A program made the translations under genes and the position numbers. 64,000 nucleotides of DNA from Ruminococcus flavefaciens. GTDB lineage: Bacteria; Bacillota; Clostridia; Oscillospirales; Ruminococcaceae. This document shows positions 1 through 64,000 of the stretch, piece by piece. The stretch covers positions 186,001 to 250,000 of the forward strand of contig CACWHY010000001.1 in NCBI GenBank assembly GCA_902760805.1. Direction: 5' to 3'. Under the pieces are notes generated by a model. That model worked only from the letters and a program-made list of their open reading frames with translations. It searched no databases and was not told where the DNA came from. Each line of letters opens with the position of its first letter. The stretch's first letter is position 1.

Positions 1-317
1 AGCTGGAGGGCGCTGAGCTATTCTACTTCTGGATCATTTCAGCAGGTCTGCTGGTTTTCCATGCGGCAAGGCTTCTCTGGGAGGAGCTTAGGCTGCCGGA
101 AAATGACCTTATCAAGATCCGGGGCTTCATCTTTCGCACTATCAATGATGACCGCATATCAGTTCTCTACTACGATATGCGGAAAATGAAATACCGCATT
201 TTCTCCCAGAGCATCTTCCTCAAACGCAGAGAGCAGATGGAGCTGGGAACATACGTTAACCTTATCGGTATCAAGACAAAACGGAGAGTAAGGATCATAC
301 AGGTGCTCTCCTTCTGA
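1..317 (+). CDS. Partial membrane protein, C-terminal part
   Basis: An open frame enters from the left edge (first full codon at 3) and stops with TGA at 315-317; the start lies outside the window. About 104 residues are visible. A hydrophobic membrane-spanning stretch (FYFWIISAGLLVFHA) is followed by a basic, probably cytoplasmic tail rich in Arg and Lys. I do not recognise the family. A perfect 9-bp stem-loop and then asnA follow on the same strand, so the two may be cotranscribed. Confidence 0.6.
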   Translation, partial: LEGAELFYFWIISAGLLVFHAARLLWEELRLPENDLIKIRGFIFRTINDDRISVLYYDMRKMKYRIFSQSIFLKRREQMELGTYVNLIGIKTKRRVRIIQVLSF

Positions 318-328
318 TCTGTACAGCA

Positions 329-356
329 CATCAGCCGTCAATGGCGCCGGCTGATG
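329..356 (+). other. Intergenic stem-loop before asnA
   Basis: CATCAGCCG (329-337) pairs perfectly with CGGCTGATG (348-356) around a 10-nt loop. No U-run follows, so it is more likely an intercistronic processing or stability hairpin than a terminator. Confidence 0.45.
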
Positions 357-387
357 CTGAAATATCAAGCAAAGGAAAGTGATCATT

Positions 388-1398
388 ATGTCAAGAAAGC
401 TGTATATCCCTGAGGGCTATAAGTCAGCCCTTACGCTGAGAGAAACTCAGCACGCTATCAAGTACATCAAGGATGTCTTCCAGCAGGCCCTGTCATTTGC
501 CCTGACTCTGGACAGAGTTTCCGCACCGCTGATCGTCCGCAAGGGAAGCGGTATCAACGACGACCTCAACGGCGTTGAGCGCAAGGTGGACTTCACTATC
601 AAGGAGATCGACGGCGAGGGCGAGGTAGTGCAGTCTCTGGCTAAGTGGAAGAGAATGGCTCTCTACCGCTACGGCTATGAGCCCGGCGAGGGCATCTACA
701 CGGATATGAACGCTATCCGCCGTGATGACGACACCGACAACACTCACTCTATTTTCGTGGATCAGTGGGATTGGGAGAAGGTCATCACCCGTGAGCAGAG
801 AACACTTGACTTCCTGAAGGACGCAGCTAAGTCCGTTGTGAAGGCGATCGCTTACACAAAGCGCAAGGTGGGTCTGCGCTACCCTCAGATAGCCGACCAC
901 ATCTGCGAGGAGCCTTTCTGCATCACAACTCAGGAGCTGGAGGATATGTACCCCGACAAGACCGGCCATGAGCGTGAGCGCCTCATCACCAAGGAGCACG
1001 GAACTGTTTTCCTCATGCAGATCGGCGGAAAGCTGGCAAGCGGTGAGAAGCATGACGGCAGAGCTCCTGACTACGACGACTGGCAGCTCAACGGCGATAT
1101 CCTGATCTGGGACGAGATCCTGGACGACTCCCTTGAGGTAAGCTCAATGGGTATCAGAGTTGACGAGAAGTCCCTGAGATCCCAGCTTGCAGAGTGCGGC
1201 GCTGAGGACAGGATGGCCTACAAGTACCACCAGATGATCGCAGACGGAACTCTTCCCCTGACTATCGGCGGCGGTATCGGCCAGTCAAGACTTTGTATGC
1301 TGCTGCTGAACAAGGCTCATATCGGCGAGGTGCAGTCATCTATCTGGCCTGAGGACATGGTAGAGAAGTGCGCTGAGAGCGGTATAACTCTTCTGTAA
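388..1398 (+). CDS. asnA: Aspartate--ammonia ligase AsnA
   Basis: Makes asparagine from aspartate, ammonia and ATP in the cytoplasm; class II aminoacyl-tRNA-synthetase-like fold. The 336-residue product matches AsnA in length and carries the family signatures SLAKWKR, FVDQWDWEKV, RAPDYDDW and the C-terminal GGGIGQSRLCMLLL. The ATG at 388 is chosen because AAGGAAAG sits about 10 nt upstream; a GTG three codons earlier falls inside this ribosome-binding region. A strong terminator follows seven bases after the stop. Identity is secure. Confidence 0.97.
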   Translation: MSRKLYIPEGYKSALTLRETQHAIKYIKDVFQQALSFALTLDRVSAPLIVRKGSGINDDLNGVERKVDFTIKEIDGEGEVVQSLAKWKRMALYRYGYEPGEGIYTDMNAIRRDDDTDNTHSIFVDQWDWEKVITREQRTLDFLKDAAKSVVKAIAYTKRKVGLRYPQIADHICEEPFCITTQELEDMYPDKTGHERERLITKEHGTVFLMQIGGKLASGEKHDGRAPDYDDWQLNGDILIWDEILDDSLEVSSMGIRVDEKSLRSQLAECGAEDRMAYKYHQMIADGTLPLTIGGGIGQSRLCMLLLNKAHIGEVQSSIWPEDMVEKCAESGITLL

Positions 1399-1404
1399 AA
1401 AATT

Positions 1405-1436
1405 GCCACGGTGCTGAGAGGTACCGTGGCTTTTTT
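1405..1436 (+). terminator. Terminator of asnA
   Basis: GCCACGGT (1405-1412) pairs with ACCGTGGC (1423-1430), followed directly by six T. Typical intrinsic terminator. Confidence 0.9.
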
Positions 1437-1437
1437 G

Positions 1438-1466
1438 TTGACAAAGCAGAGCTGACGTGGTATAAT
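1438..1466 (+). promoter_or_regulatory. Sigma-A promoter of the Nudix gene
   Basis: TTGACA at 1438-1443 and TATAAT at 1461-1466 with a 17-nt spacer, both hexamers perfect. It begins inside the T-run end of the asnA terminator. A GGAGGAGAG ribosome-binding site and ATG at 1493 follow. Confidence 0.9.
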
Positions 1467-1492
1467 TGTTCAAAACAAATGGAGGAGAGAGA

Positions 1493-1906
1493 ATGGAAGC
1501 GAAACTCATCGTCAAAGGCATAGTTTACAACCAGAGGCTGGGCAAGATCCTTCTGGTGCAGAGGAGCAAGGATGACCCTTCCGGCCCGAATACCTGGGAA
1601 AACCCCGGCGGCAAGCTGGAGCCCGGCGAAACTCCCCAGGAGGGGGCTTTGCGGGAGATAATGGAGGAGACCGGCATCACCGACATCACCATTGACAGGA
1701 TAGCTTACCTGACGCTTATGGACGGTGAGCGGCCTGCTCTTCTGATCGTTTATCTTTGCAGGACAGCTGTGTCAGAGGTGACCATAAGTGACGAGCATCA
1801 GGCCTATATTTGGGCTGACGAGGCCAAATGCCGTGAGCTGCTGCCTGACAGTATCATCAGGGATCTTGAGGAAAATCATGTAATGGAGCTGATCACCGGA
1901 GCGTAA
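1493..1906 (+). CDS. Nudix hydrolase (MutT-like)
   Basis: A 137-residue protein with one Nudix box beginning GGKLEPGETPQEGALREI and continuing MEETGI, the Mg-binding helix that hydrolyses nucleoside diphosphates linked to another moiety. The small size and AKLIVKGIVYNQ start resemble MutT/8-oxo-dGTPase-type housecleaning enzymes, but substrate cannot be read from sequence. The ATG at 1493 is preceded by GGAGGAGAG; an upstream TTG in frame overlaps the -10 box and cannot be the start. Monocistronic: own perfect promoter and own terminator, whose stem overlaps the stop codon. Confidence 0.9.
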   Translation: MEAKLIVKGIVYNQRLGKILLVQRSKDDPSGPNTWENPGGKLEPGETPQEGALREIMEETGITDITIDRIAYLTLMDGERPALLIVYLCRTAVSEVTISDEHQAYIWADEAKCRELLPDSIIRDLEENHVMELITGA

Positions 1907-1922
1907 TTGCTCCGGTTTTTTT
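1895..1922 (+). terminator. Terminator of the Nudix gene
   Basis: ACCGGAGC (1895-1902) pairs with GCTCCGGT (1909-1916), then a T-run. The loop contains the TAA stop codon. Confidence 0.88.
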
Positions 1923-1944
1923 ATAATAATTTGTTGCGGAATTA

Positions 1945-1973
1945 TTGACAAATCGTGAAAAAGTTTGTATAAT
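1945..1973 (+). promoter_or_regulatory. Sigma-A promoter of the galactanase gene
   Basis: TTGACA (1945-1950), 17-nt spacer, TATAAT (1968-1973). The predicted 5' leader to the ATG at 2031 is about 50 nt. Confidence 0.9.
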
Positions 1974-2030
1974 GATTTCAAAGAAAACTGGCAGAGCTGC
2001 CCTCTGAGCTCTGCTGAAAAGGAGGAGTTT

Positions 2031-4001
2031 ATGATACTGAAAAGAATTCTTGCAGGCGCTGCGGCGGCGCTGACGCTTTGCCTTTCTGTGGGGAGCTTTC
2101 CGGCGAAGGCACCGCTCTCAGCTTCCGCAGCAGAGGCCGTGACCTTCACCAGCTTCGATACCTCAGTCAACGGCGGCGAGGTCATCAGGGGAGTTGATGT
2201 TTCATCCGTTATCGCTCTGGAAAAGGCCGGCGTGAAGTTCCGCAACGATCAGGGGCAGGAGCAGGATCTGTTCAAGACCCTTGCGGAAAACGGCGTGAAC
2301 TACATCCGTGTCCGGGTGTGGAACGACCCATACGACTCTAGCGGAAACTCCTACGGCGGCGGAAACAACGATGTGGACACCGCCTGCCAGATCGCAGCAA
2401 GGGCTGCAAAATACGGCATGAAGCTGTTGGTGGACATCCAGTATTCTGACTTCTGGGCAGATCCTGCCAAGCAGACTCGCCCGAAATATTGGGCTGAACA
2501 CGACATCGACACTCTTTCCGGCGAGATCTATAAGTGGACCACCTGGGTGCTGAAGTCTGTCACTGAGGCCGGCGGCCAGATCGGTATGGTGCAGGTTGGC
2601 AACGAGACAAACTGCTTCTTCTGCGGCGAAACTGACATGAATACAATCTGCAAGCTCTTCGCCAGCGGAAACAAGGCTGTGCGTGATTTCGACAAAAAAA
2701 TCCTCATCGCTCATCACTTCGCAAACCCCTCAAATGCGGAGCACTACCTTTGGTACGCCAAGGTAATGAACGACAACAAGCTGGATTACGACGTTTTTGC
2801 GACTTCGTATTACCCCTATTGGCACGGCACCACTGAAAACCTGACCAGCGTTCTGAAAAAAATCGGCGACACCTATGGCAAGTACGTCATGGTGGCAGAA
2901 ATGGCCTACCCGTACACTGACACCGACGGCGACTTTCAGGGAAACGCTGTGACAAGCCAGTCCAGCGGCTGCGATATGCGCTATCCTGTGTCAGTAGAGG
3001 GCCAGTCTCAGTGCATCAGGGACGTTTATCAGGCTGTGGCAAACACCGGTAAATGGGGCATCGGCGTGTTCTACTGGGAGCCTGCCTGGCTGGGAGTTCC
3101 CGGGGACAATTACTACGCTCAGAAGGCTGTCTGGGAGGAGACCGGCTCCGGCTGGGCGACCAAGTACGCTGTTGGCTACGATCAGGACGTTTCTGACACG
3201 GGAGGAAGCTCCTATGACAATCAGGGACTGTTCGACTCCCAGGGCAAGCCGCTGGAGTCCCTGAGAGTTTTCGGAGATGTTTTCCCGAAGAAGGAGAATG
3301 TTGTTCCCGAGGAGGGAGCTCAGATCACCGACGGCAGCTATCGGATCCGCAGCCTTGCCAGCGGTATGTATCTGACTGTGGAAAACGGCGAGGGCAAGCC
3401 TGGCGGAAATGTTTTCCAGTTCTCGGCAGACGGTGCTGCGGACTACAATATCTGGAACATTAAAGCGGCCGGTGACGGCTATTATGAGATCTACTCGGCG
3501 ATCGGCGGGGGAGAGACCTATCTCCTGGATCTGGATTACGGAAAGGCCGACGACCGAACGAATATCGGCATTTACACGAACACCTTTGCAGATGCTCAGA
3601 AGTTCAAGTTCCTGGAGGCGGAGGACGGATATGTGATCCTCACCAAGTCCAGCGGCGACAAGAGCGCTGTGGAGGTGGCGGACAGTTCCCGTGAGGACGG
3701 CGGAAACGTCCAGCAGCTGACTCGAAATGGCTCTCTCCAGCAGATATGGGTGCTGGAGCCGGTGGAGGAGCTGATCATCTGCGGCGATCTTTCCGGCGAC
3801 GGAAGGGTGTCTGTATTCGACCTGATCATGCTGCGCCAGAAGCTCCTTGACAGCCAGTGGGAGGAGCGCTGTGACGTGAACAGCGACAGTCAGTTCAACA
3901 TGAACGACCTTGTTTCCTTGCAGAGCTTCCTGTTGGGCAGATCTGAGCTGGACCGTCCCACAAGAGGCACTCCACGAAACACGATATTCCCCAGAAAATA
4001 G
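2031..4001 (+). CDS. Secreted GH53 endo-beta-1,4-galactanase with lectin-like and dockerin domains
   Basis: Predicted to cut beta-1,4-galactan side chains of pectin/arabinogalactan outside the cell. The 656-residue product has a signal peptide (about residues 1-37), then a GH53 barrel (about 45-420) with the acid/base Glu192 in QVGNETN and nucleophile Glu290 in MVAEMAYPYT. A ricin-B/CBM13-like domain follows (about 432-580; DGSYRIRSLASGMYLTVENG). The C-terminus is a type I dockerin with two Ca-binding repeats, DLSGDGRVSVFD (from 586) and DVNSDSQFNMND (from 615). The ATG at 2031 follows AAGGAGGAG. The dockerin implies docking to a cohesin scaffold; none is encoded here. Monocistronic, with its own promoter and a shared convergent terminator. 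Confidence 0.94.
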   Translation: MILKRILAGAAAALTLCLSVGSFPAKAPLSASAAEAVTFTSFDTSVNGGEVIRGVDVSSVIALEKAGVKFRNDQGQEQDLFKTLAENGVNYIRVRVWNDPYDSSGNSYGGGNNDVDTACQIAARAAKYGMKLLVDIQYSDFWADPAKQTRPKYWAEHDIDTLSGEIYKWTTWVLKSVTEAGGQIGMVQVGNETNCFFCGETDMNTICKLFASGNKAVRDFDKKILIAHHFANPSNAEHYLWYAKVMNDNKLDYDVFATSYYPYWHGTTENLTSVLKKIGDTYGKYVMVAEMAYPYTDTDGDFQGNAVTSQSSGCDMRYPVSVEGQSQCIRDVYQAVANTGKWGIGVFYWEPAWLGVPGDNYYAQKAVWEETGSGWATKYAVGYDQDVSDTGGSSYDNQGLFDSQGKPLESLRVFGDVFPKKENVVPEEGAQITDGSYRIRSLASGMYLTVENGEGKPGGNVFQFSADGAADYNIWNIKAAGDGYYEIYSAIGGGETYLLDLDYGKADDRTNIGIYTNTFADAQKFKFLEAEDGYVILTKSSGDKSAVEVADSSREDGGNVQQLTRNGSLQQIWVLEPVEELIICGDLSGDGRVSVFDLIMLRQKLLDSQWEERCDVNSDSQFNMNDLVSLQSFLLGRSELDRPTRGTPRNTIFPRK

Positions 4002-4015
4002 GCGTTTTGCCAATG

Positions 4016-4050
4016 AAAAAGCCCCGGAGCAGCGAAGCTCTGGGGCTTTT
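4016..4050. terminator. Bidirectional terminator between galactanase and hflX
   Basis: A-run 4016-4020, GCCCCGGAGC (4021-4030) pairing with GCTCTGGGGC (4036-4045, one G-U), then TTTT. It works on both strands and separates the convergent genes ending at 4001 (+) and 4063 (-). Confidence 0.85.
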
Positions 4051-4062
4051 GTGTGTCTATGG

Positions 4063-5310
4063 TCAGCAGATGTACTGCTGGGCTTCCTTTATCAGCTTAA
4101 CGTCAACGAGAGCGTCGATCAGAGTGCCGTTCTCCTGATACTCCTCGGCGAAGACCTTGCCCTCGGCTCTGATCCGGCCGATGAAGGCGGTCTTGTCATA
4201 GGGGACAAGGAGAGTCATTCTCCGGGCGGTCTCCGGGAGATTTTCCGTAATGCACCTTAGCAGCTTGTCGAAGCCGGTGCGCTCCTTGGCGCTGATCATA
4301 ACGGTCTGGCTGTCCTCGAAAACTGTGTCCGGGTAAAGGGCAGCATCGGCCTTGTTCAGCACCTGGATTTTGGGGATCGCTTCGCAGCCCAGCTCGTTGA
4401 GGAGTTTCTCCGTGACCTGAGCCTGTTCCTCACGCTCGGGTGAGGAAAGGTCCTGCACATTGAGGATAATGTCGGCAGAAGCCGCCTCCTCCAACGTGGA
4501 CTTGAAGGCCTCTACAAGGTCGTGGGGCAGCCGCCGGATCAGTCCAACAGTGTCGATGAGCAGCACGCTCCTTCCGTCTGGCAGCTCTATGGAACGGGAG
4601 GTTATATCCAGTGTGGCAAACAGCTTGTTTTCCGCAAGAACACCGGCGTCGGTCAGTGCGTTGAGCAGTGTGGACTTGCCAACGTTGGTGTAGCCCACGA
4701 TAGCTGCGCAGAGCACTCCGTCCTTCTTTCGGCGGGAGCGTGAGAAGTCACGGTGCTTTTTAAGCTGTTCGAGCTCGTCCTCAAGGGCAGAGATCCTCTT
4801 GCGGATGTGGCGCTTGTCGGTCTCCAGCTTGGTCTCGCCGGGACCCCTAGTGCCGATACCTCCTCCCAATCGGGACAGGGCAGTTCCCATTCCGGTGAGC
4901 CGGGGCAGCCGGTATTTCTGCTGTGCCAGTTCAACCTGGAGCTTACCCTCCTTAGTGCGGGCACGCTGTGCGAAAATGTCTAAGATCAGCGTAGTTCGGT
5001 CGATAACTCTCACGTCAAGGATCTGCTCGATGTTTCGCACCTGAACTCCGGAGAGCTCATGGTCGAAGATCACCAGTTCTGCCTCCAGAGCCTCAAGCTG
5101 CTCCTTCAGCTCCTCCAGACGTCCTGCGCCCATGCAGGTAGCCGGGTCGTAGGACTGCTTCTTTTGGAGCACCTCACCTACTACCTCAGCGTTGGCAGTT
5201 GCGGCCAGCTCAGCCAGCTCAGCAAGGGAGGCCTCAGCGTCGAATTCTCCCGTATCTACGCAGGCCAGCACCGTGCGAACGGGCTGGTCATCGGTCTTGT
5301 TTTCGTACAT
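4063..5310 (-). CDS. hflX: GTPase HflX
   Basis: A ribosome-associated GTPase that splits or rescues stalled 70S ribosomes under stress. The 415-residue product shows the HflX N-terminal domain (LEELKEQLEALEAELVIFDH), the glycine-rich linker GGGIGTRGPGETKLETDKR, and a GTPase domain with P-loop GYTNVGKSTLLNAL, switch II DTVGLIRRLPHDLVEAF and a NKAD G4 motif. AAGGAGAAG precedes the ATG at 5310. It is the last gene of a minus-strand run: only 9 nt separate it from hslO, whose stop overlaps its ribosome-binding region. Confidence 0.96.
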   Translation of the reverse strand: MYENKTDDQPVRTVLACVDTGEFDAEASLAELAELAATANAEVVGEVLQKKQSYDPATCMGAGRLEELKEQLEALEAELVIFDHELSGVQVRNIEQILDVRVIDRTTLILDIFAQRARTKEGKLQVELAQQKYRLPRLTGMGTALSRLGGGIGTRGPGETKLETDKRHIRKRISALEDELEQLKKHRDFSRSRRKKDGVLCAAIVGYTNVGKSTLLNALTDAGVLAENKLFATLDITSRSIELPDGRSVLLIDTVGLIRRLPHDLVEAFKSTLEEAASADIILNVQDLSSPEREEQAQVTEKLLNELGCEAIPKIQVLNKADAALYPDTVFEDSQTVMISAKERTGFDKLLRCITENLPETARRMTLLVPYDKTAFIGRIRAEGKVFAEEYQENGTLIDALVDVKLIKEAQQYIC

Positions 5311-5319
5311 ATCTTCTCC

Positions 5320-6213
5320 TTATTCCTCATCCTCGGAGGAAGCAGCCTCAGCCAGAGCAGCGATCTCCTTTGGAGTGAAAACGTATTTCTTTCCGCAGAA
5401 ATGGCAGGAGACCTCAGTGTCCTTGCCCTCAGCGGCGATAGAGCGCAGCTCCTGCTGACCGATGCTGATCAGCACCTTTTCCGTGCGGCTGCGGCTGCAA
5501 TCACATTTGTATTTCGGGTGAGAGGAGTCAAGCTCGTTGGGCTCAAGTCCCTCAAGGAGCATACCAGCGATCTCCTCGGGGGTCACGCCCTCTGCCAGCA
5601 GAGCCGAAACAGGGCGCATTTTCCGGACATTTTCCTCGATAGTGGAAATGCACTTTTCGTCTGCAAAAGGCAGGAGCTGCACCAGAAATCCGCCGGCGGA
5701 CTTCACAGTCAGGTCGGGGTTGACCAGCACTCCAAGAGCGCACACCGTGGGGATCTGCTCGCTGGTTGCGTAGTAGCTTGCGATGTCCTCGGCGATCTCT
5801 CCGGAAACAAGGGGGATCACGCCAACGTAGGGCTCACGGAGACCCATGTCCTTCACTACGGAGAGGGTTCCGTCCTTGCCCACGGCACCGGCAACGTCCA
5901 GTTTGCCCTTGTCGTTGAGAGGGATCTCCACCACAGGATTTGACACGCTGCTCTTTACGTTTCCACGGCTGTCAGCAACGGCCACAAGCTGTCCGGCAGG
6001 GCCGTCAGCGTCCACACGGAGGGTAATGCTGTCGTCCTCGCCCTTGAGCATATAGCCCATGAGAGAGGCAGCGATGGTCAGTCTTCCCAGGCCGGCAGTG
6101 ACCACGGCTGAGGTCTTGTGTATCTGTTCGATCTCTGAAACGATGTCCTTTCCGTCAAGGACGGCGGCAAATGCGGAGCCGTCTGCGGAGATCATTCTGT
6201 ATAGCTTTCCCAT
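5320..6213 (-). CDS. hslO: Redox-regulated chaperone Hsp33
   Basis: A holdase activated by oxidative unfolding; zinc is held by four Cys in the reduced state. The 297-residue product has the long N-terminal domain (GLGRLTIAASLMGYMLKGED; VSGEIAEDIASYYATSEQ) and a C-terminal zinc module with CDCSRSR followed about 30 residues later by CHFCGKKY, the CxC...CxxC redox switch. An acidic tail follows. AAGGAG precedes ATG 6213, 11 nt after the upstream methyltransferase. Pairing with hflX puts two stress-response proteins in one transcript. Confidence 0.96.
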   Translation of the reverse strand: MGKLYRMISADGSAFAAVLDGKDIVSEIEQIHKTSAVVTAGLGRLTIAASLMGYMLKGEDDSITLRVDADGPAGQLVAVADSRGNVKSSVSNPVVEIPLNDKGKLDVAGAVGKDGTLSVVKDMGLREPYVGVIPLVSGEIAEDIASYYATSEQIPTVCALGVLVNPDLTVKSAGGFLVQLLPFADEKCISTIEENVRKMRPVSALLAEGVTPEEIAGMLLEGLEPNELDSSHPKYKCDCSRSRTEKVLISIGQQELRSIAAEGKDTEVSCHFCGKKYVFTPKEIAALAEAASSEDEE

Positions 6214-6224
6214 ATTTATTCTCC

Positions 6225-6983
6225 TTACTCAGTTTTTCTGCTTCTTGCAACATACACGATACGCTGTGAGTCTTCCTTAGGCGGCTCAAATGAGTCGTCG
6301 CCGTACTTGGCCACAAGCTCAAGACCGCACTCGTCAAGGAGCTGCTCGATGAGCTCCTCACTGTAGGCCTTTTCTGAGAAGCTGTCAGAGCTTCTTGACC
6401 AAAGGCCGTTTTCCTCCTTCTCGAAGAAGACCAGCTCCATTTTCACCTCGTCGGTCTTGGGGTCAAGGGAGTTCTCCCACACGCAGTAAACGCTGTCGGT
6501 CTCATAGGTGAAGGTGTTGTTTGCAAGGATATTTCTGTGCTTGTAGAGGGTGTTCACATCGAAGATGAACAGACCCTTCGGCTCGGCGAAAAGCGCTACC
6601 TTCTCAAATACCTGTCTTACGTCCTCGGCAGTTGACAGGTGATTTATGCTGTCAAGAGCGCATATCGTGATGCCGATAGTGCCGAACATATCGATATTTC
6701 GCATATCCTGACACAGGTACTGGATATTCAGGCCTGAATCGAATTTCTTCTCGATAGCGATCCCCAGCATCTCGTCTGACAGGTCAACTCCGATCACGTC
6801 GAAGCCCTGACGAGCCATTTCCTCGGAGATACTGCCCGTACCGCAGGCAAGATCCAGCAGGATATTGTTATCTGTCTGGTCAAAACGCCTGATGATCTGG
6901 CCGAAATACTCCGCCCTGCCCTTATAGTCGATGTTGGCGGTGAGCTGGTCGTAATACCGGGCAAAAACGCTGTAGCCGCTCAT
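6225..6983 (-). CDS. SAM-dependent class I methyltransferase
   Basis: A 252-residue protein with Rossmann-fold motif I LLDLACGTGSISEEMARQG followed by VIGVDLSDEML (acidic residue binding SAM ribose) and motif II/III around FDVNTLYKHRN. It resembles small-molecule or cyclopropane-type class I methyltransferases; the substrate is unknown. AAAGGAGTGAG precedes the ATG. It sits between a lipoprotein gene and hslO with gaps near 12 nt, so it is in the same operon, but the context does not reveal a substrate. Confidence 0.85.
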   Translation of the reverse strand: MSGYSVFARYYDQLTANIDYKGRAEYFGQIIRRFDQTDNNILLDLACGTGSISEEMARQGFDVIGVDLSDEMLGIAIEKKFDSGLNIQYLCQDMRNIDMFGTIGITICALDSINHLSTAEDVRQVFEKVALFAEPKGLFIFDVNTLYKHRNILANNTFTYETDSVYCVWENSLDPKTDEVKMELVFFEKEENGLWSRSSDSFSEKAYSEELIEQLLDECGLELVAKYGDDSFEPPKEDSQRIVYVARSRKTE

Positions 6984-6995
6984 TTTCTCACTCCT

Positions 6996-7730
6996 TTAGT
7001 CAATGGGGACTTCCTCTTGGCGGAACTCTCCGTTATCGTCCTGAACGAGCTTTTCTCTCATGTAGAGCTCCTCCTGGCCGTCAGTCACAGTAAAGTGGTC
7101 GATCAGGATCTCCTCCCCGGAGGCATACTGCCGGTCAACTCCCACCAGCACCGGCTTGCCCTCCTGCCAGTCGTAGGAGCGGTCCTCGTAGTCCACAGCA
7201 GAGCCCTTTTCGTGGACGGTCAGGATCCCGGCGGCATCGTTTGGCTGGGCGAAAAAGCCGATCTCGCTGAGCTCCGGCCACTCCTTGAACTCACCGCTTT
7301 CCGGGTCATAGCGGAAATACACGCCCAGGCTGTTGTAGGGGGAGAAGCTGGTCATCACGAAGAGATCTGCGTACAGGTCGAAGTCGAAATCGTCCTCCAC
7401 AAGAACGCTCTCCGGGTCGGAATAGAGCATGAGGGAGGAGGTATCTACGCTCAAAAGCTGCACAACTTCACCGTTTTTCAGGTACTCCACGCCCTCCTCG
7501 GTCACATGGAACTTCATATCCGTGTTATAAACTGCGCCTGTTTCGCCTTCAGTCAGCAGTGGGAAGTCCTCAGCTGCTTCCTCGGCAGAGGTCTCTGCAT
7601 CGGTGGGAGTTTCCTCCGTGGGGACCTCGTACACAGAGCTCTCCACGGGCTTTGAGCTGTCGGCGTTATCCTTAGCGCTGCCGCAGCCGGTCAGCAGAGC
7701 CAGCGCAATGATCATCGCAAGTTTTTTCAT
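6996..7730 (-). CDS. Lipoprotein of unknown function, paralogue of upstream gene
   Basis: A 244-residue protein starting MKKLAMIIALALLTGCGS, a lipoprotein signal peptide with lipobox LTGC, then an acidic, Ser/Thr-rich linker. ATG 7730 follows AGAGGTGA; an upstream in-frame ATG gives a worse signal peptide. The body resembles the adjacent upstream protein: LKNGEVVQLLSVD here against VKNGRTVQTIKLD there, and GVYFRYDPESGEF against GIYYRFDPDKLLF. I infer tandem duplication. Anchored on the outer membrane leaflet; function not recognised. Confidence 0.75.
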   Translation of the reverse strand: MKKLAMIIALALLTGCGSAKDNADSSKPVESSVYEVPTEETPTDAETSAEEAAEDFPLLTEGETGAVYNTDMKFHVTEEGVEYLKNGEVVQLLSVDTSSLMLYSDPESVLVEDDFDFDLYADLFVMTSFSPYNSLGVYFRYDPESGEFKEWPELSEIGFFAQPNDAAGILTVHEKGSAVDYEDRSYDWQEGKPVLVGVDRQYASGEEILIDHFTVTDGQEELYMREKLVQDDNGEFRQEEVPID

Positions 7731-7741
7731 AGTGTCACCTC

Positions 7742-8677
7742 TTATTGTTTCCACAGGGGAGTCAGGTCGGACTCCACGAAGAGCAGCTTGTCCGGGTCGA
7801 AACGGTAGTAGATACCGGCATTCGGGTCGCTGGGATCGGTGCGGACGAAAAAGTCCGTGTACCAGTCCATATCGGCATTAACTAAGGTCATCTCGTCTGG
7901 GGGATGCCCTTCAGCGGCTATCCAGTTATCCGGTCTCTGGTAGGTATAGCCGGAGAAATCGCCCTCTATGGTCTGCACGACCCGGTCATCAGAGCGGAGC
8001 TTAACGAAGATAGCGGTGTCCGTCTTCTCCAAATACACCTGTTCCGGGTTGACGAACTCCTCCTGCCACTGATCCTCGCCGATCCATTTTTCCCGATAGC
8101 GAAGGGCTGTTTTCACGCCGTCCTTGCAGCTATAGTAGTCCCGATATTCCGTCCCGTCAGAGTCGATGCGGTAGAATTCCATGGAGAACATGACCATTCT
8201 CATATCGCTGCTATAGTAATAAACGTTCCCGCCGTTCATTGGCTGGACATACCAGCCGTCAGTCACAGGGAACCACTCCGGCACCTCGCTGATCGGGTCA
8301 AGGAGCTTGCTGCCCATTTCCGGAGCTTCCACCAGTTCCATTTCGTTCCAGTCCCAGATATAGTACCGGCCGTACTGGGAATTTCGTGGGATGAACAGGT
8401 CATCGCCGCCGTCGCCGTTGAAGTCCCGGAAGATGATGTCCTCATCCTTCACGGAAAAGTCCAGCTTTATGGTCTGCACAGTCCTGCCATTTTTTACGAA
8501 GTCAATCTGATCTCCGGAAACTATCATGTCTCTGCCGTGGAGATCCCGGGCTTTCGGGGCAGTGGGGGACTCAGTTGGTGTCTCTTTGGGAGCTGATCCC
8601 ACGGGAGACTCAGTTTTGCTGTCAGAGCAGCCCCACAGCAGGCTTGCGCATAACAGGACCGCAGCCAGTTTTTTCAT
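7742..8677 (-). CDS. Lipoprotein with FG-GAP/VCBS-like calcium motif
   Basis: A 311-residue protein with an N-terminal lipoprotein signal (MKKLAAVLLCASLLWGC). Residues near 90-100 read FRDFNGDGGDDLFIP, matching the D-x-N-x-D-G-x-x-D core of FG-GAP/VCBS repeats that bind calcium and often form beta-propeller blades. Related to the next gene downstream, 11 nt away. AAGGAG precedes the ATG. Its start lies just beyond the secA terminator and no clear separate promoter is visible, so expression may depend on read-through. Confidence 0.75.
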   Translation of the reverse strand: MKKLAAVLLCASLLWGCSDSKTESPVGSAPKETPTESPTAPKARDLHGRDMIVSGDQIDFVKNGRTVQTIKLDFSVKDEDIIFRDFNGDGGDDLFIPRNSQYGRYYIWDWNEMELVEAPEMGSKLLDPISEVPEWFPVTDGWYVQPMNGGNVYYYSSDMRMVMFSMEFYRIDSDGTEYRDYYSCKDGVKTALRYREKWIGEDQWQEEFVNPEQVYLEKTDTAIFVKLRSDDRVVQTIEGDFSGYTYQRPDNWIAAEGHPPDEMTLVNADMDWYTDFFVRTDPSDPNAGIYYRFDPDKLLFVESDLTPLWKQ

Positions 8678-8688
8678 AAGCTCTCCTT

Positions 8689-8723
8689 ATAAAATATAGC
8701 CTGCCGGACCGACAGGCTATATT
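8689..8723 (-). terminator. Terminator of secA
   Basis: On the minus strand AATATAGCCTG pairs with CAGGCTATATT (positions 8713-8723 and 8693-8703), followed by TTTTAT. It lies 10 nt past the secA stop. Confidence 0.8.
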
Positions 8724-8732
8724 GTCATTCAA

Positions 8733-11498
8733 TTAAGCGTTTGCGGTGTCCTTGCCCTTGCAGCACTTCTTGTACTTCTTGCCGCTTCCGCAGGGACAGG
8801 GATCGTTGTCGCCGACCTTCTTCTTAGCTCTTGCGGGCTCGTTGGAGAAGCTGCCGTCACCTGATCCGGCGTTAGGAGCGTCAGGCTGCTGTACCTGCTC
8901 ACGCTCGGGCATAACGTTCTTCTGGAGACGAACAGTCAGCAGGCGGCGGATAGTATCCTCACGGATGGACTCGACCATAGCGTCGAACATCTCGAAGCCC
9001 TCATAACGGTACTCGATAACAGGGTTTCTCTGGCCGTAGGAGCGCAGACCGATACCCTTCTTCAGCTCTTCCATATCGTCGATATGAGCCATCCACTTTG
9101 TATCAACTACCTTCAGCAGGATAACTCTCTCAAGCTCACGGATGATCTCAGTACCGTACTCCTCCTCCTTGGCCTGATAGATCTCTCCGGCCTTGGTGTT
9201 GAGAGCGGTGATGATCTCCTCCTTAGTGACGTTTCTGAGCTCGTCATCGGTGAAGGTAAGGTCGTTTTCGTCAATGAGCCAGCCCATGAAGTATTCCTTC
9301 AGGCCAACGATGTTCCACTCGTCCTTTACGTCCTCGTCGATGAGGTAGTTGTTTACTGTAGAGGTGATAAGATCCTCCATCATCTTCAGGATGCTCTCGT
9401 GGAGATCCTCGCCGTCAAGCACCTGTGAACGCTGCTTGTAGATGATCTCACGCTGAGTATTCATAACGTCGTCGTAGTTGAGGACGTTCTTTCTGATGCT
9501 GAAGTTTCTGCCCTCTACCTTCTTCTGAGATGACTCGATGATCTTGGTGAGAGACTTGCTCTCGATAGGCATATCCTCTGAAACATTGAGGACTCTCATC
9601 ATGTTCTCAAGGCGGTCGCCGGCGAAGATACGCATAAGGTCGTCCTCAACAGAGAGGAAGAAGCAGCTCTCGCCCTCGTCGCCCTGACGTCCGGAACGTC
9701 CACGGAGCTGGTTGTCGATACGTCTTGACTCGTGACGCTCAGTACCGAGAATGTACAGACCGCCTGCCTCCTTAACGGCAACAGCCTTCTCCTTGACTTC
9801 CTTGTTGAACTTATCGTAGAGCTCTCTGTAGAGCTTTCTAGCATCCAGGATCTCCTGGTTATCTGTATCAGCGAAGCCGATAGCCTCAGAGATGATCTCC
9901 TCAGGGATCTCACGCTTGCGCAGCTCTGCACGGGCCAGGAACTCAGCGTTACCGCCCAGCATGATATCGGTACCACGTCCGGCCATGTTGGTAGCGATAG
10001 TAACAGCGCCGTACTTACCGGCCTGAGCAACGATCTCGGCCTCCTTAGCGTGCTGCTTAGCGTTGAGGACCTCGTGTTTTACGCCTCTTCTCTTGAGCAT
10101 AGCGGAGAGGAGCTCAGATTTCTCGATAGAAACAGTACCAACGAGGATCGGCTGGCCTTTTTCGTGGCACTCGATGATCTTCTCGATGATAGCGTGGTAC
10201 TTGCCCTTTTCGGTGCTGTATACCTGATCGTTGTGATCGATACGGATAACAGGACGGTTTGTAGGGATAGCGATAACGTCCAGCTTGTAGATCTCCTTGA
10301 ACTCGTCTTCCTCTGTCATAGCAGTACCGGTCATACCGGAGAGCTTTTTGTACAGACGGAAGAAGTTCTGGAAGGTGATAGTAGCAAGAGTTCTTGACTC
10401 GCTCTTGATCTTAACGCCCTCCTTAGCCTCGATAGCCTGGTGGAGACCGTCGTTGAATCTACGGCCGAGCATAAGACGTCCGGTGAACTCATCAACGATG
10501 ATGATCTCGCCGTCCTTGACAACGTAGTCGATATCGTTCTTCATAACGCCGTTGGCCTTGAGGGCCTGATTGATATGGTGGAGAAGGGTCATATTCTCGG
10601 GATCCATAAGGTTATCGATGCGGAATGCCTGCTCAGCTTTTTTAACACCACGCTGAGTGATAGTAGCGGTCTTAGCCTTCTCGTCGATGATGTAGTCGGC
10701 AGTGTCGCTGATAGCGTCCTGGTCGGCCTTATCGTCCATTTCAACTACAGTTGTAGGAACGAGAGTCTTGGCGAAGCGGTCTGCGATAGAGTAAAGCTCA
10801 GTAGACTTATCGCCTCGGCCGGAAATGATAAGAGGAGTTCTGGCCTCATCGATGAGGATGGAGTCCACCTCGTCCACGATGGCGAAGTTAGGCTCACGCT
10901 GAACACGCTCCTCCTTGTGAGTTACCATGTTGTCACGGAGGTAGTCGAAGCCCAGCTCGTTATTTGTACCGTAGGTAACGTCGCAGTTATAAGCAGCACG
11001 GCGCTGGTCGTTGTTCAGGCCGTGGAGGATACAACCTACTGTAAGTCCCAGCCAGCGGAGGACCTTTCCCATTTCCTCTGCCTGAGTCTTAGCAAGGTAG
11101 TCGTTTACGGTAACGACGTGAACGCCCTTGCCGGAGAGAGCATTGAGGTAGGAAGCAACGCAGGCAACGAGAGTTTTACCTTCACCGGTCTTCATCTCAG
11201 CGATACGTCCCTGGTGGAGAACGATAGCACCGATAATCTGAACGGGGTAGGGCTTTTTCTCGAGAACACGCCAAGCTGCCTCTCTAACAGTAGCCAGAGC
11301 CTCGGGGAGAATGTCGTCAAGAGTCTCGCCGGCCTCAAGTCTGTCCTTGAATTCCTGGGTCTTAGCCTTCAGCTCAGCATCAGAGAGCTGCTGATACTCC
11401 TCGTCAAGGTCGAGGACTTTATTTTTAATAGGCTCAATACGCTTCAGCTCACGATTGCTGTAGGCATTAGCGCCGAACACACTTTTGAATAATCCCAT
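8733..11498 (-). CDS. secA: Preprotein translocase ATPase SecA
   Basis: The motor that pushes unfolded preproteins through SecYEG. The 921-residue product has Walker [16 protein letters not shown]-like [17 protein letters not shown], the preprotein cross-linking and helicase motor 2 domain ([25 protein letters not shown]), helical scaffold, and a C-terminal zinc SEC-C motif [16 protein letters not shown] that binds SecB or ribosome. ATG 11498 ([18 protein letters not shown]) follows AAGGCGGT; the longer open frame runs into the promoter. Single-gene unit with its own promoter and terminator. The long open frames opposite it are codon-bias shadows. Confidence 0.98.
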
Positions 11499-11550
11499 TT
11501 GTTTACCGCCTTTTCTTAAAAAGTGAGTATATATAAATACACATACAAAT

Positions 11551-11579
11551 ATTTTACAACATAATGACGGTTTTGTCAA
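11551..11579 (-). promoter_or_regulatory. Sigma-A promoter of secA
   Basis: On the minus strand TTGACA (11579-11574), 17-nt spacer, TAAAAT (11556-11551), about 50 nt before the secA ATG. Confidence 0.85.
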
Positions 11580-11612
11580 TACCTCCCGGGGCAAAAATCA
11601 GAAAAACCGCAT

Positions 11613-11642
11613 AAAAAAGGCCTGAGGCCGAAGCGCTCAGGC
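11613..11642 (-). terminator. Terminator of the queA-tgt operon
   Basis: On the minus strand GCCTGAG (11642-11636) pairs with CTCAGGC (11626-11620), then CTTTTTT. It lies about 12 nt past the last stop codon. Confidence 0.85.
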
Positions 11643-11654
11643 GACTTTTTGAGG

Positions 11655-12239
11655 TCAGTCCTTATGGGGGAGCCTTTTCAGGATCTCCTCCAGCAGGGTA
11701 TTTGTGCGCTCTACAGCGCTTATAAGGCGGTCCAGCTTGTCCTCGCTGGGAGGAGCAGGTGAAGCCTTTTTCGGCTCAGGACGACTGATCCCGGCCTTTT
11801 CCTCCAGCACTTTGCAAACCCTCTCAAGATCCGGGACAGACTTGCCCTCGCTTTTGAGCTGAGCCAGAGTATCGCTGTTCTGGCCAAACCACTGGGTGAA
11901 TTTCCCGAAGGCACGGATATGCTCCGGAAGAACAGAGGCTGCCGGCCGCTGTCCGCCTCCTGCAAGGGACTTGTTCCTGATAAGGACTCCCAAGGGCTCA
12001 CGGGCAGAGCTGCCGATATATCGGGCAGTAAGTGCCTTCTGCGGAGAAACTCTCATGTCGGTCTCGCCGTTTTCTCTGGCAAGCAGGGTGACGATGTTAT
12101 CAGTGATCCTGCCGGTGAGCATGATGATGAAGCCGGGGAATTCCGGGTCGGCAGGGGAAACGTGGTCGATGACTGCCAGGAAGGACTGGGCATCGTTGGA
12201 GATCGTTGCTGCAAGGTCTCTTGGGGTCAGCTCAAGCAT
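11655..12239 (-). CDS. Unknown protein, C-terminal coiled coil
   Basis: A 194-residue soluble protein that I do not recognise. The N-terminal 80 residues look like a mixed alpha/beta domain (DPEFPGFIIMLTGRITDNIV), followed by a Gly/Pro segment, a helical part, a KKASPAPPSEDK linker, and a C-terminal amphipathic helix (LDRLISAVERTNTLLEEIL) that could trimerise or dimerise. GAGGTGATAC overlaps the upstream stop; the gap is 4 nt, so it is translationally coupled to the HAD phosphatase gene. Last gene of the queA operon. Confidence 0.7.
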   Translation of the reverse strand: MLELTPRDLAATISNDAQSFLAVIDHVSPADPEFPGFIIMLTGRITDNIVTLLARENGETDMRVSPQKALTARYIGSSAREPLGVLIRNKSLAGGGQRPAASVLPEHIRAFGKFTQWFGQNSDTLAQLKSEGKSVPDLERVCKVLEEKAGISRPEPKKASPAPPSEDKLDRLISAVERTNTLLEEILKRLPHKD

Positions 12240-12243
12240 AGTA

Positions 12244-12888
12244 TCACCTCAGAATGATGTTGGCTATGTCAGCAGGGGAGGCTGCTATGAAGTCAGCCCC
12301 GGCGCTGCGGAGCTCCTCCTCACCACGAAATCCCCATGGACAGCCGATAGATGTAAGCCCGGAGTTTTTGGCAGTCTGGATGTCAACATTGCTGTCGCCG
12401 ATCATGAAGGTCTTCTCGGGCTTTTCCGGAAGAGCCTCAAAGATCTCCCGAATTATAGCCGGATCGGGCTTTTTCTCACGGTCAGGGCGTCCGCCCAGCA
12501 CCTTGATAAAGGAGAAGTCGCTCAGCAGCTCACTGACGATGGTCTGTGCGAAGTTCTCAGGCTTGTTTGTGGCAACAGCGAGGACGACACCGGCATCGGC
12601 CAGCCTTCTGAGCATTTCCGGGATCCCGGCGTAAACGGTGGTCTTGTCGAAAAAATGGGCGCCGTAATACTGGCTGAACAGCCCGTGGAGCTCCATAGTA
12701 AGGTGTTTTTTGTCCTGTGGAAGAGCCCTCTCGCAGAGCTTTACCGCACCGTTGCCCACGAACTGCCTGTAGCTGTCGTAGGGATGAGTGGGCAGGCCCA
12801 GCTGCTCCAGACCGTAGTTTGTTGCGTCTGCCAGATCACGAAGAGTGTCTGCCAGAGTCCCGTCCAGGTCGAATATTGCTAAAGTCAT
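12244..12888 (-). CDS. HAD-family phosphatase, phosphoglycolate phosphatase-like
   Basis: A 214-residue haloacid-dehalogenase enzyme: motif I IFDLDGTLADT with the nucleophile and acid Asp, an alpha-helical C1 cap, motif II VLAVATNKP, motif III Lys in RPDREKKPDP, motif IV FMIGDSNVDIQTAKN. The layout fits Gph/PgpB-like or pyrophosphatase PpaX-like members; HAD substrates cannot be assigned from motifs alone. AAAGGAAA precedes the ATG, 20 nt after tgt. Confidence 0.85.
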   Translation of the reverse strand: MTLAIFDLDGTLADTLRDLADATNYGLEQLGLPTHPYDSYRQFVGNGAVKLCERALPQDKKHLTMELHGLFSQYYGAHFFDKTTVYAGIPEMLRRLADAGVVLAVATNKPENFAQTIVSELLSDFSFIKVLGGRPDREKKPDPAIIREIFEALPEKPEKTFMIGDSNVDIQTAKNSGLTSIGCPWGFRGEEELRSAGADFIAASPADIANIILR

Positions 12889-12908
12889 GGTATTTCCTTT
12901 CGTTTGGG

Positions 12909-14048
<1,140 letters not shown>

Positions 14049-14071
14049 TTAAATGCGTGTGACGTCTTGCG

Positions 14072-14446
14072 TCAGTCTATCTGGTATTCCGGAGAAGTAT
14101 CCGGAGTCCTGTATTCGTGCATACTTGTAAATCCGATCAGCTTTTTGTCTTCATCCCTGATTGCAACTACATATATGTCAGCGTTTTTCTCGGCATCGTG
14201 ATAGCCAAATATGGCATTCTGGTCATTGTTTTCCTTGAAATACTCGATTATCATGTCAATCTTAGTTTTAGCTTCGAGTCCGCAGTGATTGTACAATAGC
14301 TGACCGATCAGAGCCTCTCCGCCGTACTTTTCATATGCTTTTTTGGCGAAGTCATTCATGAAGATTATCCTGTAGTCAAGGTCGCAGATAACGACTGGTG
14401 CAGGTTTTGCGTTGATGAGTCCTTTTAGGTAGATCGATAATTCCAT
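14072..14446 (-). CDS. Stand-alone PAS domain protein
   Basis: A 124-residue protein made of one PAS fold: VVICDLDYRIIFMNDFAKKAYEKYGG, then IGQLLYNHCG, and the beta strands IYVVAIRDEDKKLIGFTSMHEY. No output domain (kinase, GGDEF, HTH) is present. ATG 14446 follows AAAGGAGAC. It lies between queA and tgt in the same direction. It may sense a small ligand or redox state and act through a protein partner; this is inference. Confidence 0.8.
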   Translation of the reverse strand: MELSIYLKGLINAKPAPVVICDLDYRIIFMNDFAKKAYEKYGGEALIGQLLYNHCGLEAKTKIDMIIEYFKENNDQNAIFGYHDAEKNADIYVVAIRDEDKKLIGFTSMHEYRTPDTSPEYQID

Positions 14447-14519
14447 TGTTCTGTCTCCTTTGAAAATGATGTCGTATCCTTGAGTGTCGGTCGGTTGAGA
14501 TAAACAGCTCCAGGTAAGT

Positions 14520-15551
14520 TTATAATATGCACATTGAGTCGCCGAAGCTGAAGAAACGGTATTTTTCCTCAACAGCAGTCTTGTAGGCGTTCATTGTGTT
14601 ATCATACCCCATAAATGCGGAAACCAGCATGATGAGCGTGCTTTCCGGCAGGTGGAAATTGGTGATGAGCCCGTCTATGCACTTGAACTCGTAGCCGGGA
14701 TAGATGAAGATGTCGGTGTAGCCCTCACGCTCTGAGATCTCCCCGTAGAAAGAAGCCACGCTCTCAAGGGTCCGGCAGGTGGTAGTTCCCACAGCGATGA
14801 CTCTTCCGCCGTTTTTCTTGGTCTCATTGATGAGGTCGGCGGTCTCCTTGGGGAGGTGGTAGTGCTCGCTGTGCATTTTGTGCTCAAGCACGTTGTCCTC
14901 CTTTACGGGCCGGAAGGTGCCAAGTCCCACATGGAGGGTCACAAAGGCGGTCTTTATGCCACGGCTGCGCAGATCTTCCAGCATCTCTTCTGTGAAGTGC
15001 AGACCGGCTGTAGGAGCGGCTGCTGAGCCTAGCTCGTTGGAGTACACCGTCTGGTAGCGCTCCTTATCCTGGAGCTTTTCCTTTATGTAAGGGGGAAGTG
15101 GCATCTGTCCCACGTCCTCAAGAGCGGTGAAGAAGTTTCCCTCGCACTGGAACTGCACGATACGGTTGCCGTCGTCCTTGACCTCCACAACCTCGGCTAT
15201 GAGCCTTCCTCCGCCGAAGGAGAAGCGAGTGCCCACCTTGGCCTTCTTTCCGGGACGGCATATGATCTCCCACAGCTTGTCGCCCTTCTGCTCCAGAAGG
15301 AGGAATTCGATGAATGTGCCGTTACCGATCTTTTCGCCGTAAAGTCTTGCCGGGATAACTCGTGAGTCGTTCATCACCAGCAGGTCACCTTCTTTGAGGT
15401 GTCGGCATAAGTTATAGAAGTGGTCGTGAGTGATCTGACCGGTCTTCCGGTCAACGCACATCATCCGTGAGGCGTTCCTGGGCTCGATAGGTGTCTGAGC
15501 GATCAGCTCCTCGGGCAGTTCGTAAAAAAAGTCGGATCTTAAAAGCTCCAT
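14520..15551 (-). CDS. queA: S-adenosylmethionine:tRNA ribosyltransferase-isomerase QueA
   Basis: Transfers the ribosyl part of SAM to preQ1-tRNA to form epoxyqueuosine. The 343-residue product has [65 protein letters not shown] and the C-terminal [19 protein letters not shown], all diagnostic. ATG 15551 follows AAGGAG; an upstream ATG is closer to the divergent asd promoter. First gene of the operon with the PAS gene, tgt and two more. I see no convincing minus-strand promoter in the 55 nt before the asd promoter. Confidence 0.97.
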
Positions 15552-15605
15552 GTTGGGTCTCCTTATATCAAAATACAAAAATTTGTGAAAAAACGGAAAA
15601 AGATA

Positions 15606-15634
15606 TTGACATGACCGGCCGAAAGTGCTATTAT
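15606..15634 (+). promoter_or_regulatory. Promoter of the lysine/DAP operon
   Basis: TTGACA (15606-15611), 17-nt spacer, TATTAT (15629-15634). Transcription would start about 15641, exactly at the beginning of the lysine riboswitch. Confidence 0.85.
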
Positions 15635-15637
15635 ATC

Positions 15638-15806
15638 AATGAGGTAGAGGTGCGGCTGCGATCAGTAACCCCTTTCCCGGACGACCGGTCCTATGGGAAG
15701 TGATGAAAGGCAATGCCGCCGAAGAACGGTCTCTGGTAAATTCCGTTCTGGCCGCCGGCTCAATAGGTCTGCGGCTGTCATCATGGTTTTGATGGAGAGC
15801 TACTGG
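15638..15806 (+). promoter_or_regulatory. Lysine riboswitch (L box) upstream of asd
   Basis: The 270-nt leader begins with GAGGTAGAGGTGCG, continues with AGTA, the GATGAAAGGC...GCCGAAG block, a GGTCTG segment, and closes with GGAGAGCTACTGGC. These are the conserved five-helix junction pieces of the lysine aptamer, with GGTAG and CTAC(T) forming P1. A terminator hairpin lies 48 nt downstream. Excess lysine should stabilise P1 and favour termination before asd, giving feedback on DAP/lysine synthesis. The gene order downstream supports the call. Confidence 0.93.
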
Positions 15807-15853
15807 CATTACGGCAAAACGGATGTCAACATTTCTATTATAACTCATGATGA

Positions 15854-15880
15854 GCCGGTTTGCAACCGGTTTTTATTATT
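15854..15880 (+). terminator. Riboswitch expression-platform terminator
   Basis: GCCGGTT (15854-15860) pairs with AACCGGT (15864-15870) over a TGC loop, followed by a T-rich run. It lies between the lysine aptamer and the asd start, so it is a regulated attenuator. Confidence 0.85.
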
Positions 15881-15912
15881 TTTTGTAAATTTTTATTTAA
15901 GGAGAGAATATT

Positions 15913-16992
15913 ATGAAACAGTACAACGTTGGAATTATCGGCGCTACGGGTATGGTAGGCCAGAGATTTGCCACGCTCCTGGAAAACCACCCATGGTTCA
16001 ATGTGAAGGTGCTGGCTGCTTCTCCCAGAAGTGCAGGCCAGACCTATGAGCAGGCCGCCGGCTCACGCTGGAAGATGGCAGTTCCCATGCCTGCTGCTAT
16101 GAAGGACATGATCCTCATGGACGCTACCAGCGACATCGAGAAGATCGCATCTATGGTGGACTTCTGCTTCTGCGCTGTTGATATGAAGAAGGACGAGATC
16201 AAGGCTTTAGAGGAGGCTTATGCCAAGGCTGAGTGCCCTATCGTTTCCAATAACTCTGCACACAGATTTACTCCCGACGTGCCTATGGTCGTTCCGGAGA
16301 TCAACCCCGATCACATCGAGATCATCAAGGCTCAGCGTGAGCGCCTCGGCACAAAGAGAGGCTTCATCGCTGTTAAGTCTAACTGCTCTATCCAGAGCTA
16401 CGTTCCCGCACTTCACCCCCTGAGAAAGTTCGGCCTCACAAAGGTCCTGGCCTGCACATATCAGGCTATCTCTGGCGCAGGCAAGAACTTCGAGACATGG
16501 CCTGAGATGGTGGATAACCTTATCCCCTTCATCGGCGGTGAAGAGGAGAAGTCTGAGCAGGAGCCTCTGAAGGTTTGGGGCGAGATCAAGGGCAACGAGA
16601 TCGTTAAGGCTCAGACACCTCAGATCACGACTCAGTGCCTGAGAGTCCCTGTTTCTGACGGACATACAGCAGCAGTTTTCGTTTCCTTCGAGAACAAGCC
16701 CTCCAAGGAGGAGATCCTCCAGCTCTGGAAGGACTTCAAGGGCGTTCCCCAGGAGCTTGAGCTCCCCAGCGCTCCCAAGCAGTTCATCCACTATTTTGAG
16801 GAGGATGATCGTCCTCAGGCTAAGCTGGACAGAAATATCGAAGGCGGTATGGCTGTTTCTACAGGCCGTCTCCGTGAGGATACTCAGTACGATTACAAGT
16901 TCGTGTGCCTGTCACACAACACTCTCAGAGGAGCAGCCGGCGGCGGAGTTCTCCTTGCTGAGCTCCTTGCTGCAAAGGGTTACTTTGACTGA
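15913..16992 (+). CDS. asd: Aspartate-semialdehyde dehydrogenase
   Basis: Reduces aspartyl-phosphate to aspartate semialdehyde with NADPH, the branch point to lysine/DAP, threonine and methionine. The 359-residue product has the dinucleotide motif [13 protein letters not shown], catalytic Cys158 in KSNCSIQSY, and [16 protein letters not shown] at the C-terminus. The length and the SNCSIQS motif suit the archaeal/yeast-like ASADH branch rather than the E. coli type (family knowledge). AAGGAGAG precedes the ATG. First gene under the lysine riboswitch. Confidence 0.96.
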
Positions 16993-17012
16993 TCTCAGAG
17001 TAAAAGAACAAT

Positions 17013-17050
17013 ACCGGCGTAGGGCGGATCTATGTGTCCGCCAGGCCGGT
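17013..17050. repeat. Palindromic intergenic repeat, copy 1
   Basis: The core at 17019-17042 starts GTAGGGCGGA and ends TGTCCGCC; the same sequence with two base changes recurs at 22110-22133. GGCGGA and TCCGCC form a hairpin, extended here by ACCGGC/GCCGGT outside. It lies between asd and dapA. Confidence 0.7.
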
Positions 17051-17130
17051 CAGTAAAACCATATCAGTATGAGTGCGATGCGGATATGATCTCGCATCAC
17101 GCATTGATCTCACCCGGAGGGAGAAGCTAT

Positions 17131-18021
17131 ATGAAGAACACTATTTTCACCGGTGCGGCTATTGCTATCATCACTCCCATGAATGCCGACGGTTCTATCA
17201 ATTACGATAAGCTGGGAGAGCTTATCGACTCCCAGATCGAGAGCGGAACTGACGCTATCGTTATCTGCGGAACTACTGGCGAGTCTGCCACGATGACTGA
17301 CGACGAGCACCGTGACTGTATCAGATTTGCTGTAAAGCACGTTGCGGGCAGAGTTCCTGTTATCGCTGGTGCCGGCAGCAACGATACAAAGTACGCTGTT
17401 GAGCTCTCCAAGGAGGCTGAGGCAGCCGGCGCAGACGCTCTGCTCCACGTTACTCCTTACTACAACAAGACCACTCAGAAGGGCCTTATAGCTCACTTCA
17501 CAGCCGTTGCTGACGCTGTCAACATCCCGATCATCCTCTACAATGTACCCAGCAGAACTGGCTGCGGTCTGGAGGTTGCTACTGTTAAGGAGCTGGCTAA
17601 GCACAAGAACATCGCTGCTATCAAGGAAGCCAGCGGAAATATCAGCTATGTGGCTAAGCTCATCGCTGAGTGCGGCGACAATATCGACGTTTACAGCGGA
17701 AACGATGATATGATCGTTCCTATCATGTCTCTGGGCGGAAAGGGCGTTATCTCCGTTCTTTCCCACGTTATCCCCGCCGAGACTCACCGTATGGCTCAGC
17801 TTTGCCTGGAGAACAACTTTGCAGAGGCTATGAAGCTCCAGATCGAGTATCTGGACCTTACAAATAACCTGTTTATCGAGGTAAACCCCATTCCTGTAAA
17901 GGAAGCCATGAACATGATCGGCTTTGAGGCCGGTCCCTGCCGTCTGCCTCTTTGCGAGATGACAGACGAGCATCGTGAGATCCTCCGTGCCTGTCTTGCT
18001 AAGCACGGACTCATCAAGTAA
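17131..18021 (+). CDS. dapA: 4-hydroxy-tetrahydrodipicolinate synthase
   Basis: Condenses pyruvate and aspartate semialdehyde; first committed step to DAP and lysine. The 296-residue TIM-barrel protein has GTTGESATMTDDEH, the proton-relay Tyr in YNVPSRTG and Schiff-base Lys165 in AAIKEASGN. ATG 17131 follows CGGAGGGAG; a longer frame upstream runs through the intergenic repeat and is not credible. About 140 nt after asd, with repeat hairpins between. Confidence 0.97.
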   Translation: MKNTIFTGAAIAIITPMNADGSINYDKLGELIDSQIESGTDAIVICGTTGESATMTDDEHRDCIRFAVKHVAGRVPVIAGAGSNDTKYAVELSKEAEAAGADALLHVTPYYNKTTQKGLIAHFTAVADAVNIPIILYNVPSRTGCGLEVATVKELAKHKNIAAIKEASGNISYVAKLIAECGDNIDVYSGNDDMIVPIMSLGGKGVISVLSHVIPAETHRMAQLCLENNFAEAMKLQIEYLDLTNNLFIEVNPIPVKEAMNMIGFEAGPCRLPLCEMTDEHREILRACLAKHGLIK

Positions 18022-18030
18022 AAAAACAGC

Positions 18031-18059
18031 GACAGGCGGCAATTTTCTGCCGCCTTGTC
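18031..18059 (+). other. dapA-dapB intergenic hairpin
   Basis: GACAGGCGGCA (18031-18041) pairs with TGCCGCCTTGTC (18048-18059) with one bulged base. No U-run follows, so it probably tunes mRNA stability or translation of dapB rather than ending transcription. Confidence 0.5.
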
Positions 18060-18082
18060 AGTATGAAAGGGAAGTGAATTTC

Positions 18083-18838
18083 ATGACAAGGATAGCTATT
18101 TGCGGCGCAAACGGAAAAATGGGCAAGAATGTTTTTGCCTGTGCTGATGAGCGTGAGGACTGCACTGTCATCGCCGGTATCGACATCTACACCAAGCAGT
18201 ATGCGGATTTCCCCATTGTGGAAACTCCTGCGCAGCTCCCCGAAAAGCCCGATGTTATCATAGATTTCTCAAACCCGGCATCTCTTGACGGACTTCTGGA
18301 TTACTGTCTTTCAACAGGCACACCGCTGGTCATCGCCTCTACAGGCTACAGCGACGAGCAGATCCAGCAGATCAAGGACGCCTCTGCGCAGATCCCGGTG
18401 TTCTTTACATTCAATATGTCACTGGGCATCAACCTTCTTGTGAACCTCGCTAAGAAGGCTGCCGCAGTTCTTGGTGACCGCTTCGACATCGAGATCGTCG
18501 AGAAGCACCACAATCAGAAGATCGACGCTCCCAGCGGAACTGCCATTATGCTGGCAAACGCTGTGAACGAGGTGTTCAACGACACAAAGCACTGCGTATA
18601 CGACAGACACTCCCAGCGCAAGAAGAGGGAGAAGTCTGAGATCGGTATGCACTCGATCCGTGGCGGCACCATCGTTGGCGAGCATGATGTGATCTTCGCC
18701 GGAAACGACGAGGTGATCACTCTGTCCCACAGCGCTGCATCAAAGCGTGTCTTCGCTGAGGGCTCAGTGAATGCGGCTGTTTTCCTGAAGGATCAGCCTG
18801 CTGGAATGTACGATATGCAGATGATGCTGGCTGACTGA
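18083..18838 (+). CDS. dapB: 4-hydroxy-tetrahydrodipicolinate reductase
   Basis: Reduces the DapA product to tetrahydrodipicolinate with NAD(P)H. The 251-residue product has the Rossmann motif ICGANGKMGKNV and the substrate motif EIVEKHHNQKIDAPSGTA, with GGTIVGEHDVIFAG near the C-terminus. ATG 18083 follows AAAGGGAAG. The stop codon overlaps the ATG of the next gene by one base. Confidence 0.97.
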   Translation: MTRIAICGANGKMGKNVFACADEREDCTVIAGIDIYTKQYADFPIVETPAQLPEKPDVIIDFSNPASLDGLLDYCLSTGTPLVIASTGYSDEQIQQIKDASAQIPVFFTFNMSLGINLLVNLAKKAAAVLGDRFDIEIVEKHHNQKIDAPSGTAIMLANAVNEVFNDTKHCVYDRHSQRKKREKSEIGMHSIRGGTIVGEHDVIFAGNDEVITLSHSAASKRVFAEGSVNAAVFLKDQPAGMYDMQMMLAD

Positions 18839-19317
18839 TGTCTGACGTGAAAGAACAGGCTTCGGAAGCCTCTCAGGAGGACAAGCCCGTCAAAGCAGGC
18901 TGCCTCGGAGCGCTGATGAGATCCGCCGGTATCATAGCCCTTGTGATCATCTTCACGATCGCAGTCATCATTATTTTGCTGCTGTGGTCAATGGGCGGCA
19001 CTAAATACACCATTTTTGGTAAAAAGCGCACCGCTAAAATGGAGGAGATCTTCGGCATTTCAGTTACCGATGATATCACGCTGAGTGCGTATAACGGTTA
19101 CGCAGGATTTGACGATGATCAGGAGCTTGAGCTGCAAACCAAGGACTATCAGAGCTTCCTTGATGATCTGGTCAAGGGCACCAAGCTGGAAAAACGTCCG
19201 GCAGATCGGGCTGTATGTGCCTTTTCGTATGAGTGGAAGGGCGATACTGTTTACGGCGAGGTCTGGCAGTATGAGTCCAGAAATGGACTGTACACGGTCA
19301 ATTTAAGGATATATTGA
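18838..19317 (+). CDS. Single-pass membrane protein of unknown function in the DAP operon
   Basis: A 159-residue protein with an acidic N-terminus, one strong transmembrane segment (about residues 33-52, IIALVIIFTIAVIIILLLW) and an extracellular domain of about 100 residues rich in acidic and aromatic residues. No family recognised. Its ATG overlaps the dapB stop (TGATG), so it is translationally coupled to dapB. It may be an envelope protein riding with peptidoglycan precursor genes; this is inference from position only. Confidence 0.7.
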   Translation: MSDVKEQASEASQEDKPVKAGCLGALMRSAGIIALVIIFTIAVIIILLLWSMGGTKYTIFGKKRTAKMEEIFGISVTDDITLSAYNGYAGFDDDQELELQTKDYQSFLDDLVKGTKLEKRPADRAVCAFSYEWKGDTVYGEVWQYESRNGLYTVNLRIY

Positions 19318-19359
19318 TCATTCACACCGGCCAGCGACTGCACTTCACTGGCTGACTGA

Positions 19360-19386
19360 CCTGATGATCAGCATCAGGCTTATAAT
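19360..19386 (+). promoter_or_regulatory. Inverted repeat abutting a -10 box before ddh
   Basis: CCTGATG (19360-19366) and CATCAGG (19372-19378) form a 7-bp inverted repeat, followed two bases later by TATAAT (19381-19386). No good -35 hexamer exists, so this may be an activator- or repressor-controlled promoter for ddh. Alternatively it is only an intercistronic hairpin. Confidence 0.4.
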
Positions 19387-19448
19387 TGTTCAATGCTTTC
19401 GGTCAATGACGACAGGAAGTAAATATATTTACAAAGGAGATCATTCCT

Positions 19449-20438
19449 ATGAGCAAACTTAGAATCGGTATCGCTGGCTACGGCAACCTTGGTAAAGGCG
19501 TTGAGCTTGCGATCAGACAGAACGACGATATGGAGCTGGCAGGCATTTTCACACGCCGTGACCCCGCTTCTCTCAAGCCCCTTACTGAGGGAGCACCTGT
19601 TTTCAGCATGAACGACATCCAGTCCAAGAAGGACGACATCGACGTACTTATCATCTGCGGAGGAAGCGCTACTGACCTTCCTAAGCAGACTCCTGAGCTG
19701 GCTCAGTACTTCAACGTTATCGACAGCTTCGATACACACGCCCGTATCCCTGAGCACTTTGCCAACGTTGACAAGGCTGCTAAGGAGTCCGGACACCTTG
19801 CATTCATCTCACTGGGCTGGGATCCCGGCCTGTTCTCACTGAACAGACTCTACGCTGAGTCCATTCTTCCCAACGGCAAGAGCTACACATTCTGGGGCAA
19901 GGGCGTCAGCCAGGGCCACTCCGATGCTATCCGCCGTGTTGAAGGCGTAAAGCGTGGCATCCAGTACACTGTTCCGATCGAGTCTGCTATGGAGGCAGTT
20001 CGCTCCGGAAGCCAGCCTGACCTGACAACTCGTGAGAAGCACCTGAGAGAGTGCTGGGTAGTTCCCGAGGAGGGCGCTGATCTGGCTAAGATCGAGGAGT
20101 CCATCAAGACCATGAAGAACTACTTCGACCAGTACGACACAACTGTAAACTTCATCACTGAGGAGGAGTTCGACGCTGTTCACAACAAGATGCCTCACGG
20201 CGGCTTCGTAATGAGAAGCGGTCTCACAGGCGACGGCGAGAAGACTCACCAGATGATCGAATACTCACTGAAGCTGGAGTCCAACCCTGAGTTCACTGCA
20301 AGTGTGCTTATCTGCTTTGCAAGAGCTCTTGGCAGAATGAAGGCTGAGGGCGCAACAGGCTGCAAGACAGCATTTGACGTTCCCCCTGCATATCTTTCAA
20401 AGCTCTCCGGCGAGGAACTGAGAGCTTCAATGCTCTGA
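19449..20438 (+). CDS. ddh: meso-Diaminopimelate dehydrogenase
   Basis: Catalyses reductive amination of tetrahydrodipicolinate straight to meso-DAP with NADPH and ammonia, bypassing the succinylase/acetylase or aminotransferase routes. The 329-residue product has IGIAGYGNLGKGVELAI (dinucleotide site), IICGGSATDLPKQTPELAQ, LGWDPGLFSLNRLYAE, the substrate region FWGKGVSQGHSDAIRR, and MPHGGFVMRSG. AAAGGAGATC precedes the ATG. Located 130 nt after the riboswitch-controlled genes, it completes DAP synthesis together with asd, dapA and dapB. Confidence 0.96.
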   Translation: MSKLRIGIAGYGNLGKGVELAIRQNDDMELAGIFTRRDPASLKPLTEGAPVFSMNDIQSKKDDIDVLIICGGSATDLPKQTPELAQYFNVIDSFDTHARIPEHFANVDKAAKESGHLAFISLGWDPGLFSLNRLYAESILPNGKSYTFWGKGVSQGHSDAIRRVEGVKRGIQYTVPIESAMEAVRSGSQPDLTTREKHLRECWVVPEEGADLAKIEESIKTMKNYFDQYDTTVNFITEEEFDAVHNKMPHGGFVMRSGLTGDGEKTHQMIEYSLKLESNPEFTASVLICFARALGRMKAEGATGCKTAFDVPPAYLSKLSGEELRASML

Positions 20439-20475
20439 TAAGCAGCACAATAGTCAGCAAAGAAAGGAACACTTG

Positions 20476-21612
20476 ATGAAGAAATTATTTGCAGCACTTA
20501 TCGCAGTCACAACACTTGCGTGTACATTTGCTTCTTGCGGAGATAAACCTGAAAAAAAGGCGTCTAACAGCTCATCTGAGGCAGTCAGCGAGAGCTCTGA
20601 CACTGAGGCCTCCGGCTATGAGAGCGGCGAGGAGGCTGCCAAGGCGTTCTTCACCCTCATGTCAGACGAGGATTATGACAATGCCTTTTCTGTTCTGATG
20701 CCTGAAAAGATACGGGATATCGTCTGGTACACCATTTCTGAGGAGGATCCTTCCGGAAAGAGGATCGTTGAATGGGACGAGGAATCCCTTGACGAGCTTT
20801 TCGGCTACTGGGACTATTACCATAAGATGACCTTCCAGGAGACCGTATCCGAGGAAACCTACGACGAGGAAGAGAAGGAACGTGATCTGAACTATATCAA
20901 TGCCTGGTTCTGTTCAGCCAGAAAAGCCGCCGAGAGCTATGACGAGCTGCCGGAGCCTGACGTCTTAGATGATAAGATGAATGAGCTTATAGACGAGGTC
21001 ATCGACTTCAACGATCTTCGGCTGAAAGCTGATATTCCTTCCGAGTACGAGCACGCCTCTGATATAAAAAAGCTCAATGTCCGTCTTTCAGATGATAAGG
21101 ACGTTGATTTCTACCACACTGTCACCACATACTATGTAGACGGCGAGGGCTGGTTTGTGTTTGAGACTGAGGAAGCAGGAAAAGACGGCTGGTCTAATGG
21201 CATTGCCGGCCTTTCTGATCTTGGGGACAGTATCTTCGGCGCAACTGCTGAAGTCCTGAATGGCTTTTTCAACGAGAATAAATTCGGACTTGCCGAAGAG
21301 GACTGGACGACAACAAAGCGTGTTATTTCCCCCGACCCGGAGCTGTGCTATAATTTCGATCCGGAAGCTGCAAAGGCTGTCTGTGACGGCATCGCCGAAG
21401 CGGTTGAGGGGCTGGATAACGTGGTTTATTTCGTTGTCATAAACGGCTCTGAAATTGAGAATATCGTGCTTTCCAGAAAGGTTGACCACAAGTACGTCTG
21501 CATTTTCCCTCATGGCTGCATAGACATCACCGAGGACGAGTATGAAAACGCTTCCGATCTTTCATACGAACAGGCTTATGATATTTACATGGAGCTTTTA
21601 AAATCAGAATAA
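20476..21612 (+). CDS. Acidic lipoprotein of unknown function
   Basis: A 378-residue protein with a lipoprotein signal peptide (MKKLFAALIAVTTLACTFASC, lipobox FASC), a Ser/Glu-rich linker, and a large acidic body rich in Asp, Glu, Tyr and Trp. The part GEEAAKAFFTLMSDEDYDNAFSV suggests an NTF2/DUF4878-like helix-plus-sheet module (weak). ATG 20476 follows AAAGGAA. It starts 37 nt after ddh; a terminator hairpin follows the stop. Confidence 0.7.
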   Translation: MKKLFAALIAVTTLACTFASCGDKPEKKASNSSSEAVSESSDTEASGYESGEEAAKAFFTLMSDEDYDNAFSVLMPEKIRDIVWYTISEEDPSGKRIVEWDEESLDELFGYWDYYHKMTFQETVSEETYDEEEKERDLNYINAWFCSARKAAESYDELPEPDVLDDKMNELIDEVIDFNDLRLKADIPSEYEHASDIKKLNVRLSDDKDVDFYHTVTTYYVDGEGWFVFETEEAGKDGWSNGIAGLSDLGDSIFGATAEVLNGFFNENKFGLAEEDWTTTKRVISPDPELCYNFDPEAAKAVCDGIAEAVEGLDNVVYFVVINGSEIENIVLSRKVDHKYVCIFPHGCIDITEDEYENASDLSYEQAYDIYMELLKSE

Positions 21613-21618
21613 ATGAAT

Positions 21619-21666
21619 AAAACGCTCCCTTGCGCAGATAATAGCTGCGAAGGGAGTGTTTTTTTT
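21619..21666 (+). terminator. Terminator hairpin containing the next gene's ribosome-binding site
   Basis: AACGCTCCCTT-GCGCA pairs with TGCG-AAGGGAGTGTT, followed by TTTTTT directly against an ATG at 21667. The AAGGGAG in the 3' arm is the only ribosome-binding site for that ATG. One element could therefore terminate transcription or occlude translation. Confidence 0.8.
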
Positions 21667-22101
21667 ATGATCGAACAGGACACGGTTAAGCTGCTTAGAG
21701 AGTGCGATTCCGGCATAGAAATGGGGATCTCGGCGATAAATGAGGTGATCGGCCACGTCAGTGACGACAGGCTTCGGAAAAGGCTCAGCCAGAGCCTTGA
21801 TGAGAACACCGGTCTGAAAACCGACCTACAGGAGCTGCTGGACATCTACCACGACAGCGGCAAGGAGCCTCCGGCCATGGTGAAGGGGATGTCCAAGCTG
21901 AAGACCGGCTTTGAGCTGGCAATGGACGGCTCTGACGGCAAGATAGCGGAGCTGATGATCGACGGCTGCAACATGGGCGTGAAGTCCCTGAGCAGGTACC
22001 TCAACCAGTACAAGGCCGCAGATGAGCGCTCCAAGGACTTAGCCAAGCGCCTTATCTCTGCGGAGGAGAAGCTCTCCTGCGATATGAGGGGCTTTCTCTG
22101 A
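21667..22101 (+). CDS. Small all-helical protein, possible four-helix bundle
   Basis: A 144-residue soluble protein, almost entirely amphipathic helix: TVKLLRECDSGIEMGISAIN, RLRKRLSQSLDENTGLKTDL, KGMSKLKTGFELAM, then ADERSKDLAKRLISAEEKL. This resembles DUF2383/ferritin-like bundles without obvious metal ligands; assignment is tentative. ATG 21667 is preceded by AAGGGAG located inside a terminator hairpin; an upstream in-frame start would read through the hairpin and is less likely. Confidence 0.65.
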   Translation: MIEQDTVKLLRECDSGIEMGISAINEVIGHVSDDRLRKRLSQSLDENTGLKTDLQELLDIYHDSGKEPPAMVKGMSKLKTGFELAMDGSDGKIAELMIDGCNMGVKSLSRYLNQYKAADERSKDLAKRLISAEEKLSCDMRGFL

Positions 22102-22109
22102 TCCAAACA

Positions 22110-22134
22110 GTAGGGCGGACCCATGTGTCCGCCC
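22110..22134. repeat. Palindromic intergenic repeat, copy 2
   Basis: Starts GTAGGGCGGA and ends TGTCCGCCC, with arms GGGCGGA / TCCGCCC around an 8-nt centre. It matches the copy at 17019-17042 except at two positions. It lies between convergent genes (helical protein + strand; glycyl-radical protein - strand). Confidence 0.7.
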
Positions 22135-22152
22135 TTCCTGATTTGGGAAACA

Positions 22153-22183
22153 TTAAAAAGGCAGCCCTTAACGGACTGCCTTT
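22153..22183 (-). terminator. Terminator of the pyruvate formate-lyase operon
   Basis: On the minus strand AAAGGCAG (22183-22176) pairs with CTGCCTTT (22164-22157), followed by TTAATG. Five bases after the glycyl-radical gene stop. Confidence 0.85.
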
Positions 22184-22187
22184 CGTT

Positions 22188-22427
22188 TTACAGTGATTTG
22201 TGGAATGTACGGGAGATAACGTCGTCCTGCTGCTCCTTAGTGAGCTTTACGAAGTTTACGGCGTATCCCGAAACTCTAACGGTAAGCTGGGGGTACTTCT
22301 CAGGGTGAGCCTGAGCGTCCAGCAGAGTCTCACGAGTGAACACGTTAACGTTCAGGTGATGCCCGCCTTTTTCAACATAACCGTCGATGAGCTCGATAAG
22401 GTTATCTACCTGCTTCTGATCGTTCAT
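22188..22427 (-). CDS. grcA: Separate glycyl-radical domain of pyruvate formate-lyase (GrcA-like)
   Basis: A 79-residue protein that aligns with the last part of standard Pfl[33 protein letters not shown], then the radical loop RVSGYAV with Gly54, and [14 protein letters not shown] at the end. Activated by a radical-SAM activase, the Gly54 radical would start catalysis at the core's Cys pair. In E. coli GrcA/YfiD is a spare part for oxygen-cleaved PflB; here the PflB-like core in the same operon lacks this segment, so the small protein should be an obligatory subunit. A strong AAGGAGGAA ribosome-binding site precedes the ATG. No activase gene is in the window. Confidence 0.92.
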
Positions 22428-22439
22428 AATAGTTCCTCC

Positions 22440-22643
22440 TTATTCATCGTCTTCGTCGATAGCGTTTTCTGTAGGCTGACAGCAGGCTCCCTTGGAGGTG
22501 CCGCAGTCATTGCTCTTTACAGTATCCACCCTCACGCCCGATTCTCCGGCAGCGATGTTGACGTGGCCGCTGCCCTGAGCCATTAGCTGGTCGATGAGGT
22601 CGGCAAGCTCCTCAGGAGAGCCGCCGTTTTTAAGGTCAGTCAT
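22440..22643 (-). CDS. 67-residue Cys-containing protein between the two halves of pyruvate formate-lyase
   Basis: A 67-residue acidic protein. Residues 11-31 ([20 protein letters not shown]) resemble the start of the neighbouring glycyl-radical protein ([23 protein letters not shown]). Its second half has no RVSGYAV loop; instead it carries [13 protein letters not shown] (Cys47, Cys54, Cys55) and an acidic tail. ATG 22643 follows GGGAGGAAAACG and overlaps the pflB stop by 8 nt, so translation is coupled; grcA starts 12 nt past its stop. I infer a degenerate duplicate turned into an assembly, protection or metal-binding factor; no function is established. Confidence 0.8.
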
Positions 22644-24756
22644 CGTTTTCCTCCCTGAGCTTGTCCAGGTCGATGTCGCCGACGAATACCTGCATATCCT
22701 TGCCAAGAGCGTCAGGAACGATGGAGAATGTGTTGGAAATACCGTCCTGTGCGTGGCGGAAGGGCAGCTTGGCAACAGATGACAGGGAAGCGGTAGCACC
22801 GTGGGTGTCTCTTCCGTGCATTGGGTTAGCTCCGGGAGCCAGCGGCACGCCCTGCTTGCGTCCGTCAGGAGTATTACCGGTCTTCTTTCCGTAGACCACG
22901 TTGGAAGTGATCGTGAGGATAGACATTGTGGGAACTCCGTCACGGTATGTGTGGTGCTTTCTTATGCAGTCCATGAACTTGCGGACAACGGTAACAGCCA
23001 GCTGATCGACACGGTCGTCGTTGTTGCCGTATTTGGGGAAGTCGCCCTCGATCTCGTAGTCAACTACAACGTTCTTGGCAACGTCGATAACATTTCCGGA
23101 CTTGTCCTTGATCTCGATGTCCTTGCGGATAGGCTTTACCTTAGCGTACTTGATAGCTGAGAGCGAGTCAGCGACTACAGACAGACCGGCGATACCGGTA
23201 GCGAAATAGCGCTTTACATCTCTGTCGTGGAGAGCCATCTGGAGGCGCTCATAGCTGTACTTATCGTGCATATAGTGGATAACGTTCAGGGTGTTGACGT
23301 AGAGGCCGGCCAGCCACTCCATCATGTCCATGTACTTCTCCCAAACGTCATCGAAGTCGAGGTATTCAGTGTCAACGGGTCTGAACTTGGGACCTACCTG
23401 AAGGCCAAGTCTCTCGTCCACACCGCCGTTGATAGCGTAGAGCAGGCACTTTGCCAGGTTAGCTCTGGCGCCGAAGAACTGCATCTCCTTGCCCACACGC
23501 ATGGAGGAAACGCAGCAGGCGATAGCGTAGTCATCGCCGTGGATAACACGCATCATATCGTCGTTCTCATACTGGATAGAGGAGGTCTTGATAGACATTC
23601 TAGCGCAGTATTCCTTGAACTTTCTGGGGAGCTTCTGAGACCAGAGAATAGTCATGTTAGGCTCGGGAGCAGTACCCAGGTTTTCCAGAGTGTGAAGGTA
23701 ACGGAAGCTGTTCTTAGTTACCAGGTGGTGACCGTCCACATCAACTCCGCCGATCGACTCAGTGATCCAAGTGGGGTCGCCGGAGAAGAGCTCGTTGTAC
23801 TCAGGAGTACGGGCAAACTTGACGATACGCAGTTTCATGATGAAGTGGTCGATGAGCTCCTGAGCCTGTTCTTCGGTGATAAGGCCTCTGTCAAGGTCAC
23901 GCTGGATGTAGATATCCAGGAAGGTAGAAGTTCTTCCAAGGGACATTGCGGCACCATTCTGCTCCTTAACGGCAGCAAGGTAGCCGAAATAGAGCCACTG
24001 AACAGCCTCCTTAGCGGTCTTGGCGGGGCGAGAGATATCGAAGCCGTAGATTTTACCCAGCTCCTTCAGATCCTGAAGAGCTCTTACCTGCTCGGAAAGC
24101 TCCTCACGAAGGCGGATATTCTTAGAGGTCATCCTAACGAGGGATGTATCGATCTGGTGCTTCTTGTCAGCGATAAGGATGTCGATACCGTAGAGGGCAA
24201 CACGCCTGTAGTCGCCGATGATACGGCCTCTTCCGTAAGCGTCGGGAAGTCCGGTGAGGATAGCGGAATGACGGGCGAGCCTCATCTCTGGAGTATAAGC
24301 GTCGAAAACGCCCTGATTATGGGTCTTTCTGTATTTTGTGAAGATCTCCACAACAGAAGGATCCACCTCATAGCCGTACTCCTTGCAGGCCTGCTGAGCC
24401 ATACGGATGCCGCCGAAGGGCTGGAGAGCGCGCTTGAAGGGCTTGTCTGTCTGAAGGCCAACGATCTGCTCGAGGTCCTTGTTGAGATAACCGGCACCGT
24501 GAGAGGTGATCGTAGAAATGATCTTGGTGTCCATATCGAGGACTCCGCCGGCTTCACGCTCCTGACGAGTCAGGTCCATGACCTGCTCCCAGAGCTTTTT
24601 GGTGGCCTCGGTAGGAGCGGCGAGAAAGCTCTCATCACCGTCGTAGGGGGTATAATTCTTCTTGATGAAATCACGAACATTGACAGAGGTATTGCTCCAT
24701 CTGCCGGGGGTAAATCCTTCCCACTCAGAGGGGAATTCTTCCAGGTAATGTATCAT
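22636..24756 (-). CDS. pflB: Pyruvate formate-lyase catalytic core lacking the glycyl-radical segment
   Basis: Converts pyruvate and CoA to formate and acetyl-CoA in anaerobes. The 706-residue product aligns with PflB from the N-terminus ([19 protein letters not shown]) through the active site, with Cys414-Cys415 in IACCVSSM, to [11 protein letters not shown]. It then ends with an acidic tail instead of the final 50-60 residues of standard PflB (about 760 residues), which hold the radical glycine. Those residues are encoded by the 79-residue gene downstream. No frameshift explains it: the next two genes have their own ribosome-binding sites and frames. Preceded by AAAGGAG and a perfect sigma-A promoter. 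Confidence 0.95.
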
Positions 24757-24793
24757 CAGATCACAGCTCCTTTACAGAAAATCTTACCTTATC

Positions 24794-24822
24794 ATTATAT
24801 ATGATTGACGAAGTTTTGTCAA
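24794..24822 (-). promoter_or_regulatory. Promoter of the pyruvate formate-lyase operon with overlapping palindrome
   Basis: On the minus strand TTGACA (24822-24817), 17-nt spacer, TATAAT (24799-24794); both hexamers perfect. ATTGAC and GTCAAT form an inverted repeat with an 8-nt centre (24804-24823) covering the -35 box and much of the spacer, where a repressor would block RNA polymerase. Confidence 0.88.
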
Positions 24823-24864
24823 TCTTCTTATGCGCCAAAAGGGGTGTTTTGTTCGGCAGAGATT

Positions 24865-24881
24865 TTGATAACTTTTAACAA
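24865..24881. promoter_or_regulatory. Possible Rex-like site upstream of pflB
   Basis: TTGATAA-CTT-TTAACAA resembles the Rex (NADH-sensing repressor) consensus TTGTTAA-N4-TTAACAA, but with one mismatch and a spacer one base short. It lies about 45 nt upstream of the -35 box. Low confidence. Confidence 0.25.
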
Positions 24882-24961
24882 AAACGCATTTTTTTCAGGC
24901 GGAGCATGGGCAACCGCACGGCTTCCACTCCAAACAGTCACAAAATATGCCTTTAATTTTC

Positions 24962-24996
24962 ACCAAAACCACTAAATATAGTGAGTGGCTTTTGGT
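24962..24996 (-). terminator. Stem-loop after the AI-2E family gene
   Basis: On the minus strand ACCAAAAGCCACT pairs with AGTGGTTTTGGT with one bulge. A weak A/T-rich tract (GAAAATTAAA) follows rather than a clean U-run, so termination is probable but not certain. The rest of 24823-25010 holds only the Rex-like site. Confidence 0.5.
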
Positions 24997-25010
24997 CATT
25001 TGAGAGATTT

Positions 25011-26273
25011 TCATTTTTTCTTGCGGCTGCGCTTTTTTGGACGCTGCTGCTTTTGGGGAGTTTCCTTCTTTGGCTCGGCTTGCGGCTCAGGGGGGCTTGG
25101 CGGAGCTTCTGCCGACGCTGGAACAGGCGCTCCTTCGGGGGCTTCTTTGGACTCAAGGTGCTGGAAGAACAGCTTGTAGGCAGTGGCCGCCAGGGGGACT
25201 CCAAGGATCATTCCCAGGATACCGAAAAGGCCGCCGCCCAGAGTTACTGCGGCGAGCACCCAGATACCGGGCAGGCCGATGGAGTTTCCCACCACCTTGG
25301 GGTAGATGACGTTGCCTTCGATCTGCTGTAGGATAACGAGGAAAATCAGGAAGATCAGCGCCTGCATGGGGTTTTCCGTGAAAATGATGAAGGCGCTAAC
25401 ACCGGCACCGATGAAGGCTCCCACGATAGGGATGAGGGCAGTTACGCCAACGAGGGTGCCGCTCATTGCAGCATAGGGCAGCTGCAAGATCTTCATGCCT
25501 ATGAAGCACAGCGAACCCAGGATCAGCGCTTCCACAAACTGTCCGATGATGAAACTGCGGAAGGTCTGGTTTGCAGTTTCAAGGAAATGGTTTAGCCGCT
25601 GGTTGGTCTTTTCCGAGAAGTAGACCTTCTGAGCACGCTTTGCATCACGGATCAGGGTGTCCTTGCGGATCAGCAGGTAAACTGCGAAGATCAGCGCCAG
25701 GACGATGTTTGTGACGGTGCCTGTGATAGCTCCGACGATACCCACTGCGGAGCTGATTATGCCCACTACTCCGGACTGTAAGATGCCTGTGATCTTGGCT
25801 GTCAGAGAGGCCCAGTCTATCTCCTTGGGGTCGAACTGATCAAGAGCCTCAGTGATCTGAGCCTGGATCTCAGGGTATTCCTTGAATTTGGTCACAAGAA
25901 AGTCACGGCAGCGAACGGCAAGCGGCGGTATTCCGGCAGTTACCAGCTTTACCGCACGGATGAGCTCAGGGATGACGATGTTCAGCACAAGCGTGATGAT
26001 CAGGATCACAATCAGGAAGGAAAGTCCAACGCAGAGCGGCCGGCGTGTAAGAGAGGCCGCTTTTCCATGACTTTTTGGGAAGTAATGCCTTTCAAGGCTA
26101 TTGAGGATGATGTTGAAAAGATATGCTAAAACGCAGCCCAGCACCAGCGGGAACATTGCTGTCAGCAGCACCGACATCCCTTTAGTGAACAGGGAGAGAT
26201 TTTGCACAGCATAGCACACAATGATAGCTAAAACCGAGATAACAAGATATTTGCGGAATTCCTTTTTGTCCAT
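25011..26273 (-). CDS. AI-2E family transporter (PerM/YtvI type)
   Basis: A 420-residue polytopic membrane protein. Hydrophobic segments include AIIVCYAVQNLSLF, VLLTAMFPLVLGCVLAYLF, LSFLIVILIITLVLNIVIP, then a soluble insert, IVLALIFAVYLLI, and the conserved C-terminal block ALIPIVGAFIGAGVSAFIIF with KVVGNSIGLPGIWVLAAVTLGG. Families include TqsA (autoinducer-2 export) and sporulation or sodium-linked exporters, so substrate is open. An extra Pro/Glu/Lys-rich tail ends in KKRSRKKK. Faces the GGDEF gene divergently. Confidence 0.88.
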   Translation of the reverse strand: MDKKEFRKYLVISVLAIIVCYAVQNLSLFTKGMSVLLTAMFPLVLGCVLAYLFNIILNSLERHYFPKSHGKAASLTRRPLCVGLSFLIVILIITLVLNIVIPELIRAVKLVTAGIPPLAVRCRDFLVTKFKEYPEIQAQITEALDQFDPKEIDWASLTAKITGILQSGVVGIISSAVGIVGAITGTVTNIVLALIFAVYLLIRKDTLIRDAKRAQKVYFSEKTNQRLNHFLETANQTFRSFIIGQFVEALILGSLCFIGMKILQLPYAAMSGTLVGVTALIPIVGAFIGAGVSAFIIFTENPMQALIFLIFLVILQQIEGNVIYPKVVGNSIGLPGIWVLAAVTLGGGLFGILGMILGVPLAATAYKLFFQHLESKEAPEGAPVPASAEAPPSPPEPQAEPKKETPQKQQRPKKRSRKKK

Positions 26274-26399
26274 TTATCTGCCTCCGATCCTGGACGAGAT
26301 CGCTCCGACTGATCGGAGCATATACTTCTATATTTTATAATACAACACATAGGTGAGGATTTGAAGGGCGAATTTGTAAATTTTCTGTAAACGCTGCCC

Positions 26400-26428
26400 T
26401 TGACCTAAAGCTCCCTCCATGATATAAT
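26400..26428 (+). promoter_or_regulatory. Promoter of the PAS/GGDEF gene
   Basis: TTGACC (26400-26405), 17-nt spacer, TATAAT (26423-26428). A ribosome-binding site GGAAGGGAAG follows immediately, so the 5' leader is very short (about 15-20 nt). Confidence 0.82.
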
Positions 26429-26450
26429 ATACTGGAAGGGAAGTGAGATC

Positions 26451-28238
26451 ATGGCAGAGCGTTCTGCTTTACTTGACAGAGAGCTTTATTCCGTTGGAAG
26501 GGTGATCGTTGATAAAAGCCTGCACACACAAAGCGCAGACGAGGCCTTTTTCAGGTTTTTTGGAAACGATGTTATCTACTCTATCCGGCGTACTATAGAC
26601 GAAAATGACTATGTTCGGATCACTGAGTCCGTTGAGAGCGTTCGTGAGGGCGAGGTCCGCAGGACAGTGGTCCGCATGAAGGGCGTAAGCGGCGAGTATC
26701 GCTGGATCCTGGCGGCAGTTAGGCTCCTTCCGGGTGAGGGCGAGCCCATGTACAGCATTGCATTCAGCGACATCCTCTCTCTTGAGGGACAGGCCTATTC
26801 CCGGGAGAAAATGCTTGCGGAATACCGCCATATACTCAGCCTGAACAGCAATCTTGCCTTTGAGTACAGCTTTGAGACAAGGCACATCAGGATATATATG
26901 TTCGACTGCTGGCGTGAGATAGTTCTCATCGACCGAGATCTGGACAGCTGGCAGAAGGAGGCTGTAGAGAACGGCTACGTTCTGTCCAGATATTCCGATA
27001 CGTTTGATAGGCTTTGCGGCGATATCCGTGAGGGAACTTACCGCTTCGACCACGAATTCGAGTCCTCAGTCCTTACCGCCGGCAAGACCAGAGAGCTTTG
27101 CCTTTTCCGAGGAATGACTCGCCATGAGGATCCCGTAAGGCGCCATGTTACAGGGATCATCTCCGTTGTCAGCTCACGGCGGAAATCCAAGGACGTAAAT
27201 CTTGCCCTTGAGTCCAACCGTGACTCGCTGTCGGGGCTTCTAAACAAGCAGGCCGTCACAGCCTTTGCAACTGAGATACTTGCCGAAAAACCGGCGTATA
27301 ACGTGAATCTTGTGATTCTTGATATAGATAATTTCACCGACATAAACAGCAGCTATGGCCACCTTTTCGGCGACGAGGTGATCTTCACCATAGCCAGTAT
27401 CGTCAAGGCGGAGATCGGCAGCCGAGGCATAGCCGGCCGTATCAGCGGCGGTGGATTTCTGATCGTGCTGGAGGACACCCGTGACGAGGAGGACCTGCGA
27501 GGGATCCTCAGAGCGATCCGTACAAAGACAGAGGCGGCTTTTGCTGACCGTTTCGAGAATTTCCGGCTGACCTGCTCCATGGGTATCTCCACCTATCCTG
27601 TGGACAGCACGGATTACGATGAGCTGTTCATGCAGGCCGACAAAGCCCTGTATATCGCCCAGGAGAAGGGCAAAAACCGCTATGTGATCTACGACATCGC
27701 CAAGCACGGGCCTGTTGAAAAAGACATCGAGAACAAGATAGCGTTCCTCAGCGACAAGAAGAATACTACCGAAAAACTGGCCTTTGCGGGGCGACTTGCG
27801 GAAAATCTGGTGCTGGGAAGAATGCCTGACATCTCTGTTTTGATGGAGCAGATCCGCTCCCAGTTTGCCATTGACGACATCTGCGTTTTTGCAGGAAACG
27901 ACATGAGCCTTATCCTCAGCTGCGGAAACGCCTCCTCAAGAAATGCGGCCTATCTTCTGGAAAACGGCTATACACAGCGGTTTTCCGGCGACGGGATCTT
28001 CGCTATCGACAATGTCAACGAGCTTGAGGGACGTGACGACAACGCCTTCCGTCAGCTCAGCGAGGAGAACATTGGCGGTGCGGTGCAGTATCTGATGACT
28101 GAGGACAGCCTGGTGAAGGGCATGATCTCCTTCTGCTACATTGGCCGTTTTAAGAAGTGGTCTGTGTCAGATATGAACTATCTTGCGGTGATCGGACACG
28201 TTATAAGTGCCGTGCTGAAGAAGCAGGCATTCATTTGA
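26451..28238 (+). CDS. PAS-GGDEF-GAF signalling protein with degenerate GGDEF motif
   Basis: A 595-residue soluble protein. N-terminal PAS-like domains (about 10-110 and 130-235), a GGDEF domain (about 240-395) and a C-terminal GAF-like domain (about 410-590). The GGDEF fold is clear (LVILDIDNFTDINSSYGHLFGDEVI; SMGISTYPVDSTDYDELFMQADKALYIAQEKGKNR), but the active loop reads SGGGF (332-336) where GGDEF is expected, losing the catalytic Asp/Glu. It should not make c-di-GMP; it may bind GTP or act as a receptor (inference). Its end overlaps the convergent pseudouridine synthase by 8 nt. Confidence 0.85.
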   Translation: MAERSALLDRELYSVGRVIVDKSLHTQSADEAFFRFFGNDVIYSIRRTIDENDYVRITESVESVREGEVRRTVVRMKGVSGEYRWILAAVRLLPGEGEPMYSIAFSDILSLEGQAYSREKMLAEYRHILSLNSNLAFEYSFETRHIRIYMFDCWREIVLIDRDLDSWQKEAVENGYVLSRYSDTFDRLCGDIREGTYRFDHEFESSVLTAGKTRELCLFRGMTRHEDPVRRHVTGIISVVSSRRKSKDVNLALESNRDSLSGLLNKQAVTAFATEILAEKPAYNVNLVILDIDNFTDINSSYGHLFGDEVIFTIASIVKAEIGSRGIAGRISGGGFLIVLEDTRDEEDLRGILRAIRTKTEAAFADRFENFRLTCSMGISTYPVDSTDYDELFMQADKALYIAQEKGKNRYVIYDIAKHGPVEKDIENKIAFLSDKKNTTEKLAFAGRLAENLVLGRMPDISVLMEQIRSQFAIDDICVFAGNDMSLILSCGNASSRNAAYLLENGYTQRFSGDGIFAIDNVNELEGRDDNAFRQLSEENIGGAVQYLMTEDSLVKGMISFCYIGRFKKWSVSDMNYLAVIGHVISAVLKKQAFI

Positions 28239-29190
28239 TATCCGGAAAAAAGCGTTCCTGAAACTCTGGAAGGGGCGCTTTTATTTCTGCTTTATTGAGA
28301 TAGGAAAGGGGAGAGCTCTCCGGCAGATCAAACCTGAGAGCATAGGCACAAAGTGCCTGCCTGAAAATGGCAAATCGCTTGTTTACAGCGATATTCCCGT
28401 ACTTTCCGTCGCCAAGAACAGGAGCTCCCACATGGGCAAGATGAGCACGGATCTGGTGGGTGCGGCCTGTGTAGAGCGTCACCTCCACCAGACAAAGGCT
28501 GCCCTTCTGAGCAAGCACCTGATAGCCTGTGCGTATCTCCTTGAAGCCCTCGGTCGGCTCGTCAGAGATCCGAACTATATTGCGCTCGGAGTCCTTCCTG
28601 TGGTAGGCTGTGATGATGTCGGAGCTTTTCGGCGGTGGAAAAGCCGTAACACAGCGGTAGATCTTGTGGAGGCTCCCGCTGCGGATCGCCTGGTTGACCT
28701 CACGAAGAGCAGCAGCGGTTTTTGCGGCGGTCACCAGTCCGCTGGTGTTGCGGTCAAGGCGGCTGCAAAGAGCCGGAGCGAAGGAGCTTTCCTCTTCCGG
28801 GCGGAATTCGCCGCTGTCATATAGCCTGTGCTTGATGCGGTTGATCAGAGTATCCTCCGAATTTTCGCCGTTTGAGTGGGAGTCAAGACCCTCCGGCTTG
28901 AAGGCCACAAGGATGTTGTTGTCCTCGAAAATCACGTCAAGGTCTGAGGGAGCCGACAAAAAGCTCATGTCCTGCTTTTTGGGAGCTGCCAGCTCGTCCT
29001 TGACGTAGACCGTCACCCGGTCCCCTGCGGTGAGCCTGTCTGAGATCGTGCAGCGCTTGCCATTCAGCTTGATGTCCTTTTTGCGGATGAGCCGGTACAT
29101 CATACTTTTGGGCATATCAGGCATGGCCTTGGAGATGAATTTGTCCACTCTCTGGCCGCTGTCATTTTCGTTGATCATGAATTCTTTCAT
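28231..29190 (-). CDS. RluA-family pseudouridine synthase
   Basis: A 319-residue enzyme with an N-terminal S4 RNA-binding domain (GQRVDKFISKAMPDMPKSMMYRLIRKKDIKLNGKR) and the catalytic motif SRLDRNTSGLV, where Asp attacks uridine, followed by LYTGRTHQIRAHLAHVGAPVLGDGKYG. It isomerises uridines in 23S rRNA or tRNA (RluC/RluD/RluB-like; target not assignable). ATG 29190 (MKEFMINENDSG) follows AGAGGAAG. Convergent and overlapping by 8 nt with the GGDEF gene. Confidence 0.92.
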   Translation of the reverse strand: MKEFMINENDSGQRVDKFISKAMPDMPKSMMYRLIRKKDIKLNGKRCTISDRLTAGDRVTVYVKDELAAPKKQDMSFLSAPSDLDVIFEDNNILVAFKPEGLDSHSNGENSEDTLINRIKHRLYDSGEFRPEEESSFAPALCSRLDRNTSGLVTAAKTAAALREVNQAIRSGSLHKIYRCVTAFPPPKSSDIITAYHRKDSERNIVRISDEPTEGFKEIRTGYQVLAQKGSLCLVEVTLYTGRTHQIRAHLAHVGAPVLGDGKYGNIAVNKRFAIFRQALCAYALRFDLPESSPLSYLNKAEIKAPLPEFQERFFPDIK

Positions 29191-29296
29191 TTGTATACTT
29201 CCTCTAGTTATCCGGTCAACATTCACAAAATACGATTATGCAGTTGTACGAAGTGCACAATATTTTTGTGAATGGATCGTTTTTTCGTCAAAACGG

Positions 29297-29325
29297 TTGA
29301 TTTTATGGCCTTGATGTGTTATAAT
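29297..29325 (+). promoter_or_regulatory. Promoter of the GH25 gene
   Basis: TTGATT (29297-29302), 17-nt spacer, TATAAT (29320-29325). About 60 nt upstream of the ATG. Confidence 0.8.
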
Positions 29326-29386
29326 TTGTATAAATAGATAGGGGATATTACTTAATGTATTTTATCTGAAAAGGAGTTTGATTACC

Positions 29387-31255
29387 ATGAGCCTACCGAA
29401 GAAGCTGCTTTCCGCAGTTCTTGCGTGTGCTATGGCTGGAATTTCGATCTTTTCTGCACCGGCACCATCTGCTGATGCCGGTTTTGCGCTGTCCGGAAAG
29501 ATCACTGATTTCTATAATAGCATAAAATCTGCGGAAAGTAAAGTATCTGCTTTAGTTGAAGAAGATCCGGAGCCTACCGAAGCACCTTTTGATGTTTTCG
29601 GTATTTATAATGCCTATAACGGCATCGGACCGATCCAGATCATGTTGCCTCCGGTGACTACTTCTACTGAGCCAGCTTCTGCGACAACAACTACAACAAC
29701 TACCGTGATCACTGCTGTTGAAACAGAGCCTGCTGCAACAACTCAGGTGCCTGTTACTACAACTGCGGAGGTCATTACTACTGCTGAGCCTACAACAGCC
29801 GTCACCACTGTGACTACTGCTGAGGAAACTACCACAACTGAGGAGACCACCACGACTGAGGAGACCACCACAACTGAGGAGACTACAACTACTCAGACTA
29901 CGACCTCTACCACTCAGCCTACGACCACAACTACTGCCGGTCCCATACCTCCTACATACCTTAATACAAAGGGCGTTGACGTTTCACTCTGGCAGGGCGA
30001 GATCAACTGGAAAAAGGTAAAGGCCGCAGGTATCGACTTCGCGATCATCCAGGCCGGATACGGAAACCTTACCTCTCAGAAGGATCCCAGATTTGACGAG
30101 AATGTGGTAAATGCTCAGGCAGCCGGCCTCGACGTCGGCGTTTACTGGTACAGCTATGCCAGAACAGTTGAGGGCGCTCTTCTTGAGGCTAAGGCCTGCT
30201 ACGAGATCATAAAGGCTCACAACTACACCTACCCGATCTACTACGATATCGAGGAGCCCTATATCCAGTCCAACCTTTCTACAGCAACTGTTTCTGCTAT
30301 GATCCAGACCTTCTGCAACTACCTTGAAGATAGAGGCTATTTTGCAGGAGTCTACAGCTACTCTTCACTGCTCAGCACAAGAGTTTACGACAGCGTTCTT
30401 GAGAGATACGCCGTTTGGGTAGCTTCCTACAGCTCAACCAAGCCCGTTCTCAGCAGAAAATACGGTATGTGGCAGTATTCCTCCACCGGTCACGTTGACG
30501 GTATCAGCACTCAGGTGGACATGAATTACGGCTATATCAACTATCCTGCTATCGTTTCGCCGGAGACCTACAAAGGCCCTCTGGTCTACCCTGATAATCC
30601 AACGGTAACTATTCCCCCGGTGACCACCACAACTACCATGCCAATGGGCGTTTATATCGACCAGACCTATGGCACTGAGGTGAACTGGGCAGCTGTAAAA
30701 GCTGACGGAGCAAGCTATGCTGTCGTTTCAGCAGGCTCCGGAAGCGAAGGCGCAGATGAGAATTTCGCCGCAAATGTCAATGGCGCCCACAGCGCCGGAT
30801 TGGGAGCAGCCGCCATCTGGCACGCAACCTCTTCGACTGTTGACGGTATCAAGGCGGAGGCAGCAACGTTCGAGTCAGTGATCTCGGGATATAAGTTCGA
30901 GTATCCGATCTGTCTTGACCTGACTGACAGCGCAATAACCGGTGCAGGTCTTACAGCTACTCAATATGAAGAACTGGTAAGTGCATTCTGCTCTTACTTT
31001 GAGGGCAAGAAATACTTCATTTCGATCCGCTGTGACCTGAGCTTCATCAACAGCTCGCTGAACACCAGCTTGTTCGACAAGTATGACGTTTGGGTAAGGT
31101 CTTACAGCAACACAAAGCCGAATATAGGTAAGACCTACGGTATTTGGAACTACAGCTCCAGCGCAGTGAATGGTGTTACAGGAAACGTTGATAAGTTCTA
31201 TTCCTACAAGAATTACCCCAACATCATGAGCTACAATCACCTTAACGGTTTCTAA
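29387..31255 (+). CDS. Secreted protein with Thr-rich linker and two GH25 domains, the second degenerate
   Basis: A 622-residue exported protein. Signal peptide (about 1-35), a linker of about 100 residues dominated by Thr with six-residue repeats TEETTT (145-168), then GH25 muramidase domain 1 (about 190-390) with GVDVSLWQG (Asp198) and YYDIEEP (Asp287, Glu289), intact for cutting peptidoglycan. Domain 2 (about 420-615) keeps the fold (VNWAAVKADGASYAVVSAG) but reads CLDLTD, with Thr513 at the catalytic Glu position, so it is probably non-catalytic, perhaps a wall-binding module. ATG 29387 follows AAGGAG. Own promoter and terminator. Confidence 0.9.
   Translation: MSLPKKLLSAVLACAMAGISIFSAPAPSADAGFALSGKITDFYNSIKSAESKVSALVEEDPEPTEAPFDVFGIYNAYNGIGPIQIMLPPVTTSTEPASATTTTTTTVITAVETEPAATTQVPVTTTAEVITTAEPTTAVTTVTTAEETTTTEETTTTEETTTTEETTTTQTTTSTTQPTTTTTAGPIPPTYLNTKGVDVSLWQGEINWKKVKAAGIDFAIIQAGYGNLTSQKDPRFDENVVNAQAAGLDVGVYWYSYARTVEGALLEAKACYEIIKAHNYTYPIYYDIEEPYIQSNLSTATVSAMIQTFCNYLEDRGYFAGVYSYSSLLSTRVYDSVLERYAVWVASYSSTKPVLSRKYGMWQYSSTGHVDGISTQVDMNYGYINYPAIVSPETYKGPLVYPDNPTVTIPPVTTTTTMPMGVYIDQTYGTEVNWAAVKADGASYAVVSAGSGSEGADENFAANVNGAHSAGLGAAAIWHATSSTVDGIKAEAATFESVISGYKFEYPICLDLTDSAITGAGLTATQYEELVSAFCSYFEGKKYFISIRCDLSFINSSLNTSLFDKYDVWVRSYSNTKPNIGKTYGIWNYSSSAVNGVTGNVDKFYSYKNYPNIMSYNHLNGF
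29819..29890 (+). repeat. In-frame tandem 18-bp repeat in the GH25 linker
   Basis: Four units of 18 nt (consensus ACTGAGGAGACCACCACA), encoding six residues each, TEETTT. Units differ mainly at third positions. Likely a source of linker length variation. Confidence 0.85.
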
Positions 31256-31268
31256 GCTGAATATCATT

Positions 31269-31305
31269 TCTACGCATACTGTTTAGGCAGTATGCGTAGT
31301 TTTTT
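31269..31305 (+). terminator. Terminator of the GH25 gene
   Basis: CTACGCATACTG pairs perfectly with CAGTATGCGTAG over a 6-nt loop, followed by TTTTTT. addB starts only about 14 nt later, so addB expression needs read-through or an unseen promoter. Confidence 0.9.
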
Positions 31306-31318
31306 ACAGGAGAGTATT

Positions 31319-34300
31319 ATGGTAGAGTTTATTATAGGTCCTTCCGGCAGCGGAAAGACCACCCTTATGACTGAGCGGATAAAGAAATTCGCCTCTGAGG
31401 GCAGGGAGCAGTGCATCATTGTGCCTGAGCAGTATTCCTATGAGTTCGACAAAAAGCTGTACCAGAGCATAGGCGCTGCTGATTTCAACGAGCTCTTTTC
31501 GCTGAGCTTCACCAGCCTTGCAAGGGAGCTTTTCCAGCACTACGGAAGAATGGGCAGAAAGGGCGAATATGCCGGAGAATACGCCAAAATGATCCTGATC
31601 TATGAGGCGGTGAGCGCTGTTCAGGGAAGGCCTGAGGCGCTGAATTTCTTCCGCAGACAGAGCTCTCAGAGCGGCTTTGCAGACGAGGTACTGACCCTTA
31701 TCTGCGACATGAAGCGCTCCGGGATCCGTCCCGAGGAGCTGCGTGAGCACTCCCAGGCACTTGACGCAAAGCTCATGGACAAGACCATGGACATCGCATC
31801 CATTTACTCTGAGTACGAGCGCCTGATGACTGAGTACGGCTTCAAGGACAACCTTGAGAGCGTTCGTGAGGCGGCAGGGATAGCCTCTGTGAATGGCTAT
31901 TTTATGGGGAAAACTGTCTTCCTGGACGAATTCGAGAGCTTTACCGGCGACCAGCTGGACATGATCGAGGTCATGGTGGCTTCTGCGGAAAACGTGGTGC
32001 TGACTCTGAGAACGGACGACGTTTCTGCGGGGAGCTTCACTCTTTTTGAGACCGTCAACAAGACCTACAGCCAGATCTGTCAGATCGCCCGTGAGCATAA
32101 TAAGCAGATCCGCCTGACCAAGCTGGAGGGCAGCTTCCGTTTTGCTTCCCCGGATCTTGCCTATCTCAGTCAGCACATCATGCGGAATTTCCACTATACT
32201 CCCGACAAGACGCCTCCCCCTGAGCGGATAAGGATCTTTGAGGCCAGAGATATGTACAGCGAGGCGGAGTTCGTCTGCGCCACCATGCGCCGGCTGATCT
32301 GCGCCGATAGTACCCTGAGATTTCGGGACATCGCTGTGATCTCAAACGACATGGGCCAGTACGCTGAGGTGCTGAAGGCGGCCTTTGCACGATACGACAT
32401 CCCCTTCTTCCTGAGCATGGAGAAGCCGGTGAGCCATACCTCTGTGATGACATATTTCACCTCGCTTCTGGATCTTCTGACCGCAAGGAAGCTCCGGTCA
32501 GAGCAGGTGTTCCGCCTGATCAAATGCGGCATCTCAGGCATTTCTCCGGAGGATTCCTCTCTGCTGGAGAACTACTGCTACAAGTGGGGCGTTGACGGGG
32601 ATATGTGGAACGAGGCCTTTGCGGCTCCTGACCCAGATCTCAGCCAGATCGAGGCTCTCCGCCAGCGCATAGCTCTGCCCATTGCTGCCCTCAAAAAGAA
32701 GCTGAGCCGGAAGAATTCCGCCCAGAACATCTGCGCACTTCTCTATCAGCACCTTTGCGACTCAAACATCGAGGCGGAGGTCGCCAAGATCATCGACGGA
32801 CTGATCCGCAGAGAGCGTGACACTGAGGCGGCTGAGCTGAAAAGGCTTTGGGGCTGTCTTATGGAGATACTTGACAGCGTTGCAGAAACTCTCGGCGAGA
32901 AAGAGGTCTCCTTCAGCCAGATCGCAAAGATGATGAAGTCCATGATCGGCAGGCTGAAATACTCAGAGCCCCCTCAGACTCTGGACGGCACTGCCGTAGC
33001 TTCGGCCAGAACTGCCCGTTTAAGCTCGCCCAGGATCGTCTTCGTAATGGGCTGCACCGACGGCAGCTTCCCCAATCAGGTCAGCCTTCACGGGCTTTTC
33101 TCTGAGGGAGACAAGCAGAAGCTGGCAGAGCACGGCATCAAGATCGCAAGGCCTCTGTCCGACCTTATCGCCTCGGAGCGCCTGATCGTCTACAAGGCGC
33201 TGTCCGCAGCCTCTGAGCGTGTTTACCTGACCTATCCTCTGTCCAATTTGGGCGGACAGGCCAGCTATCCCTCGCCGGTGATCGACCAGATCATAAGGAT
33301 GTTCGGCCGCAAGGATATGCGCCTTACAGAGGACAAGCTGACTCCCGATTACTACGCAGTCACCATGCGTTCGGCCTATTACCACTATATCCGTGAAATG
33401 CGCAGCGGTACGGCGGAAACGGCCTCTATAAAGGAAGTCCTAAGCGGAGATCCCCAGTACAAAAGCCGGATCGAGGGCGTTATCCGAAGCGCCAGCCACG
33501 ACCATAACTACAAGATCAGCCCTTCGGTCATGGAGAAGCTGAAGGAGACAGATCCTCTCCAGCTCTCGCCCTCGGCGCTTGACAGCTACAACGGCTGTCC
33601 ATTCAAGTATTTTTGCGGATCCTGTCTGAGGCTCCACGTCTGCGAGGAGGTGGATATCGACGCTAGGATAGCCGGAGATATGGCTCACAGCTGCTTCTAC
33701 GGGATCCTTGGCACTCGCAGCAAGGAGGATTTCATCGCTATGACCTACGACCAGATCAAGGCCGAGGTCAAGGAACGTGCCGAGGACTACAAAAACAGGA
33801 ATTTGGCCGGAGAGTACGGAAAAACTCCACGTTTCCCGCTGATCTTCGACAAGGTCACCGAGCAGCTCTCAGAGGTATTCGTCCACACCCAGCAGTCCCT
33901 TATGGAGAGCAGCTTCACGCCCTCAGCCTTTGAGCTGGATCTGCGGAAAACCCACCCGGTGGAGCTGCCCTTCGGTGACGGAAAGAGGCTTTCCTTCGGC
34001 GGCATAATCGACCGTGTGGACACCTGCGAGAGCGGCGGCCGGAAGTATATCCGGATCATCGACTATAAGAGCAGCCGCCGGACGATCGACCCGAAAACTC
34101 TGGCAGGAGGCATCAATCTGCAAATGCTGATCTACCTCTTTGCAGCCACCGACAAGGGCGGTCTGTATGAGGGTTACGATCCGGCAGGAGTTCTATATAC
34201 CCCGATCGCCTATTCGGAGGTCACGGCGGGAGCCTCGAAGGATCCAAGCGGCGGAAATGCAGCCTCCGAGCTGAAAGCTTCGGGACTTGTGCTTTCTGAC

Positions 34301-34654
34301 GAGGAGGTGGTCCAGCTCATGGAAAGTGGCGTGAAAGGCCGATATATCCCCGTAAAGCTGACCAAGAGCAGCCTTCCGGATCAGTATTCCTCTGTGATCT
34401 CTGAGGAGGGTCTTGGACGGCTGAAGGACTATGTTTACCGTGAGCTCACAGGTATGGCGGAGGCTCTTCTTGAGGGCAAAGTGCCGGCTTCTCCCCTGAG
34501 ATCCGGCAGCGGCACGCCGTGTGCGTTTTGTGATTTCGGTGATATTTGCGGGATCCCGGAGCCAAAGGATCCAAGACTTCCCGATGCGGATAAGCTGGCA
34601 GAAGCCTCTGAGATACTTAAAATGAAGGACTATAAGCGAAAGGAGGACAACTGA
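31319..34654 (+). CDS. addB: Helicase-exonuclease AddAB, AddB subunit
   Basis: Partner of AddA in double-strand break end processing, the Firmicutes counterpart of RecBCD. The 1111-residue product begins VEFIIGPSGSGKTTLMTERI (Walker A) and has UvrD-like motifs (FVMGCTDGSFPNQ). It ends in a RecB-type nuclease domain with RVDTCESGG and IIDYKSSRR, plus the iron-sulfur cysteines Cys in YNGCPFKYFCGSC and in CAFCDFGDICGI. ATG 31319 follows CAGGAGAG. addA starts one base after the stop. Confidence 0.95.
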   Translation: MVEFIIGPSGSGKTTLMTERIKKFASEGREQCIIVPEQYSYEFDKKLYQSIGAADFNELFSLSFTSLARELFQHYGRMGRKGEYAGEYAKMILIYEAVSAVQGRPEALNFFRRQSSQSGFADEVLTLICDMKRSGIRPEELREHSQALDAKLMDKTMDIASIYSEYERLMTEYGFKDNLESVREAAGIASVNGYFMGKTVFLDEFESFTGDQLDMIEVMVASAENVVLTLRTDDVSAGSFTLFETVNKTYSQICQIAREHNKQIRLTKLEGSFRFASPDLAYLSQHIMRNFHYTPDKTPPPERIRIFEARDMYSEAEFVCATMRRLICADSTLRFRDIAVISNDMGQYAEVLKAAFARYDIPFFLSMEKPVSHTSVMTYFTSLLDLLTARKLRSEQVFRLIKCGISGISPEDSSLLENYCYKWGVDGDMWNEAFAAPDPDLSQIEALRQRIALPIAALKKKLSRKNSAQNICALLYQHLCDSNIEAEVAKIIDGLIRRERDTEAAELKRLWGCLMEILDSVAETLGEKEVSFSQIAKMMKSMIGRLKYSEPPQTLDGTAVASARTARLSSPRIVFVMGCTDGSFPNQVSLHGLFSEGDKQKLAEHGIKIARPLSDLIASERLIVYKALSAASERVYLTYPLSNLGGQASYPSPVIDQIIRMFGRKDMRLTEDKLTPDYYAVTMRSAYYHYIREMRSGTAETASIKEVLSGDPQYKSRIEGVIRSASHDHNYKISPSVMEKLKETDPLQLSPSALDSYNGCPFKYFCGSCLRLHVCEEVDIDARIAGDMAHSCFYGILGTRSKEDFIAMTYDQIKAEVKERAEDYKNRNLAGEYGKTPRFPLIFDKVTEQLSEVFVHTQQSLMESSFTPSAFELDLRKTHPVELPFGDGKRLSFGGIIDRVDTCESGGRKYIRIIDYKSSRRTIDPKTLAGGINLQMLIYLFAATDKGGLYEGYDPAGVLYTPIAYSEVTAGASKDPSGGNAASELKASGLVLSDEEVVQLMESGVKGRYIPVKLTKSSLPDQYSSVISEEGLGRLKDYVYRELTGMAEALLEGKVPASPLRSGSGTPCAFCDFGDICGIPEPKDPRLPDADKLAEASEILKMKDYKRKEDN

Positions 34655-34655
34655 T

Positions 34656-37600
34656 ATGGTGAATTGGACGAAACAGCAGCAGGCGGCGATCGAGGCTCGT
34701 GGAGCTTCCGTCATCGTTTCGGCAGCTGCCGGAAGCGGAAAAACTGCCGTTCTCACTGAGCGTCTGGTGCAGCTTTTGGCGGATCCGGAGTCAGGTATCC
34801 GTGCTGACCATATCGTGGTGGTGACCTTCACCAACGATGCTGCTGCGGAAATGAAGAGCCGTCTGGACAGAAGTCTGCGGGAGCTGATCAACACCGATCC
34901 CTCCGATCAGCACCTCCTGAAGCAGCAGATCCTTCTGCAAAGCGCAAGGATCTCCACGATCAACGCCTTTTGCTTTGACCTGCTCAGGGACAATATCTCG
35001 GATCAGGGCATAACATCGGGCTTTGGAGTGCTGGACGACACCGACAGCAAGGTGCTTCGCTCACGGGCTATGGACGACCTTTTTCAGTGGTTTACTGAGA
35101 ACGATTACGACACGCTCTCACGGCTCTACGACCATTTCTGCGCCAAAAACGAGGCAAACCTGATCGAAGTGATCAAGAAGGCAGACGAGTTCCTGGGGTC
35201 AGTGGCAATTCCTGAAAAATGGCTGAAAAAGATCTGTGACGAGTACGAAAAGCCCTTTGAGGAGTCGGTGTACCACTCAAGGCTGATCCGGGATCTGAAA
35301 GGGATCTTGAGTTCAGCCAAAAGCCTTGCGGACAGAAATTTTGACACAGTCTCACATCTTTTTGACGAGATCCGTGAGGGACGCCCCAGCGCAAAGCTCT
35401 ACGACAAGATCCTGAATGACCAGGAGAAGATCACGGCTGCGCTGAACGTGCTGAATGAGGGGAAGATCCTGTCTGATGCTCAGGCCGCAGAGCTTGACCA
35501 GGTGCAGGGTCTGACCTCCTTGGGCAAGGAGAAGTATGATCCGGGCGAGTATGAGCTGTTAAAGGCTCGCCGGAATGAGATGAAGAGCCTGCTGGCCAAG
35601 GCCAAGGAGAACGCTCTTTCGGCGGAAAACGACTACCTCCAGTCAAAAGAGGTGACACAGCTCCTGGTGAAGGCGCTGAGAAAGTACCGTGAGCTGATCT
35701 GGGAGCGCAAATGCCAGAAAAACGCACTTTCCTTCGACGACGGCGAGCGCCTTGTGCTGGAGCTTCTGGCTAAGGAGGAGGACGGCAGGATCGTCCAGTC
35801 TGAGACAGCCAAGCAGATAGCGGAGCAGTGCGACATGATCATGATCGACGAGTATCAGGATTCCAACAACAAGCAGGATCTGATCTTCAAGCTCATGTCA
35901 AAAAACTACAAGCTCTCAGAAGACGGTGAGCCCATGTACGGCGACAACGTTTTCCTGGTAGGTGACGTGAAGCAGTGCATATACCGCTTCAGACTGGCAA
36001 ATCCGGGCAATTTCATCGACACGATGAAGCGGTCTGTGCCATATGAGGAGGAAGGCAGCTTCCCCAACCGCTCGATCGTGCTCAACCAGAATTTCCGCAG
36101 TTCTCCCGAGGTCATCGATTTTGTGAATTACGTCTTCGGGAACGTCATGTCCCGAGAGGTTGGCGAGATCGACTACACAGACGAGGAGAAGCTCTACTTT
36201 GGCGCACAGCCCTATTTTCCGCCGGATAAGAGCAGGCTGACCCATTTCAGCTTCATAATCGACCAGCCGGGCAGTGAGGAAAAGCTTCCCCCGGACGCCG
36301 AGGTAAGAGCAGTTGCTCAGCAGATCGCTGAGATGATCAGCAGCGGCACTGAGGTCATCACAAGTGACGGCAGGCGACCCTGTACTCCATCGGATTTCTG
36401 CGTGCTTGTGCGGAGCAACGACCTTTCCAGAAAGTATGCCGAGGCTCTCATGAAGGAGGGCGTCCCGGCTGAGGGCAGCGAGGAGAGCGGCTATTTGAAG
36501 TCCCGTGAGATCTCAGTGCTGATCGCTCTGCTGAGAGTAATCAGCAACCCGATCCAGGACGTTCCGCTGGCGGCTGTAATGACCTCGCCAATGTTCATGT
36601 TCACCATGGAGGAGCTGGCAAAGCTCAGGGCTCTTGACAAGAAAAGCCCCCTGTACATGGTGGTGAGAGCGGCGGCATCTGAGGAGCTGGTTGGACTTGC
36701 AGACAAGCTCCTTGCCGCAAAATGCCGAGGACTTCTGGCTCAGATCGACCGTTTCCGCCTTGATTCAGTGACCATGACTATCGGCGAGCTGATACGTTCG
36801 ATCTATGATGCGACGGACTATATCTCTGTGATGCAGCTTTCCGGCAACGGCGAGAAAAAGCGTGCCAACCTTCGGGCTCTGATCCAGTACGCACGCAGCT
36901 TCGAGGAGTCAACTGCCTTTGAGGGCTCCGGCGGACTGAGCAGCTTCCTGCGGCACATCGACCGTATCATGAAGACCGGCGATTATGCTCAGGGCAAGGT
37001 AGCACAGGCCTCCGGCGACTATGTTTCCGTTCAGACTCTCCACGGCTCCAAGGGCCTGGAGTACCCATTTGTGTTCATTGCGGAGTGTACCCATGAGTTC
37101 CAATACGACTCAGAAAAGATAATGTGTTCCGATGACGGACGTGTGGGCTACACCCTCTACGACAAGAAAACTGTCCAGAAATATCACACCTTCCAGCAGC
37201 TCATGCTGATCGGTGAGCGGAAGAGCTCCACCCGAAGCGAGGAGATGAGGCTGCTTTACGTTGGACTTACCCGAGCAAAGCAGCAGCTTTTCATTAGCAT
37301 GAAATGCGGTCCCGATGAGCGGAAAAGGCTCTCAGCGATCATAAGGGACTGCCGCATAAACGGCGACGACCCGGTCAACACAGTCAGGTCTGCAAATACC
37401 TGCGCCGACTGGCTTTGGAGCTGTCTTATCTGCCATAGTGAGTTTCCTGCGATCGCTGAGGCTATTGGTCTGGACGAGGGGGAATTCGGCTATCCCGATC
37501 CAAAGGAAACTGCCCAGATCTTCACCTGGCAGACCCTTTTCCCGGAGGACAGCTCTGCTGTGGAGGACAGCGCCCAGATCCCCGAGGCCATTCCTGACCC

Positions 37601-38282
37601 GGAGATAACTGCGCAGCTCCGTAAGATCATCGCCACGCCCTATGATAAGGAGCTTGCCGAAACTCCTGCAAGGCTCAGCGTTACTCAGCTTTCTCACCGC
37701 AGATCAAAGCAAAGCTCCTTCGACCTTCGTCTGGAGCGTCCACGCTTCATCTCCGGACGGCAGAAGCTGACGGGCTCCGAGCGAGGAACAGCGATCCACA
37801 CCTTCTTCCAATACTGCGATTTTCTTGCAGCAATGGCGAATCCCGATGCTGAGATCCGGCGCATAGGGCAGCTGGGCTACTTGTCCGGCCCCGAGGAGGA
37901 CTCCATTGACCGCAGCAAGGCCGCAGCCTTCTTCCGCAGCCAGCTTTACGGGCGGATCTCCTCTGCAAAGAGAGTTTGGCGTGAGAAGAAATTCATGGCG
38001 GCAGTTGCTGAGCTGCCTATCGACGACCAGTCTCTGGAGAAGCTCCGCCGCTCCGACGGCATGATCAAGGGCATCATCGACCTGATGTTCGAGGAGGAAG
38101 AGGGGATATACATCGTTGACTACAAATCCGACCGTGGAGTATCCGAGGAGAAGCTCCGTGAGCGCTATACCATGCAGCTCAGGCTCTATAAGGCGGCAGT
38201 TGAGCTGACCACCGGAAAAAAAGTCACCGGCGCAAGCCTGTACTCTTTTGAGCTGGAAAAGGAGATCCCTGTGGAGATCTAA
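34656..38282 (+). CDS. addA: Helicase-exonuclease AddAB, AddA subunit
   Basis: The UvrD-like helicase and nuclease subunit that unwinds DNA ends and prepares 3' tails for RecA. The 1208-residue product has Walker A VSAAAGSGKTAVLTERL, VVTFTNDAAAEMKSRL (motif Ia), Walker B MIMIDEYQDSNN, QTLHGSKGLEYPFVF (motif V), LLYVGLTRAKQQL (motif VI) and a C-terminal nuclease core YIVDYKSDRG. AAAGGAGGACA precedes the ATG inside the end of addB. A bidirectional terminator follows. Confidence 0.97.
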   Translation: MVNWTKQQQAAIEARGASVIVSAAAGSGKTAVLTERLVQLLADPESGIRADHIVVVTFTNDAAAEMKSRLDRSLRELINTDPSDQHLLKQQILLQSARISTINAFCFDLLRDNISDQGITSGFGVLDDTDSKVLRSRAMDDLFQWFTENDYDTLSRLYDHFCAKNEANLIEVIKKADEFLGSVAIPEKWLKKICDEYEKPFEESVYHSRLIRDLKGILSSAKSLADRNFDTVSHLFDEIREGRPSAKLYDKILNDQEKITAALNVLNEGKILSDAQAAELDQVQGLTSLGKEKYDPGEYELLKARRNEMKSLLAKAKENALSAENDYLQSKEVTQLLVKALRKYRELIWERKCQKNALSFDDGERLVLELLAKEEDGRIVQSETAKQIAEQCDMIMIDEYQDSNNKQDLIFKLMSKNYKLSEDGEPMYGDNVFLVGDVKQCIYRFRLANPGNFIDTMKRSVPYEEEGSFPNRSIVLNQNFRSSPEVIDFVNYVFGNVMSREVGEIDYTDEEKLYFGAQPYFPPDKSRLTHFSFIIDQPGSEEKLPPDAEVRAVAQQIAEMISSGTEVITSDGRRPCTPSDFCVLVRSNDLSRKYAEALMKEGVPAEGSEESGYLKSREISVLIALLRVISNPIQDVPLAAVMTSPMFMFTMEELAKLRALDKKSPLYMVVRAAASEELVGLADKLLAAKCRGLLAQIDRFRLDSVTMTIGELIRSIYDATDYISVMQLSGNGEKKRANLRALIQYARSFEESTAFEGSGGLSSFLRHIDRIMKTGDYAQGKVAQASGDYVSVQTLHGSKGLEYPFVFIAECTHEFQYDSEKIMCSDDGRVGYTLYDKKTVQKYHTFQQLMLIGERKSSTRSEEMRLLYVGLTRAKQQLFISMKCGPDERKRLSAIIRDCRINGDDPVNTVRSANTCADWLWSCLICHSEFPAIAEAIGLDEGEFGYPDPKETAQIFTWQTLFPEDSSAVEDSAQIPEAIPDPEITAQLRKIIATPYDKELAETPARLSVTQLSHRRSKQSSFDLRLERPRFISGRQKLTGSERGTAIHTFFQYCDFLAAMANPDAEIRRIGQLGYLSGPEEDSIDRSKAAAFFRSQLYGRISSAKRVWREKKFMAAVAELPIDDQSLEKLRRSDGMIKGIIDLMFEEEEGIYIVDYKSDRGVSEEKLRERYTMQLRLYKAAVELTTGKKVTGASLYSFELEKEIPVEI

Positions 38283-38287
38283 ATAAC

Positions 38288-38325
38288 ACAAAAAGGCACT
38301 GCTCAAATCGAACAGTGCCTTTTTT
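38288..38325. terminator. Bidirectional terminator addA / htrA
   Basis: AAAAAGGCACTG pairs with CAGTGCCTTTTT around an 11-nt loop; flanked by A-run and T-run, serving both convergent genes. Confidence 0.88.
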
Positions 38326-38344
38326 ATAAGAAGTTTTTTAGAGG

Positions 38345-39736
38345 TCAATCTTCATTATCCTCTGAATTTTTCTGGTTTGACTTTTTCTCATTTTCAGCCT
38401 TAGCGCCCTCGCCGGTAACATTGTGAGCCTCCTGGAGAGTTACCTCCAGCTCAACGTCCTCGCCGCTGCGGTAGACGGTGATCGTAATCGTATCACCGGC
38501 CTTGTACTGATTTTTGACCTTATTCAGCTCCTGGCCGGTCTTGATAGGTGTACCCTCCACGTCAATGATGATGTCGCCCTTCTTCATGCCAGCCATTTCA
38601 GCAGCGCTGTCCTCCTGAACTGACTGCACCAGAACTCCCATGGGCATTCCAAGATAGCTGGAGTAGGCCTCAGTGATGTCGCTGGTGCTGATACCGATCT
38701 GAGGACGGCCGGTAACGTAGCTGTAGTTGATAAGGTCGTCGATGATGACCTTTGCCTCGTTGATCGGGATCGCAAAGCCAAGTCCCTCGATAGTTGCCTG
38801 ATTTGAGCCATAGCTGGAGGAGAGCTTTGCGGAGTTTATTCCGATGACCTGTCCGCAGCTGTTAAGGAGCGGTCCGCCTGAGTTGCCGTTATTGATAGCA
38901 GCGTCGGTCTGGATAAGGGTCATTTCCTTGTCGTTTATAGAGATCTGACGGTTGAGAGCAGAAACGATACCGCTGGTAACTGTGCCGAAAAGCTCAAATC
39001 CCAGAGGGTTGCCCACAGCAATCACCAGCTCGCCGACACGGAGGTCGCTGCTGTCTCCGAAAACGGCAGGAGTGAGCTTAGTCTCGTCGATCTTCAATAC
39101 CGCAAGATCTGTCTCGGTGTCGTATGCGATGATCTTGGCATCGTGCTTTGACTCATCGTTTAGCAGGACAGAGACCTCGATAGCCTCGCCGGCCTTGTAC
39201 TCGCTGTCATCGTAGATAACGTGAGCGTTGGTGACGATGTAGCCGTCCTCGGTCATGATGATACCTGTGCCGGTACCAACAGCCTGCTGGGTAGTTTCCT
39301 CAGGAGCCATACCCATCCAGCCCCAGGTGTTGTAGGACTGAGTGAACTCGAAGGTAGAGGAGATACCGACTACTGAGGGCTCGATCTCGTCCACGATATC
39401 GGGGAGGTACTTTGCGTCCTCACGGGCAGCTATCTGGATAAGGCTGGGGAGGTTTTCGCTGCCAGGCTTTTTTTCGGCGTCATTCTTTGGGATAGGCTCA
39501 TCCAGGTCGGCATTAGCCTGGCGCTCGTCCTCTGAGGATGAGTCGGTGTTGTCCAGCTTGGTGTCGTTCATGAATTTGTGTACCTGCCAGCCTGTAGCGC
39601 CGAGAATTGCGACACACAGCAAAATAGCCACGGCTTTAAGGCCACGGTGCTTGTTTGCTTTTTTTGGTTTGGAGTTTTCTGAAATATAAGACGACCCGTC
39701 ATTTTCGTGATCATGGTCGTTGTAAAAGTCTGACAT
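38345..39736 (-). CDS. Membrane-anchored HtrA/DegP-like serine protease
   Basis: A 463-residue S1C protease with an acidic cytoplasmic N-terminus, one transmembrane anchor (AVAILLCVAILGATGWQV), a trypsin-like domain with triad His172 (TNAHVIYDD), Asp210 (DTETDLAVLKI) and Ser286 (NNGNSGGPLLN), and a PDZ domain (MPMGVLVQSVQEDSAAEMAGMKKGDIIIDVEG). It degrades misfolded exported proteins at the outer face of the membrane. ATG 39736 follows GGGGGTCAG. A TATAAT lies at 39777-39772 on the minus strand without a recognisable -35 box, which may point to stress-regulated transcription. Confidence 0.94.
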   Translation of the reverse strand: MSDFYNDHDHENDGSSYISENSKPKKANKHRGLKAVAILLCVAILGATGWQVHKFMNDTKLDNTDSSSEDERQANADLDEPIPKNDAEKKPGSENLPSLIQIAAREDAKYLPDIVDEIEPSVVGISSTFEFTQSYNTWGWMGMAPEETTQQAVGTGTGIIMTEDGYIVTNAHVIYDDSEYKAGEAIEVSVLLNDESKHDAKIIAYDTETDLAVLKIDETKLTPAVFGDSSDLRVGELVIAVGNPLGFELFGTVTSGIVSALNRQISINDKEMTLIQTDAAINNGNSGGPLLNSCGQVIGINSAKLSSSYGSNQATIEGLGFAIPINEAKVIIDDLINYSYVTGRPQIGISTSDITEAYSSYLGMPMGVLVQSVQEDSAAEMAGMKKGDIIIDVEGTPIKTGQELNKVKNQYKAGDTITITVYRSGEDVELEVTLQEAHNVTGEGAKAENEKKSNQKNSEDNED

Positions 39737-39771
39737 AGATCTGACCCCCATATGGTTTTATTACAATTATA

Positions 39772-39777
39772 ATTATA
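39772..39777 (-). promoter_or_regulatory. Candidate -10 box of the HtrA gene
   Basis: TATAAT on the minus strand, preceded by GGGG, about 35 nt before the ATG. No -35 hexamer fits; activator or alternative recognition is possible. Confidence 0.4.
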
Positions 39778-39811
39778 CCCCGGATCGTGATAGAATTATG
39801 ATAGCCTACAG

Positions 39812-39850
39812 AAAAAAAGGGCTCCCTTTGTGAAAATTGAAGGGAGCCTT
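39812..39850 (-). terminator. Terminator of the LTA synthase-thioesterase operon
   Basis: On the minus strand GGCTCCCTT pairs with AAGGGAGCC, then CTTTTTTT. Begins 8 nt after the thioesterase stop. Confidence 0.88.
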
Positions 39851-39857
39851 TTACTCA

Positions 39858-40250
39858 TTATTTCAGCTTAGCCTTGGCCTTGTCGGTGAAGCGCTGGCCG
39901 AATACCAAAAACCTCTTGTGAGAGCCTCTGCCGATCTCGCCGGAGCCGTCCTGTGCAGTGACTGTGAAGCAGATCTCACGGCCATTCACAGCAGTGACCT
40001 CAGCCTGTGCGGAAACTGTCATGCCCTCAGGAGTTGCGGCAAGGTGGTCAGCGTTCATCTGAGTGCCAACGGTAGTTTCGTCGCCCTCTAGGAAGGGAGC
40101 AACAGCGCTGCAAGCAGCCTTTTCCATAAGCATTATCATAACGGGAGTAGCCAGTACCTCAAGGCTTCCGCTGCCCACGTTCACAGCAAGCTCTTTGGGA
40201 GAAACTGTAAGGGAAGCGCTGCCCTTTGTACCGATCGGTATCTCTTTCAT
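39858..40250 (-). CDS. Hotdog-fold thioesterase, FlK-like
   Basis: A 130-residue protein matching the fluoroacetyl-CoA thioesterase-like hotdog family: LATPVMIMLMEKAACSAVAPFLEGDETTVGTQMNADHLAATPEGMTVS, then ICFTVTAQDGSGEIGRGSHKRFLV. Residues Thr, Glu and His of the family active site appear to be present (ATPVMI, LMEKA, NADHLAA). It likely hydrolyses a small acyl-CoA; the physiological substrate is unknown. GGAGGTCCCC precedes ATG 40250, 10 nt after the sulfatase gene, so cotranscribed with it. Confidence 0.85.
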   Translation of the reverse strand: MKEIPIGTKGSASLTVSPKELAVNVGSGSLEVLATPVMIMLMEKAACSAVAPFLEGDETTVGTQMNADHLAATPEGMTVSAQAEVTAVNGREICFTVTAQDGSGEIGRGSHKRFLVFGQRFTDKAKAKLK

Positions 40251-40260
40251 GGGGACCTCC

Positions 40261-42123
40261 TTAGTCGCTGTTTTTGCTGGTCTCCAGAAGTTCATCTGGG
40301 ATGGGACACGGCGACATCACTTCGCCGATGACTCTGTCGTAGGTGAGAACGTCAAGCTCCTCATTGTCGGGAGTCGTGTCGTCGTAGTCGATAGAGTAAA
40401 CGGGGAGAGTCTCCATGAACTCGTTCATTTTCTCGATGAAGGCATCTCTGGGAGCGTCGATGATGTTCAGCAGAACATAAGGCATATAGAAGAATGACAC
40501 CTTATTGTCCGGGATCTTGGAGTAATCTGCATCGTAGTTGCTCCAGATGAAGTATCTCTGCTCGTAGAGGACGCTGCAAGTAACGCCGTCCAGATAGAGC
40601 TGATTGTAAACGCTGGTCTCGCCTCTCAGTGAAGGGAAGTGGTCACCAACGAAGAATACCAGAGTAGGCTCGTCAATGTTTTTCAGCTCGTCTAGGAAGA
40701 CCGTCAGGCCCTCGTTGCTGTGCTGTATCCACTGGAGGTAGTTGCCGAACTCATCGTCCGGATCTTCGCCCTGGTTGTAGGGCTGGTGGTTCTGCATAGT
40801 AGTTGTGTGAACGTAAAGCGGGTCGTCGGTGGTCTTGATCAGGTCGATGAGCTGGTCGTAAACTGTCTTATCGTCAACATAGGTGCCGTAATGCTCTACG
40901 GGAACGGTGAAATCGCTTACATTGTCGATGTCGTCGTGGAAGATCATCTTATCGAAGCCGAACTCTCCGTAGATCTTTGAGCGGCTGTAGAAATTGCTCT
41001 GGAAGGGGTGAACGTAGGCTGTGGAGTAGCCCCAGCTCTTGTAATACTGAGCCAGAGCAGGCTGCTCACGATCAGCAAGCTCTCTCTGAGGCATATTAGG
41101 AGCATTCAGTCCACGGACAGGAAGTCCGAAGAGCAGCTCGAACTCAGAACGGACTGTGTAGCTGGCGTAAGTAGGAGTGATAGCGATACCGCCGTAGCCC
41201 TCTTCAACAGCCTTGTCGAAGCCCTCGTAGTATTTATCGTCAACGTTCAGCTCGTCGAAAACACGGAAGTCGGCGTAGGACTCGCTCATGATCACCACAA
41301 CGTTAGGCTTCTTGCCGCCGTTGAAATCCTCGGATGTGTCAGCCTTGACATCAGTGATCTCTTCAACATAGTCCTCGGTGTAGTTATCCGGCTCACGAAG
41401 TCTGTTTGCGTAGCTTTCAGAGGCCGTTTCCACAATGAAAGCGAGGAAGCTGTTGCTGTCGAACTTTTCGTTGAGGATGAAAGCGTTTGTAGCAGCGGTG
41501 GTATCCAGCTTGAAGAACTTGTAGATAGGATTGTAGAATGAAGGGAAGATGATAAGTCCAACGCAGGGAGCCACGCAGCAAAGACAGGCGATCAGCCTCT
41601 TTACGGGGATATGTCTTGGGAGCTTGGGGTTGAAATATGCAATGATCAGAGCCACAGCCACAACTATCAGGCAGTAGATGATCAGCCTAGGGGTTATCCT
41701 TATGTAGGCGAAGGATTTCAGGCTCTTGACACTCTTGAACAGCTTCATGTCCGAGAGGATAAGGTGGTTGCCGTTGGTGCCGTATTTGAACAGCTCAACG
41801 ATGCTCAGTGCCATGTAGATGAAGCTCTGAATCACCGAAGCCACCCAGCCCTTCCTGAACACCGCCAGCAGGAACACGAATACCAATGCGGCGATTACTA
41901 TGTCGAAGAAGAGAACGGTAGGTCTGTCGGCGGCGAATGCAAAGAAGGAGCTCACCTTCTTGAACTGATTGATCTCCGCCATGCAGGTGATGAAGATCGG
42001 GAACAGTATCATCAGGATCATGTTCAGAGTCTTGAAACGGGAGGAGTTGTCCTCACGCTTCTGGTTAAGTCTTGTGATCCAGTTCTGCTTCTCCTGCTTG
42101 TTAATATTTTTGCTATTTGTCAT
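40261..42123 (-). CDS. LTA synthase family sulfatase-like membrane protein
   Basis: A 620-residue membrane protein: five hydrophobic segments in the first 210 residues, then an extracellular alkaline-phosphatase-superfamily domain. Metal/catalytic parts visible are VVIMSESYADF, the nucleophile Thr323 in SYTVRSEFELLFGLP, and FFVGDHFPSL. The family transfers glycerol-phosphate from phosphatidylglycerol to lipoteichoic acid or related polymers, or other phosphoalcohols to glycans; which one cannot be decided. ATG 42123 follows GGGAGATCAT. Own promoter; the thioesterase gene follows in the same unit. Confidence 0.88.
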   Translation of the reverse strand: MTNSKNINKQEKQNWITRLNQKREDNSSRFKTLNMILMILFPIFITCMAEINQFKKVSSFFAFAADRPTVLFFDIVIAALVFVFLLAVFRKGWVASVIQSFIYMALSIVELFKYGTNGNHLILSDMKLFKSVKSLKSFAYIRITPRLIIYCLIVVAVALIIAYFNPKLPRHIPVKRLIACLCCVAPCVGLIIFPSFYNPIYKFFKLDTTAATNAFILNEKFDSNSFLAFIVETASESYANRLREPDNYTEDYVEEITDVKADTSEDFNGGKKPNVVVIMSESYADFRVFDELNVDDKYYEGFDKAVEEGYGGIAITPTYASYTVRSEFELLFGLPVRGLNAPNMPQRELADREQPALAQYYKSWGYSTAYVHPFQSNFYSRSKIYGEFGFDKMIFHDDIDNVSDFTVPVEHYGTYVDDKTVYDQLIDLIKTTDDPLYVHTTTMQNHQPYNQGEDPDDEFGNYLQWIQHSNEGLTVFLDELKNIDEPTLVFFVGDHFPSLRGETSVYNQLYLDGVTCSVLYEQRYFIWSNYDADYSKIPDNKVSFFYMPYVLLNIIDAPRDAFIEKMNEFMETLPVYSIDYDDTTPDNEELDVLTYDRVIGEVMSPCPIPDELLETSKNSD

Positions 42124-42178
42124 ATGATCTCCCTCTATCAAAAAAAGCGCACAAAGGTGTAGTTTTTCTTACAATTAT

Positions 42179-42207
42179 ACTATATCACATGAAAATACAA
42201 ACTTCAA
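42179..42207 (-). promoter_or_regulatory. Promoter of the LTA synthase-like gene
   Basis: On the minus strand TTGAAG (42207-42202), 17-nt spacer, TATAGT (42184-42179). Confidence 0.7.
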
Positions 42208-42303
42208 GCACAAAATATGAGATATCATCAACTTTTCACGAAGTTCGTCTCCTTTGGTAATAGTATACGGAAGAACAAGAAGACATTTGTTGATTTTGAC
42301 GAA

Positions 42304-42888
42304 TTATTTCAGCCAACCCTTCTGCTGTGCATCGTCGATGAGGGAGAGGATAAGCTCGCCCAAAGCAGGGGAGTTTTTCACAGTTTCGGTATTTCTGTCC
42401 TTGACCTGCTGGGCAGCAATACCGTGCTCAGTCCAGGCACGGCCGTTGTTGGTGTAGTTCAGCAAAAGAGGCTGTACCCGGTCGAGGACCCCGGCAAACC
42501 TTGCCTCAGGAGTTTCCTTGGCCTCAAATTCACGCCAGAGAGCGGAGAATTCCTCCCGCTGATCCTCGGGAAGGAGCCCGTAGATCCTCTGGGCGGCTTT
42601 TTCCTCACGGTCAGCCTTGGTCTTGTTGCCCTCGTCGTCGTAGATGTAGGTGTCCCCGGCGTCGATCTCCACCACGTCGTGGAGCAGCACCATTTTCATC
42701 ACATGGAGCAGATCTACCGGCTCCGGGAAATACTCCTCCAGCAGAAAAGCCATAACAGCCAGGTGCCAGCTGTGCTCGGCGTCGTTTTCGGTCCTATCCT
42801 CGTGGAGGACGTAGGTCTGCCGGTAGAGGTTTTTCATCTTGTCCAGCTCCAGCATGAAGCTGAGCTGCTTATTCAGTCTGTCCGTCAT
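42304..42888 (-). CDS. HD-domain phosphohydrolase (YfbR/HDDC2-like)
   Basis: A 194-residue metal-dependent enzyme with the HD pattern: AEHSWHLAVMAFLL (His of the first metal site), VLLHDVVEIDAGDTY (HD and downstream Glu/Asp) and a later Asp in AGVLDRVQPLLLNY. The family dephosphorylates deoxynucleoside 5'-monophosphates. ATG 42888 follows AAGGAGGAA and overlaps the end of the preceding membrane-protein gene by 20 nt. No clear terminator follows; 42208-42303 shows nothing else. Confidence 0.88.
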   Translation of the reverse strand: MTDRLNKQLSFMLELDKMKNLYRQTYVLHEDRTENDAEHSWHLAVMAFLLEEYFPEPVDLLHVMKMVLLHDVVEIDAGDTYIYDDEGNKTKADREEKAAQRIYGLLPEDQREEFSALWREFEAKETPEARFAGVLDRVQPLLLNYTNNGRAWTEHGIAAQQVKDRNTETVKNSPALGELILSLIDDAQQKGWLK

Positions 42889-43336
42889 TTTCTTCCTCCT
42901 TCTGTATCTTTTCCATGAATTCCTTCATTTCCTGCTTTTTCTTCTCCTTGGATTTTAGCCAGTATATCAGCAGTGGCAGAGTGAAGGGCATGGTGAATAA
43001 TACTGAGACCAGGGCGACTCCGAAAAACATGATGACACCGTTAAAAATGCTCATCAAGAACATATAAAGCACGACTCCTGCGCCCATGATGAAGCGGATG
43101 ACCTCACGGAAGATGAAAACGGTCTTTGAGTACATCTCCGCCACGGTGAAGCCGCCGAATATCACCAGTATCAGCATAGGCATCATTACCGTGCCCATAA
43201 TGGTGTCGAAGTGGTAGTGGAGCCTTTTCTCGTCGAAGTCTCCCACCGCCAAGAAAACAGCCAGCACTGCTGCGGTCAGCGCCGGGAAGATGCAGAGGGA
43301 CTGCCTTAGCTTCTTCTCGTATTCTGTGTCAAGCAT
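42869..43336 (-). CDS. Small multi-pass membrane protein of unknown function
   Basis: A 155-residue protein with four predicted membrane helices (FPALTAAVLAVFLAV; MMPMLILVIFGGF; AGVVLYMFLMSIFNGVIMFF; VLFTMPFTLPLLIYWL) and a charged Lys/Glu C-terminal tail that may be a coiled coil. No family recognised. Tightly packed: 4 nt after the PstS-like gene and overlapping the HD gene, so all three are in one operon. Confidence 0.75.
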   Translation of the reverse strand: MLDTEYEKKLRQSLCIFPALTAAVLAVFLAVGDFDEKRLHYHFDTIMGTVMMPMLILVIFGGFTVAEMYSKTVFIFREVIRFIMGAGVVLYMFLMSIFNGVIMFFGVALVSVLFTMPFTLPLLIYWLKSKEKKKQEMKEFMEKIQKEEENDGQTE

Positions 43337-43340
43337 GGTA

Positions 43341-44381
43341 TCACTCTCCGTTCACGGGGCAGTAGCCGGCAAGCCTGATCATCTCCTGACCCTCGTCGGT
43401 TAGCAGGTAGTCTCTCAGCTCCTTGGGCCTGCCTTCCTGACCCTCTTCCATAACGGCGTAATAGGCGGTGGTGAAGGGGTAGCTGTGGTCGGCGAGGTGC
43501 TGATTGTCAGGAGCTATGCCGTCCACCTTCAGCACCTTGATGTCGTCGCTTTTGTAGAGGTTGTTCAGGTAGTAATAGTAGGTGTAGCCGATGCTGTTTT
43601 CACGGTTTTCGTATTCGGCTATCTTCTCGATAAGCTCGCCCATGCCGACCACCTCATAGTATGCCTCCTTTGGCTCCATGAGGTGAACGTCCTTCATGAC
43701 GAGCTGCTCCATTGCGGTCTGGCTGCCGGAGTTCCTCTCACGCTGGTAGGGGATGATCTCAGCATCGTTTCCGCCAACGTCCTTCCAGTTGGTTATCTTT
43801 CCGGAGTAGATGTCCTGTATCTGCTCTACGGTAAGGCTTTCTACGGGGTTGTCCTTGTGGGTGATGAAAACGAAGCCGTCCAGCGCTACGGGCGTGACGT
43901 CCATGGTCTTGCCCTCTGCCTTAGCGATATTGTTCTCGTCAACTGAGGGCTCGGTGACGAAAATGAGGTCCTTGTCCTTGTAGACTTCTTTCGAGCCTTT
44001 GCTCTTGTAGCGAGCCTCGCTGTAGAGCAGGTATTCGTATGCGTAGTGGGTGGTGTTGTGATCAACGTAGCTCTCCACCTCGTCGTCGGAGGCTCCGCAG
44101 AACTGCCTTGCGAGCTCGGCGGTTATGGGGATAGTGGCGGTGGAGCCGTCTATCCAGGCGAAGTCCTCCTTGCTCAGCGAGATCTTCCCAGACTGTATGA
44201 CGTGCCAGTCGTCAGGTCTGGTGAGCATAACGTTGATGTTGTTATTTTTGCCGGTCTTGTCCTCCACGAAGTCCTTGCCGTTGTGATACACTATGGCGGC
44301 GTGGACGGCAACGCCGAGGATGATGGCGGCGGCAGCTCCTAGGATAATAAGCGGCAGGGGATTTGCGGTCTTGTTTTTCAT
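43341..44381 (-). CDS. Membrane-anchored PstS-like substrate-binding protein
   Basis: A 346-residue protein with an N-terminal membrane anchor (PLPLIILGAAAAIILGVAVHAAIVY) and a type II periplasmic-binding fold: SLTVEQIQDIYSGKITNWKDVGG and the anion-binding loop YQRERNSGSQTAMEQLV, both typical of PstS. The signal is not a lipobox, so it appears tethered by the helix. No pst permease or ATPase genes adjoin; it heads an operon with a four-helix membrane protein and an HD phosphohydrolase. It may be a phosphate sensor rather than a transporter part (inference). TATAAT at 44418-44413 (minus) with poor -35 suggests a regulated promoter. Confidence 0.85.
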   Translation of the reverse strand: MKNKTANPLPLIILGAAAAIILGVAVHAAIVYHNGKDFVEDKTGKNNNINVMLTRPDDWHVIQSGKISLSKEDFAWIDGSTATIPITAELARQFCGASDDEVESYVDHNTTHYAYEYLLYSEARYKSKGSKEVYKDKDLIFVTEPSVDENNIAKAEGKTMDVTPVALDGFVFITHKDNPVESLTVEQIQDIYSGKITNWKDVGGNDAEIIPYQRERNSGSQTAMEQLVMKDVHLMEPKEAYYEVVGMGELIEKIAEYENRENSIGYTYYYYLNNLYKSDDIKVLKVDGIAPDNQHLADHSYPFTTAYYAVMEEGQEGRPKELRDYLLTDEGQEMIRLAGYCPVNGE

Positions 44382-44412
44382 GGTGTGATCCTCCTTATGT
44401 CATGGTATCCCT

Positions 44413-44418
44413 ATTATA
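44413..44418 (-). promoter_or_regulatory. Candidate -10 box of the PstS-like operon
   Basis: TATAAT on the minus strand, 32 nt before the ATG, followed by a good AAGGAGG ribosome-binding site. No -35 hexamer at the normal distance, as at activator-dependent promoters. Confidence 0.45.
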
Positions 44419-44479
44419 GCATGATCTCTTTACAGCGGAATTATGGTAAGGTCACAGAAAAGTTAAAAATCATTACAGT

Positions 44480-45187
44480 TCAGATGACCATTCCGCCGTT
44501 TACCGCAAGCACCTGTCCGGTGATGTACTCGGCCTTGTCTGAGGCAAGGAAAGTCACAGCATCGGCAACGTGTCTTGGCTCTCCGAAGATCCCCAGCGGG
44601 ATCTCCTCACGGATAAGTTCAAGGTCTTCCTCCGAGAAGCGGCTGTTCATCTCAGTCATTATAAAGCCGGGTGATACGCAGTTCACCCTTATCCCCGAGG
44701 GTGCGCACTCCTTTGCCAGAGCCTTTGTGAAGCCGATCAGACCGGCTTTTGATGCGGAGTAGTCCACCTCGCAGGAGGCGCCCACCTGTCCCCACATGGA
44801 GGAGATATTGATGATGCACCCGTACTTCCGGCTTATCATTCCCGGAAGAACTGTTCTCGCACAGGTCATAGCTCCGATTAGGTTGATGTTCATGATGGCA
44901 GCCGCCTTTTCCGGGGAGATCCTGTCGAAAGTCTCGATTTCCGAGATCCCGGCGTTGTTCACCAGCAGGTCGATCTCTCCGACTGATGTGAGAGCTGAGC
45001 GTATCTGCTGGCCGTCCGAAATGTCGAAGCACAGGGCTCTTCCGCCGATCTCCCTTGCCAGAGCCTTGGCCTTTTCTAGGGAGCTCCTACAGCAAACGAT
45101 AACCTCCCAGCCTTCCTCTGCCAGCTTCCGGCAGACCGCCTCTCCGATGCCGCCTGCACCGCCTGTTACTGCTGCTATCCTCTTCAT
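44480..45187 (-). CDS. Short-chain dehydrogenase/reductase, FabG-like
   Basis: A 235-residue NAD(P)H enzyme: cofactor motif TGGAGGIGEAV, NNAG, catalytic Ser in IINISSMWGQVG, Tyr/Lys in YSASKAGLIGF, and the C-terminal FLASDKAEYITGQVLAVNGGM typical of 3-oxoacyl-ACP reductases. There are no fatty-acid synthesis genes around it, so the substrate is unsure. ATG 45187 (MKRIAAVTGG) follows AAAGGAAG; a GTG three codons upstream is possible. Confidence 0.88.
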   Translation of the reverse strand: MKRIAAVTGGAGGIGEAVCRKLAEEGWEVIVCCRSSLEKAKALAREIGGRALCFDISDGQQIRSALTSVGEIDLLVNNAGISEIETFDRISPEKAAAIMNINLIGAMTCARTVLPGMISRKYGCIINISSMWGQVGASCEVDYSASKAGLIGFTKALAKECAPSGIRVNCVSPGFIMTEMNSRFSEEDLELIREEIPLGIFGEPRHVADAVTFLASDKAEYITGQVLAVNGGMVI

Positions 45188-45211
45188 GGCAGACACTTCC
45201 TTTCTAACATG

Positions 45212-45240
45212 ATTATACCATATTTTCGCACAGCAATCAA
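45212..45240 (-). promoter_or_regulatory. Promoter of the SDR gene
   Basis: On the minus strand TTGATT (45240-45235), 17-nt spacer, TATAAT (45217-45212). Confidence 0.8.
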
Positions 45241-45287
45241 CATTATTATTGTGAAACCGGATCAGCTCTCATGACGCTGTGGGAATA

Positions 45288-45316
45288 TTGACATCTTGGG
45301 CAAATTAGGGTATAAT
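45288..45316 (+). promoter_or_regulatory. Promoter of the DUF896-cdd-radical SAM operon
   Basis: TTGACA (45288-45293), 17-nt spacer, TATAAT (45311-45316); both perfect. Divergent from the SDR promoter. Confidence 0.9.
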
Positions 45317-45363
45317 CAAAGTAATACACTGCGCACGCCGCAGCAGATCATTTGGAGGAAAAA

Positions 45364-45576
45364 ATGGATCAGAAAAAACTTGACCGCATAAACCAGCTTG
45401 CACATAAATCAAAGACCGAAGGCCTTACTCCGGAGGAAAAGGCCGAGCAGGCCATTCTTAGGGACGAATACCGTGCCGCTGTTACTGGAGATCTCCGGGC
45501 TCAGCTTGAAAACACCTACATCATGACCCCCGACGGAAAGAAGCGGAAGGTAGGCAGCGGAGGAAAGAGATCATGA
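45364..45576 (+). CDS. DUF896 family protein (YnzC-like)
   Basis: A 70-residue helical protein: LDRINQLAHKSKTEGLTPEEKAEQ and LRDEYRAAVTGDLRAQLENT, the DUF896 pattern of two helices and a basic disordered tail. Bacillus YnzC sits in an SOS-linked operon, but a role here is unknown. ATG 45364 follows TTTGGAGG; the earlier in-frame codon overlaps this ribosome-binding site. Overlaps cdd by 4 nt (ATGA). Confidence 0.88.
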   Translation: MDQKKLDRINQLAHKSKTEGLTPEEKAEQAILRDEYRAAVTGDLRAQLENTYIMTPDGKKRKVGSGGKRS

Positions 45577-45965
45577 CTAACGGAGAGCTTTTTTCAATGG
45601 CAGTAAAGGCTGCCGAGAATTCCTACAGCCCCTACTCGAAATTCAGAGTGGGAGCCGCTCTCCTTGCCGCTGACGGAAGGATCTTCACCGGCTGCAATAT
45701 CGAAAATGCGTCCTTTTCGCTGACGAACTGCGCTGAGAGAACGGCTCTTTTCAAGGCAGTCTCCGAGGGCGTCAGGGAGTTCAAGGCAATTGCGGTGGCC
45801 GGGAGCTCCACAGAGGATTTTCGCAAGCCCTGTCAGCCATGCGGTGCCTGCTTGCAGGTACTGAGCGAATTCTGCGGCGACGACCTGATCGTGATCTTGT
45901 CAAACGGCTTCTTCAAGCTGTCTGACTTCCTGCCCCTGAGATTTGGTGCGGAGAACATGAAATGA
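45573..45965 (+). CDS. cdd: Cytidine deaminase
   Basis: Deaminates cytidine and deoxycytidine in pyrimidine salvage. The 130-residue product is of the small homotetrameric Zn type: SPYSKFRVGAALLA, FTGCNIENASFS, zinc ligands Cys53 in CAERTALFKA (Glu55 proton shuttle) and Cys90, Cys93 in PCGACLQ. Translationally coupled on both sides by ATGA overlaps. Confidence 0.95.
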   Translation: MTNGELFSMAVKAAENSYSPYSKFRVGAALLAADGRIFTGCNIENASFSLTNCAERTALFKAVSEGVREFKAIAVAGSSTEDFRKPCQPCGACLQVLSEFCGDDLIVILSNGFFKLSDFLPLRFGAENMK

Positions 45966-46411
45966 TACGGCTGATCACTGAGAACAAACGTGACTATATG
46001 GAGCTCCTACTCATGGGCGATGAGCAGGAGGAGCTGGTGGAGGGCTATCTTGACAGGGGTGAGCTGTACGTTCTCGAAGAGGAAGGTGAGGCTCTTGCCG
46101 TCTGCGTCATAACTGACGAGGGGGAGGGTACTGCTGAGCTGAAGAATATCGCAGTTTCCCCGAAATACCGCAGAAAAGGCCTTGGCAGTGCTCTTCTTTC
46201 CGAGGTGGAGCAGATCTGCTCTGAGCGATTTGAAAGACTGACCCTCGGCACAGGGGACAGCCCTCTGACTGTGCCGTTTTATGAGAGCTGCGGATACGTC
46301 CGCACACATATCGTCCCAGACTACTTTACGAAAAATTACGACCACCCCATTATCGAAGCCGGGGTCCGGCTAAGGGACCAGATCTGCTTCGAGAAAAGGC
46401 TCCGGAGGTAA
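45962..46411 (+). CDS. GNAT family N-acetyltransferase
   Basis: A 149-residue acetyltransferase with the acetyl-CoA motif A segment ELKNIAVSPKYRRKGLGSALL (Q/RxxGxG/A as RRKGLG) and a C-terminal FYESCGYVRTHIVPDYF. Substrate unknown. Starts within the cdd stop codon (ATGA); the radical SAM gene starts 2 nt past its stop. Confidence 0.85.
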   Translation: MIRLITENKRDYMELLLMGDEQEELVEGYLDRGELYVLEEEGEALAVCVITDEGEGTAELKNIAVSPKYRRKGLGSALLSEVEQICSERFERLTLGTGDSPLTVPFYESCGYVRTHIVPDYFTKNYDHPIIEAGVRLRDQICFEKRLRR

Positions 46412-46413
46412 AA

Positions 46414-48258
46414 ATGAGTACACTGAAAGAAAAGATAGAGAAGCACCTTCTGGAAGTGCAGAAGCCCTCACGCTACATCGGCGGCGAGGTGGGAAGCGTC
46501 ATCAAGGACAAGTCCAAGGTGGACGTGCGCTTTGCGTTCTGCTTCCCGGATACATACGACATCGGAATGTCCCACCTGGGCATGAAGATCCTTTACTCCC
46601 TGACCAACGAGAGGGAGAATTACTGGTGCGAGCGCTGCTTTGCGCCGGGTCTGGATTTTGAGGAGATCATGCGGAAAAATGACATCCCGCTCTACGCTTT
46701 GGAGTCCCTTGACCCTATCAAGGACTTCGACTTCATCGGATTTACCCTGCAATATGAGCTTTCCTATACGGGAGTTCTGAATATGCTGGATCTGGCCGGG
46801 ATCCCGGTTTTTTCCAAGGACAGGACAGAGGAGCTGACCCAGATCGTTGTTGCCGGAGGCCCCTGTGTCTGTAATCCAGAGCCCCTGGCCGACTTCTTCG
46901 ACATCTTCATTTTGGGCGAGGGCGAGGAGGTCAACCTTGAGCTTATGGACCTTTACTGGGAAATGAAGCAGCAGGGCGCCAAGCGTATGGATTTCCTGCG
47001 CCGTGCAGCTCAGATCCCCGGCGTTTATGTTCCTCAGTTCTACCACTTCTTCTACAAGGAGGACGGAACTATCGACCGTATGGAGGTCACTGACGGCGCT
47101 CCCGAGAAGATCACAAAGCGCATCATCAAGGACTTCGACAAGGTATACTACCCGGACAACTTCGTGGTGCCCTTCACTGAGATCGTCCACGACCGAGTTT
47201 CCGTGGAGGTGCTCCGTGGCTGCATAAGAGGCTGCCGCTTCTGTCAGGCAGGCTTCATCTACAGGCCCTTCCGTGAGAAATCCACAGACACGATCGTGAG
47301 CGAAACGAAGTCTCTCTGCGAAAATACCGGCTACGATGAGGTGTCTCTGGCCTCGCTCAGTACAAGCGACCACTCCGAGATCGACCCCATGCTGACCCGG
47401 CTCATCAAGTACACTGAAGGCGAGCGTGTCAACCTTTCACTGCCTTCACTGCGTGTGGACAACTTCTCTGAGTCGCTGCTGAACAAGATCAAGAAGGTGC
47501 GCAAGTCCGGACTGACCTTCGCTGCCGAGGGAGGAACTCAGCGCCTTCGTGACGTTATCAACAAGAACGTTTCCGAGGAGGAGATCATGAGCACCTGCCG
47601 CATCGCCTTTGAGGGCGGTTATTCTGCGGTGAAGCTGTACTTCATGATGGGACTCCCCACTGAAACTGACGAGGACATCGTGGGCATCGCAGAGCTTGCT
47701 CAGCGGATCATCGACCTGTTCTACAGCATCGAGGACAGACCCCGTGGAAAGGGCGTTCAGATCTCCATAAGCTGCGCTACATTCGTGCCTAAGCCCTTTA
47801 CTCCCTTCCAGTTCGAGCCTCAGGACACCCGTGAGATGATCGAGCACAAGCAGAAGCTGCTCATGGACTCAGTTACCTCACGAAAGGTGAAGGTCAGCTA
47901 CCACGACCCCAATGTAAGTATGCTTGAGGTGATCCTGGCCAAGGGCGACCGCCGGCTGTGCAAGTCGATCTATACCGCCTGGAAGAAGGGCTGCAAGTTC
48001 GACAGCTGGAGTGAGCATTTCCGCTTCGACCTGTGGCTGGAGGCTTTTGCTGAGTGCGGCATAGACCCTGCATTTTACGCAAACCGCCGCTTCGATTACG
48101 ACGAGATCCTGCCCTGGGATCACCTGGATTACCTTGTTTCCAAGGAGTTCTTCATTCGTGAGAACAAGACCGCTCACAAGGCGGTGACTACTCCCAATTG
48201 CCGTGAGAGATGTTCAGGCTGCGGAGTAAATAAGGCTGTTGGGAGGGATTGTTTTTGA
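46414..48258 (+). CDS. B12-binding-domain-type radical SAM protein (TIGR03960-like)
   Basis: A 614-residue protein: an N-terminal part with a B12-binding-like Rossmann fold (FCFPDTYDIGMSHLG; FIGFTLQYELSYTGVLNML; VVAGGPCVCNPEPL), then a radical SAM core with the 4Fe-4S motif CIRGCRFC, TFAAEGGTQRLRDVINKN and a C-terminal cysteine knot CRERCSGCG. The family is widespread in Clostridia next to the TIGR03936/DUF2344 protein, as here, usually near rplU/rpmA and RNase G. The reaction is unknown. Confidence 0.9.
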   Translation: MSTLKEKIEKHLLEVQKPSRYIGGEVGSVIKDKSKVDVRFAFCFPDTYDIGMSHLGMKILYSLTNERENYWCERCFAPGLDFEEIMRKNDIPLYALESLDPIKDFDFIGFTLQYELSYTGVLNMLDLAGIPVFSKDRTEELTQIVVAGGPCVCNPEPLADFFDIFILGEGEEVNLELMDLYWEMKQQGAKRMDFLRRAAQIPGVYVPQFYHFFYKEDGTIDRMEVTDGAPEKITKRIIKDFDKVYYPDNFVVPFTEIVHDRVSVEVLRGCIRGCRFCQAGFIYRPFREKSTDTIVSETKSLCENTGYDEVSLASLSTSDHSEIDPMLTRLIKYTEGERVNLSLPSLRVDNFSESLLNKIKKVRKSGLTFAAEGGTQRLRDVINKNVSEEEIMSTCRIAFEGGYSAVKLYFMMGLPTETDEDIVGIAELAQRIIDLFYSIEDRPRGKGVQISISCATFVPKPFTPFQFEPQDTREMIEHKQKLLMDSVTSRKVKVSYHDPNVSMLEVILAKGDRRLCKSIYTAWKKGCKFDSWSEHFRFDLWLEAFAECGIDPAFYANRRFDYDEILPWDHLDYLVSKEFFIRENKTAHKAVTTPNCRERCSGCGVNKAVGRDCF

Positions 48259-48911
48259 TCAGAGTTAGAGCTACCTTTGAGAAAAAGGGGAGAGCGAAGT
48301 ACATCTCCCATCTTGACCTGAACCGCTGTATGCTGCGGACCTTCCGGCGTTCACGGCTGCCCATATGGTACACAGAGGGCTTCAATCCACACCCGTACTA
48401 CTCCTTCGCACTGGCGCTTTCACTGGGCTATGAGAGCAGCTGCGAGATCCTGGATTTCAACCTGACTGATGACGATATCTCCATGGAGCAGATCCGTGAC
48501 CAGCTCAATGCGGTCATGCCTGAGGGCATGAGCATAGTTTCCGTTGCCCTCCAGGAGCAGAAGATAACTGCCATAGCAAAGGCAAAATACGAGTTTTCCC
48601 TGAAGACCGAGGACGTGGACGGTCTGTTCGAGGCTGTCTGTCAGCTGACTGCTGCTCCCGAGATCCTCATTGAGAAGAAGACCAAGAAGGGCATGAAGAC
48701 AGTTGACATAAAGCCTGATCTGGAGGTGCTGAGCTGCGAGAAGTCCGATCATTCGGTGGATATGACCATGTATCTGCCTGCCGGCACTCAGACCAACTAC
48801 AACCCCAGCCTCTTCATCGAGGCTCTGAAACGGGTCACTGAGATACCCTTCGAGTCGGAAAACATTCGCCGAACAGCGATACTTTGCGCTGACAACACAC
48901 CGTTCAAATAA
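48255..48911 (+). CDS. TIGR03936/DUF2344 radical SAM-associated protein
   Basis: A 218-residue protein: RVRATFEKKGRAKYISHLDLNRCMLRTFRR and SRLPIWYTEGFNPHPYYSFALALSLGYESSCEILDF, the DUF2344 signature. Always paired with the preceding radical SAM protein, so probably its partner. I choose TTG 48255, which overlaps the upstream stop (TTGA) with GGGAGGG 7 nt before; a TTG two codons earlier is possible. RNase G, the usual next gene, is replaced by a methyltransferase gene. Confidence 0.9.
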   Translation: MIRVRATFEKKGRAKYISHLDLNRCMLRTFRRSRLPIWYTEGFNPHPYYSFALALSLGYESSCEILDFNLTDDDISMEQIRDQLNAVMPEGMSIVSVALQEQKITAIAKAKYEFSLKTEDVDGLFEAVCQLTAAPEILIEKKTKKGMKTVDIKPDLEVLSCEKSDHSVDMTMYLPAGTQTNYNPSLFIEALKRVTEIPFESENIRRTAILCADNTPFK

Positions 48912-48920
48912 GGAGATACC

Positions 48921-49712
48921 ATGGATATTTTCAGCAATGATATAGACGGAGGCAAGGCCTTCGATTGGGGACGCACATCAACTGATTACGCTAAATACCG
49001 GGACATCTATCCGCCTGTTTTCTTCCGGAAGGTGGCCGACCTTGGCCTTTGTGTGGCAGGTCAGCGAGTTCTTGACATAGGCACAGGAACAGGCGTAGTT
49101 CCCCGAAATATGTACAAATACGGCGCTAAGTGGACGGGCTCTGACATTTCTGAGGAACAGATCGCACAGGCAAAGCTGCTTGCCGAAAAACAGAGCATGG
49201 ACATCGGATTTCTGGTCTCTTCTGCGGAGGAGCTGGACTTCCCTGAGGGCAGCTTCGACGTGATCACCGCCTGTCAGTGCTTCTTCTACTTCGACTACGA
49301 CCTGGTGATCCCTAAGCTGGCAAGTCTGCTCAGACCCGGTGGAAAGCTGGTGATCCTGTTCATGGCTTGGGTGCCGGCCGACGATCCTATCGCAAGAGCG
49401 AGCGAGGAGCTCGTGCTGAAGTACAACCCATCCTGGACCGGCGCCGGATATGAGAGGGCTCCTGTATTTGTGCCGGAAATTGCGGAGAGATACTTCCGCA
49501 TCACCCATGCAGAGGACTACGACCTTATGGTGCCCTTTACCCGTGAAAGCTGGAACGGCAGAATGAAGGCCTGTCGAGGCGTTGGAGCTTCCATGGCTCC
49601 GGAGGATATAGCCCGCTGGGAGGAGGAGCACCTGAAAATGCTCAGAAACACGCCTTCAGACGACCTTCAGATCCTCCACCACGCCGCTATGGCTGTTCTG
49701 GAGAAGAAGTGA
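48921..49712 (+). CDS. SAM-dependent methyltransferase (UbiE-like class I)
   Basis: A 263-residue methyltransferase: motif I VLDIGTGTGVVPRNM, SDISEEQIAQAKLLA, motif II FDVITACQCFFYF and LASLLRPGGKLVILFMAW, the methyltransferase-11 pattern. Substrate unknown. AAGGAGATACC precedes the ATG, 9 nt after the DUF2344 gene, so it ends that operon. Confidence 0.85.
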   Translation: MDIFSNDIDGGKAFDWGRTSTDYAKYRDIYPPVFFRKVADLGLCVAGQRVLDIGTGTGVVPRNMYKYGAKWTGSDISEEQIAQAKLLAEKQSMDIGFLVSSAEELDFPEGSFDVITACQCFFYFDYDLVIPKLASLLRPGGKLVILFMAWVPADDPIARASEELVLKYNPSWTGAGYERAPVFVPEIAERYFRITHAEDYDLMVPFTRESWNGRMKACRGVGASMAPEDIARWEEEHLKMLRNTPSDDLQILHHAAMAVLEKK

Positions 49713-49744
49713 AAAAATTTTTTCGAAAAATATTGAAAAAACAC

Positions 49745-49773
49745 TTGCAATTTCTTTCGATATATGGTATAAT
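49745..49773 (+). promoter_or_regulatory. Promoter of rplS
   Basis: TTGCAA (49745-49750), 17-nt spacer, TATAAT (49768-49773). Followed by a leader of about 210 nt. Confidence 0.82.
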
Positions 49774-49790
49774 ATCAGAGCATTTGAGTT

Positions 49791-49975
49791 CCGTCCGGCA
49801 TTTTGCCAGACGAGAGTTAATGCCGAAAGACATTAAATCGAGCAGTCCGCTGCCTGTGCTGTCCTCCGGACGGCGTGCGTTAAGGCGCACCTGCGAGCAA
49901 GCCTCGCCATTATTTTTTCTGCGGATACCGGTGGCTGAGCCGGCGTTTGCGGACAGGTAAGAATGTTCGGAAAAT
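49791..49975 (+). promoter_or_regulatory. Structured rplS leader, probable L19 autoregulatory element
   Basis: CCGTCCGG (49791-49798) can pair at long range with CCGGACGG (49866-49873). Within it TTAATG/CATTAA forms a local stem; after it GTGCG/CGCAC and GCGAG (49893-49897)/CTCGC (49903-49907) form hairpins, the last followed by CATTATTTTTT, an attenuator-like ending. L19 leaders are known in Firmicutes; the exact match to that family could not be tested. An 83-codon open frame crossing this stretch overlaps the promoter and is not credible. Confidence 0.6.
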
Positions 49976-49992
49976 TTTAGGAGGAAAAGAAA

Positions 49993-50337
49993 ATGAATGC
50001 ACTCAAACTCATCAGCGATGCAAGCCTGAAGGAAAACGTACCTCAGTTCGAGATCGGTGACACCGTAAAGGTACACGTTCAGATCAAGGAAGGCGACAAG
50101 AGCCGTATCCAGGTATTTGAGGGAACTGTTATCGCTAAGAAGCACGGCGGTATCAGCGAGACCTTCACAGTAAGACGTGTTGCTCACGGCGTTGGCATTG
50201 AGCGTGTCTTCCCTGTACACTCTCCTGTTGTTGACAAGGTAGAGGTCATCAGACACGGTAAGGTAAGAAGAGCTAAGCTCTACTACCTGCGTGACAGAGT
50301 CGGCAAGGCAGCAAAGGTCAAGGAACAGATCCGCTGA
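49993..50337 (+). CDS. rplS: 50S ribosomal protein L19
   Basis: A 114-residue ribosomal protein at the 30S/50S interface. Recognised by [56 protein letters not shown] and [26 protein letters not shown] strong TAGGAGGAAAAG precedes the ATG. Followed by lepB, the usual order in Firmicutes (rplS-lepB-rbgA-rnhB). Confidence 0.98.
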
Positions 50338-50397
50338 TCATGCGGTGCAGACGGGGCTCGGCCGGAGTTATTCCGGCTGGCTCGTCTCTTACCCCGA

Positions 50398-50419
50398 GGG
50401 ACGTGAGCGTCCCTTTTTT
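50398..50419 (+). terminator. Terminator of rplS
   Basis: GGGACG (50398-50403) pairs with CGTCCC (50408-50413) over a TGAG loop, then six T. Partial read-through to the signal peptidase genes is likely because no clear promoter follows. Confidence 0.85.
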
Positions 50420-50460
50420 GCTACATTTAGGAAAACAACCAGTCAGGTGAGGTACTTTTT

Positions 50461-51159
50461 ATGGCAGATAAAGATCTAACTACGGCAAATAAGCAGGAGC
50501 TGACTCCCGAGGAGAAAACGGCTCAGCTCAAACAGGATGTCATCGATATCGTGGAGTCTACGCTCATCACGATGTTCTTCATCATCATGTTGTTCACCTA
50601 TGTTCTGCACCCTGTAAACATCGTGGGTCAGTCCATGGTGCCTACTCTTAATAAGAACTACGATTCCACCGACCCGGATTCCACATCGGATAAGATCTTC
50701 ATGAATACGGTCTTCTTCAAGCTCAATTACGGCGATATAATTATCATCGACAACGATGTTCCTCATCTTCTTGATGAAAACGGCAATGCTTATGTCCCTG
50801 AAGGCGTAAATGCTCTTCAGGAGTGCATCATCAAGCGTGTTATCGCTACTGAGGGTCAGACCGTAGAGCTCCGTGACAGTCAGGTCATCGTTGACGGAAA
50901 GGTGCTGGACGAGCCCTATATCAATGCAGGCTCAACTACCTACGACCTGGGCGCTTTTGAAGGACAGTACCCCATCACTATCCCCGAGGGCTACTGCTTC
51001 GTAATGGGCGACAACCGCAACCGCTCTACAGACAGCCGTGCGGTCAATGTTGGACTTATCTCAAAGGATCAGATCTACGGCAAGGCTATTATCAGATATT
51101 CACCCTTGAAGGACTTCGACATTCTTACAAACTCATGGAAGGAATCAGCTAATGACTGA
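50461..51159 (+). CDS. lepB: Type I signal peptidase, first copy
   Basis: Cleaves signal peptides of exported proteins at the outer membrane face. The 232-residue product has an N-terminal anchor (STLITMFFIIMLFTYVLHPVNIV), catalytic Ser58 in GQSMVPTL, Lys125 in CIIKRVIATEGQ, and box E MGDNRNRSTDSRAV. GTGAGGT precedes the ATG. Its 3' end overlaps the second signal peptidase gene by 8 nt. Confidence 0.95.
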   Translation: MADKDLTTANKQELTPEEKTAQLKQDVIDIVESTLITMFFIIMLFTYVLHPVNIVGQSMVPTLNKNYDSTDPDSTSDKIFMNTVFFKLNYGDIIIIDNDVPHLLDENGNAYVPEGVNALQECIIKRVIATEGQTVELRDSQVIVDGKVLDEPYINAGSTTYDLGAFEGQYPITIPEGYCFVMGDNRNRSTDSRAVNVGLISKDQIYGKAIIRYSPLKDFDILTNSWKESAND

Positions 51160-51751
51160 CAGCAGGAAAAGATCAGCAGGCTTTCTCAGGGAGCTTATCG
51201 GCTTCATCGAGAGCCTGCTCATCGCACTGTTCGTCATTACGCTGATTTTTACCTATATTATAGGTATAGTGACAATTCAGGGCGACTCGATGAAAAATAC
51301 ACTTTTATCCGGCGAGCGTGTGATCATGCTCAAGACCTTCTCCCCGGATAACGGTGACATTGTTATTATCAGAGCAACTGACGCCGTGACACTGGGGGAG
51401 GACGGCTCTCCCGTGGTGAAGAGCGGTCTGCAAAAGATCATCGTCAAGCGTATCATAGCTTCCGGCGGTCAGCAGATCGACATCGACTTCGGCTCCGGGG
51501 CCGTGTATGTTGACGGAGAAAAGCTCCGTGAGGACTACCTTGCTCTGGGGCTCACTCACAACGATACCGGAGCTTTTACCGAGCAGTACCCCATTACTGT
51601 GCCGGAGGGCTATTACTTCGTCATGGGCGACAACCGTCCTGTCTCAAAGGACAGCCGCTCTATCGACATCGGGCTCATCTCCCGGGAGGAGATCCTGGGC
51701 AGAGCCTTCATACGCATTTCCCCGAAGGAGAGCTTCGGGCTCATCGGCTGA
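51152..51751 (+). CDS. lepB: Type I signal peptidase, second copy
   Basis: A 199-residue paralogue of the upstream enzyme: anchor LIALFVITLIFTYIIGIVTI, Ser46 in IQGDSMKNTL, Lys99 in IIVKRIIASGGQ, box E MGDNRPVSKDSRSIDIG. It is shorter in the substrate-proximal loop, so the two may favour different preproteins. Translationally coupled to the first copy. Confidence 0.95.
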   Translation: MTDSRKRSAGFLRELIGFIESLLIALFVITLIFTYIIGIVTIQGDSMKNTLLSGERVIMLKTFSPDNGDIVIIRATDAVTLGEDGSPVVKSGLQKIIVKRIIASGGQQIDIDFGSGAVYVDGEKLREDYLALGLTHNDTGAFTEQYPITVPEGYYFVMGDNRPVSKDSRSIDIGLISREEILGRAFIRISPKESFGLIG

Positions 51752-51766
51752 GAACAGGAGGCTGAT

Positions 51767-52645
51767 TTGGAAAACAACAACGATATGAAAACGATCCAGT
51801 GGTTCCCCGGGCATATGGCCAAGACCCGGCGTGCAATCGCTGCCAACTTAAAGCTGGTGGACGCAGTGGTGGAGATCATAGATGCCCGTGCTCCCATGAG
51901 CAGCCGAAACCCTGAGATCGACCAGATAACTGCAAAAAAGCCCAGGCTGGTGCTGCTCAATAAGTGCGACCTGGCAGATCAAGGAGCAACTCAGGGCTGG
52001 ATAAATTCCCTGAAAAGCAGCAATGTTGCGGCACTTGCGGTGGACTGCAAGTCCGGAAAGGGCCTCAATAAGCTGATGTCCACGCTGAAGTCAACAGTTC
52101 TTGCTGAGCTCATGGAGAAGCGTGCCAAAAACGGCATGACCGGAGCTCCGATCAGACTGATGATACTGGGTATCCCTAACGTTGGAAAGAGCTCGCTGAT
52201 CAACAGAATGGCCGGCTCCAAGCGAACTAAAGTGGAGGACAGGCCGGGCGTCACCCGTACAAAGCAATGGGTGAAGCTGAAGGACAACACTGAGCTGCTG
52301 GATATGCCCGGCGTGCTCTGGCCGAAATTCGAGGATCAGGAGGCTGCGATCAGACTGGCATTCACCGGAGCTATCAGCGACGACATCCTTGATGTGGAGA
52401 CCTTGGCCATGAAGCTGCTGCTCTTCCTTTCAAAGAGCTATCCGCAGGCTCTCATTGACAGATACAAGATCGAGCTCTCCGAGGAGGACGACGGTCTTGC
52501 TCTCCTTGAAAAAGTAGGACGCAAGCGTGGAATGGTGGTCTCCGGAGGAGAGATCAACACAGAGCGTGCTGCAATCACCGTGCTGGACGAGTTCCGCAGC
52601 GGCAAGCTGGGCAGGATAACTCTGGAGCTCCCGGAAAGGAGCTGA
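51767..52645 (+). CDS. rbgA: Ribosome biogenesis GTPase RbgA (YlqF)
   Basis: Circularly permuted GTPase needed for late 50S assembly. The 292-residue product has G4 LLNKCD first, then G1 [15 protein letters not shown]2 Thr in GVTRTKQW and G3 DMPGVLWP, plus the N-terminal [11 protein letters not shown] signature. I choose TTG 51767 because CAGGAGG is 6 nt before it; ATG 51785 would be 23 nt away from that site. Confidence 0.95.
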
Positions 52646-52647
52646 CA

Positions 52648-53268
52648 ATGGCAAGAGTTACGCTCCATAAGGAGCTTTTCGAGTACGACAGCGCAGTCAG
52701 GAACGATTTTCCCTTGATCTGCGGAGTGGATGAGGCCGGAAGGGGACCTCTTGCCGGCGATGTTTACGCAGCGGCAGTGATCCTTGAGGACGACACACTT
52801 ATCGAGTACCTAAATGACAGCAAGAAGATCTCCGAGAAGCGCAGAGAGCTGCTTTTTGACGAGATAAAGGCAAAGGCTAAGGCCTGGTGCATCGCCACTG
52901 CTTCCGTGGAGGAGATCGACAGCCTGAATATCCTGCAAGCCACTATGCTTGCCATGAAGCGGGCTGTGGATGGACTTGGCATAGAGCCGGATATGGCTCT
53001 GGTGGACGGCAACCGCCTTCCGGAGCTTAGCTGCCCGGCACAGTGCGTCATCAAGGGCGATGCCACCTCCGCTTCCATTGCGGCTGCTTCGGTTCTGGCG
53101 AAAGTCGCCAGGGACCGCTATATGAGGGAGCTTGACCAGGCTTATCCTCAGTATCAGTTCTCCCAGCACAAGGGCTACGGCACCAAGCTGCACTGCGATA
53201 TGCTCAGGCAGTACGGCCCAAGCCCCGTACACAGAAGGACCTTCCTCAAAAAGATACTGGGTGAATGA
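52648..53268 (+). CDS. rnhB: Ribonuclease HII
   Basis: Removes ribonucleotides misincorporated in DNA and RNA primers. The 206-residue product has the N-terminal catalytic [13 protein letters not shown], later [12 protein letters not shown] and [34 protein letters not shown] precedes the ATG, 2 nt after rbgA. One base separates its stop from the yraN ATG. Confidence 0.97.
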
Positions 53269-53269
53269 T

Positions 53270-53647
53270 ATGAACAAGACCGAGATCGGAAGGATCGGCG
53301 AGGAGGCCGTCTGCCGGTATCTTGAGGAGCGTGGCTACACCGTTTCTGCAAGGAATTACCGCATAAAGGGCGGCGAGATCGACATCATCGCTGAAAACGG
53401 AGACTGCATCGTCTTCGTTGAGGTGAAGTCCCGAAAGCCGGACAGCCTTGTTACGGGATTTGAGGCTGTGAACAAGCGCAAAAGGGGACTCATCATCAAG
53501 ACCGCCAGCGATTACTGCGTGAAGCATCCGACGCTTCTCCAGCCTCGCTTCGACATAGCTCAGGTCATTATCAGCGGCGAAAATGTGGTCAGTATCGACT
53601 ACATCGAAAACGCCTACGATACCACCGGCTACAATTTTTATTTTTAG
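53270..53647 (+). CDS. yraN: UPF0102 (YraN) endonuclease-like protein
   Basis: A 125-residue protein with a restriction-endonuclease-like core: GRIGEEAVCRYLEERGYTVSARNYR, GGEIDIIAENGDCIVFVEVKSRK, the E...D-x18-E-x-K arrangement typical of the UPF0102 family. Its place after rnhB is the standard neighbourhood. The role is unknown, possibly Holliday-junction or DNA repair related. The in-frame extension upstream overlaps rnhB and is rejected. Confidence 0.92.
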   Translation: MNKTEIGRIGEEAVCRYLEERGYTVSARNYRIKGGEIDIIAENGDCIVFVEVKSRKPDSLVTGFEAVNKRKRGLIIKTASDYCVKHPTLLQPRFDIAQVIISGENVVSIDYIENAYDTTGYNFYF

Positions 53648-53692
53648 AGCACGAGCCGCTTTGCCGGCTTAGTAATATAAAAGGGTGATCAT

Positions 53693-55186
53693 ATGTTTTA
53701 TAAGAGCACAAGAAACAGCAGCGTCAGAGTGTCCAGCGCAGAGGCTATCACTCAGGGTATCTCCGTTGATGGCGGACTTTTCGTTCCTGAGCAGATCCCG
53801 GAGCTGACCCTTGACGAGATCAAGGCTGTTGGCCAGATGAACTATGCTGACAGAGCTGCCTATGTTTTCGCTAAATATCTTACGGACTTCACAGAGGCTG
53901 AGATCCGCTACTGCACAGAAAACGCCTATTCTACCAAGAATTTCGAGACAGAGAGCATTGCTGAGATCGCACATCTCTTCGACGGCACCTATATGCTGGA
54001 GCTGTGGCACGGTCCCACCTGCGCATTCAAGGACATGGCTCTCCAGATCCTTCCCTACTTCCTGACAACTTCCGCCAAGAAGATCAACCTGGACAAGAAG
54101 ATCGTTATCCTCGTTGCCACCTCAGGCGACACCGGAAAGGCTGCTCTTGAGGGCTTCAAGGACGTTGAGGGCACTTCTATCCTGGTATTCTACCCCGAGG
54201 ACGGCGTAAGCCCCATGCAGAAGCGCCAGATGAAGACTCAGGAGGGCTCAAACGTTGGTGTTTGCGCTATCAAGGGCAACTTCGATGACTGTCAGACCGG
54301 CGTTAAGCAGATCTTCACCAACGACGAGGTAAAGGCTCAGCTTGATAAGAACGGAATGATGTTCTCCTCAGCAAACTCTATCAACTGGGGACGTCTTGTT
54401 CCTCAGGTAGTTTACTACGTTTCAGCCTATGCTGAGCTGGTAAAGGACGGCGAGGTCCAGCTTGGCGACAAGATCAACATCGTTGTTCCCACAGGTAACT
54501 TCGGAAACATCCTTGCTGCCTACTACGCAAAGCACATGGGAGTTCCTGTAAATAAGCTGATCTGTGCCTCCAACATCAACAACGTGCTCACAGACTTTAT
54601 CAATACAGGCGTTTACGACCGCAACAGAAAGTTCTACGCAACTGTTTCGCCTTCCATGGATATCCTTATCTCCAGCAACCTTGAAAGACTGCTCTACCTG
54701 ATGACAGGCTGCGATGACGCCGTTATCCGTGAGTGGTTCGGCAAGCTGTCCACTGAGGGCAGATATGAGGTGACTGACGAGATCAAGGCTAAGCTGAAGG
54801 AGGAGTTTGCTGCCGGCTTCTGCGACGACCATCAGACAAAGGCAACTATCCACGACATTTATGAGAAGTTCTCCTACACCTGCGACACTCATACAGCTGT
54901 TGCAGTGAAGGTCTACAACGATTACAAGGCAGCTACAGGCGACACAACTAAGACGATCATCGCTTCTACTGCGAGCCCTTACAAGTTCAGCGCTGCTGTT
55001 CTGGAGGCTCTGGAAGGAAAGGCTTCTGACATGGACGAGTACGACAAGGTAGACCGTATCGCTGAGCTCTCCGACATTCCCGTTCCTGCTGCGCTGGCTG
55101 ACCTGAGAACAAAGCCTGAGCGCTTCGGCGATGTTATCACCAAGGAGGATCAGAAGGACTACGTTCTCAAAACTCTGGGCATCTGA
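53693..55186 (+). CDS. thrC: Threonine synthase
   Basis: Converts O-phosphohomoserine to threonine with PLP. The 497-residue product has the PLP Lys113 in CAFKDMALQ, phosphate-binding VATSGDTGKAAL, and NSINWGRLVPQVVYYVSAY with VPTGNFGNILAAYYAK, characteristic of the long (E. coli/yeast-like) threonine synthase class. AAGGGTGAT precedes the ATG. The stop overlaps the following gene by one base. Confidence 0.97.
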   Translation: MFYKSTRNSSVRVSSAEAITQGISVDGGLFVPEQIPELTLDEIKAVGQMNYADRAAYVFAKYLTDFTEAEIRYCTENAYSTKNFETESIAEIAHLFDGTYMLELWHGPTCAFKDMALQILPYFLTTSAKKINLDKKIVILVATSGDTGKAALEGFKDVEGTSILVFYPEDGVSPMQKRQMKTQEGSNVGVCAIKGNFDDCQTGVKQIFTNDEVKAQLDKNGMMFSSANSINWGRLVPQVVYYVSAYAELVKDGEVQLGDKINIVVPTGNFGNILAAYYAKHMGVPVNKLICASNINNVLTDFINTGVYDRNRKFYATVSPSMDILISSNLERLLYLMTGCDDAVIREWFGKLSTEGRYEVTDEIKAKLKEEFAAGFCDDHQTKATIHDIYEKFSYTCDTHTAVAVKVYNDYKAATGDTTKTIIASTASPYKFSAAVLEALEGKASDMDEYDKVDRIAELSDIPVPAALADLRTKPERFGDVITKEDQKDYVLKTLGI

Positions 55187-55884
55187 TGAGCCTGTTTGTT
55201 ATCGGTGATCTGCACCTGTGCCTCTGCGACCCTTCAAAGACCATGAGCATTTTTCCGGGGTGGGAGAACTATCAGGAGCGTATCGAGAAGAACTGGCGTG
55301 AGGTGGTCTCTCCGGAGGACACTGTGGTCTTAGCAGGCGATCTGACCTGGGGAATGTCCCTTCAGCAGGCAGAGCCGGATTTTCGACTGATCAACAGCCT
55401 TCCCGGTGAGAAGATCATCCTCAAAGGCAACCACGATTACTGGTGGACTACTAGGCGGAAAATGGAAGACTTTTTCTCCTCATGCGGATTTGACACTCTG
55501 CATATCCTGCACAATGATCACTATGCCTACGGGAATTACGGTATCTGCGGCACGAGAGGCTGGGTAAACGGCACTGACTCCAAGGACGTTCAGGACGAAA
55601 AGGTCCTGAAAAGAGAGGTCCAGCGGCTGGAGACTTCCATAAAGTCGGCTGTCTCTGCCGGGCTTGAGCCATTGGTGTTCATGCACTATCCGCCCATTTT
55701 CGCCTCGAATTTCAACTATGACATCCTTGAGATCCTTTATAGGTATAAGATAAAAGAGTGCTACTACGGTCACATCCACGGCCGCTCAGCTCACCAGCTC
55801 TGCGTCACAAATACCTATGACGACATAAATTTTCATCTCATCGCTGGTGATTATATACAATTTCGGCCGGAAAAAGTGCTGTGA
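55186..55884 (+). CDS. Calcineurin-like metallophosphoesterase
   Basis: A 232-residue phosphoesterase: GDLHL, VLAGDLTWGM, GNHDYWW, FMHYPPIF and YGHIHG provide the Asp/His/Asn dimetal ligands. Found in many Clostridia as an uncharacterised phosphohydrolase; substrate not known. Starts inside the thrC stop (TGATG), so coupled. Confidence 0.9.
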   Translation: MSLFVIGDLHLCLCDPSKTMSIFPGWENYQERIEKNWREVVSPEDTVVLAGDLTWGMSLQQAEPDFRLINSLPGEKIILKGNHDYWWTTRRKMEDFFSSCGFDTLHILHNDHYAYGNYGICGTRGWVNGTDSKDVQDEKVLKREVQRLETSIKSAVSAGLEPLVFMHYPPIFASNFNYDILEILYRYKIKECYYGHIHGRSAHQLCVTNTYDDINFHLIAGDYIQFRPEKVL

Positions 55885-55914
55885 ATTGTTAGCAATGTAG
55901 AAGTGGATCTTTTT

Positions 55915-55945
55915 TGTAGAAAATATTTTTGAAATGTGGTATAAT
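55915..55945 (+). promoter_or_regulatory. Extended -10 promoter of tig
   Basis: TGGTATAAT with TATAAT at 55940-55945 (extended -10 TGn) and only a weak TTGTAG (55915-55920) 19 nt upstream. A leader of about 60 nt precedes the tig ATG. Confidence 0.65.
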
Positions 55946-56013
55946 GTACCAAGTATGTTATTGAAGTGCAATCTATGCATATCAGTATATTAGTAATGGA
56001 GGACATATAAATC

Positions 56014-57342
56014 ATGAGTTTAAAATCATCTAACAAGACCGATGTAAACACCACTGAACTGGTGATCTCTATCGACGCTGCTACTTTTGAGGCTGCTGTT
56101 GAGAAGGAGTACCAGAGACAGAAGAAGAATATCCAGCTCAAGGGCTTCAGAAAGGGTAAGGTTTCCCGTAAGCTGGCTGAGAGAGAGTTCGGCGAGGGCG
56201 CTTTCTACGAGGGCGCTATCAACTCACTCCTCGGACCTGAGATCGACGCTGCTATCGCTGAGACAGGCATCGTTCTTGTTGACACTCCCAGCATCGACGT
56301 TACTTCTATCGATAAGGAGAACGGCGTTGAGCTGAAGGCTATCTGTGTTACAAAGCCTGAGATCGAGATCGCTGATTACAAGGGCATGAAGGCTGCTAAG
56401 ACCGTTAAAGAGATCACTGATGAGGATATCGACAAGCAGGTCGAGATCATCAGAAAGAAGAACGCTCGTATCGTTTCCGTTGAGGACAGAGCTGCTCAGA
56501 TGGACGATGAGGTCATCATCGACTTCGAGGGCTTCTTCGGTGACGAGGCATTTGAAGGCGGCAAGGGCGAGGATCACCCCCTCAAGCTGGGAAGCGGCCA
56601 GTTCATCCCCGGTTTCGAGGATCAGATCGTTGGCCACAACATCGGCGATGAGTTCGATGTAGTCGTTACATTCCCTGAGGACTACCAGATGACTGATTAT
56701 GCCGGCAAGGAGGCCACATTCAAGACTAAGCTCAAGGCTATCAGCTATGAGGAGCTCCCTGAGATCGACGATGATCTGGTAAAGGACGCTACTGACTTCG
56801 ATAGCGTTGAGGAGTACAGAGCTGACATCAAGACTAAGCTGGAGGAGGCCGCTGTTAAGCAGGCAGACGCAGCTTTCGAGGGCGCTCTTATTGCTAACCT
56901 TATCGAGAAGGTAGATCAGCCTATCCCCAATTGTATGTTCGAGCAGCGCATCGATTCTCTCATGCGTGCATTTGAGCAGCAGCTCAAGCAGCAGGGCATG
57001 GACCTCAACCTCTACTTCCAGTACACAGGCATGGATATGGACTCCTTCAGAGAGACATACCGTGAGAGAGCTGTCGGCGAGGTAAAGCTGAGACTTGCTC
57101 TTGAGAAGATCGCTGAGATCGAGGGCATCGAGGTCTCTGACGAGGAGCTCAACAACGGTCTTTCTGAGATCGCTGCTGCTAATAACATCGACGTTGACAC
57201 AGTAAAGCGTTTCATTCCTATCAATGATTATATCAACGATATGAAGGTACAGAAGGCTATGGACCTCGTTAAGGAGAGCGCTGTTGTTGATAACACAGCT
57301 GCTGAGGCAGAGGCTCCTGCTGAGAATACAGACGCAGAATAA
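56014..57342 (+). CDS. tig: Trigger factor
   Basis: Ribosome-bound chaperone and prolyl isomerase that meets nascent chains. The 442-residue product has the ribosome-binding signature FRKGKVSRKLAEREFGEGAFYE, an FKBP-like PPIase domain (DDEVIIDFEGFFGDEAFEGGKGE; GFEDQIVGHNIGDEFDVVVTFPEDYQ), and the C-terminal helical arms. GGAGGACA precedes the ATG. Followed by clpP and clpX, the usual order. Confidence 0.97.
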   Translation: MSLKSSNKTDVNTTELVISIDAATFEAAVEKEYQRQKKNIQLKGFRKGKVSRKLAEREFGEGAFYEGAINSLLGPEIDAAIAETGIVLVDTPSIDVTSIDKENGVELKAICVTKPEIEIADYKGMKAAKTVKEITDEDIDKQVEIIRKKNARIVSVEDRAAQMDDEVIIDFEGFFGDEAFEGGKGEDHPLKLGSGQFIPGFEDQIVGHNIGDEFDVVVTFPEDYQMTDYAGKEATFKTKLKAISYEELPEIDDDLVKDATDFDSVEEYRADIKTKLEEAAVKQADAAFEGALIANLIEKVDQPIPNCMFEQRIDSLMRAFEQQLKQQGMDLNLYFQYTGMDMDSFRETYRERAVGEVKLRLALEKIAEIEGIEVSDEELNNGLSEIAAANNIDVDTVKRFIPINDYINDMKVQKAMDLVKESAVVDNTAAEAEAPAENTDAE

Positions 57343-57412
57343 GCATATCCGTGAGTTGGCCCGCATATCTATTGTGGGTCAACCGCATTTAATAAAGAAA
57401 GGGCGATGAGTT

Positions 57413-57994
57413 ATGAGTTTAGTACCAGTAGTTGTAGAGCAGACCAGCAGAGGAGAGCGCTCCTTCGATATTTTCTCAAGACTGCTCAATGACAGGATCG
57501 TTATGCTGTCCGATCAGGTGAATGACGTCACTGCAAGTCTCGTTGTTGCACAGCTCCTTTATCTGGAGAGCCAGGATTCCGAGAAGGATATCTCGCTGTA
57601 TATCAACAGCCCCGGCGGATCTGTCACAGCAGGCATGGCTATCTACGATACTATGAACTACATCAAGTGTGATGTTTCCACTATCTGTATCGGTATGGCA
57701 GCTTCTATGGGCGCCTTCCTTCTTTCGTCAGGCGCAAAGGGAAAAAGAATAGCTCTCCCCAACAGTGAGATCATGATCCACCAGCCTCTGGGCGGCGCTC
57801 AGGGTCAGGCTACTGAGATCGAGATCGCTGCACGCCATATCCTGAAGACCAAGGAAAAGCTCAATCAGATCCTTGCTGATAACACAGGTAAGCCCATCGA
57901 GCAGATCGCTCTTGACACTGACAGAGACAACTGGCTCTCAGCTCAGGAAGCTCTTGAGTACGGACTTATCGATAAGGTGATCGAAAAGAGGTAA
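57413..57994 (+). CDS. clpP: ATP-dependent Clp protease proteolytic subunit
   Basis: Tetradecameric serine protease fed by ClpX or ClpC. The 193-residue product has [22 protein letters not shown], catalytic Ser98 in [11 protein letters not shown] and His123 in [13 protein letters not shown], and the catalytic Asp in [30 protein letters not shown] precedes the ATG; only 7 nt to clpX. The 70-nt gap after tig contains a weak TTGGCCC hairpin without U-run. Confidence 0.98.
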
Positions 57995-58001
57995 TTGTCT
58001 A

Positions 58002-59291
58002 ATGGCAGAAAGTTTTAAGTCATGCAGCTTCTGCGGAAAGGGCGAGAATAGGGTACACAGTATGTTCTCTGCCGGAAGCGCTAATATCTGCGATGAATGT
58101 GTCTGCTACTGCTATGAGATGATCTTCGGGCCAGGTGTGGTCAAGGCACAGAAAAAAGCAGCTAAGTCAAACGACGGCAGCTTCTCTCTTTCATCAATGA
58201 GACTGCTCAAGCCCATGGAGATCAAGGAATTCCTGGACGATTATGTTATCGGTCAGGATGAGGCAAAGATCTCGCTGGCAGTTGCTGTATATAATCACTA
58301 TAAGCGTATCCTCAGCCAGGATGAGAAGGATATGAGCGAAAAGTCTGACGGCGTTGAGCTCCAGAAGAGCAATGTGCTCCTGCTGGGACCTACCGGCGTG
58401 GGAAAGACCTTCCTTGCACAGACTCTGGCAAAGCTCCTGAACGTGCCCTTCGCTATTGCGGACGCTACTACTATCACTGAAGCCGGTTATGTGGGCGACG
58501 ATGTTGAGAACGTCCTCCTTCGCCTTATCCAGGCCGCAGATTTCGACGTGAAGGCTGCCGAGAGAGGCATCATTTATATCGACGAGATCGACAAGATCGC
58601 CAGAAAGTCCGAGAATACCTCCCTTACCCGTGATGTTAGCGGTGAGGGCGTTCAGCAGGCTCTTCTGAAGATCATCGAGGGAACTGTCTCAAACGTTCCT
58701 CCTCAGGGCGGCAGAAAGCACCCCAATCAGGAGGTCATCCAGATCAACACCAAGAATATCCTCTTCATTTGCGGAGGAGCTTTCGACGGTCTGGAAAGAC
58801 AGATCCAGAAGCGCATAGGCAAGGCGCCTATCGGCTTCGGCGGCGAGATCAAGAGCAAGAGCGAGGAGAAGAACAACATCTTCAAGCACGTTATCCCCAA
58901 GGATCTGGTGAAGTTCGGCATGGTGCCCGAGTTTGTGGGACGTCTGCCGGTGATCACAGTTCTTGAGGAGCTGGACGAGGCTTCTCTGGTAAGGATCCTT
59001 ACCGAGCCCAAAAACGCTCTTATCAAGCAGTACAAGAAGCTGTTCGACTACGACGATATCGAGCTTGAGATCGAGGACGATGCTCTTATCGAGATCGCTA
59101 AGAAGGCTATCGCTCAGAAGACCGGAGCAAGAGGTCTCCGCTCTATCCTGGAGGGAATACTCAAGCATACAATGTTTGTAGTTCCTTCAGACGGAAGTAT
59201 CGCCAAGGTCATCGTGAATGCTGACTGCGTGCTGAATGGCTCACAGCCAATTCTCATGAACAGGCGCAATAAAGTCGTTACACTTGCATAA
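58002..59291 (+). CDS. clpX: ClpX AAA+ unfoldase
   Basis: Unfolds tagged substrates and passes them to ClpP. The 429-residue product has an N-terminal zinc finger ([11 protein letters not shown]...ICDECV), Walker [15 protein letters not shown], Walker [14 protein letters not shown], the ClpP-docking IGF loop in KAPIGFGG, and the sensor 2 [10 protein letters not shown]. Ends at a bidirectional terminator shared with the convergent small Cys-rich gene. Confidence 0.98.
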
Positions 59292-59298
59292 AAGGCAA

Positions 59299-59334
59299 AA
59301 GGCTGCCGGAGTTATCCTCCGACAGCCTTTTTTT
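59299..59334. terminator. Bidirectional terminator clpX / Cys-rich peptide
   Basis: GGCTGCCGGAG pairs with CTCCGACAGCC (one mismatch), flanked by AAAA and TTTTTTT. Serves both converging genes. Confidence 0.88.
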
Positions 59335-59340
59335 ACTGGA

Positions 59341-59472
59341 TCAGCATCCGCATCCGCAGCCGTTGTTGTTTCCGCAGTCGTTTCCGCAGCCGCAGCCTGA
59401 CAGAAGAACGAAGAGAATGATGAGCAGAATGATCCACCAGCAGTTGTTACCGTCGAAGCAAGAATTACACAT
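59341..59472 (-). CDS. 43-residue Cys/Gly-rich membrane peptide
   Basis: A 43-residue peptide: MCNSCFDGNNC, then one membrane helix (WWIILLIILFVLLSG), then a Cys-Gly-Asn tail ending GCGCGC. Ten cysteines occur in 43 residues. An AAAAGGAG ribosome-binding site lies 9-10 nt before the ATG and a 17-nt-spaced promoter is visible further upstream, so this is a real gene although very short. Similar tiny Cys-rich membrane proteins occur in Firmicutes genomes without known role; metal binding or envelope disulfide chemistry are options. Confidence 0.8.
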   Translation of the reverse strand: MCNSCFDGNNCWWIILLIILFVLLSGCGCGNDCGNNNGCGCGC

Positions 59473-59532
59473 AAAGAAAAACTCCTTTTATTGATGTATT
59501 TGAGGCGCTTTTGTCTGCGCTTCATAGTACAT

Positions 59533-59561
59533 AGTATGCCATGGCGAAAAATGTGTGACAA
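59533..59561 (-). promoter_or_regulatory. Promoter of the Cys-rich peptide gene
   Basis: On the minus strand TTGTCA (59561-59556), 17-nt spacer, CATACT (59538-59533), about 60 nt before the ATG. Confidence 0.65.
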
Positions 59562-59648
59562 AGTTTTCGGGAAAGTTTTCTTTCGACTGTTATCGCAGGA
59601 AAAAGGTGGCATAATAGAATCACCAAAAGAGATACAGGAGGCGGAAAA

Positions 59649-61991
59649 ATGACTGATCCGGAAAAATTCACGAAAAAGAGCACCAGGCTCATTGAGGGAG
59701 CCGTCAGCGAGGCTCAGGAGCTGGGTCACACCTATGTGGGGAGCGAGCACCTGCTGCTCTCTATCTGCGCTGACGGGACCACAGCGGCGGCGGAGATACT
59801 GATCAGCAACGGAGTTGCCTATGACGAGCTCAGGGCAGGGATCGTTGAAATGGTGGGGCAGGGAGCTCCAACTGTGCTGAATAAACGCTATTTTACCACA
59901 GCTGCAAAGCGGATCATGGAGCTTGCCTGGGGGATAGCTATCAAGGACAAAAAGAAACAGGCTGCTCCGGAGCACCTTCTAGCGGCTATGATAAGGGAGT
60001 CCTCATGCAGTGCCAGTGCAGCCATAAAGAGGATCGGCGGCAACCTGGGCGGGATCTGCGACGGCCTGAAGATCATTGCCTCGCCGGAGGTCAGGGGAGA
60101 GCTCTACGATGCGCTCAAGCCAAAGCTGAGCCACCTGCCAAACCTTTTCCGCTATGGGAAAAACATCACGGATATGGCGCTGATCAGGAAAAACGATCCC
60201 CTTATCGGCCGCCGGCGAGAGGTAGAGCGAGTTCTACAGGTGCTTTCCCGGCGCAGCAAGAACAATCCCTGCCTTATCGGGGAGGCCGGCGTGGGAAAGA
60301 CCGCCATTGTTGAGGGCGTTGCGGAGCTTTTCGTCAGGGGACTTGTGCCGGACGTGCTGAAAAACAAGTTCATTTTTGCACTTGACCTGACGGCTATGCT
60401 CTCCGGGGCGAAGTATCGTGGCGATTTTGAGGAACGTATCAAGGCCTGCTTGGACGAGGCAGCCAATTCAGGGAACATTATCCTTTTCATCGACGAGCTC
60501 CACACGATCGTTGGCGCCGGAGCTGCGGAGGGTGCGATCGACGCTGCCAACATCATGAAGCCTCAGCTTGCCCGGGGAGAGCTCCAGATCATCGGCGCAA
60601 CTACCTTTCAGGAGTATGCCCGGACTATCGAGAAGGACGCTGCTCTTGAGCGTAGATTTCAGCCGGTGAAGGTCATGGAGCCGGCTCCAGAGGAGTGTAT
60701 CAGCATCATCAAGGGCCTTCGCCAGAGCTATGAGGAGTTCCACGGTATCGGGATCAGCGATGAGATGATAGCCCTGGCGGTGAACGCTTCCGTGCGCTAT
60801 ATCACGGGGCGTTTTCTGCCGGATAAGGCCATAGACGTGCTGGACGAGGCTTGTGCAAGGGCAAAGATCCGCAAAAATTCGGGTTTTTCGGAGAATGACC
60901 ATGAGTACATCGACATGGAGAAAAGGGGAGTACGCCTTTGGGAGCTTGGCAAAGTTCTGGGCAGTGAGACTCCTGGGGAGGTCTGTGCGGAGGACATCTT
61001 TTCAGTGATCTCCACCAGAACAGGGATCCCTCTTGACCGAGTTGCAGAGGAGTCTCCGGCGGAACTCTCCCAGCTGAAGCAGCGGCTTTCTCAGCGGGTC
61101 ATTGGCCACCCGGAGGCAGTTGAACTGATAACAGACGCAGTCTGCCGGGCAAGATCTGGCCTTCGTGACGGAAGGCGGCCTGCGGGAGCGTTCATGTTCG
61201 CAGGGCCGACGGGAGTCGGAAAAACTGAGCTGGCTAAGGCTCTGGCGGAGTGCCTTTTTGCCTCAGAGGACAGAATGATCCGGCTGGATATGTCTGAGTA
61301 CATGGAGAAGCACTCTGTGTCAAAGCTGATCGGAGCGCCTCCCGGGTACGCAGGCTATGATGAGCGCTCGGCTGACCTTTGCGAGAAGGTGCGCCGTCAG
61401 CCCTACTCACTCATACTCTTTGACGAGGTGGAAAAAGCCGACCCGGAGGTGCTGAACATCATGCTCCAGATCCTCGACGACGGGATCCTGACGGACTCCG
61501 CCATGCGCCGGGTGAGCTTCCGAAGCTGCATCATAATTATGACCACCAACGTGGGAGCAGAAACTATCGGCGGAAGGGCTCTGCTGGGATTTGGCGGAGA
61601 GACAGGCAATTGCGCAGTTCAAAGGATCAGGGAGCGTGTCCGGGAGCATTTTTCTCCTGAGTTCATCAACCGCCTTGACGAGATCGTGGTCTTTCGGCCG
61701 CTGGAAAAGGAGGATCTGCTGTCGATCGGCAGGAAGGCTCTGGAGGACCTTTCCCGGAGAGCCTCTGGCTTGGGGATAACCCTCAGCTATACCGACAGCG
61801 TGGTGGAGACAGTCGCCTGCGCAGCAGACACGGAAAAATACGGTGCAAGGCCCATAAACCGCCGGGTGACAGACCTTATCGAGAATGAGCTTGCACGAAT
61901 GATAGTTGGGCGGGCAGTTTCCTCCGGAGACCAAGTTCGTATCGACCTGGATGGCAGCAAGCTGCGCTTCACAAAGGGCGTCGCAGTATGA
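59649..61991 (+). CDS. clpC: ClpC-type AAA+ unfoldase with short middle domain
   Basis: A 780-residue Hsp100: an N-terminal Clp repeat domain (residues 1-145, GHTYVGSEHLLLSI), AAA1 with Walker A GEAGVGKTAIVEG and Walker B IILFIDELHTIVG, AAA2 with [14 protein letters not shown] and LILFDEVEKAD, and a C-terminal D2-small domain. The ClpP-docking loop LGF is present (ALLGFGGETG), so it is a ClpP partner and not ClpB. The middle segment between AAA1 and AAA2 is only about 45 residues and no UVR motif is apparent, shorter than in Bacillus ClpC. AGGAGGCGG precedes the ATG. No ctsR or mcsAB next to it. Confidence 0.92.
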   Translation: MTDPEKFTKKSTRLIEGAVSEAQELGHTYVGSEHLLLSICADGTTAAAEILISNGVAYDELRAGIVEMVGQGAPTVLNKRYFTTAAKRIMELAWGIAIKDKKKQAAPEHLLAAMIRESSCSASAAIKRIGGNLGGICDGLKIIASPEVRGELYDALKPKLSHLPNLFRYGKNITDMALIRKNDPLIGRRREVERVLQVLSRRSKNNPCLIGEAGVGKTAIVEGVAELFVRGLVPDVLKNKFIFALDLTAMLSGAKYRGDFEERIKACLDEAANSGNIILFIDELHTIVGAGAAEGAIDAANIMKPQLARGELQIIGATTFQEYARTIEKDAALERRFQPVKVMEPAPEECISIIKGLRQSYEEFHGIGISDEMIALAVNASVRYITGRFLPDKAIDVLDEACARAKIRKNSGFSENDHEYIDMEKRGVRLWELGKVLGSETPGEVCAEDIFSVISTRTGIPLDRVAEESPAELSQLKQRLSQRVIGHPEAVELITDAVCRARSGLRDGRRPAGAFMFAGPTGVGKTELAKALAECLFASEDRMIRLDMSEYMEKHSVSKLIGAPPGYAGYDERSADLCEKVRRQPYSLILFDEVEKADPEVLNIMLQILDDGILTDSAMRRVSFRSCIIIMTTNVGAETIGGRALLGFGGETGNCAVQRIRERVREHFSPEFINRLDEIVVFRPLEKEDLLSIGRKALEDLSRRASGLGITLSYTDSVVETVACAADTEKYGARPINRRVTDLIENELARMIVGRAVSSGDQVRIDLDGSKLRFTKGVAV

Positions 61992-61993
61992 AA

Positions 61994-62020
61994 AAAGGCA
62001 GTCTTTATGGCTGCCTTTTT
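61994..62020 (+). terminator. Terminator of the ClpC gene
   Basis: AAAGGCAG pairs with CTGCCTTT around a 9-nt loop, followed by TT. Begins at the stop codon. Confidence 0.88.
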
Positions 62021-62022
62021 GC

Positions 62023-62051
62023 TTGACATTGACCGGCAGTGATGATATAAT
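62023..62051 (+). promoter_or_regulatory. Promoter of the DUF2079 gene
   Basis: TTGACA (62023-62028), 17-nt spacer, TATAAT (62046-62051); both perfect. Confidence 0.9.
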
Positions 62052-62110
62052 AAGTATGTATGCAGTCAGAAGGAATTTCTGGCCAGAAATCCAGCTTACG
62101 GAGGTCAATA

Positions 62111-64000
62111 ATGAGTAAGTCAAAGAAAAAAAGACCGGCAGCAAAACCGGCTGAGGATAAAAAGGAGCTTAAAGCTCCTGTGGAAGAGGCTCCCGTGGAG
62201 GAGGCTCCGGCTGTGGAAGCCGAGGAGGCAGAAGCTCCTCAGGAGAGCGATGCAGCACAGGTCATCGAACAGGACAGCGCACCTGCTGTGGAGACTGCCG
62301 GCGGAGAAGCCGCTGCTGTTGCAGAGGAGCCAAAGCCCCCTCTGAAGCAGTTCCTGGGAAAGGCCAAAAAGTTCCTGGATGACATCGGTATCCCGGATAT
62401 GCTGCTGGTGAGATTTGTGGCAGTATATTTCCTGTTTTCCGGATTTCTTATCTCTGCGATGCGAGAGAACTACGCCGCTGTAGACCGCTGGCAGGACTTC
62501 ATCAAGGAGTCCAACCGCTCAAAATACATCATGCTTGGACTTGTGGCGTTCATTCTGCTAACTATCATCCACGACCTTCTGCCGAAGCGCTACCGGATCG
62601 TGGATCAAAGCGCAGCCATTGCATCGATCATTTTCTTCGACATAGAAGCCTTATGGAGGATCAGCAGGTCCTATGCTGCCATTTCCTTCATACTGGTATC
62701 ACTGGTGTTCATCTACTACTGCCTGGGCAAGCTCCCCTCAAGGAAGCTGTATAACAAGGTGCCATGGTGGATAAGCGGTCTGGTGGTCTTGATCGCAGCC
62801 GGACTGGTATGCTTCTTCGTAGCTCTGACCACTGTCTATAAGCACAAGACCTTTGGCACAGCCTGCCACGACTTCGGACTTTTTGTTCAGATGTATCATT
62901 CACTGGCCGAAAACTTTACCGCAGTTACTACCAGTGAGCGTGACTACACGATCTCTCACTTCCTGGTACACGCCTCTTACATTTTCTATGCACTTGTACC
63001 TGTGTACAAGCTCTTCCCTTACGCAGAAACTCTCCTGATCTGTCAGGCTATCCTTGCAATGGGCGGAGTGATCCCGCTGTTCCTCATAGCTAAGCGCCAT
63101 AATTTCAAGGGCATCTCACTGCTCTTCATGGGACTGGCATATGTATTCTGCGTTTGTCTTATCTCACCCTGCTATTATGAGTTCCATGAGAACGCCTTCC
63201 TTCCCACGCTGCTCATGTGGCTGCTGTGGGCAGTTGACGGCAAAAAGATCATCCCGTTCTATGTTTTCTCCGTGCTTGTCTGCATCGTCAAGGAGGACGC
63301 ACCTCTTTATGTTGTCTGCATAGCGATGTTCATGTTCTTCCGTGACAAGGGCTCTATCAAGCGGCTGCACGGTATCATCATGGCAGCTCTTGCCGGAGCT
63401 TACATGGTGCTGATCACCAACTATCTTACCGAGCACGGCGATGGTCAGATGATGACCTCAACTCGCTTCGGCAACCTTATGATCGACCCCAACGGCGGCT
63501 TGGCCGAGGTCATCAAGAACTCCCTCTCTGATCCGGCATATTTCTTCACACTCTTTATTCAGGAGCACTCTCTTGAGTTTTTCATTCAGGTAATGCTGCC
63601 CATGCTGTTCCTGCCCTTCTTCACAAAGAAGATCCACCGCTTCCTTCTCATGCTGCCATTCGTCATCATGAACATGGTCATCGGCGCAGGCTACGGCTAC
63701 GCTTGCAATATCGGCTTCCAGTACATCTTCGGACCCGCCTGCCTGCTGCTGTATATGTGCATCATCAACCTTGAGGACCTGAGCGCTGCCAAGAAGCACG
63801 ATCTGCCGATCCTTATGGGTACAGCTGCTATCATTCTGACTATCGGAACTCAGACCCAGAGCCTCACATCCTATGAGAACTATAAGACCGAGGAGGAGAG
63901 CGGCTCTAAGTATTTCTCCACACTTGAGGCCATGATCCAGACTGTTCCCAAGGACGCAAGTCTCGCTATCGACACCTGGCTGCTGCCTCACGCTGCAAAC
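62111..64000 (+). CDS. DUF2079 family polytopic membrane protein (incomplete)
   Basis: An open frame starting ATG 62111 (ribosome-binding site GGAGGTC) runs off the right edge after 630 codons. The first about 85 residues are a Lys/Glu/Ala/Pro-rich cytoplasmic tail (EEAPVEEAPAVEAEEAEAP). Then come many membrane helices and the DUF2079 core: DFGLFVQMYHSL, SHFLVHASYIFYALVPVYKLFP, YYEFHENAFLPTLLMWLLW and VCIVKEDAPLYVVCI. DUF2079 proteins are GT-C-like predicted membrane glycosyltransferases of unknown role (family knowledge). Confidence 0.85.
   Translation, partial: MSKSKKKRPAAKPAEDKKELKAPVEEAPVEEAPAVEAEEAEAPQESDAAQVIEQDSAPAVETAGGEAAAVAEEPKPPLKQFLGKAKKFLDDIGIPDMLLVRFVAVYFLFSGFLISAMRENYAAVDRWQDFIKESNRSKYIMLGLVAFILLTIIHDLLPKRYRIVDQSAAIASIIFFDIEALWRISRSYAAISFILVSLVFIYYCLGKLPSRKLYNKVPWWISGLVVLIAAGLVCFFVALTTVYKHKTFGTACHDFGLFVQMYHSLAENFTAVTTSERDYTISHFLVHASYIFYALVPVYKLFPYAETLLICQAILAMGGVIPLFLIAKRHNFKGISLLFMGLAYVFCVCLISPCYYEFHENAFLPTLLMWLLWAVDGKKIIPFYVFSVLVCIVKEDAPLYVVCIAMFMFFRDKGSIKRLHGIIMAALAGAYMVLITNYLTEHGDGQMMTSTRFGNLMIDPNGGLAEVIKNSLSDPAYFFTLFIQEHSLEFFIQVMLPMLFLPFFTKKIHRFLLMLPFVIMNMVIGAGYGYACNIGFQYIFGPACLLLYMCIINLEDLSAAKKHDLPILMGTAAIILTIGTQTQSLTSYENYKTEEESGSKYFSTLEAMIQTVPKDASLAIDTWLLPHAAN

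Follow-up and report, generated by a model that had tools for sequence, protein, structure and literature searches.

A very probably obligate split of pyruvate formate-lyase, usually accompanied by a third element, in Ruminococcus flavefaciens and other Clostridia

Introduction

Pyruvate formate-lyase (PFL) is one of the chief enzymes by which anaerobes turn pyruvate into acetyl-CoA, and oxygen destroys it at its radical glycine. A locus of Ruminococcus flavefaciens raises the question of whether this glycine can reside permanently on a protein other than the catalytic core and, if so, what else such an enzyme carries with it. The locus lies within a 64,000-nucleotide stretch of contig CACWHY010000001.1 (assembly GCA_902760805.1), which we call the window and whose coordinates are used here. 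A first-pass annotation, made from the letters of the window, had proposed that a PFL core ending before its glycyl-radical domain is completed by a small protein encoded two genes downstream, that assembly in trans would be essential, and that no such enzyme was known to have been described.

Results

Organisation of the locus

The features of the operon are as follows.

22636..24756, minus strand: split PFL core, 706 aa, with catalytic Cys414-Cys415 (codons 23517-23512) and without radical glycine; stop codon TGA
22440..22643, minus strand: middle protein, 67 aa, with a GrcA-like N-terminal helix-strand and a cysteine motif (Cys47, Cys54, Cys55)
22188..22427, minus strand: GrcA3, 79 aa, which carries the glycyl-radical domain apart from the core; codon of Gly54 at 22268-22266
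22435..22439, minus strand: Shine-Dalgarno sequence GGAGG, 7 nt 5' of the GrcA3 ATG, read from the sequence
24794..24822, minus strand: candidate promoter TTGACA-17-TATAAT 5' of the core, called by consensus match (12 of 12 positions)
22156..22184, minus strand: intrinsic terminator directly 3' of grcA3, with a 12-pair stem and a T-rich tail

The gene order on the minus strand is core, middle gene and grcA3, with one predicted promoter and the terminator at the end, the latter being the only minus-strand terminator-like site within 22050-25050. The start codon of the middle gene overlaps the stop end of the core by 8 nt. An inverted repeat (TTGAC...GTCAA) lies across the operon promoter at 24803-24824 and may be an operator. 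Elsewhere in the window there is a lysine riboswitch on the plus strand (15637-15810; 92.7 bits against a gathering threshold of 30), and the frames 3' of it, at 15913-20438, look by eye like lysine-biosynthesis genes.

Core and GrcA3 are two parts of one PFL

The core scores 1113.5 bits against TIGR01255, over a cut-off of 994.2, and covers profile positions 1-667 of 744. It has both the score and the cysteine pair of this family, the latter in the motif IACCVSSM at Cys414-415, and it lacks a radical glycine domain in the same polypeptide. Likewise, its Pfam matches comprise positions 6-647 of PF02901 and only positions 2-50 of the Gly_radical family PF01228, the remainder of which (49-106) is found on the 79-aa protein, so that this one domain is divided between two proteins. 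Alignment with E. coli PFL (1h16) placed core residues 6-690 on 5-680 and residues 3-78 of the small protein on 678-758, with Gly54 on Gly734; together, the two parts span the E. coli enzyme with no gap. The small protein, which has the RVSGYAV loop, belongs to the GrcA3 family NF038360 (166.5 bits; cut-off 158), and falls well short of the family of the E. coli-type spare part GrcA (TIGR04365; 98.3 bits against a cut-off of 170). The division of labour read from the letters of the window, with the cysteine pair on one protein and the radical glycine on another, is thus borne out by family profiles and by alignment.

Median dN/dS is 0.046 in GrcA3, 0.05 over the final 300 core codons and 0.25 in the middle protein, which places both PFL parts under strong purifying selection. 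Of 74 relatives, 73 have a Shine-Dalgarno-like word ahead of grcA3.

Profile searches of the window genome find no fused PFL

In the window genome (2.73 Mb, 96.5% complete, 44 contigs) the core and GrcA3 are the only matches to PF01228 at E≤0.001 and there is a single match to PF02901, and these profile searches found no full-length (fused) PFL. A search with TIGR02493 identified one canonical PFL activase (pflA) over the cut-off (300.9 against 231.75 bits), a protein of 248 aa encoded ~66 kb from the operon, in which the CxxxCxxC motif of that family is present as QGCPLRCKYCHN. R. flavefaciens is reported in PMC8092306 to make formate.

The split recurs across Ruminococcus and twelve families of Clostridia

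We examined 24 genomes of the window's genus, including that of the window itself, some of which are only 64-83% complete; the names under which the fetched loci are recorded identify this genus as Ruminococcus. The split is present in 22, and no fused PFL was found in those 22. Eight extra weak PF01228 matches (about 21-26 bits) were considered as a possible hidden second PFL, and this was rejected for the two that were scanned, both of which are anaerobic ribonucleotide reductases (NrdD). No PFL core, GrcA3 or middle protein was found in the other two genomes, G011 (96% complete) and G021 (64% complete), and G011 may have lost PFL together with the middle gene. The split is also carried by the R. 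flavefaciens isolates FD-1 and 007c, and the nearest core in our tree (L069) is 97% identical to that of the window.

In a draw of genomes from the order, a separate small GrcA3 frame over the NF038360 cut-off was detected in 11 of 247, while in a draw from the class, with matches limited to E≤1e-40, 16 of 293 genomes were split, 14 of them over the cut-off and two just below it with a small frame. A draw from the phylum, limited to E≤1e-44, gave two matches to NF038360 among 299 genomes, namely the window genome and one of the same class. Taken together, the order and class draws contain 26 distinct split genomes from 12 families, the window's included, and 24 of the 25 others have no fused PFL over the cut-off. 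The exception, G482 (L187), has the split along with a complete fused PFL of 750 aa; its split core is long-branched and without a cysteine element, and is perhaps under relaxed constraint. Two further loci are irregular, with an in-frame TAA inside the core of G441 (L186), reflecting either assembly error or decay, and a core broken by contig ends in G440.

Outside the phylum, Collinsella aerofaciens (Actinomycetota, L008) has a split PFL with GrcA3, with no middle gene at the locus and no cysteine tail. Since its core groups inside the Clostridia split clade, the split was likely gained there by transfer. Of 23 non-Ruminococcus split loci (the L168-L191 set with L174 left out), 21 have an activase-like frame, which lies downstream of GrcA3 in 20 and before the core in L191. 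No such frame was found at L174 or at the seven other Ruminococcus loci examined.

Given the absence of a fused PFL from the genome searches, the presence of an activase, purifying selection on both parts, relatives organised alike and the formate production reported for R. flavefaciens, it is very probable that the operon encodes an obligately split PFL for which assembly in trans is essential. The small protein could instead be a mere spare part as in E. coli, with a full-length PFL hidden in the missing part of a genome that is 96.5% complete and in 44 contigs, but this is very improbable given that no fused PFL was found in any of the 22 split Ruminococcus genomes or in 24 of the 25 other split genomes (G184 among the latter also being of the same genus), and that the core itself has no glycine, which a spare part would not require. 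That the core is a decaying or assembly-damaged pseudogene, with formate coming from another enzyme, is scarcely credible: its frame does end early relative to E. coli PFL and one relative (G441) has an internal stop, but its dN/dS is 0.05, no alternative PFL was found in the window genome, and the split recurs in isolates and across 12 families with different frame relations and with grcA3 having its own ribosome sites. The conservation in isolates and the dN/dS likewise led us to reject a sequencing error at the pflB stop, which the first-pass annotation had named as a possible refutation. Recoding of the stop codon was also rejected, because the next gene in Ruminococcus is often in another frame and because, of the 18 other loci listed, 16 end the core with TAA and two with TGA.

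The middle protein is conserved and resembles the start of GrcA

The first-pass annotation had correctly placed GrcA3 two genes downstream of the core, but it passed over the gene in between, which is not filler and encodes a conserved third component. This protein is present in all 20 same-genus sequences aligned, with a consensus formed of a GrcA-like start followed by a cysteine motif in which G-A-C-x-Q-P is invariant. Using a middle-protein profile we identified 107 relatives among genome contigs, and in 77 of the best 80 of these the core, middle protein and GrcA3 could all be recognised by motif, the exceptions (L102, L109 and L139) failing on motif or contig end. Relatives also occur in other families. 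The gap and dN/dS counts cover the 74 of 81 sequences that could be parsed by motif, the window and six loci being left out. In these 74 parsed loci the middle gene starts between -8 and +19 nt from the core end in 72, with overlap in 36; these counts use the last ATG and some core-middle gaps are therefore overlong. At one locus, L179 (G401), the middle gene (4064-4249) lies downstream of GrcA3 instead of between the core and GrcA3.

The motif C-x(1-4)-[KQN]GAC is found in all 74 parsed Ruminococcus middle proteins, and Cys47 and Cys54 are invariant in 13 diverse middle proteins. We found no significant NCBIfam or Pfam match for the protein. However, profile-profile comparison of the 13 diverse sequences with GrcA3 gave a probability of 93% (E 2.5e-7 for one pair) over 32 columns, all of them N-terminal and to which the GrcA likeness is confined. 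Narrower profiles gave weaker results, with 84% for nine sequences and 11% (E 0.0026) for Ruminococcus alone. When a middle-protein HMM was run against the frames of the fetched loci, a small set for which the following E-values hold, it matched GrcA3 proteins (E about 5e-6 to 8e-4) and the radical domain of some fused PFLs (E 0.001 upwards); weak matches, at E 0.006 to 0.04, were to the cysteine-bearing tails of several other split cores. The middle protein is not itself a GrcA3, as only three of nine diverse members reach E≤0.1 against NF038360, the best at 0.0061, and the RVSGY loop was not found in it; moreover, its profile matched no glycyl radical enzyme at E≤10 among all PDB chains. In sequence it resembles the docking half of GrcA with a cysteine motif attached, and it is this motif that is found elsewhere on the core itself.

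Middle gene and cysteine tail do not occur together in the split genomes sampled

The split is usually accompanied by a third element, either the middle protein or a similar cysteine motif on the tail of the core. In the class draw the middle protein was detected in 8 of 293 genomes (E≤1e-6), all eight of which are among the 16 split ones, although the profile was built partly from class hits that it later recovered. A search of 18 same-genus genomes found it in 16, the remaining two being those that lack PFL, and it was found in none of the three genomes with a nested fused PFL (see below). Among the 26 split genomes the middle gene is present in 11 and a core tail with at least two cysteines in 13, while two have neither and none has both (Fisher p 2e-5 on these counts); for the tail-type genomes of the order draw, the search for a middle gene covered the locus only. 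Likewise, the 39 split rows of the tree set comprise 24 with the middle gene, 12 with a cysteine tail, three with neither and none with both. On the tree these states require three changes for the tail and five for the gene, and an independent-pairs test, with at most two informative pairs, was not significant; the exclusivity is thus a strong pattern that comes from few evolutionary events. Neither form was found in G482, G431 or Collinsella (L008), which indicates that the third element is not strictly required.

Three fused PFLs lie inside the split group

We built a tree from 55 cores (39 split, 16 fused), each truncated ahead of the radical domain, with L186 excluded as too short. The split rows group together with three fused PFLs nested among them (L192/G224, L193/G206 and L206/G543), and because these lie inside the group a constraint making the split a single clade was rejected (AU p 3e-6). 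One split with later re-fusion and more than one split are both possible histories. The radical domains of the three nested fused PFLs are GrcA3-like, at 150.5, 144.3 and 151.5 bits, with the next-best fused PFLs reaching 135.6 bits in the order and 143.2 in the class, and this helps the former reading. The three also have neither the middle protein nor a cysteine tail, which again suggests that they are re-fused PFLs.

Structure predictions and PDB cores

AlphaFold2 modelling of the core, middle protein and GrcA3 of a relative was poor (pLDDT 64), while the core and middle protein of the same relative (77 alignment rows) gave a good core with the middle protein at a pLDDT of about 50. Fused PFLs had aligned their own strand onto the middle protein, a source of bias, and were therefore left out of the three-part fold and cut at LGK for the core-middle fold, and two alignments in which MAFFT had misplaced short fragments were not used for folding. 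The Foldseek match to E. coli PFL extended over 671 columns, roughly what the core would account for by itself, and together AlphaFold2 and Foldseek gave no support for docking of the middle protein in the radical-domain site.

Among PDB chains there are two formate acetyltransferases, 38la (687 aa) and 38lb (739 aa), in which the radical domain was not matched. The former ends right after LGK, and the latter extends about 50 residues further into a cysteine-bearing tail that reads FGECDMCEMKELD and includes ECDMCEM. Profile searches of PDB chains found no GrcA3-like or middle-like chain for either entry. Both were missing from the 50 matches listed of 213 found by Foldseek, whose structure library ends on 8 April 2026, and they are thus probably newer than that library.

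Discussion

A mechanism for radical delivery in trans

In the mechanism that we propose, the core carries the pyruvate/CoA site and the cysteine pair, and GrcA3 the radical glycine. PflA would generate the radical at Gly54, most likely with GrcA3 docked on the core, and the radical would then be handed to the core cysteine as in E. coli PFL, a step suggested by homology and by the work on E. coli GrcA. The oxygen-labile glycine would thereby be placed on a replaceable subunit of 79 aa, which, as the first-pass annotation suggested, might be exchanged quickly when oxygen has damaged it.

For the third element, the most pertinent background comes from E. coli, where PflB G734A is reported to make formate in vivo only with GrcA (PMC12338860). 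In vitro, E. coli PFL cut at residue 695 binds the GrcA homologue YfiD too weakly for ITC, its activation is 32-fold lower than that of PFL cut at 734, and residues 696-733 are described as the recognition element for YfiD (PMC8683613). By analogy, this poor binding is a problem that a native split core would have to solve. Because the middle protein resembles the start of the very segment that the split core is missing, we propose a loading and placeholder role, in which the third element would take the place of the stretch that immediately precedes the radical glycine (E. coli 696-733), steady the empty core and hold the radical-domain site, and then hand over to GrcA3, with its cysteines giving redox control. 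We put this forward tentatively, as our best guess: the data show how the genes are laid out, conserved, related in sequence and found together, while the binding site, the order of events and the redox role are inferred.

A bolder version would make split PFLs three-part machines in which the middle protein is a dedicated decoy: it would share the docking helix and strand of the radical domain and have a cysteine motif where that domain has its glycine loop. The decoy would hold the core site when GrcA3 is absent or burnt, protect the catalytic cysteines, be swapped for fresh GrcA3, and be lost on re-fusion. This is possible but rather doubtful; if true, the radical subunit would amount to a consumable cartridge looked after by a keeper of its own, which lineages that re-fuse the enzyme have lost again.

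The third element might instead be a device for redox control or oxygen protection, in which its cysteines, when conditions turn oxidising, would form a disulfide, or a mixed disulfide with the core cysteine pair, that blocks GrcA3 docking or radical formation. Two cysteines are indeed among its most constant residues, in the motif common to all 74 parsed proteins and at the two positions invariant in the 13 diverse ones; furthermore, 12 of the 15 tree-set split cores without a middle gene have a tail with at least two cysteines, whereas none of the 24 cores with a middle gene has any, and the tail of the PDB core 38lb also contains ECDMCEM. However, such a device leaves the GrcA-like N-terminal module unexplained and three split systems do without the cysteines, and we regard it as doubtful though conceivable.

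A reading that sets the middle protein beside the beta and gamma accessory subunits of benzylsuccinate synthase (BSS) is unlikely. It draws on the conservation of the middle protein under selection and on its start lying between 8 nt before and 2 nt after the core end in 51 of 74 parsed loci, close junctions that suggest matched synthesis. BSS-beta and BSS-gamma, however, bind a [4Fe-4S] cluster and have a HiPIP-like fold (PMC12590467), and the middle protein, with two or three motif cysteines of which two are invariant, has no Pfam match to any such family of Fe-S accessory subunits.

Significance

From their genes, rumen Ruminococcus and many other gut Clostridia are predicted to make the oxygen-sensitive radical piece as a separate small protein. 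With the glycine always on a separate and cheap subunit, radical delivery in trans would be a standing mode of PFL as well as a means of rescue. Why a core without residues 696-733 binds the spare part so poorly is a question left by the E. coli work, and the middle protein, which looks like the docking part of 696-733 supplied separately, makes this question directly testable and adds a third component with a testable mechanism. The clade with its nested fused forms likewise offers natural comparisons for what is gained by separation. There is also a consequence for annotation, in that such a core passes a complete formate acetyltransferase model though its radical glycine is elsewhere.

Comparison with known systems

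The small part of the split has been named before, as the 79-aa protein is a member of NF038360 (GrcA3), which is also annotated beside pflB in Collinsella aerofaciens; NF038360 names neither the glycine-less core nor the middle protein. PDB 38la and 38lb, compared here through pieces of their sequence and their molecule name only, are likewise PFL cores without a radical-domain match. A literature search whose coverage lay mostly outside subscription journals found no paper describing a split PFL or GrcA3, and to that extent the earlier impression of an undescribed enzyme stands, but with the GrcA3 name and the PDB cores pre-existing the claim of complete novelty is weakened. The naming of GrcA3 by NCBI and the deposition of 38la and 38lb indicate that the split is probably under study by others. 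The third element, for which we found neither a description nor a significant NCBIfam or Pfam match, is apparently undescribed.

BSS resembles the split PFL in having small accessory proteins, BSS-beta and BSS-gamma, on a glycyl radical enzyme, and differs in that these are [4Fe-4S] subunits of HiPIP-like fold on an enzyme with its own glycine (PMC12590467), with no detected relation to the middle protein. The closest parallel is E. coli PflB with GrcA/YfiD, in which a separate radical-domain protein acts in trans on a PFL core together with PflA (PMC12338860 in vivo, PMC8683613 in vitro); the available parts of these two reports make no mention of a third element. The E. coli PflB, however, has its own glycine and GrcA serves as rescue, and while YfiD is a protein of 127 aa with a disordered 60-aa N-terminus, GrcA3 here has 79 aa, is encoded within the operon and is the sole radical source identified.
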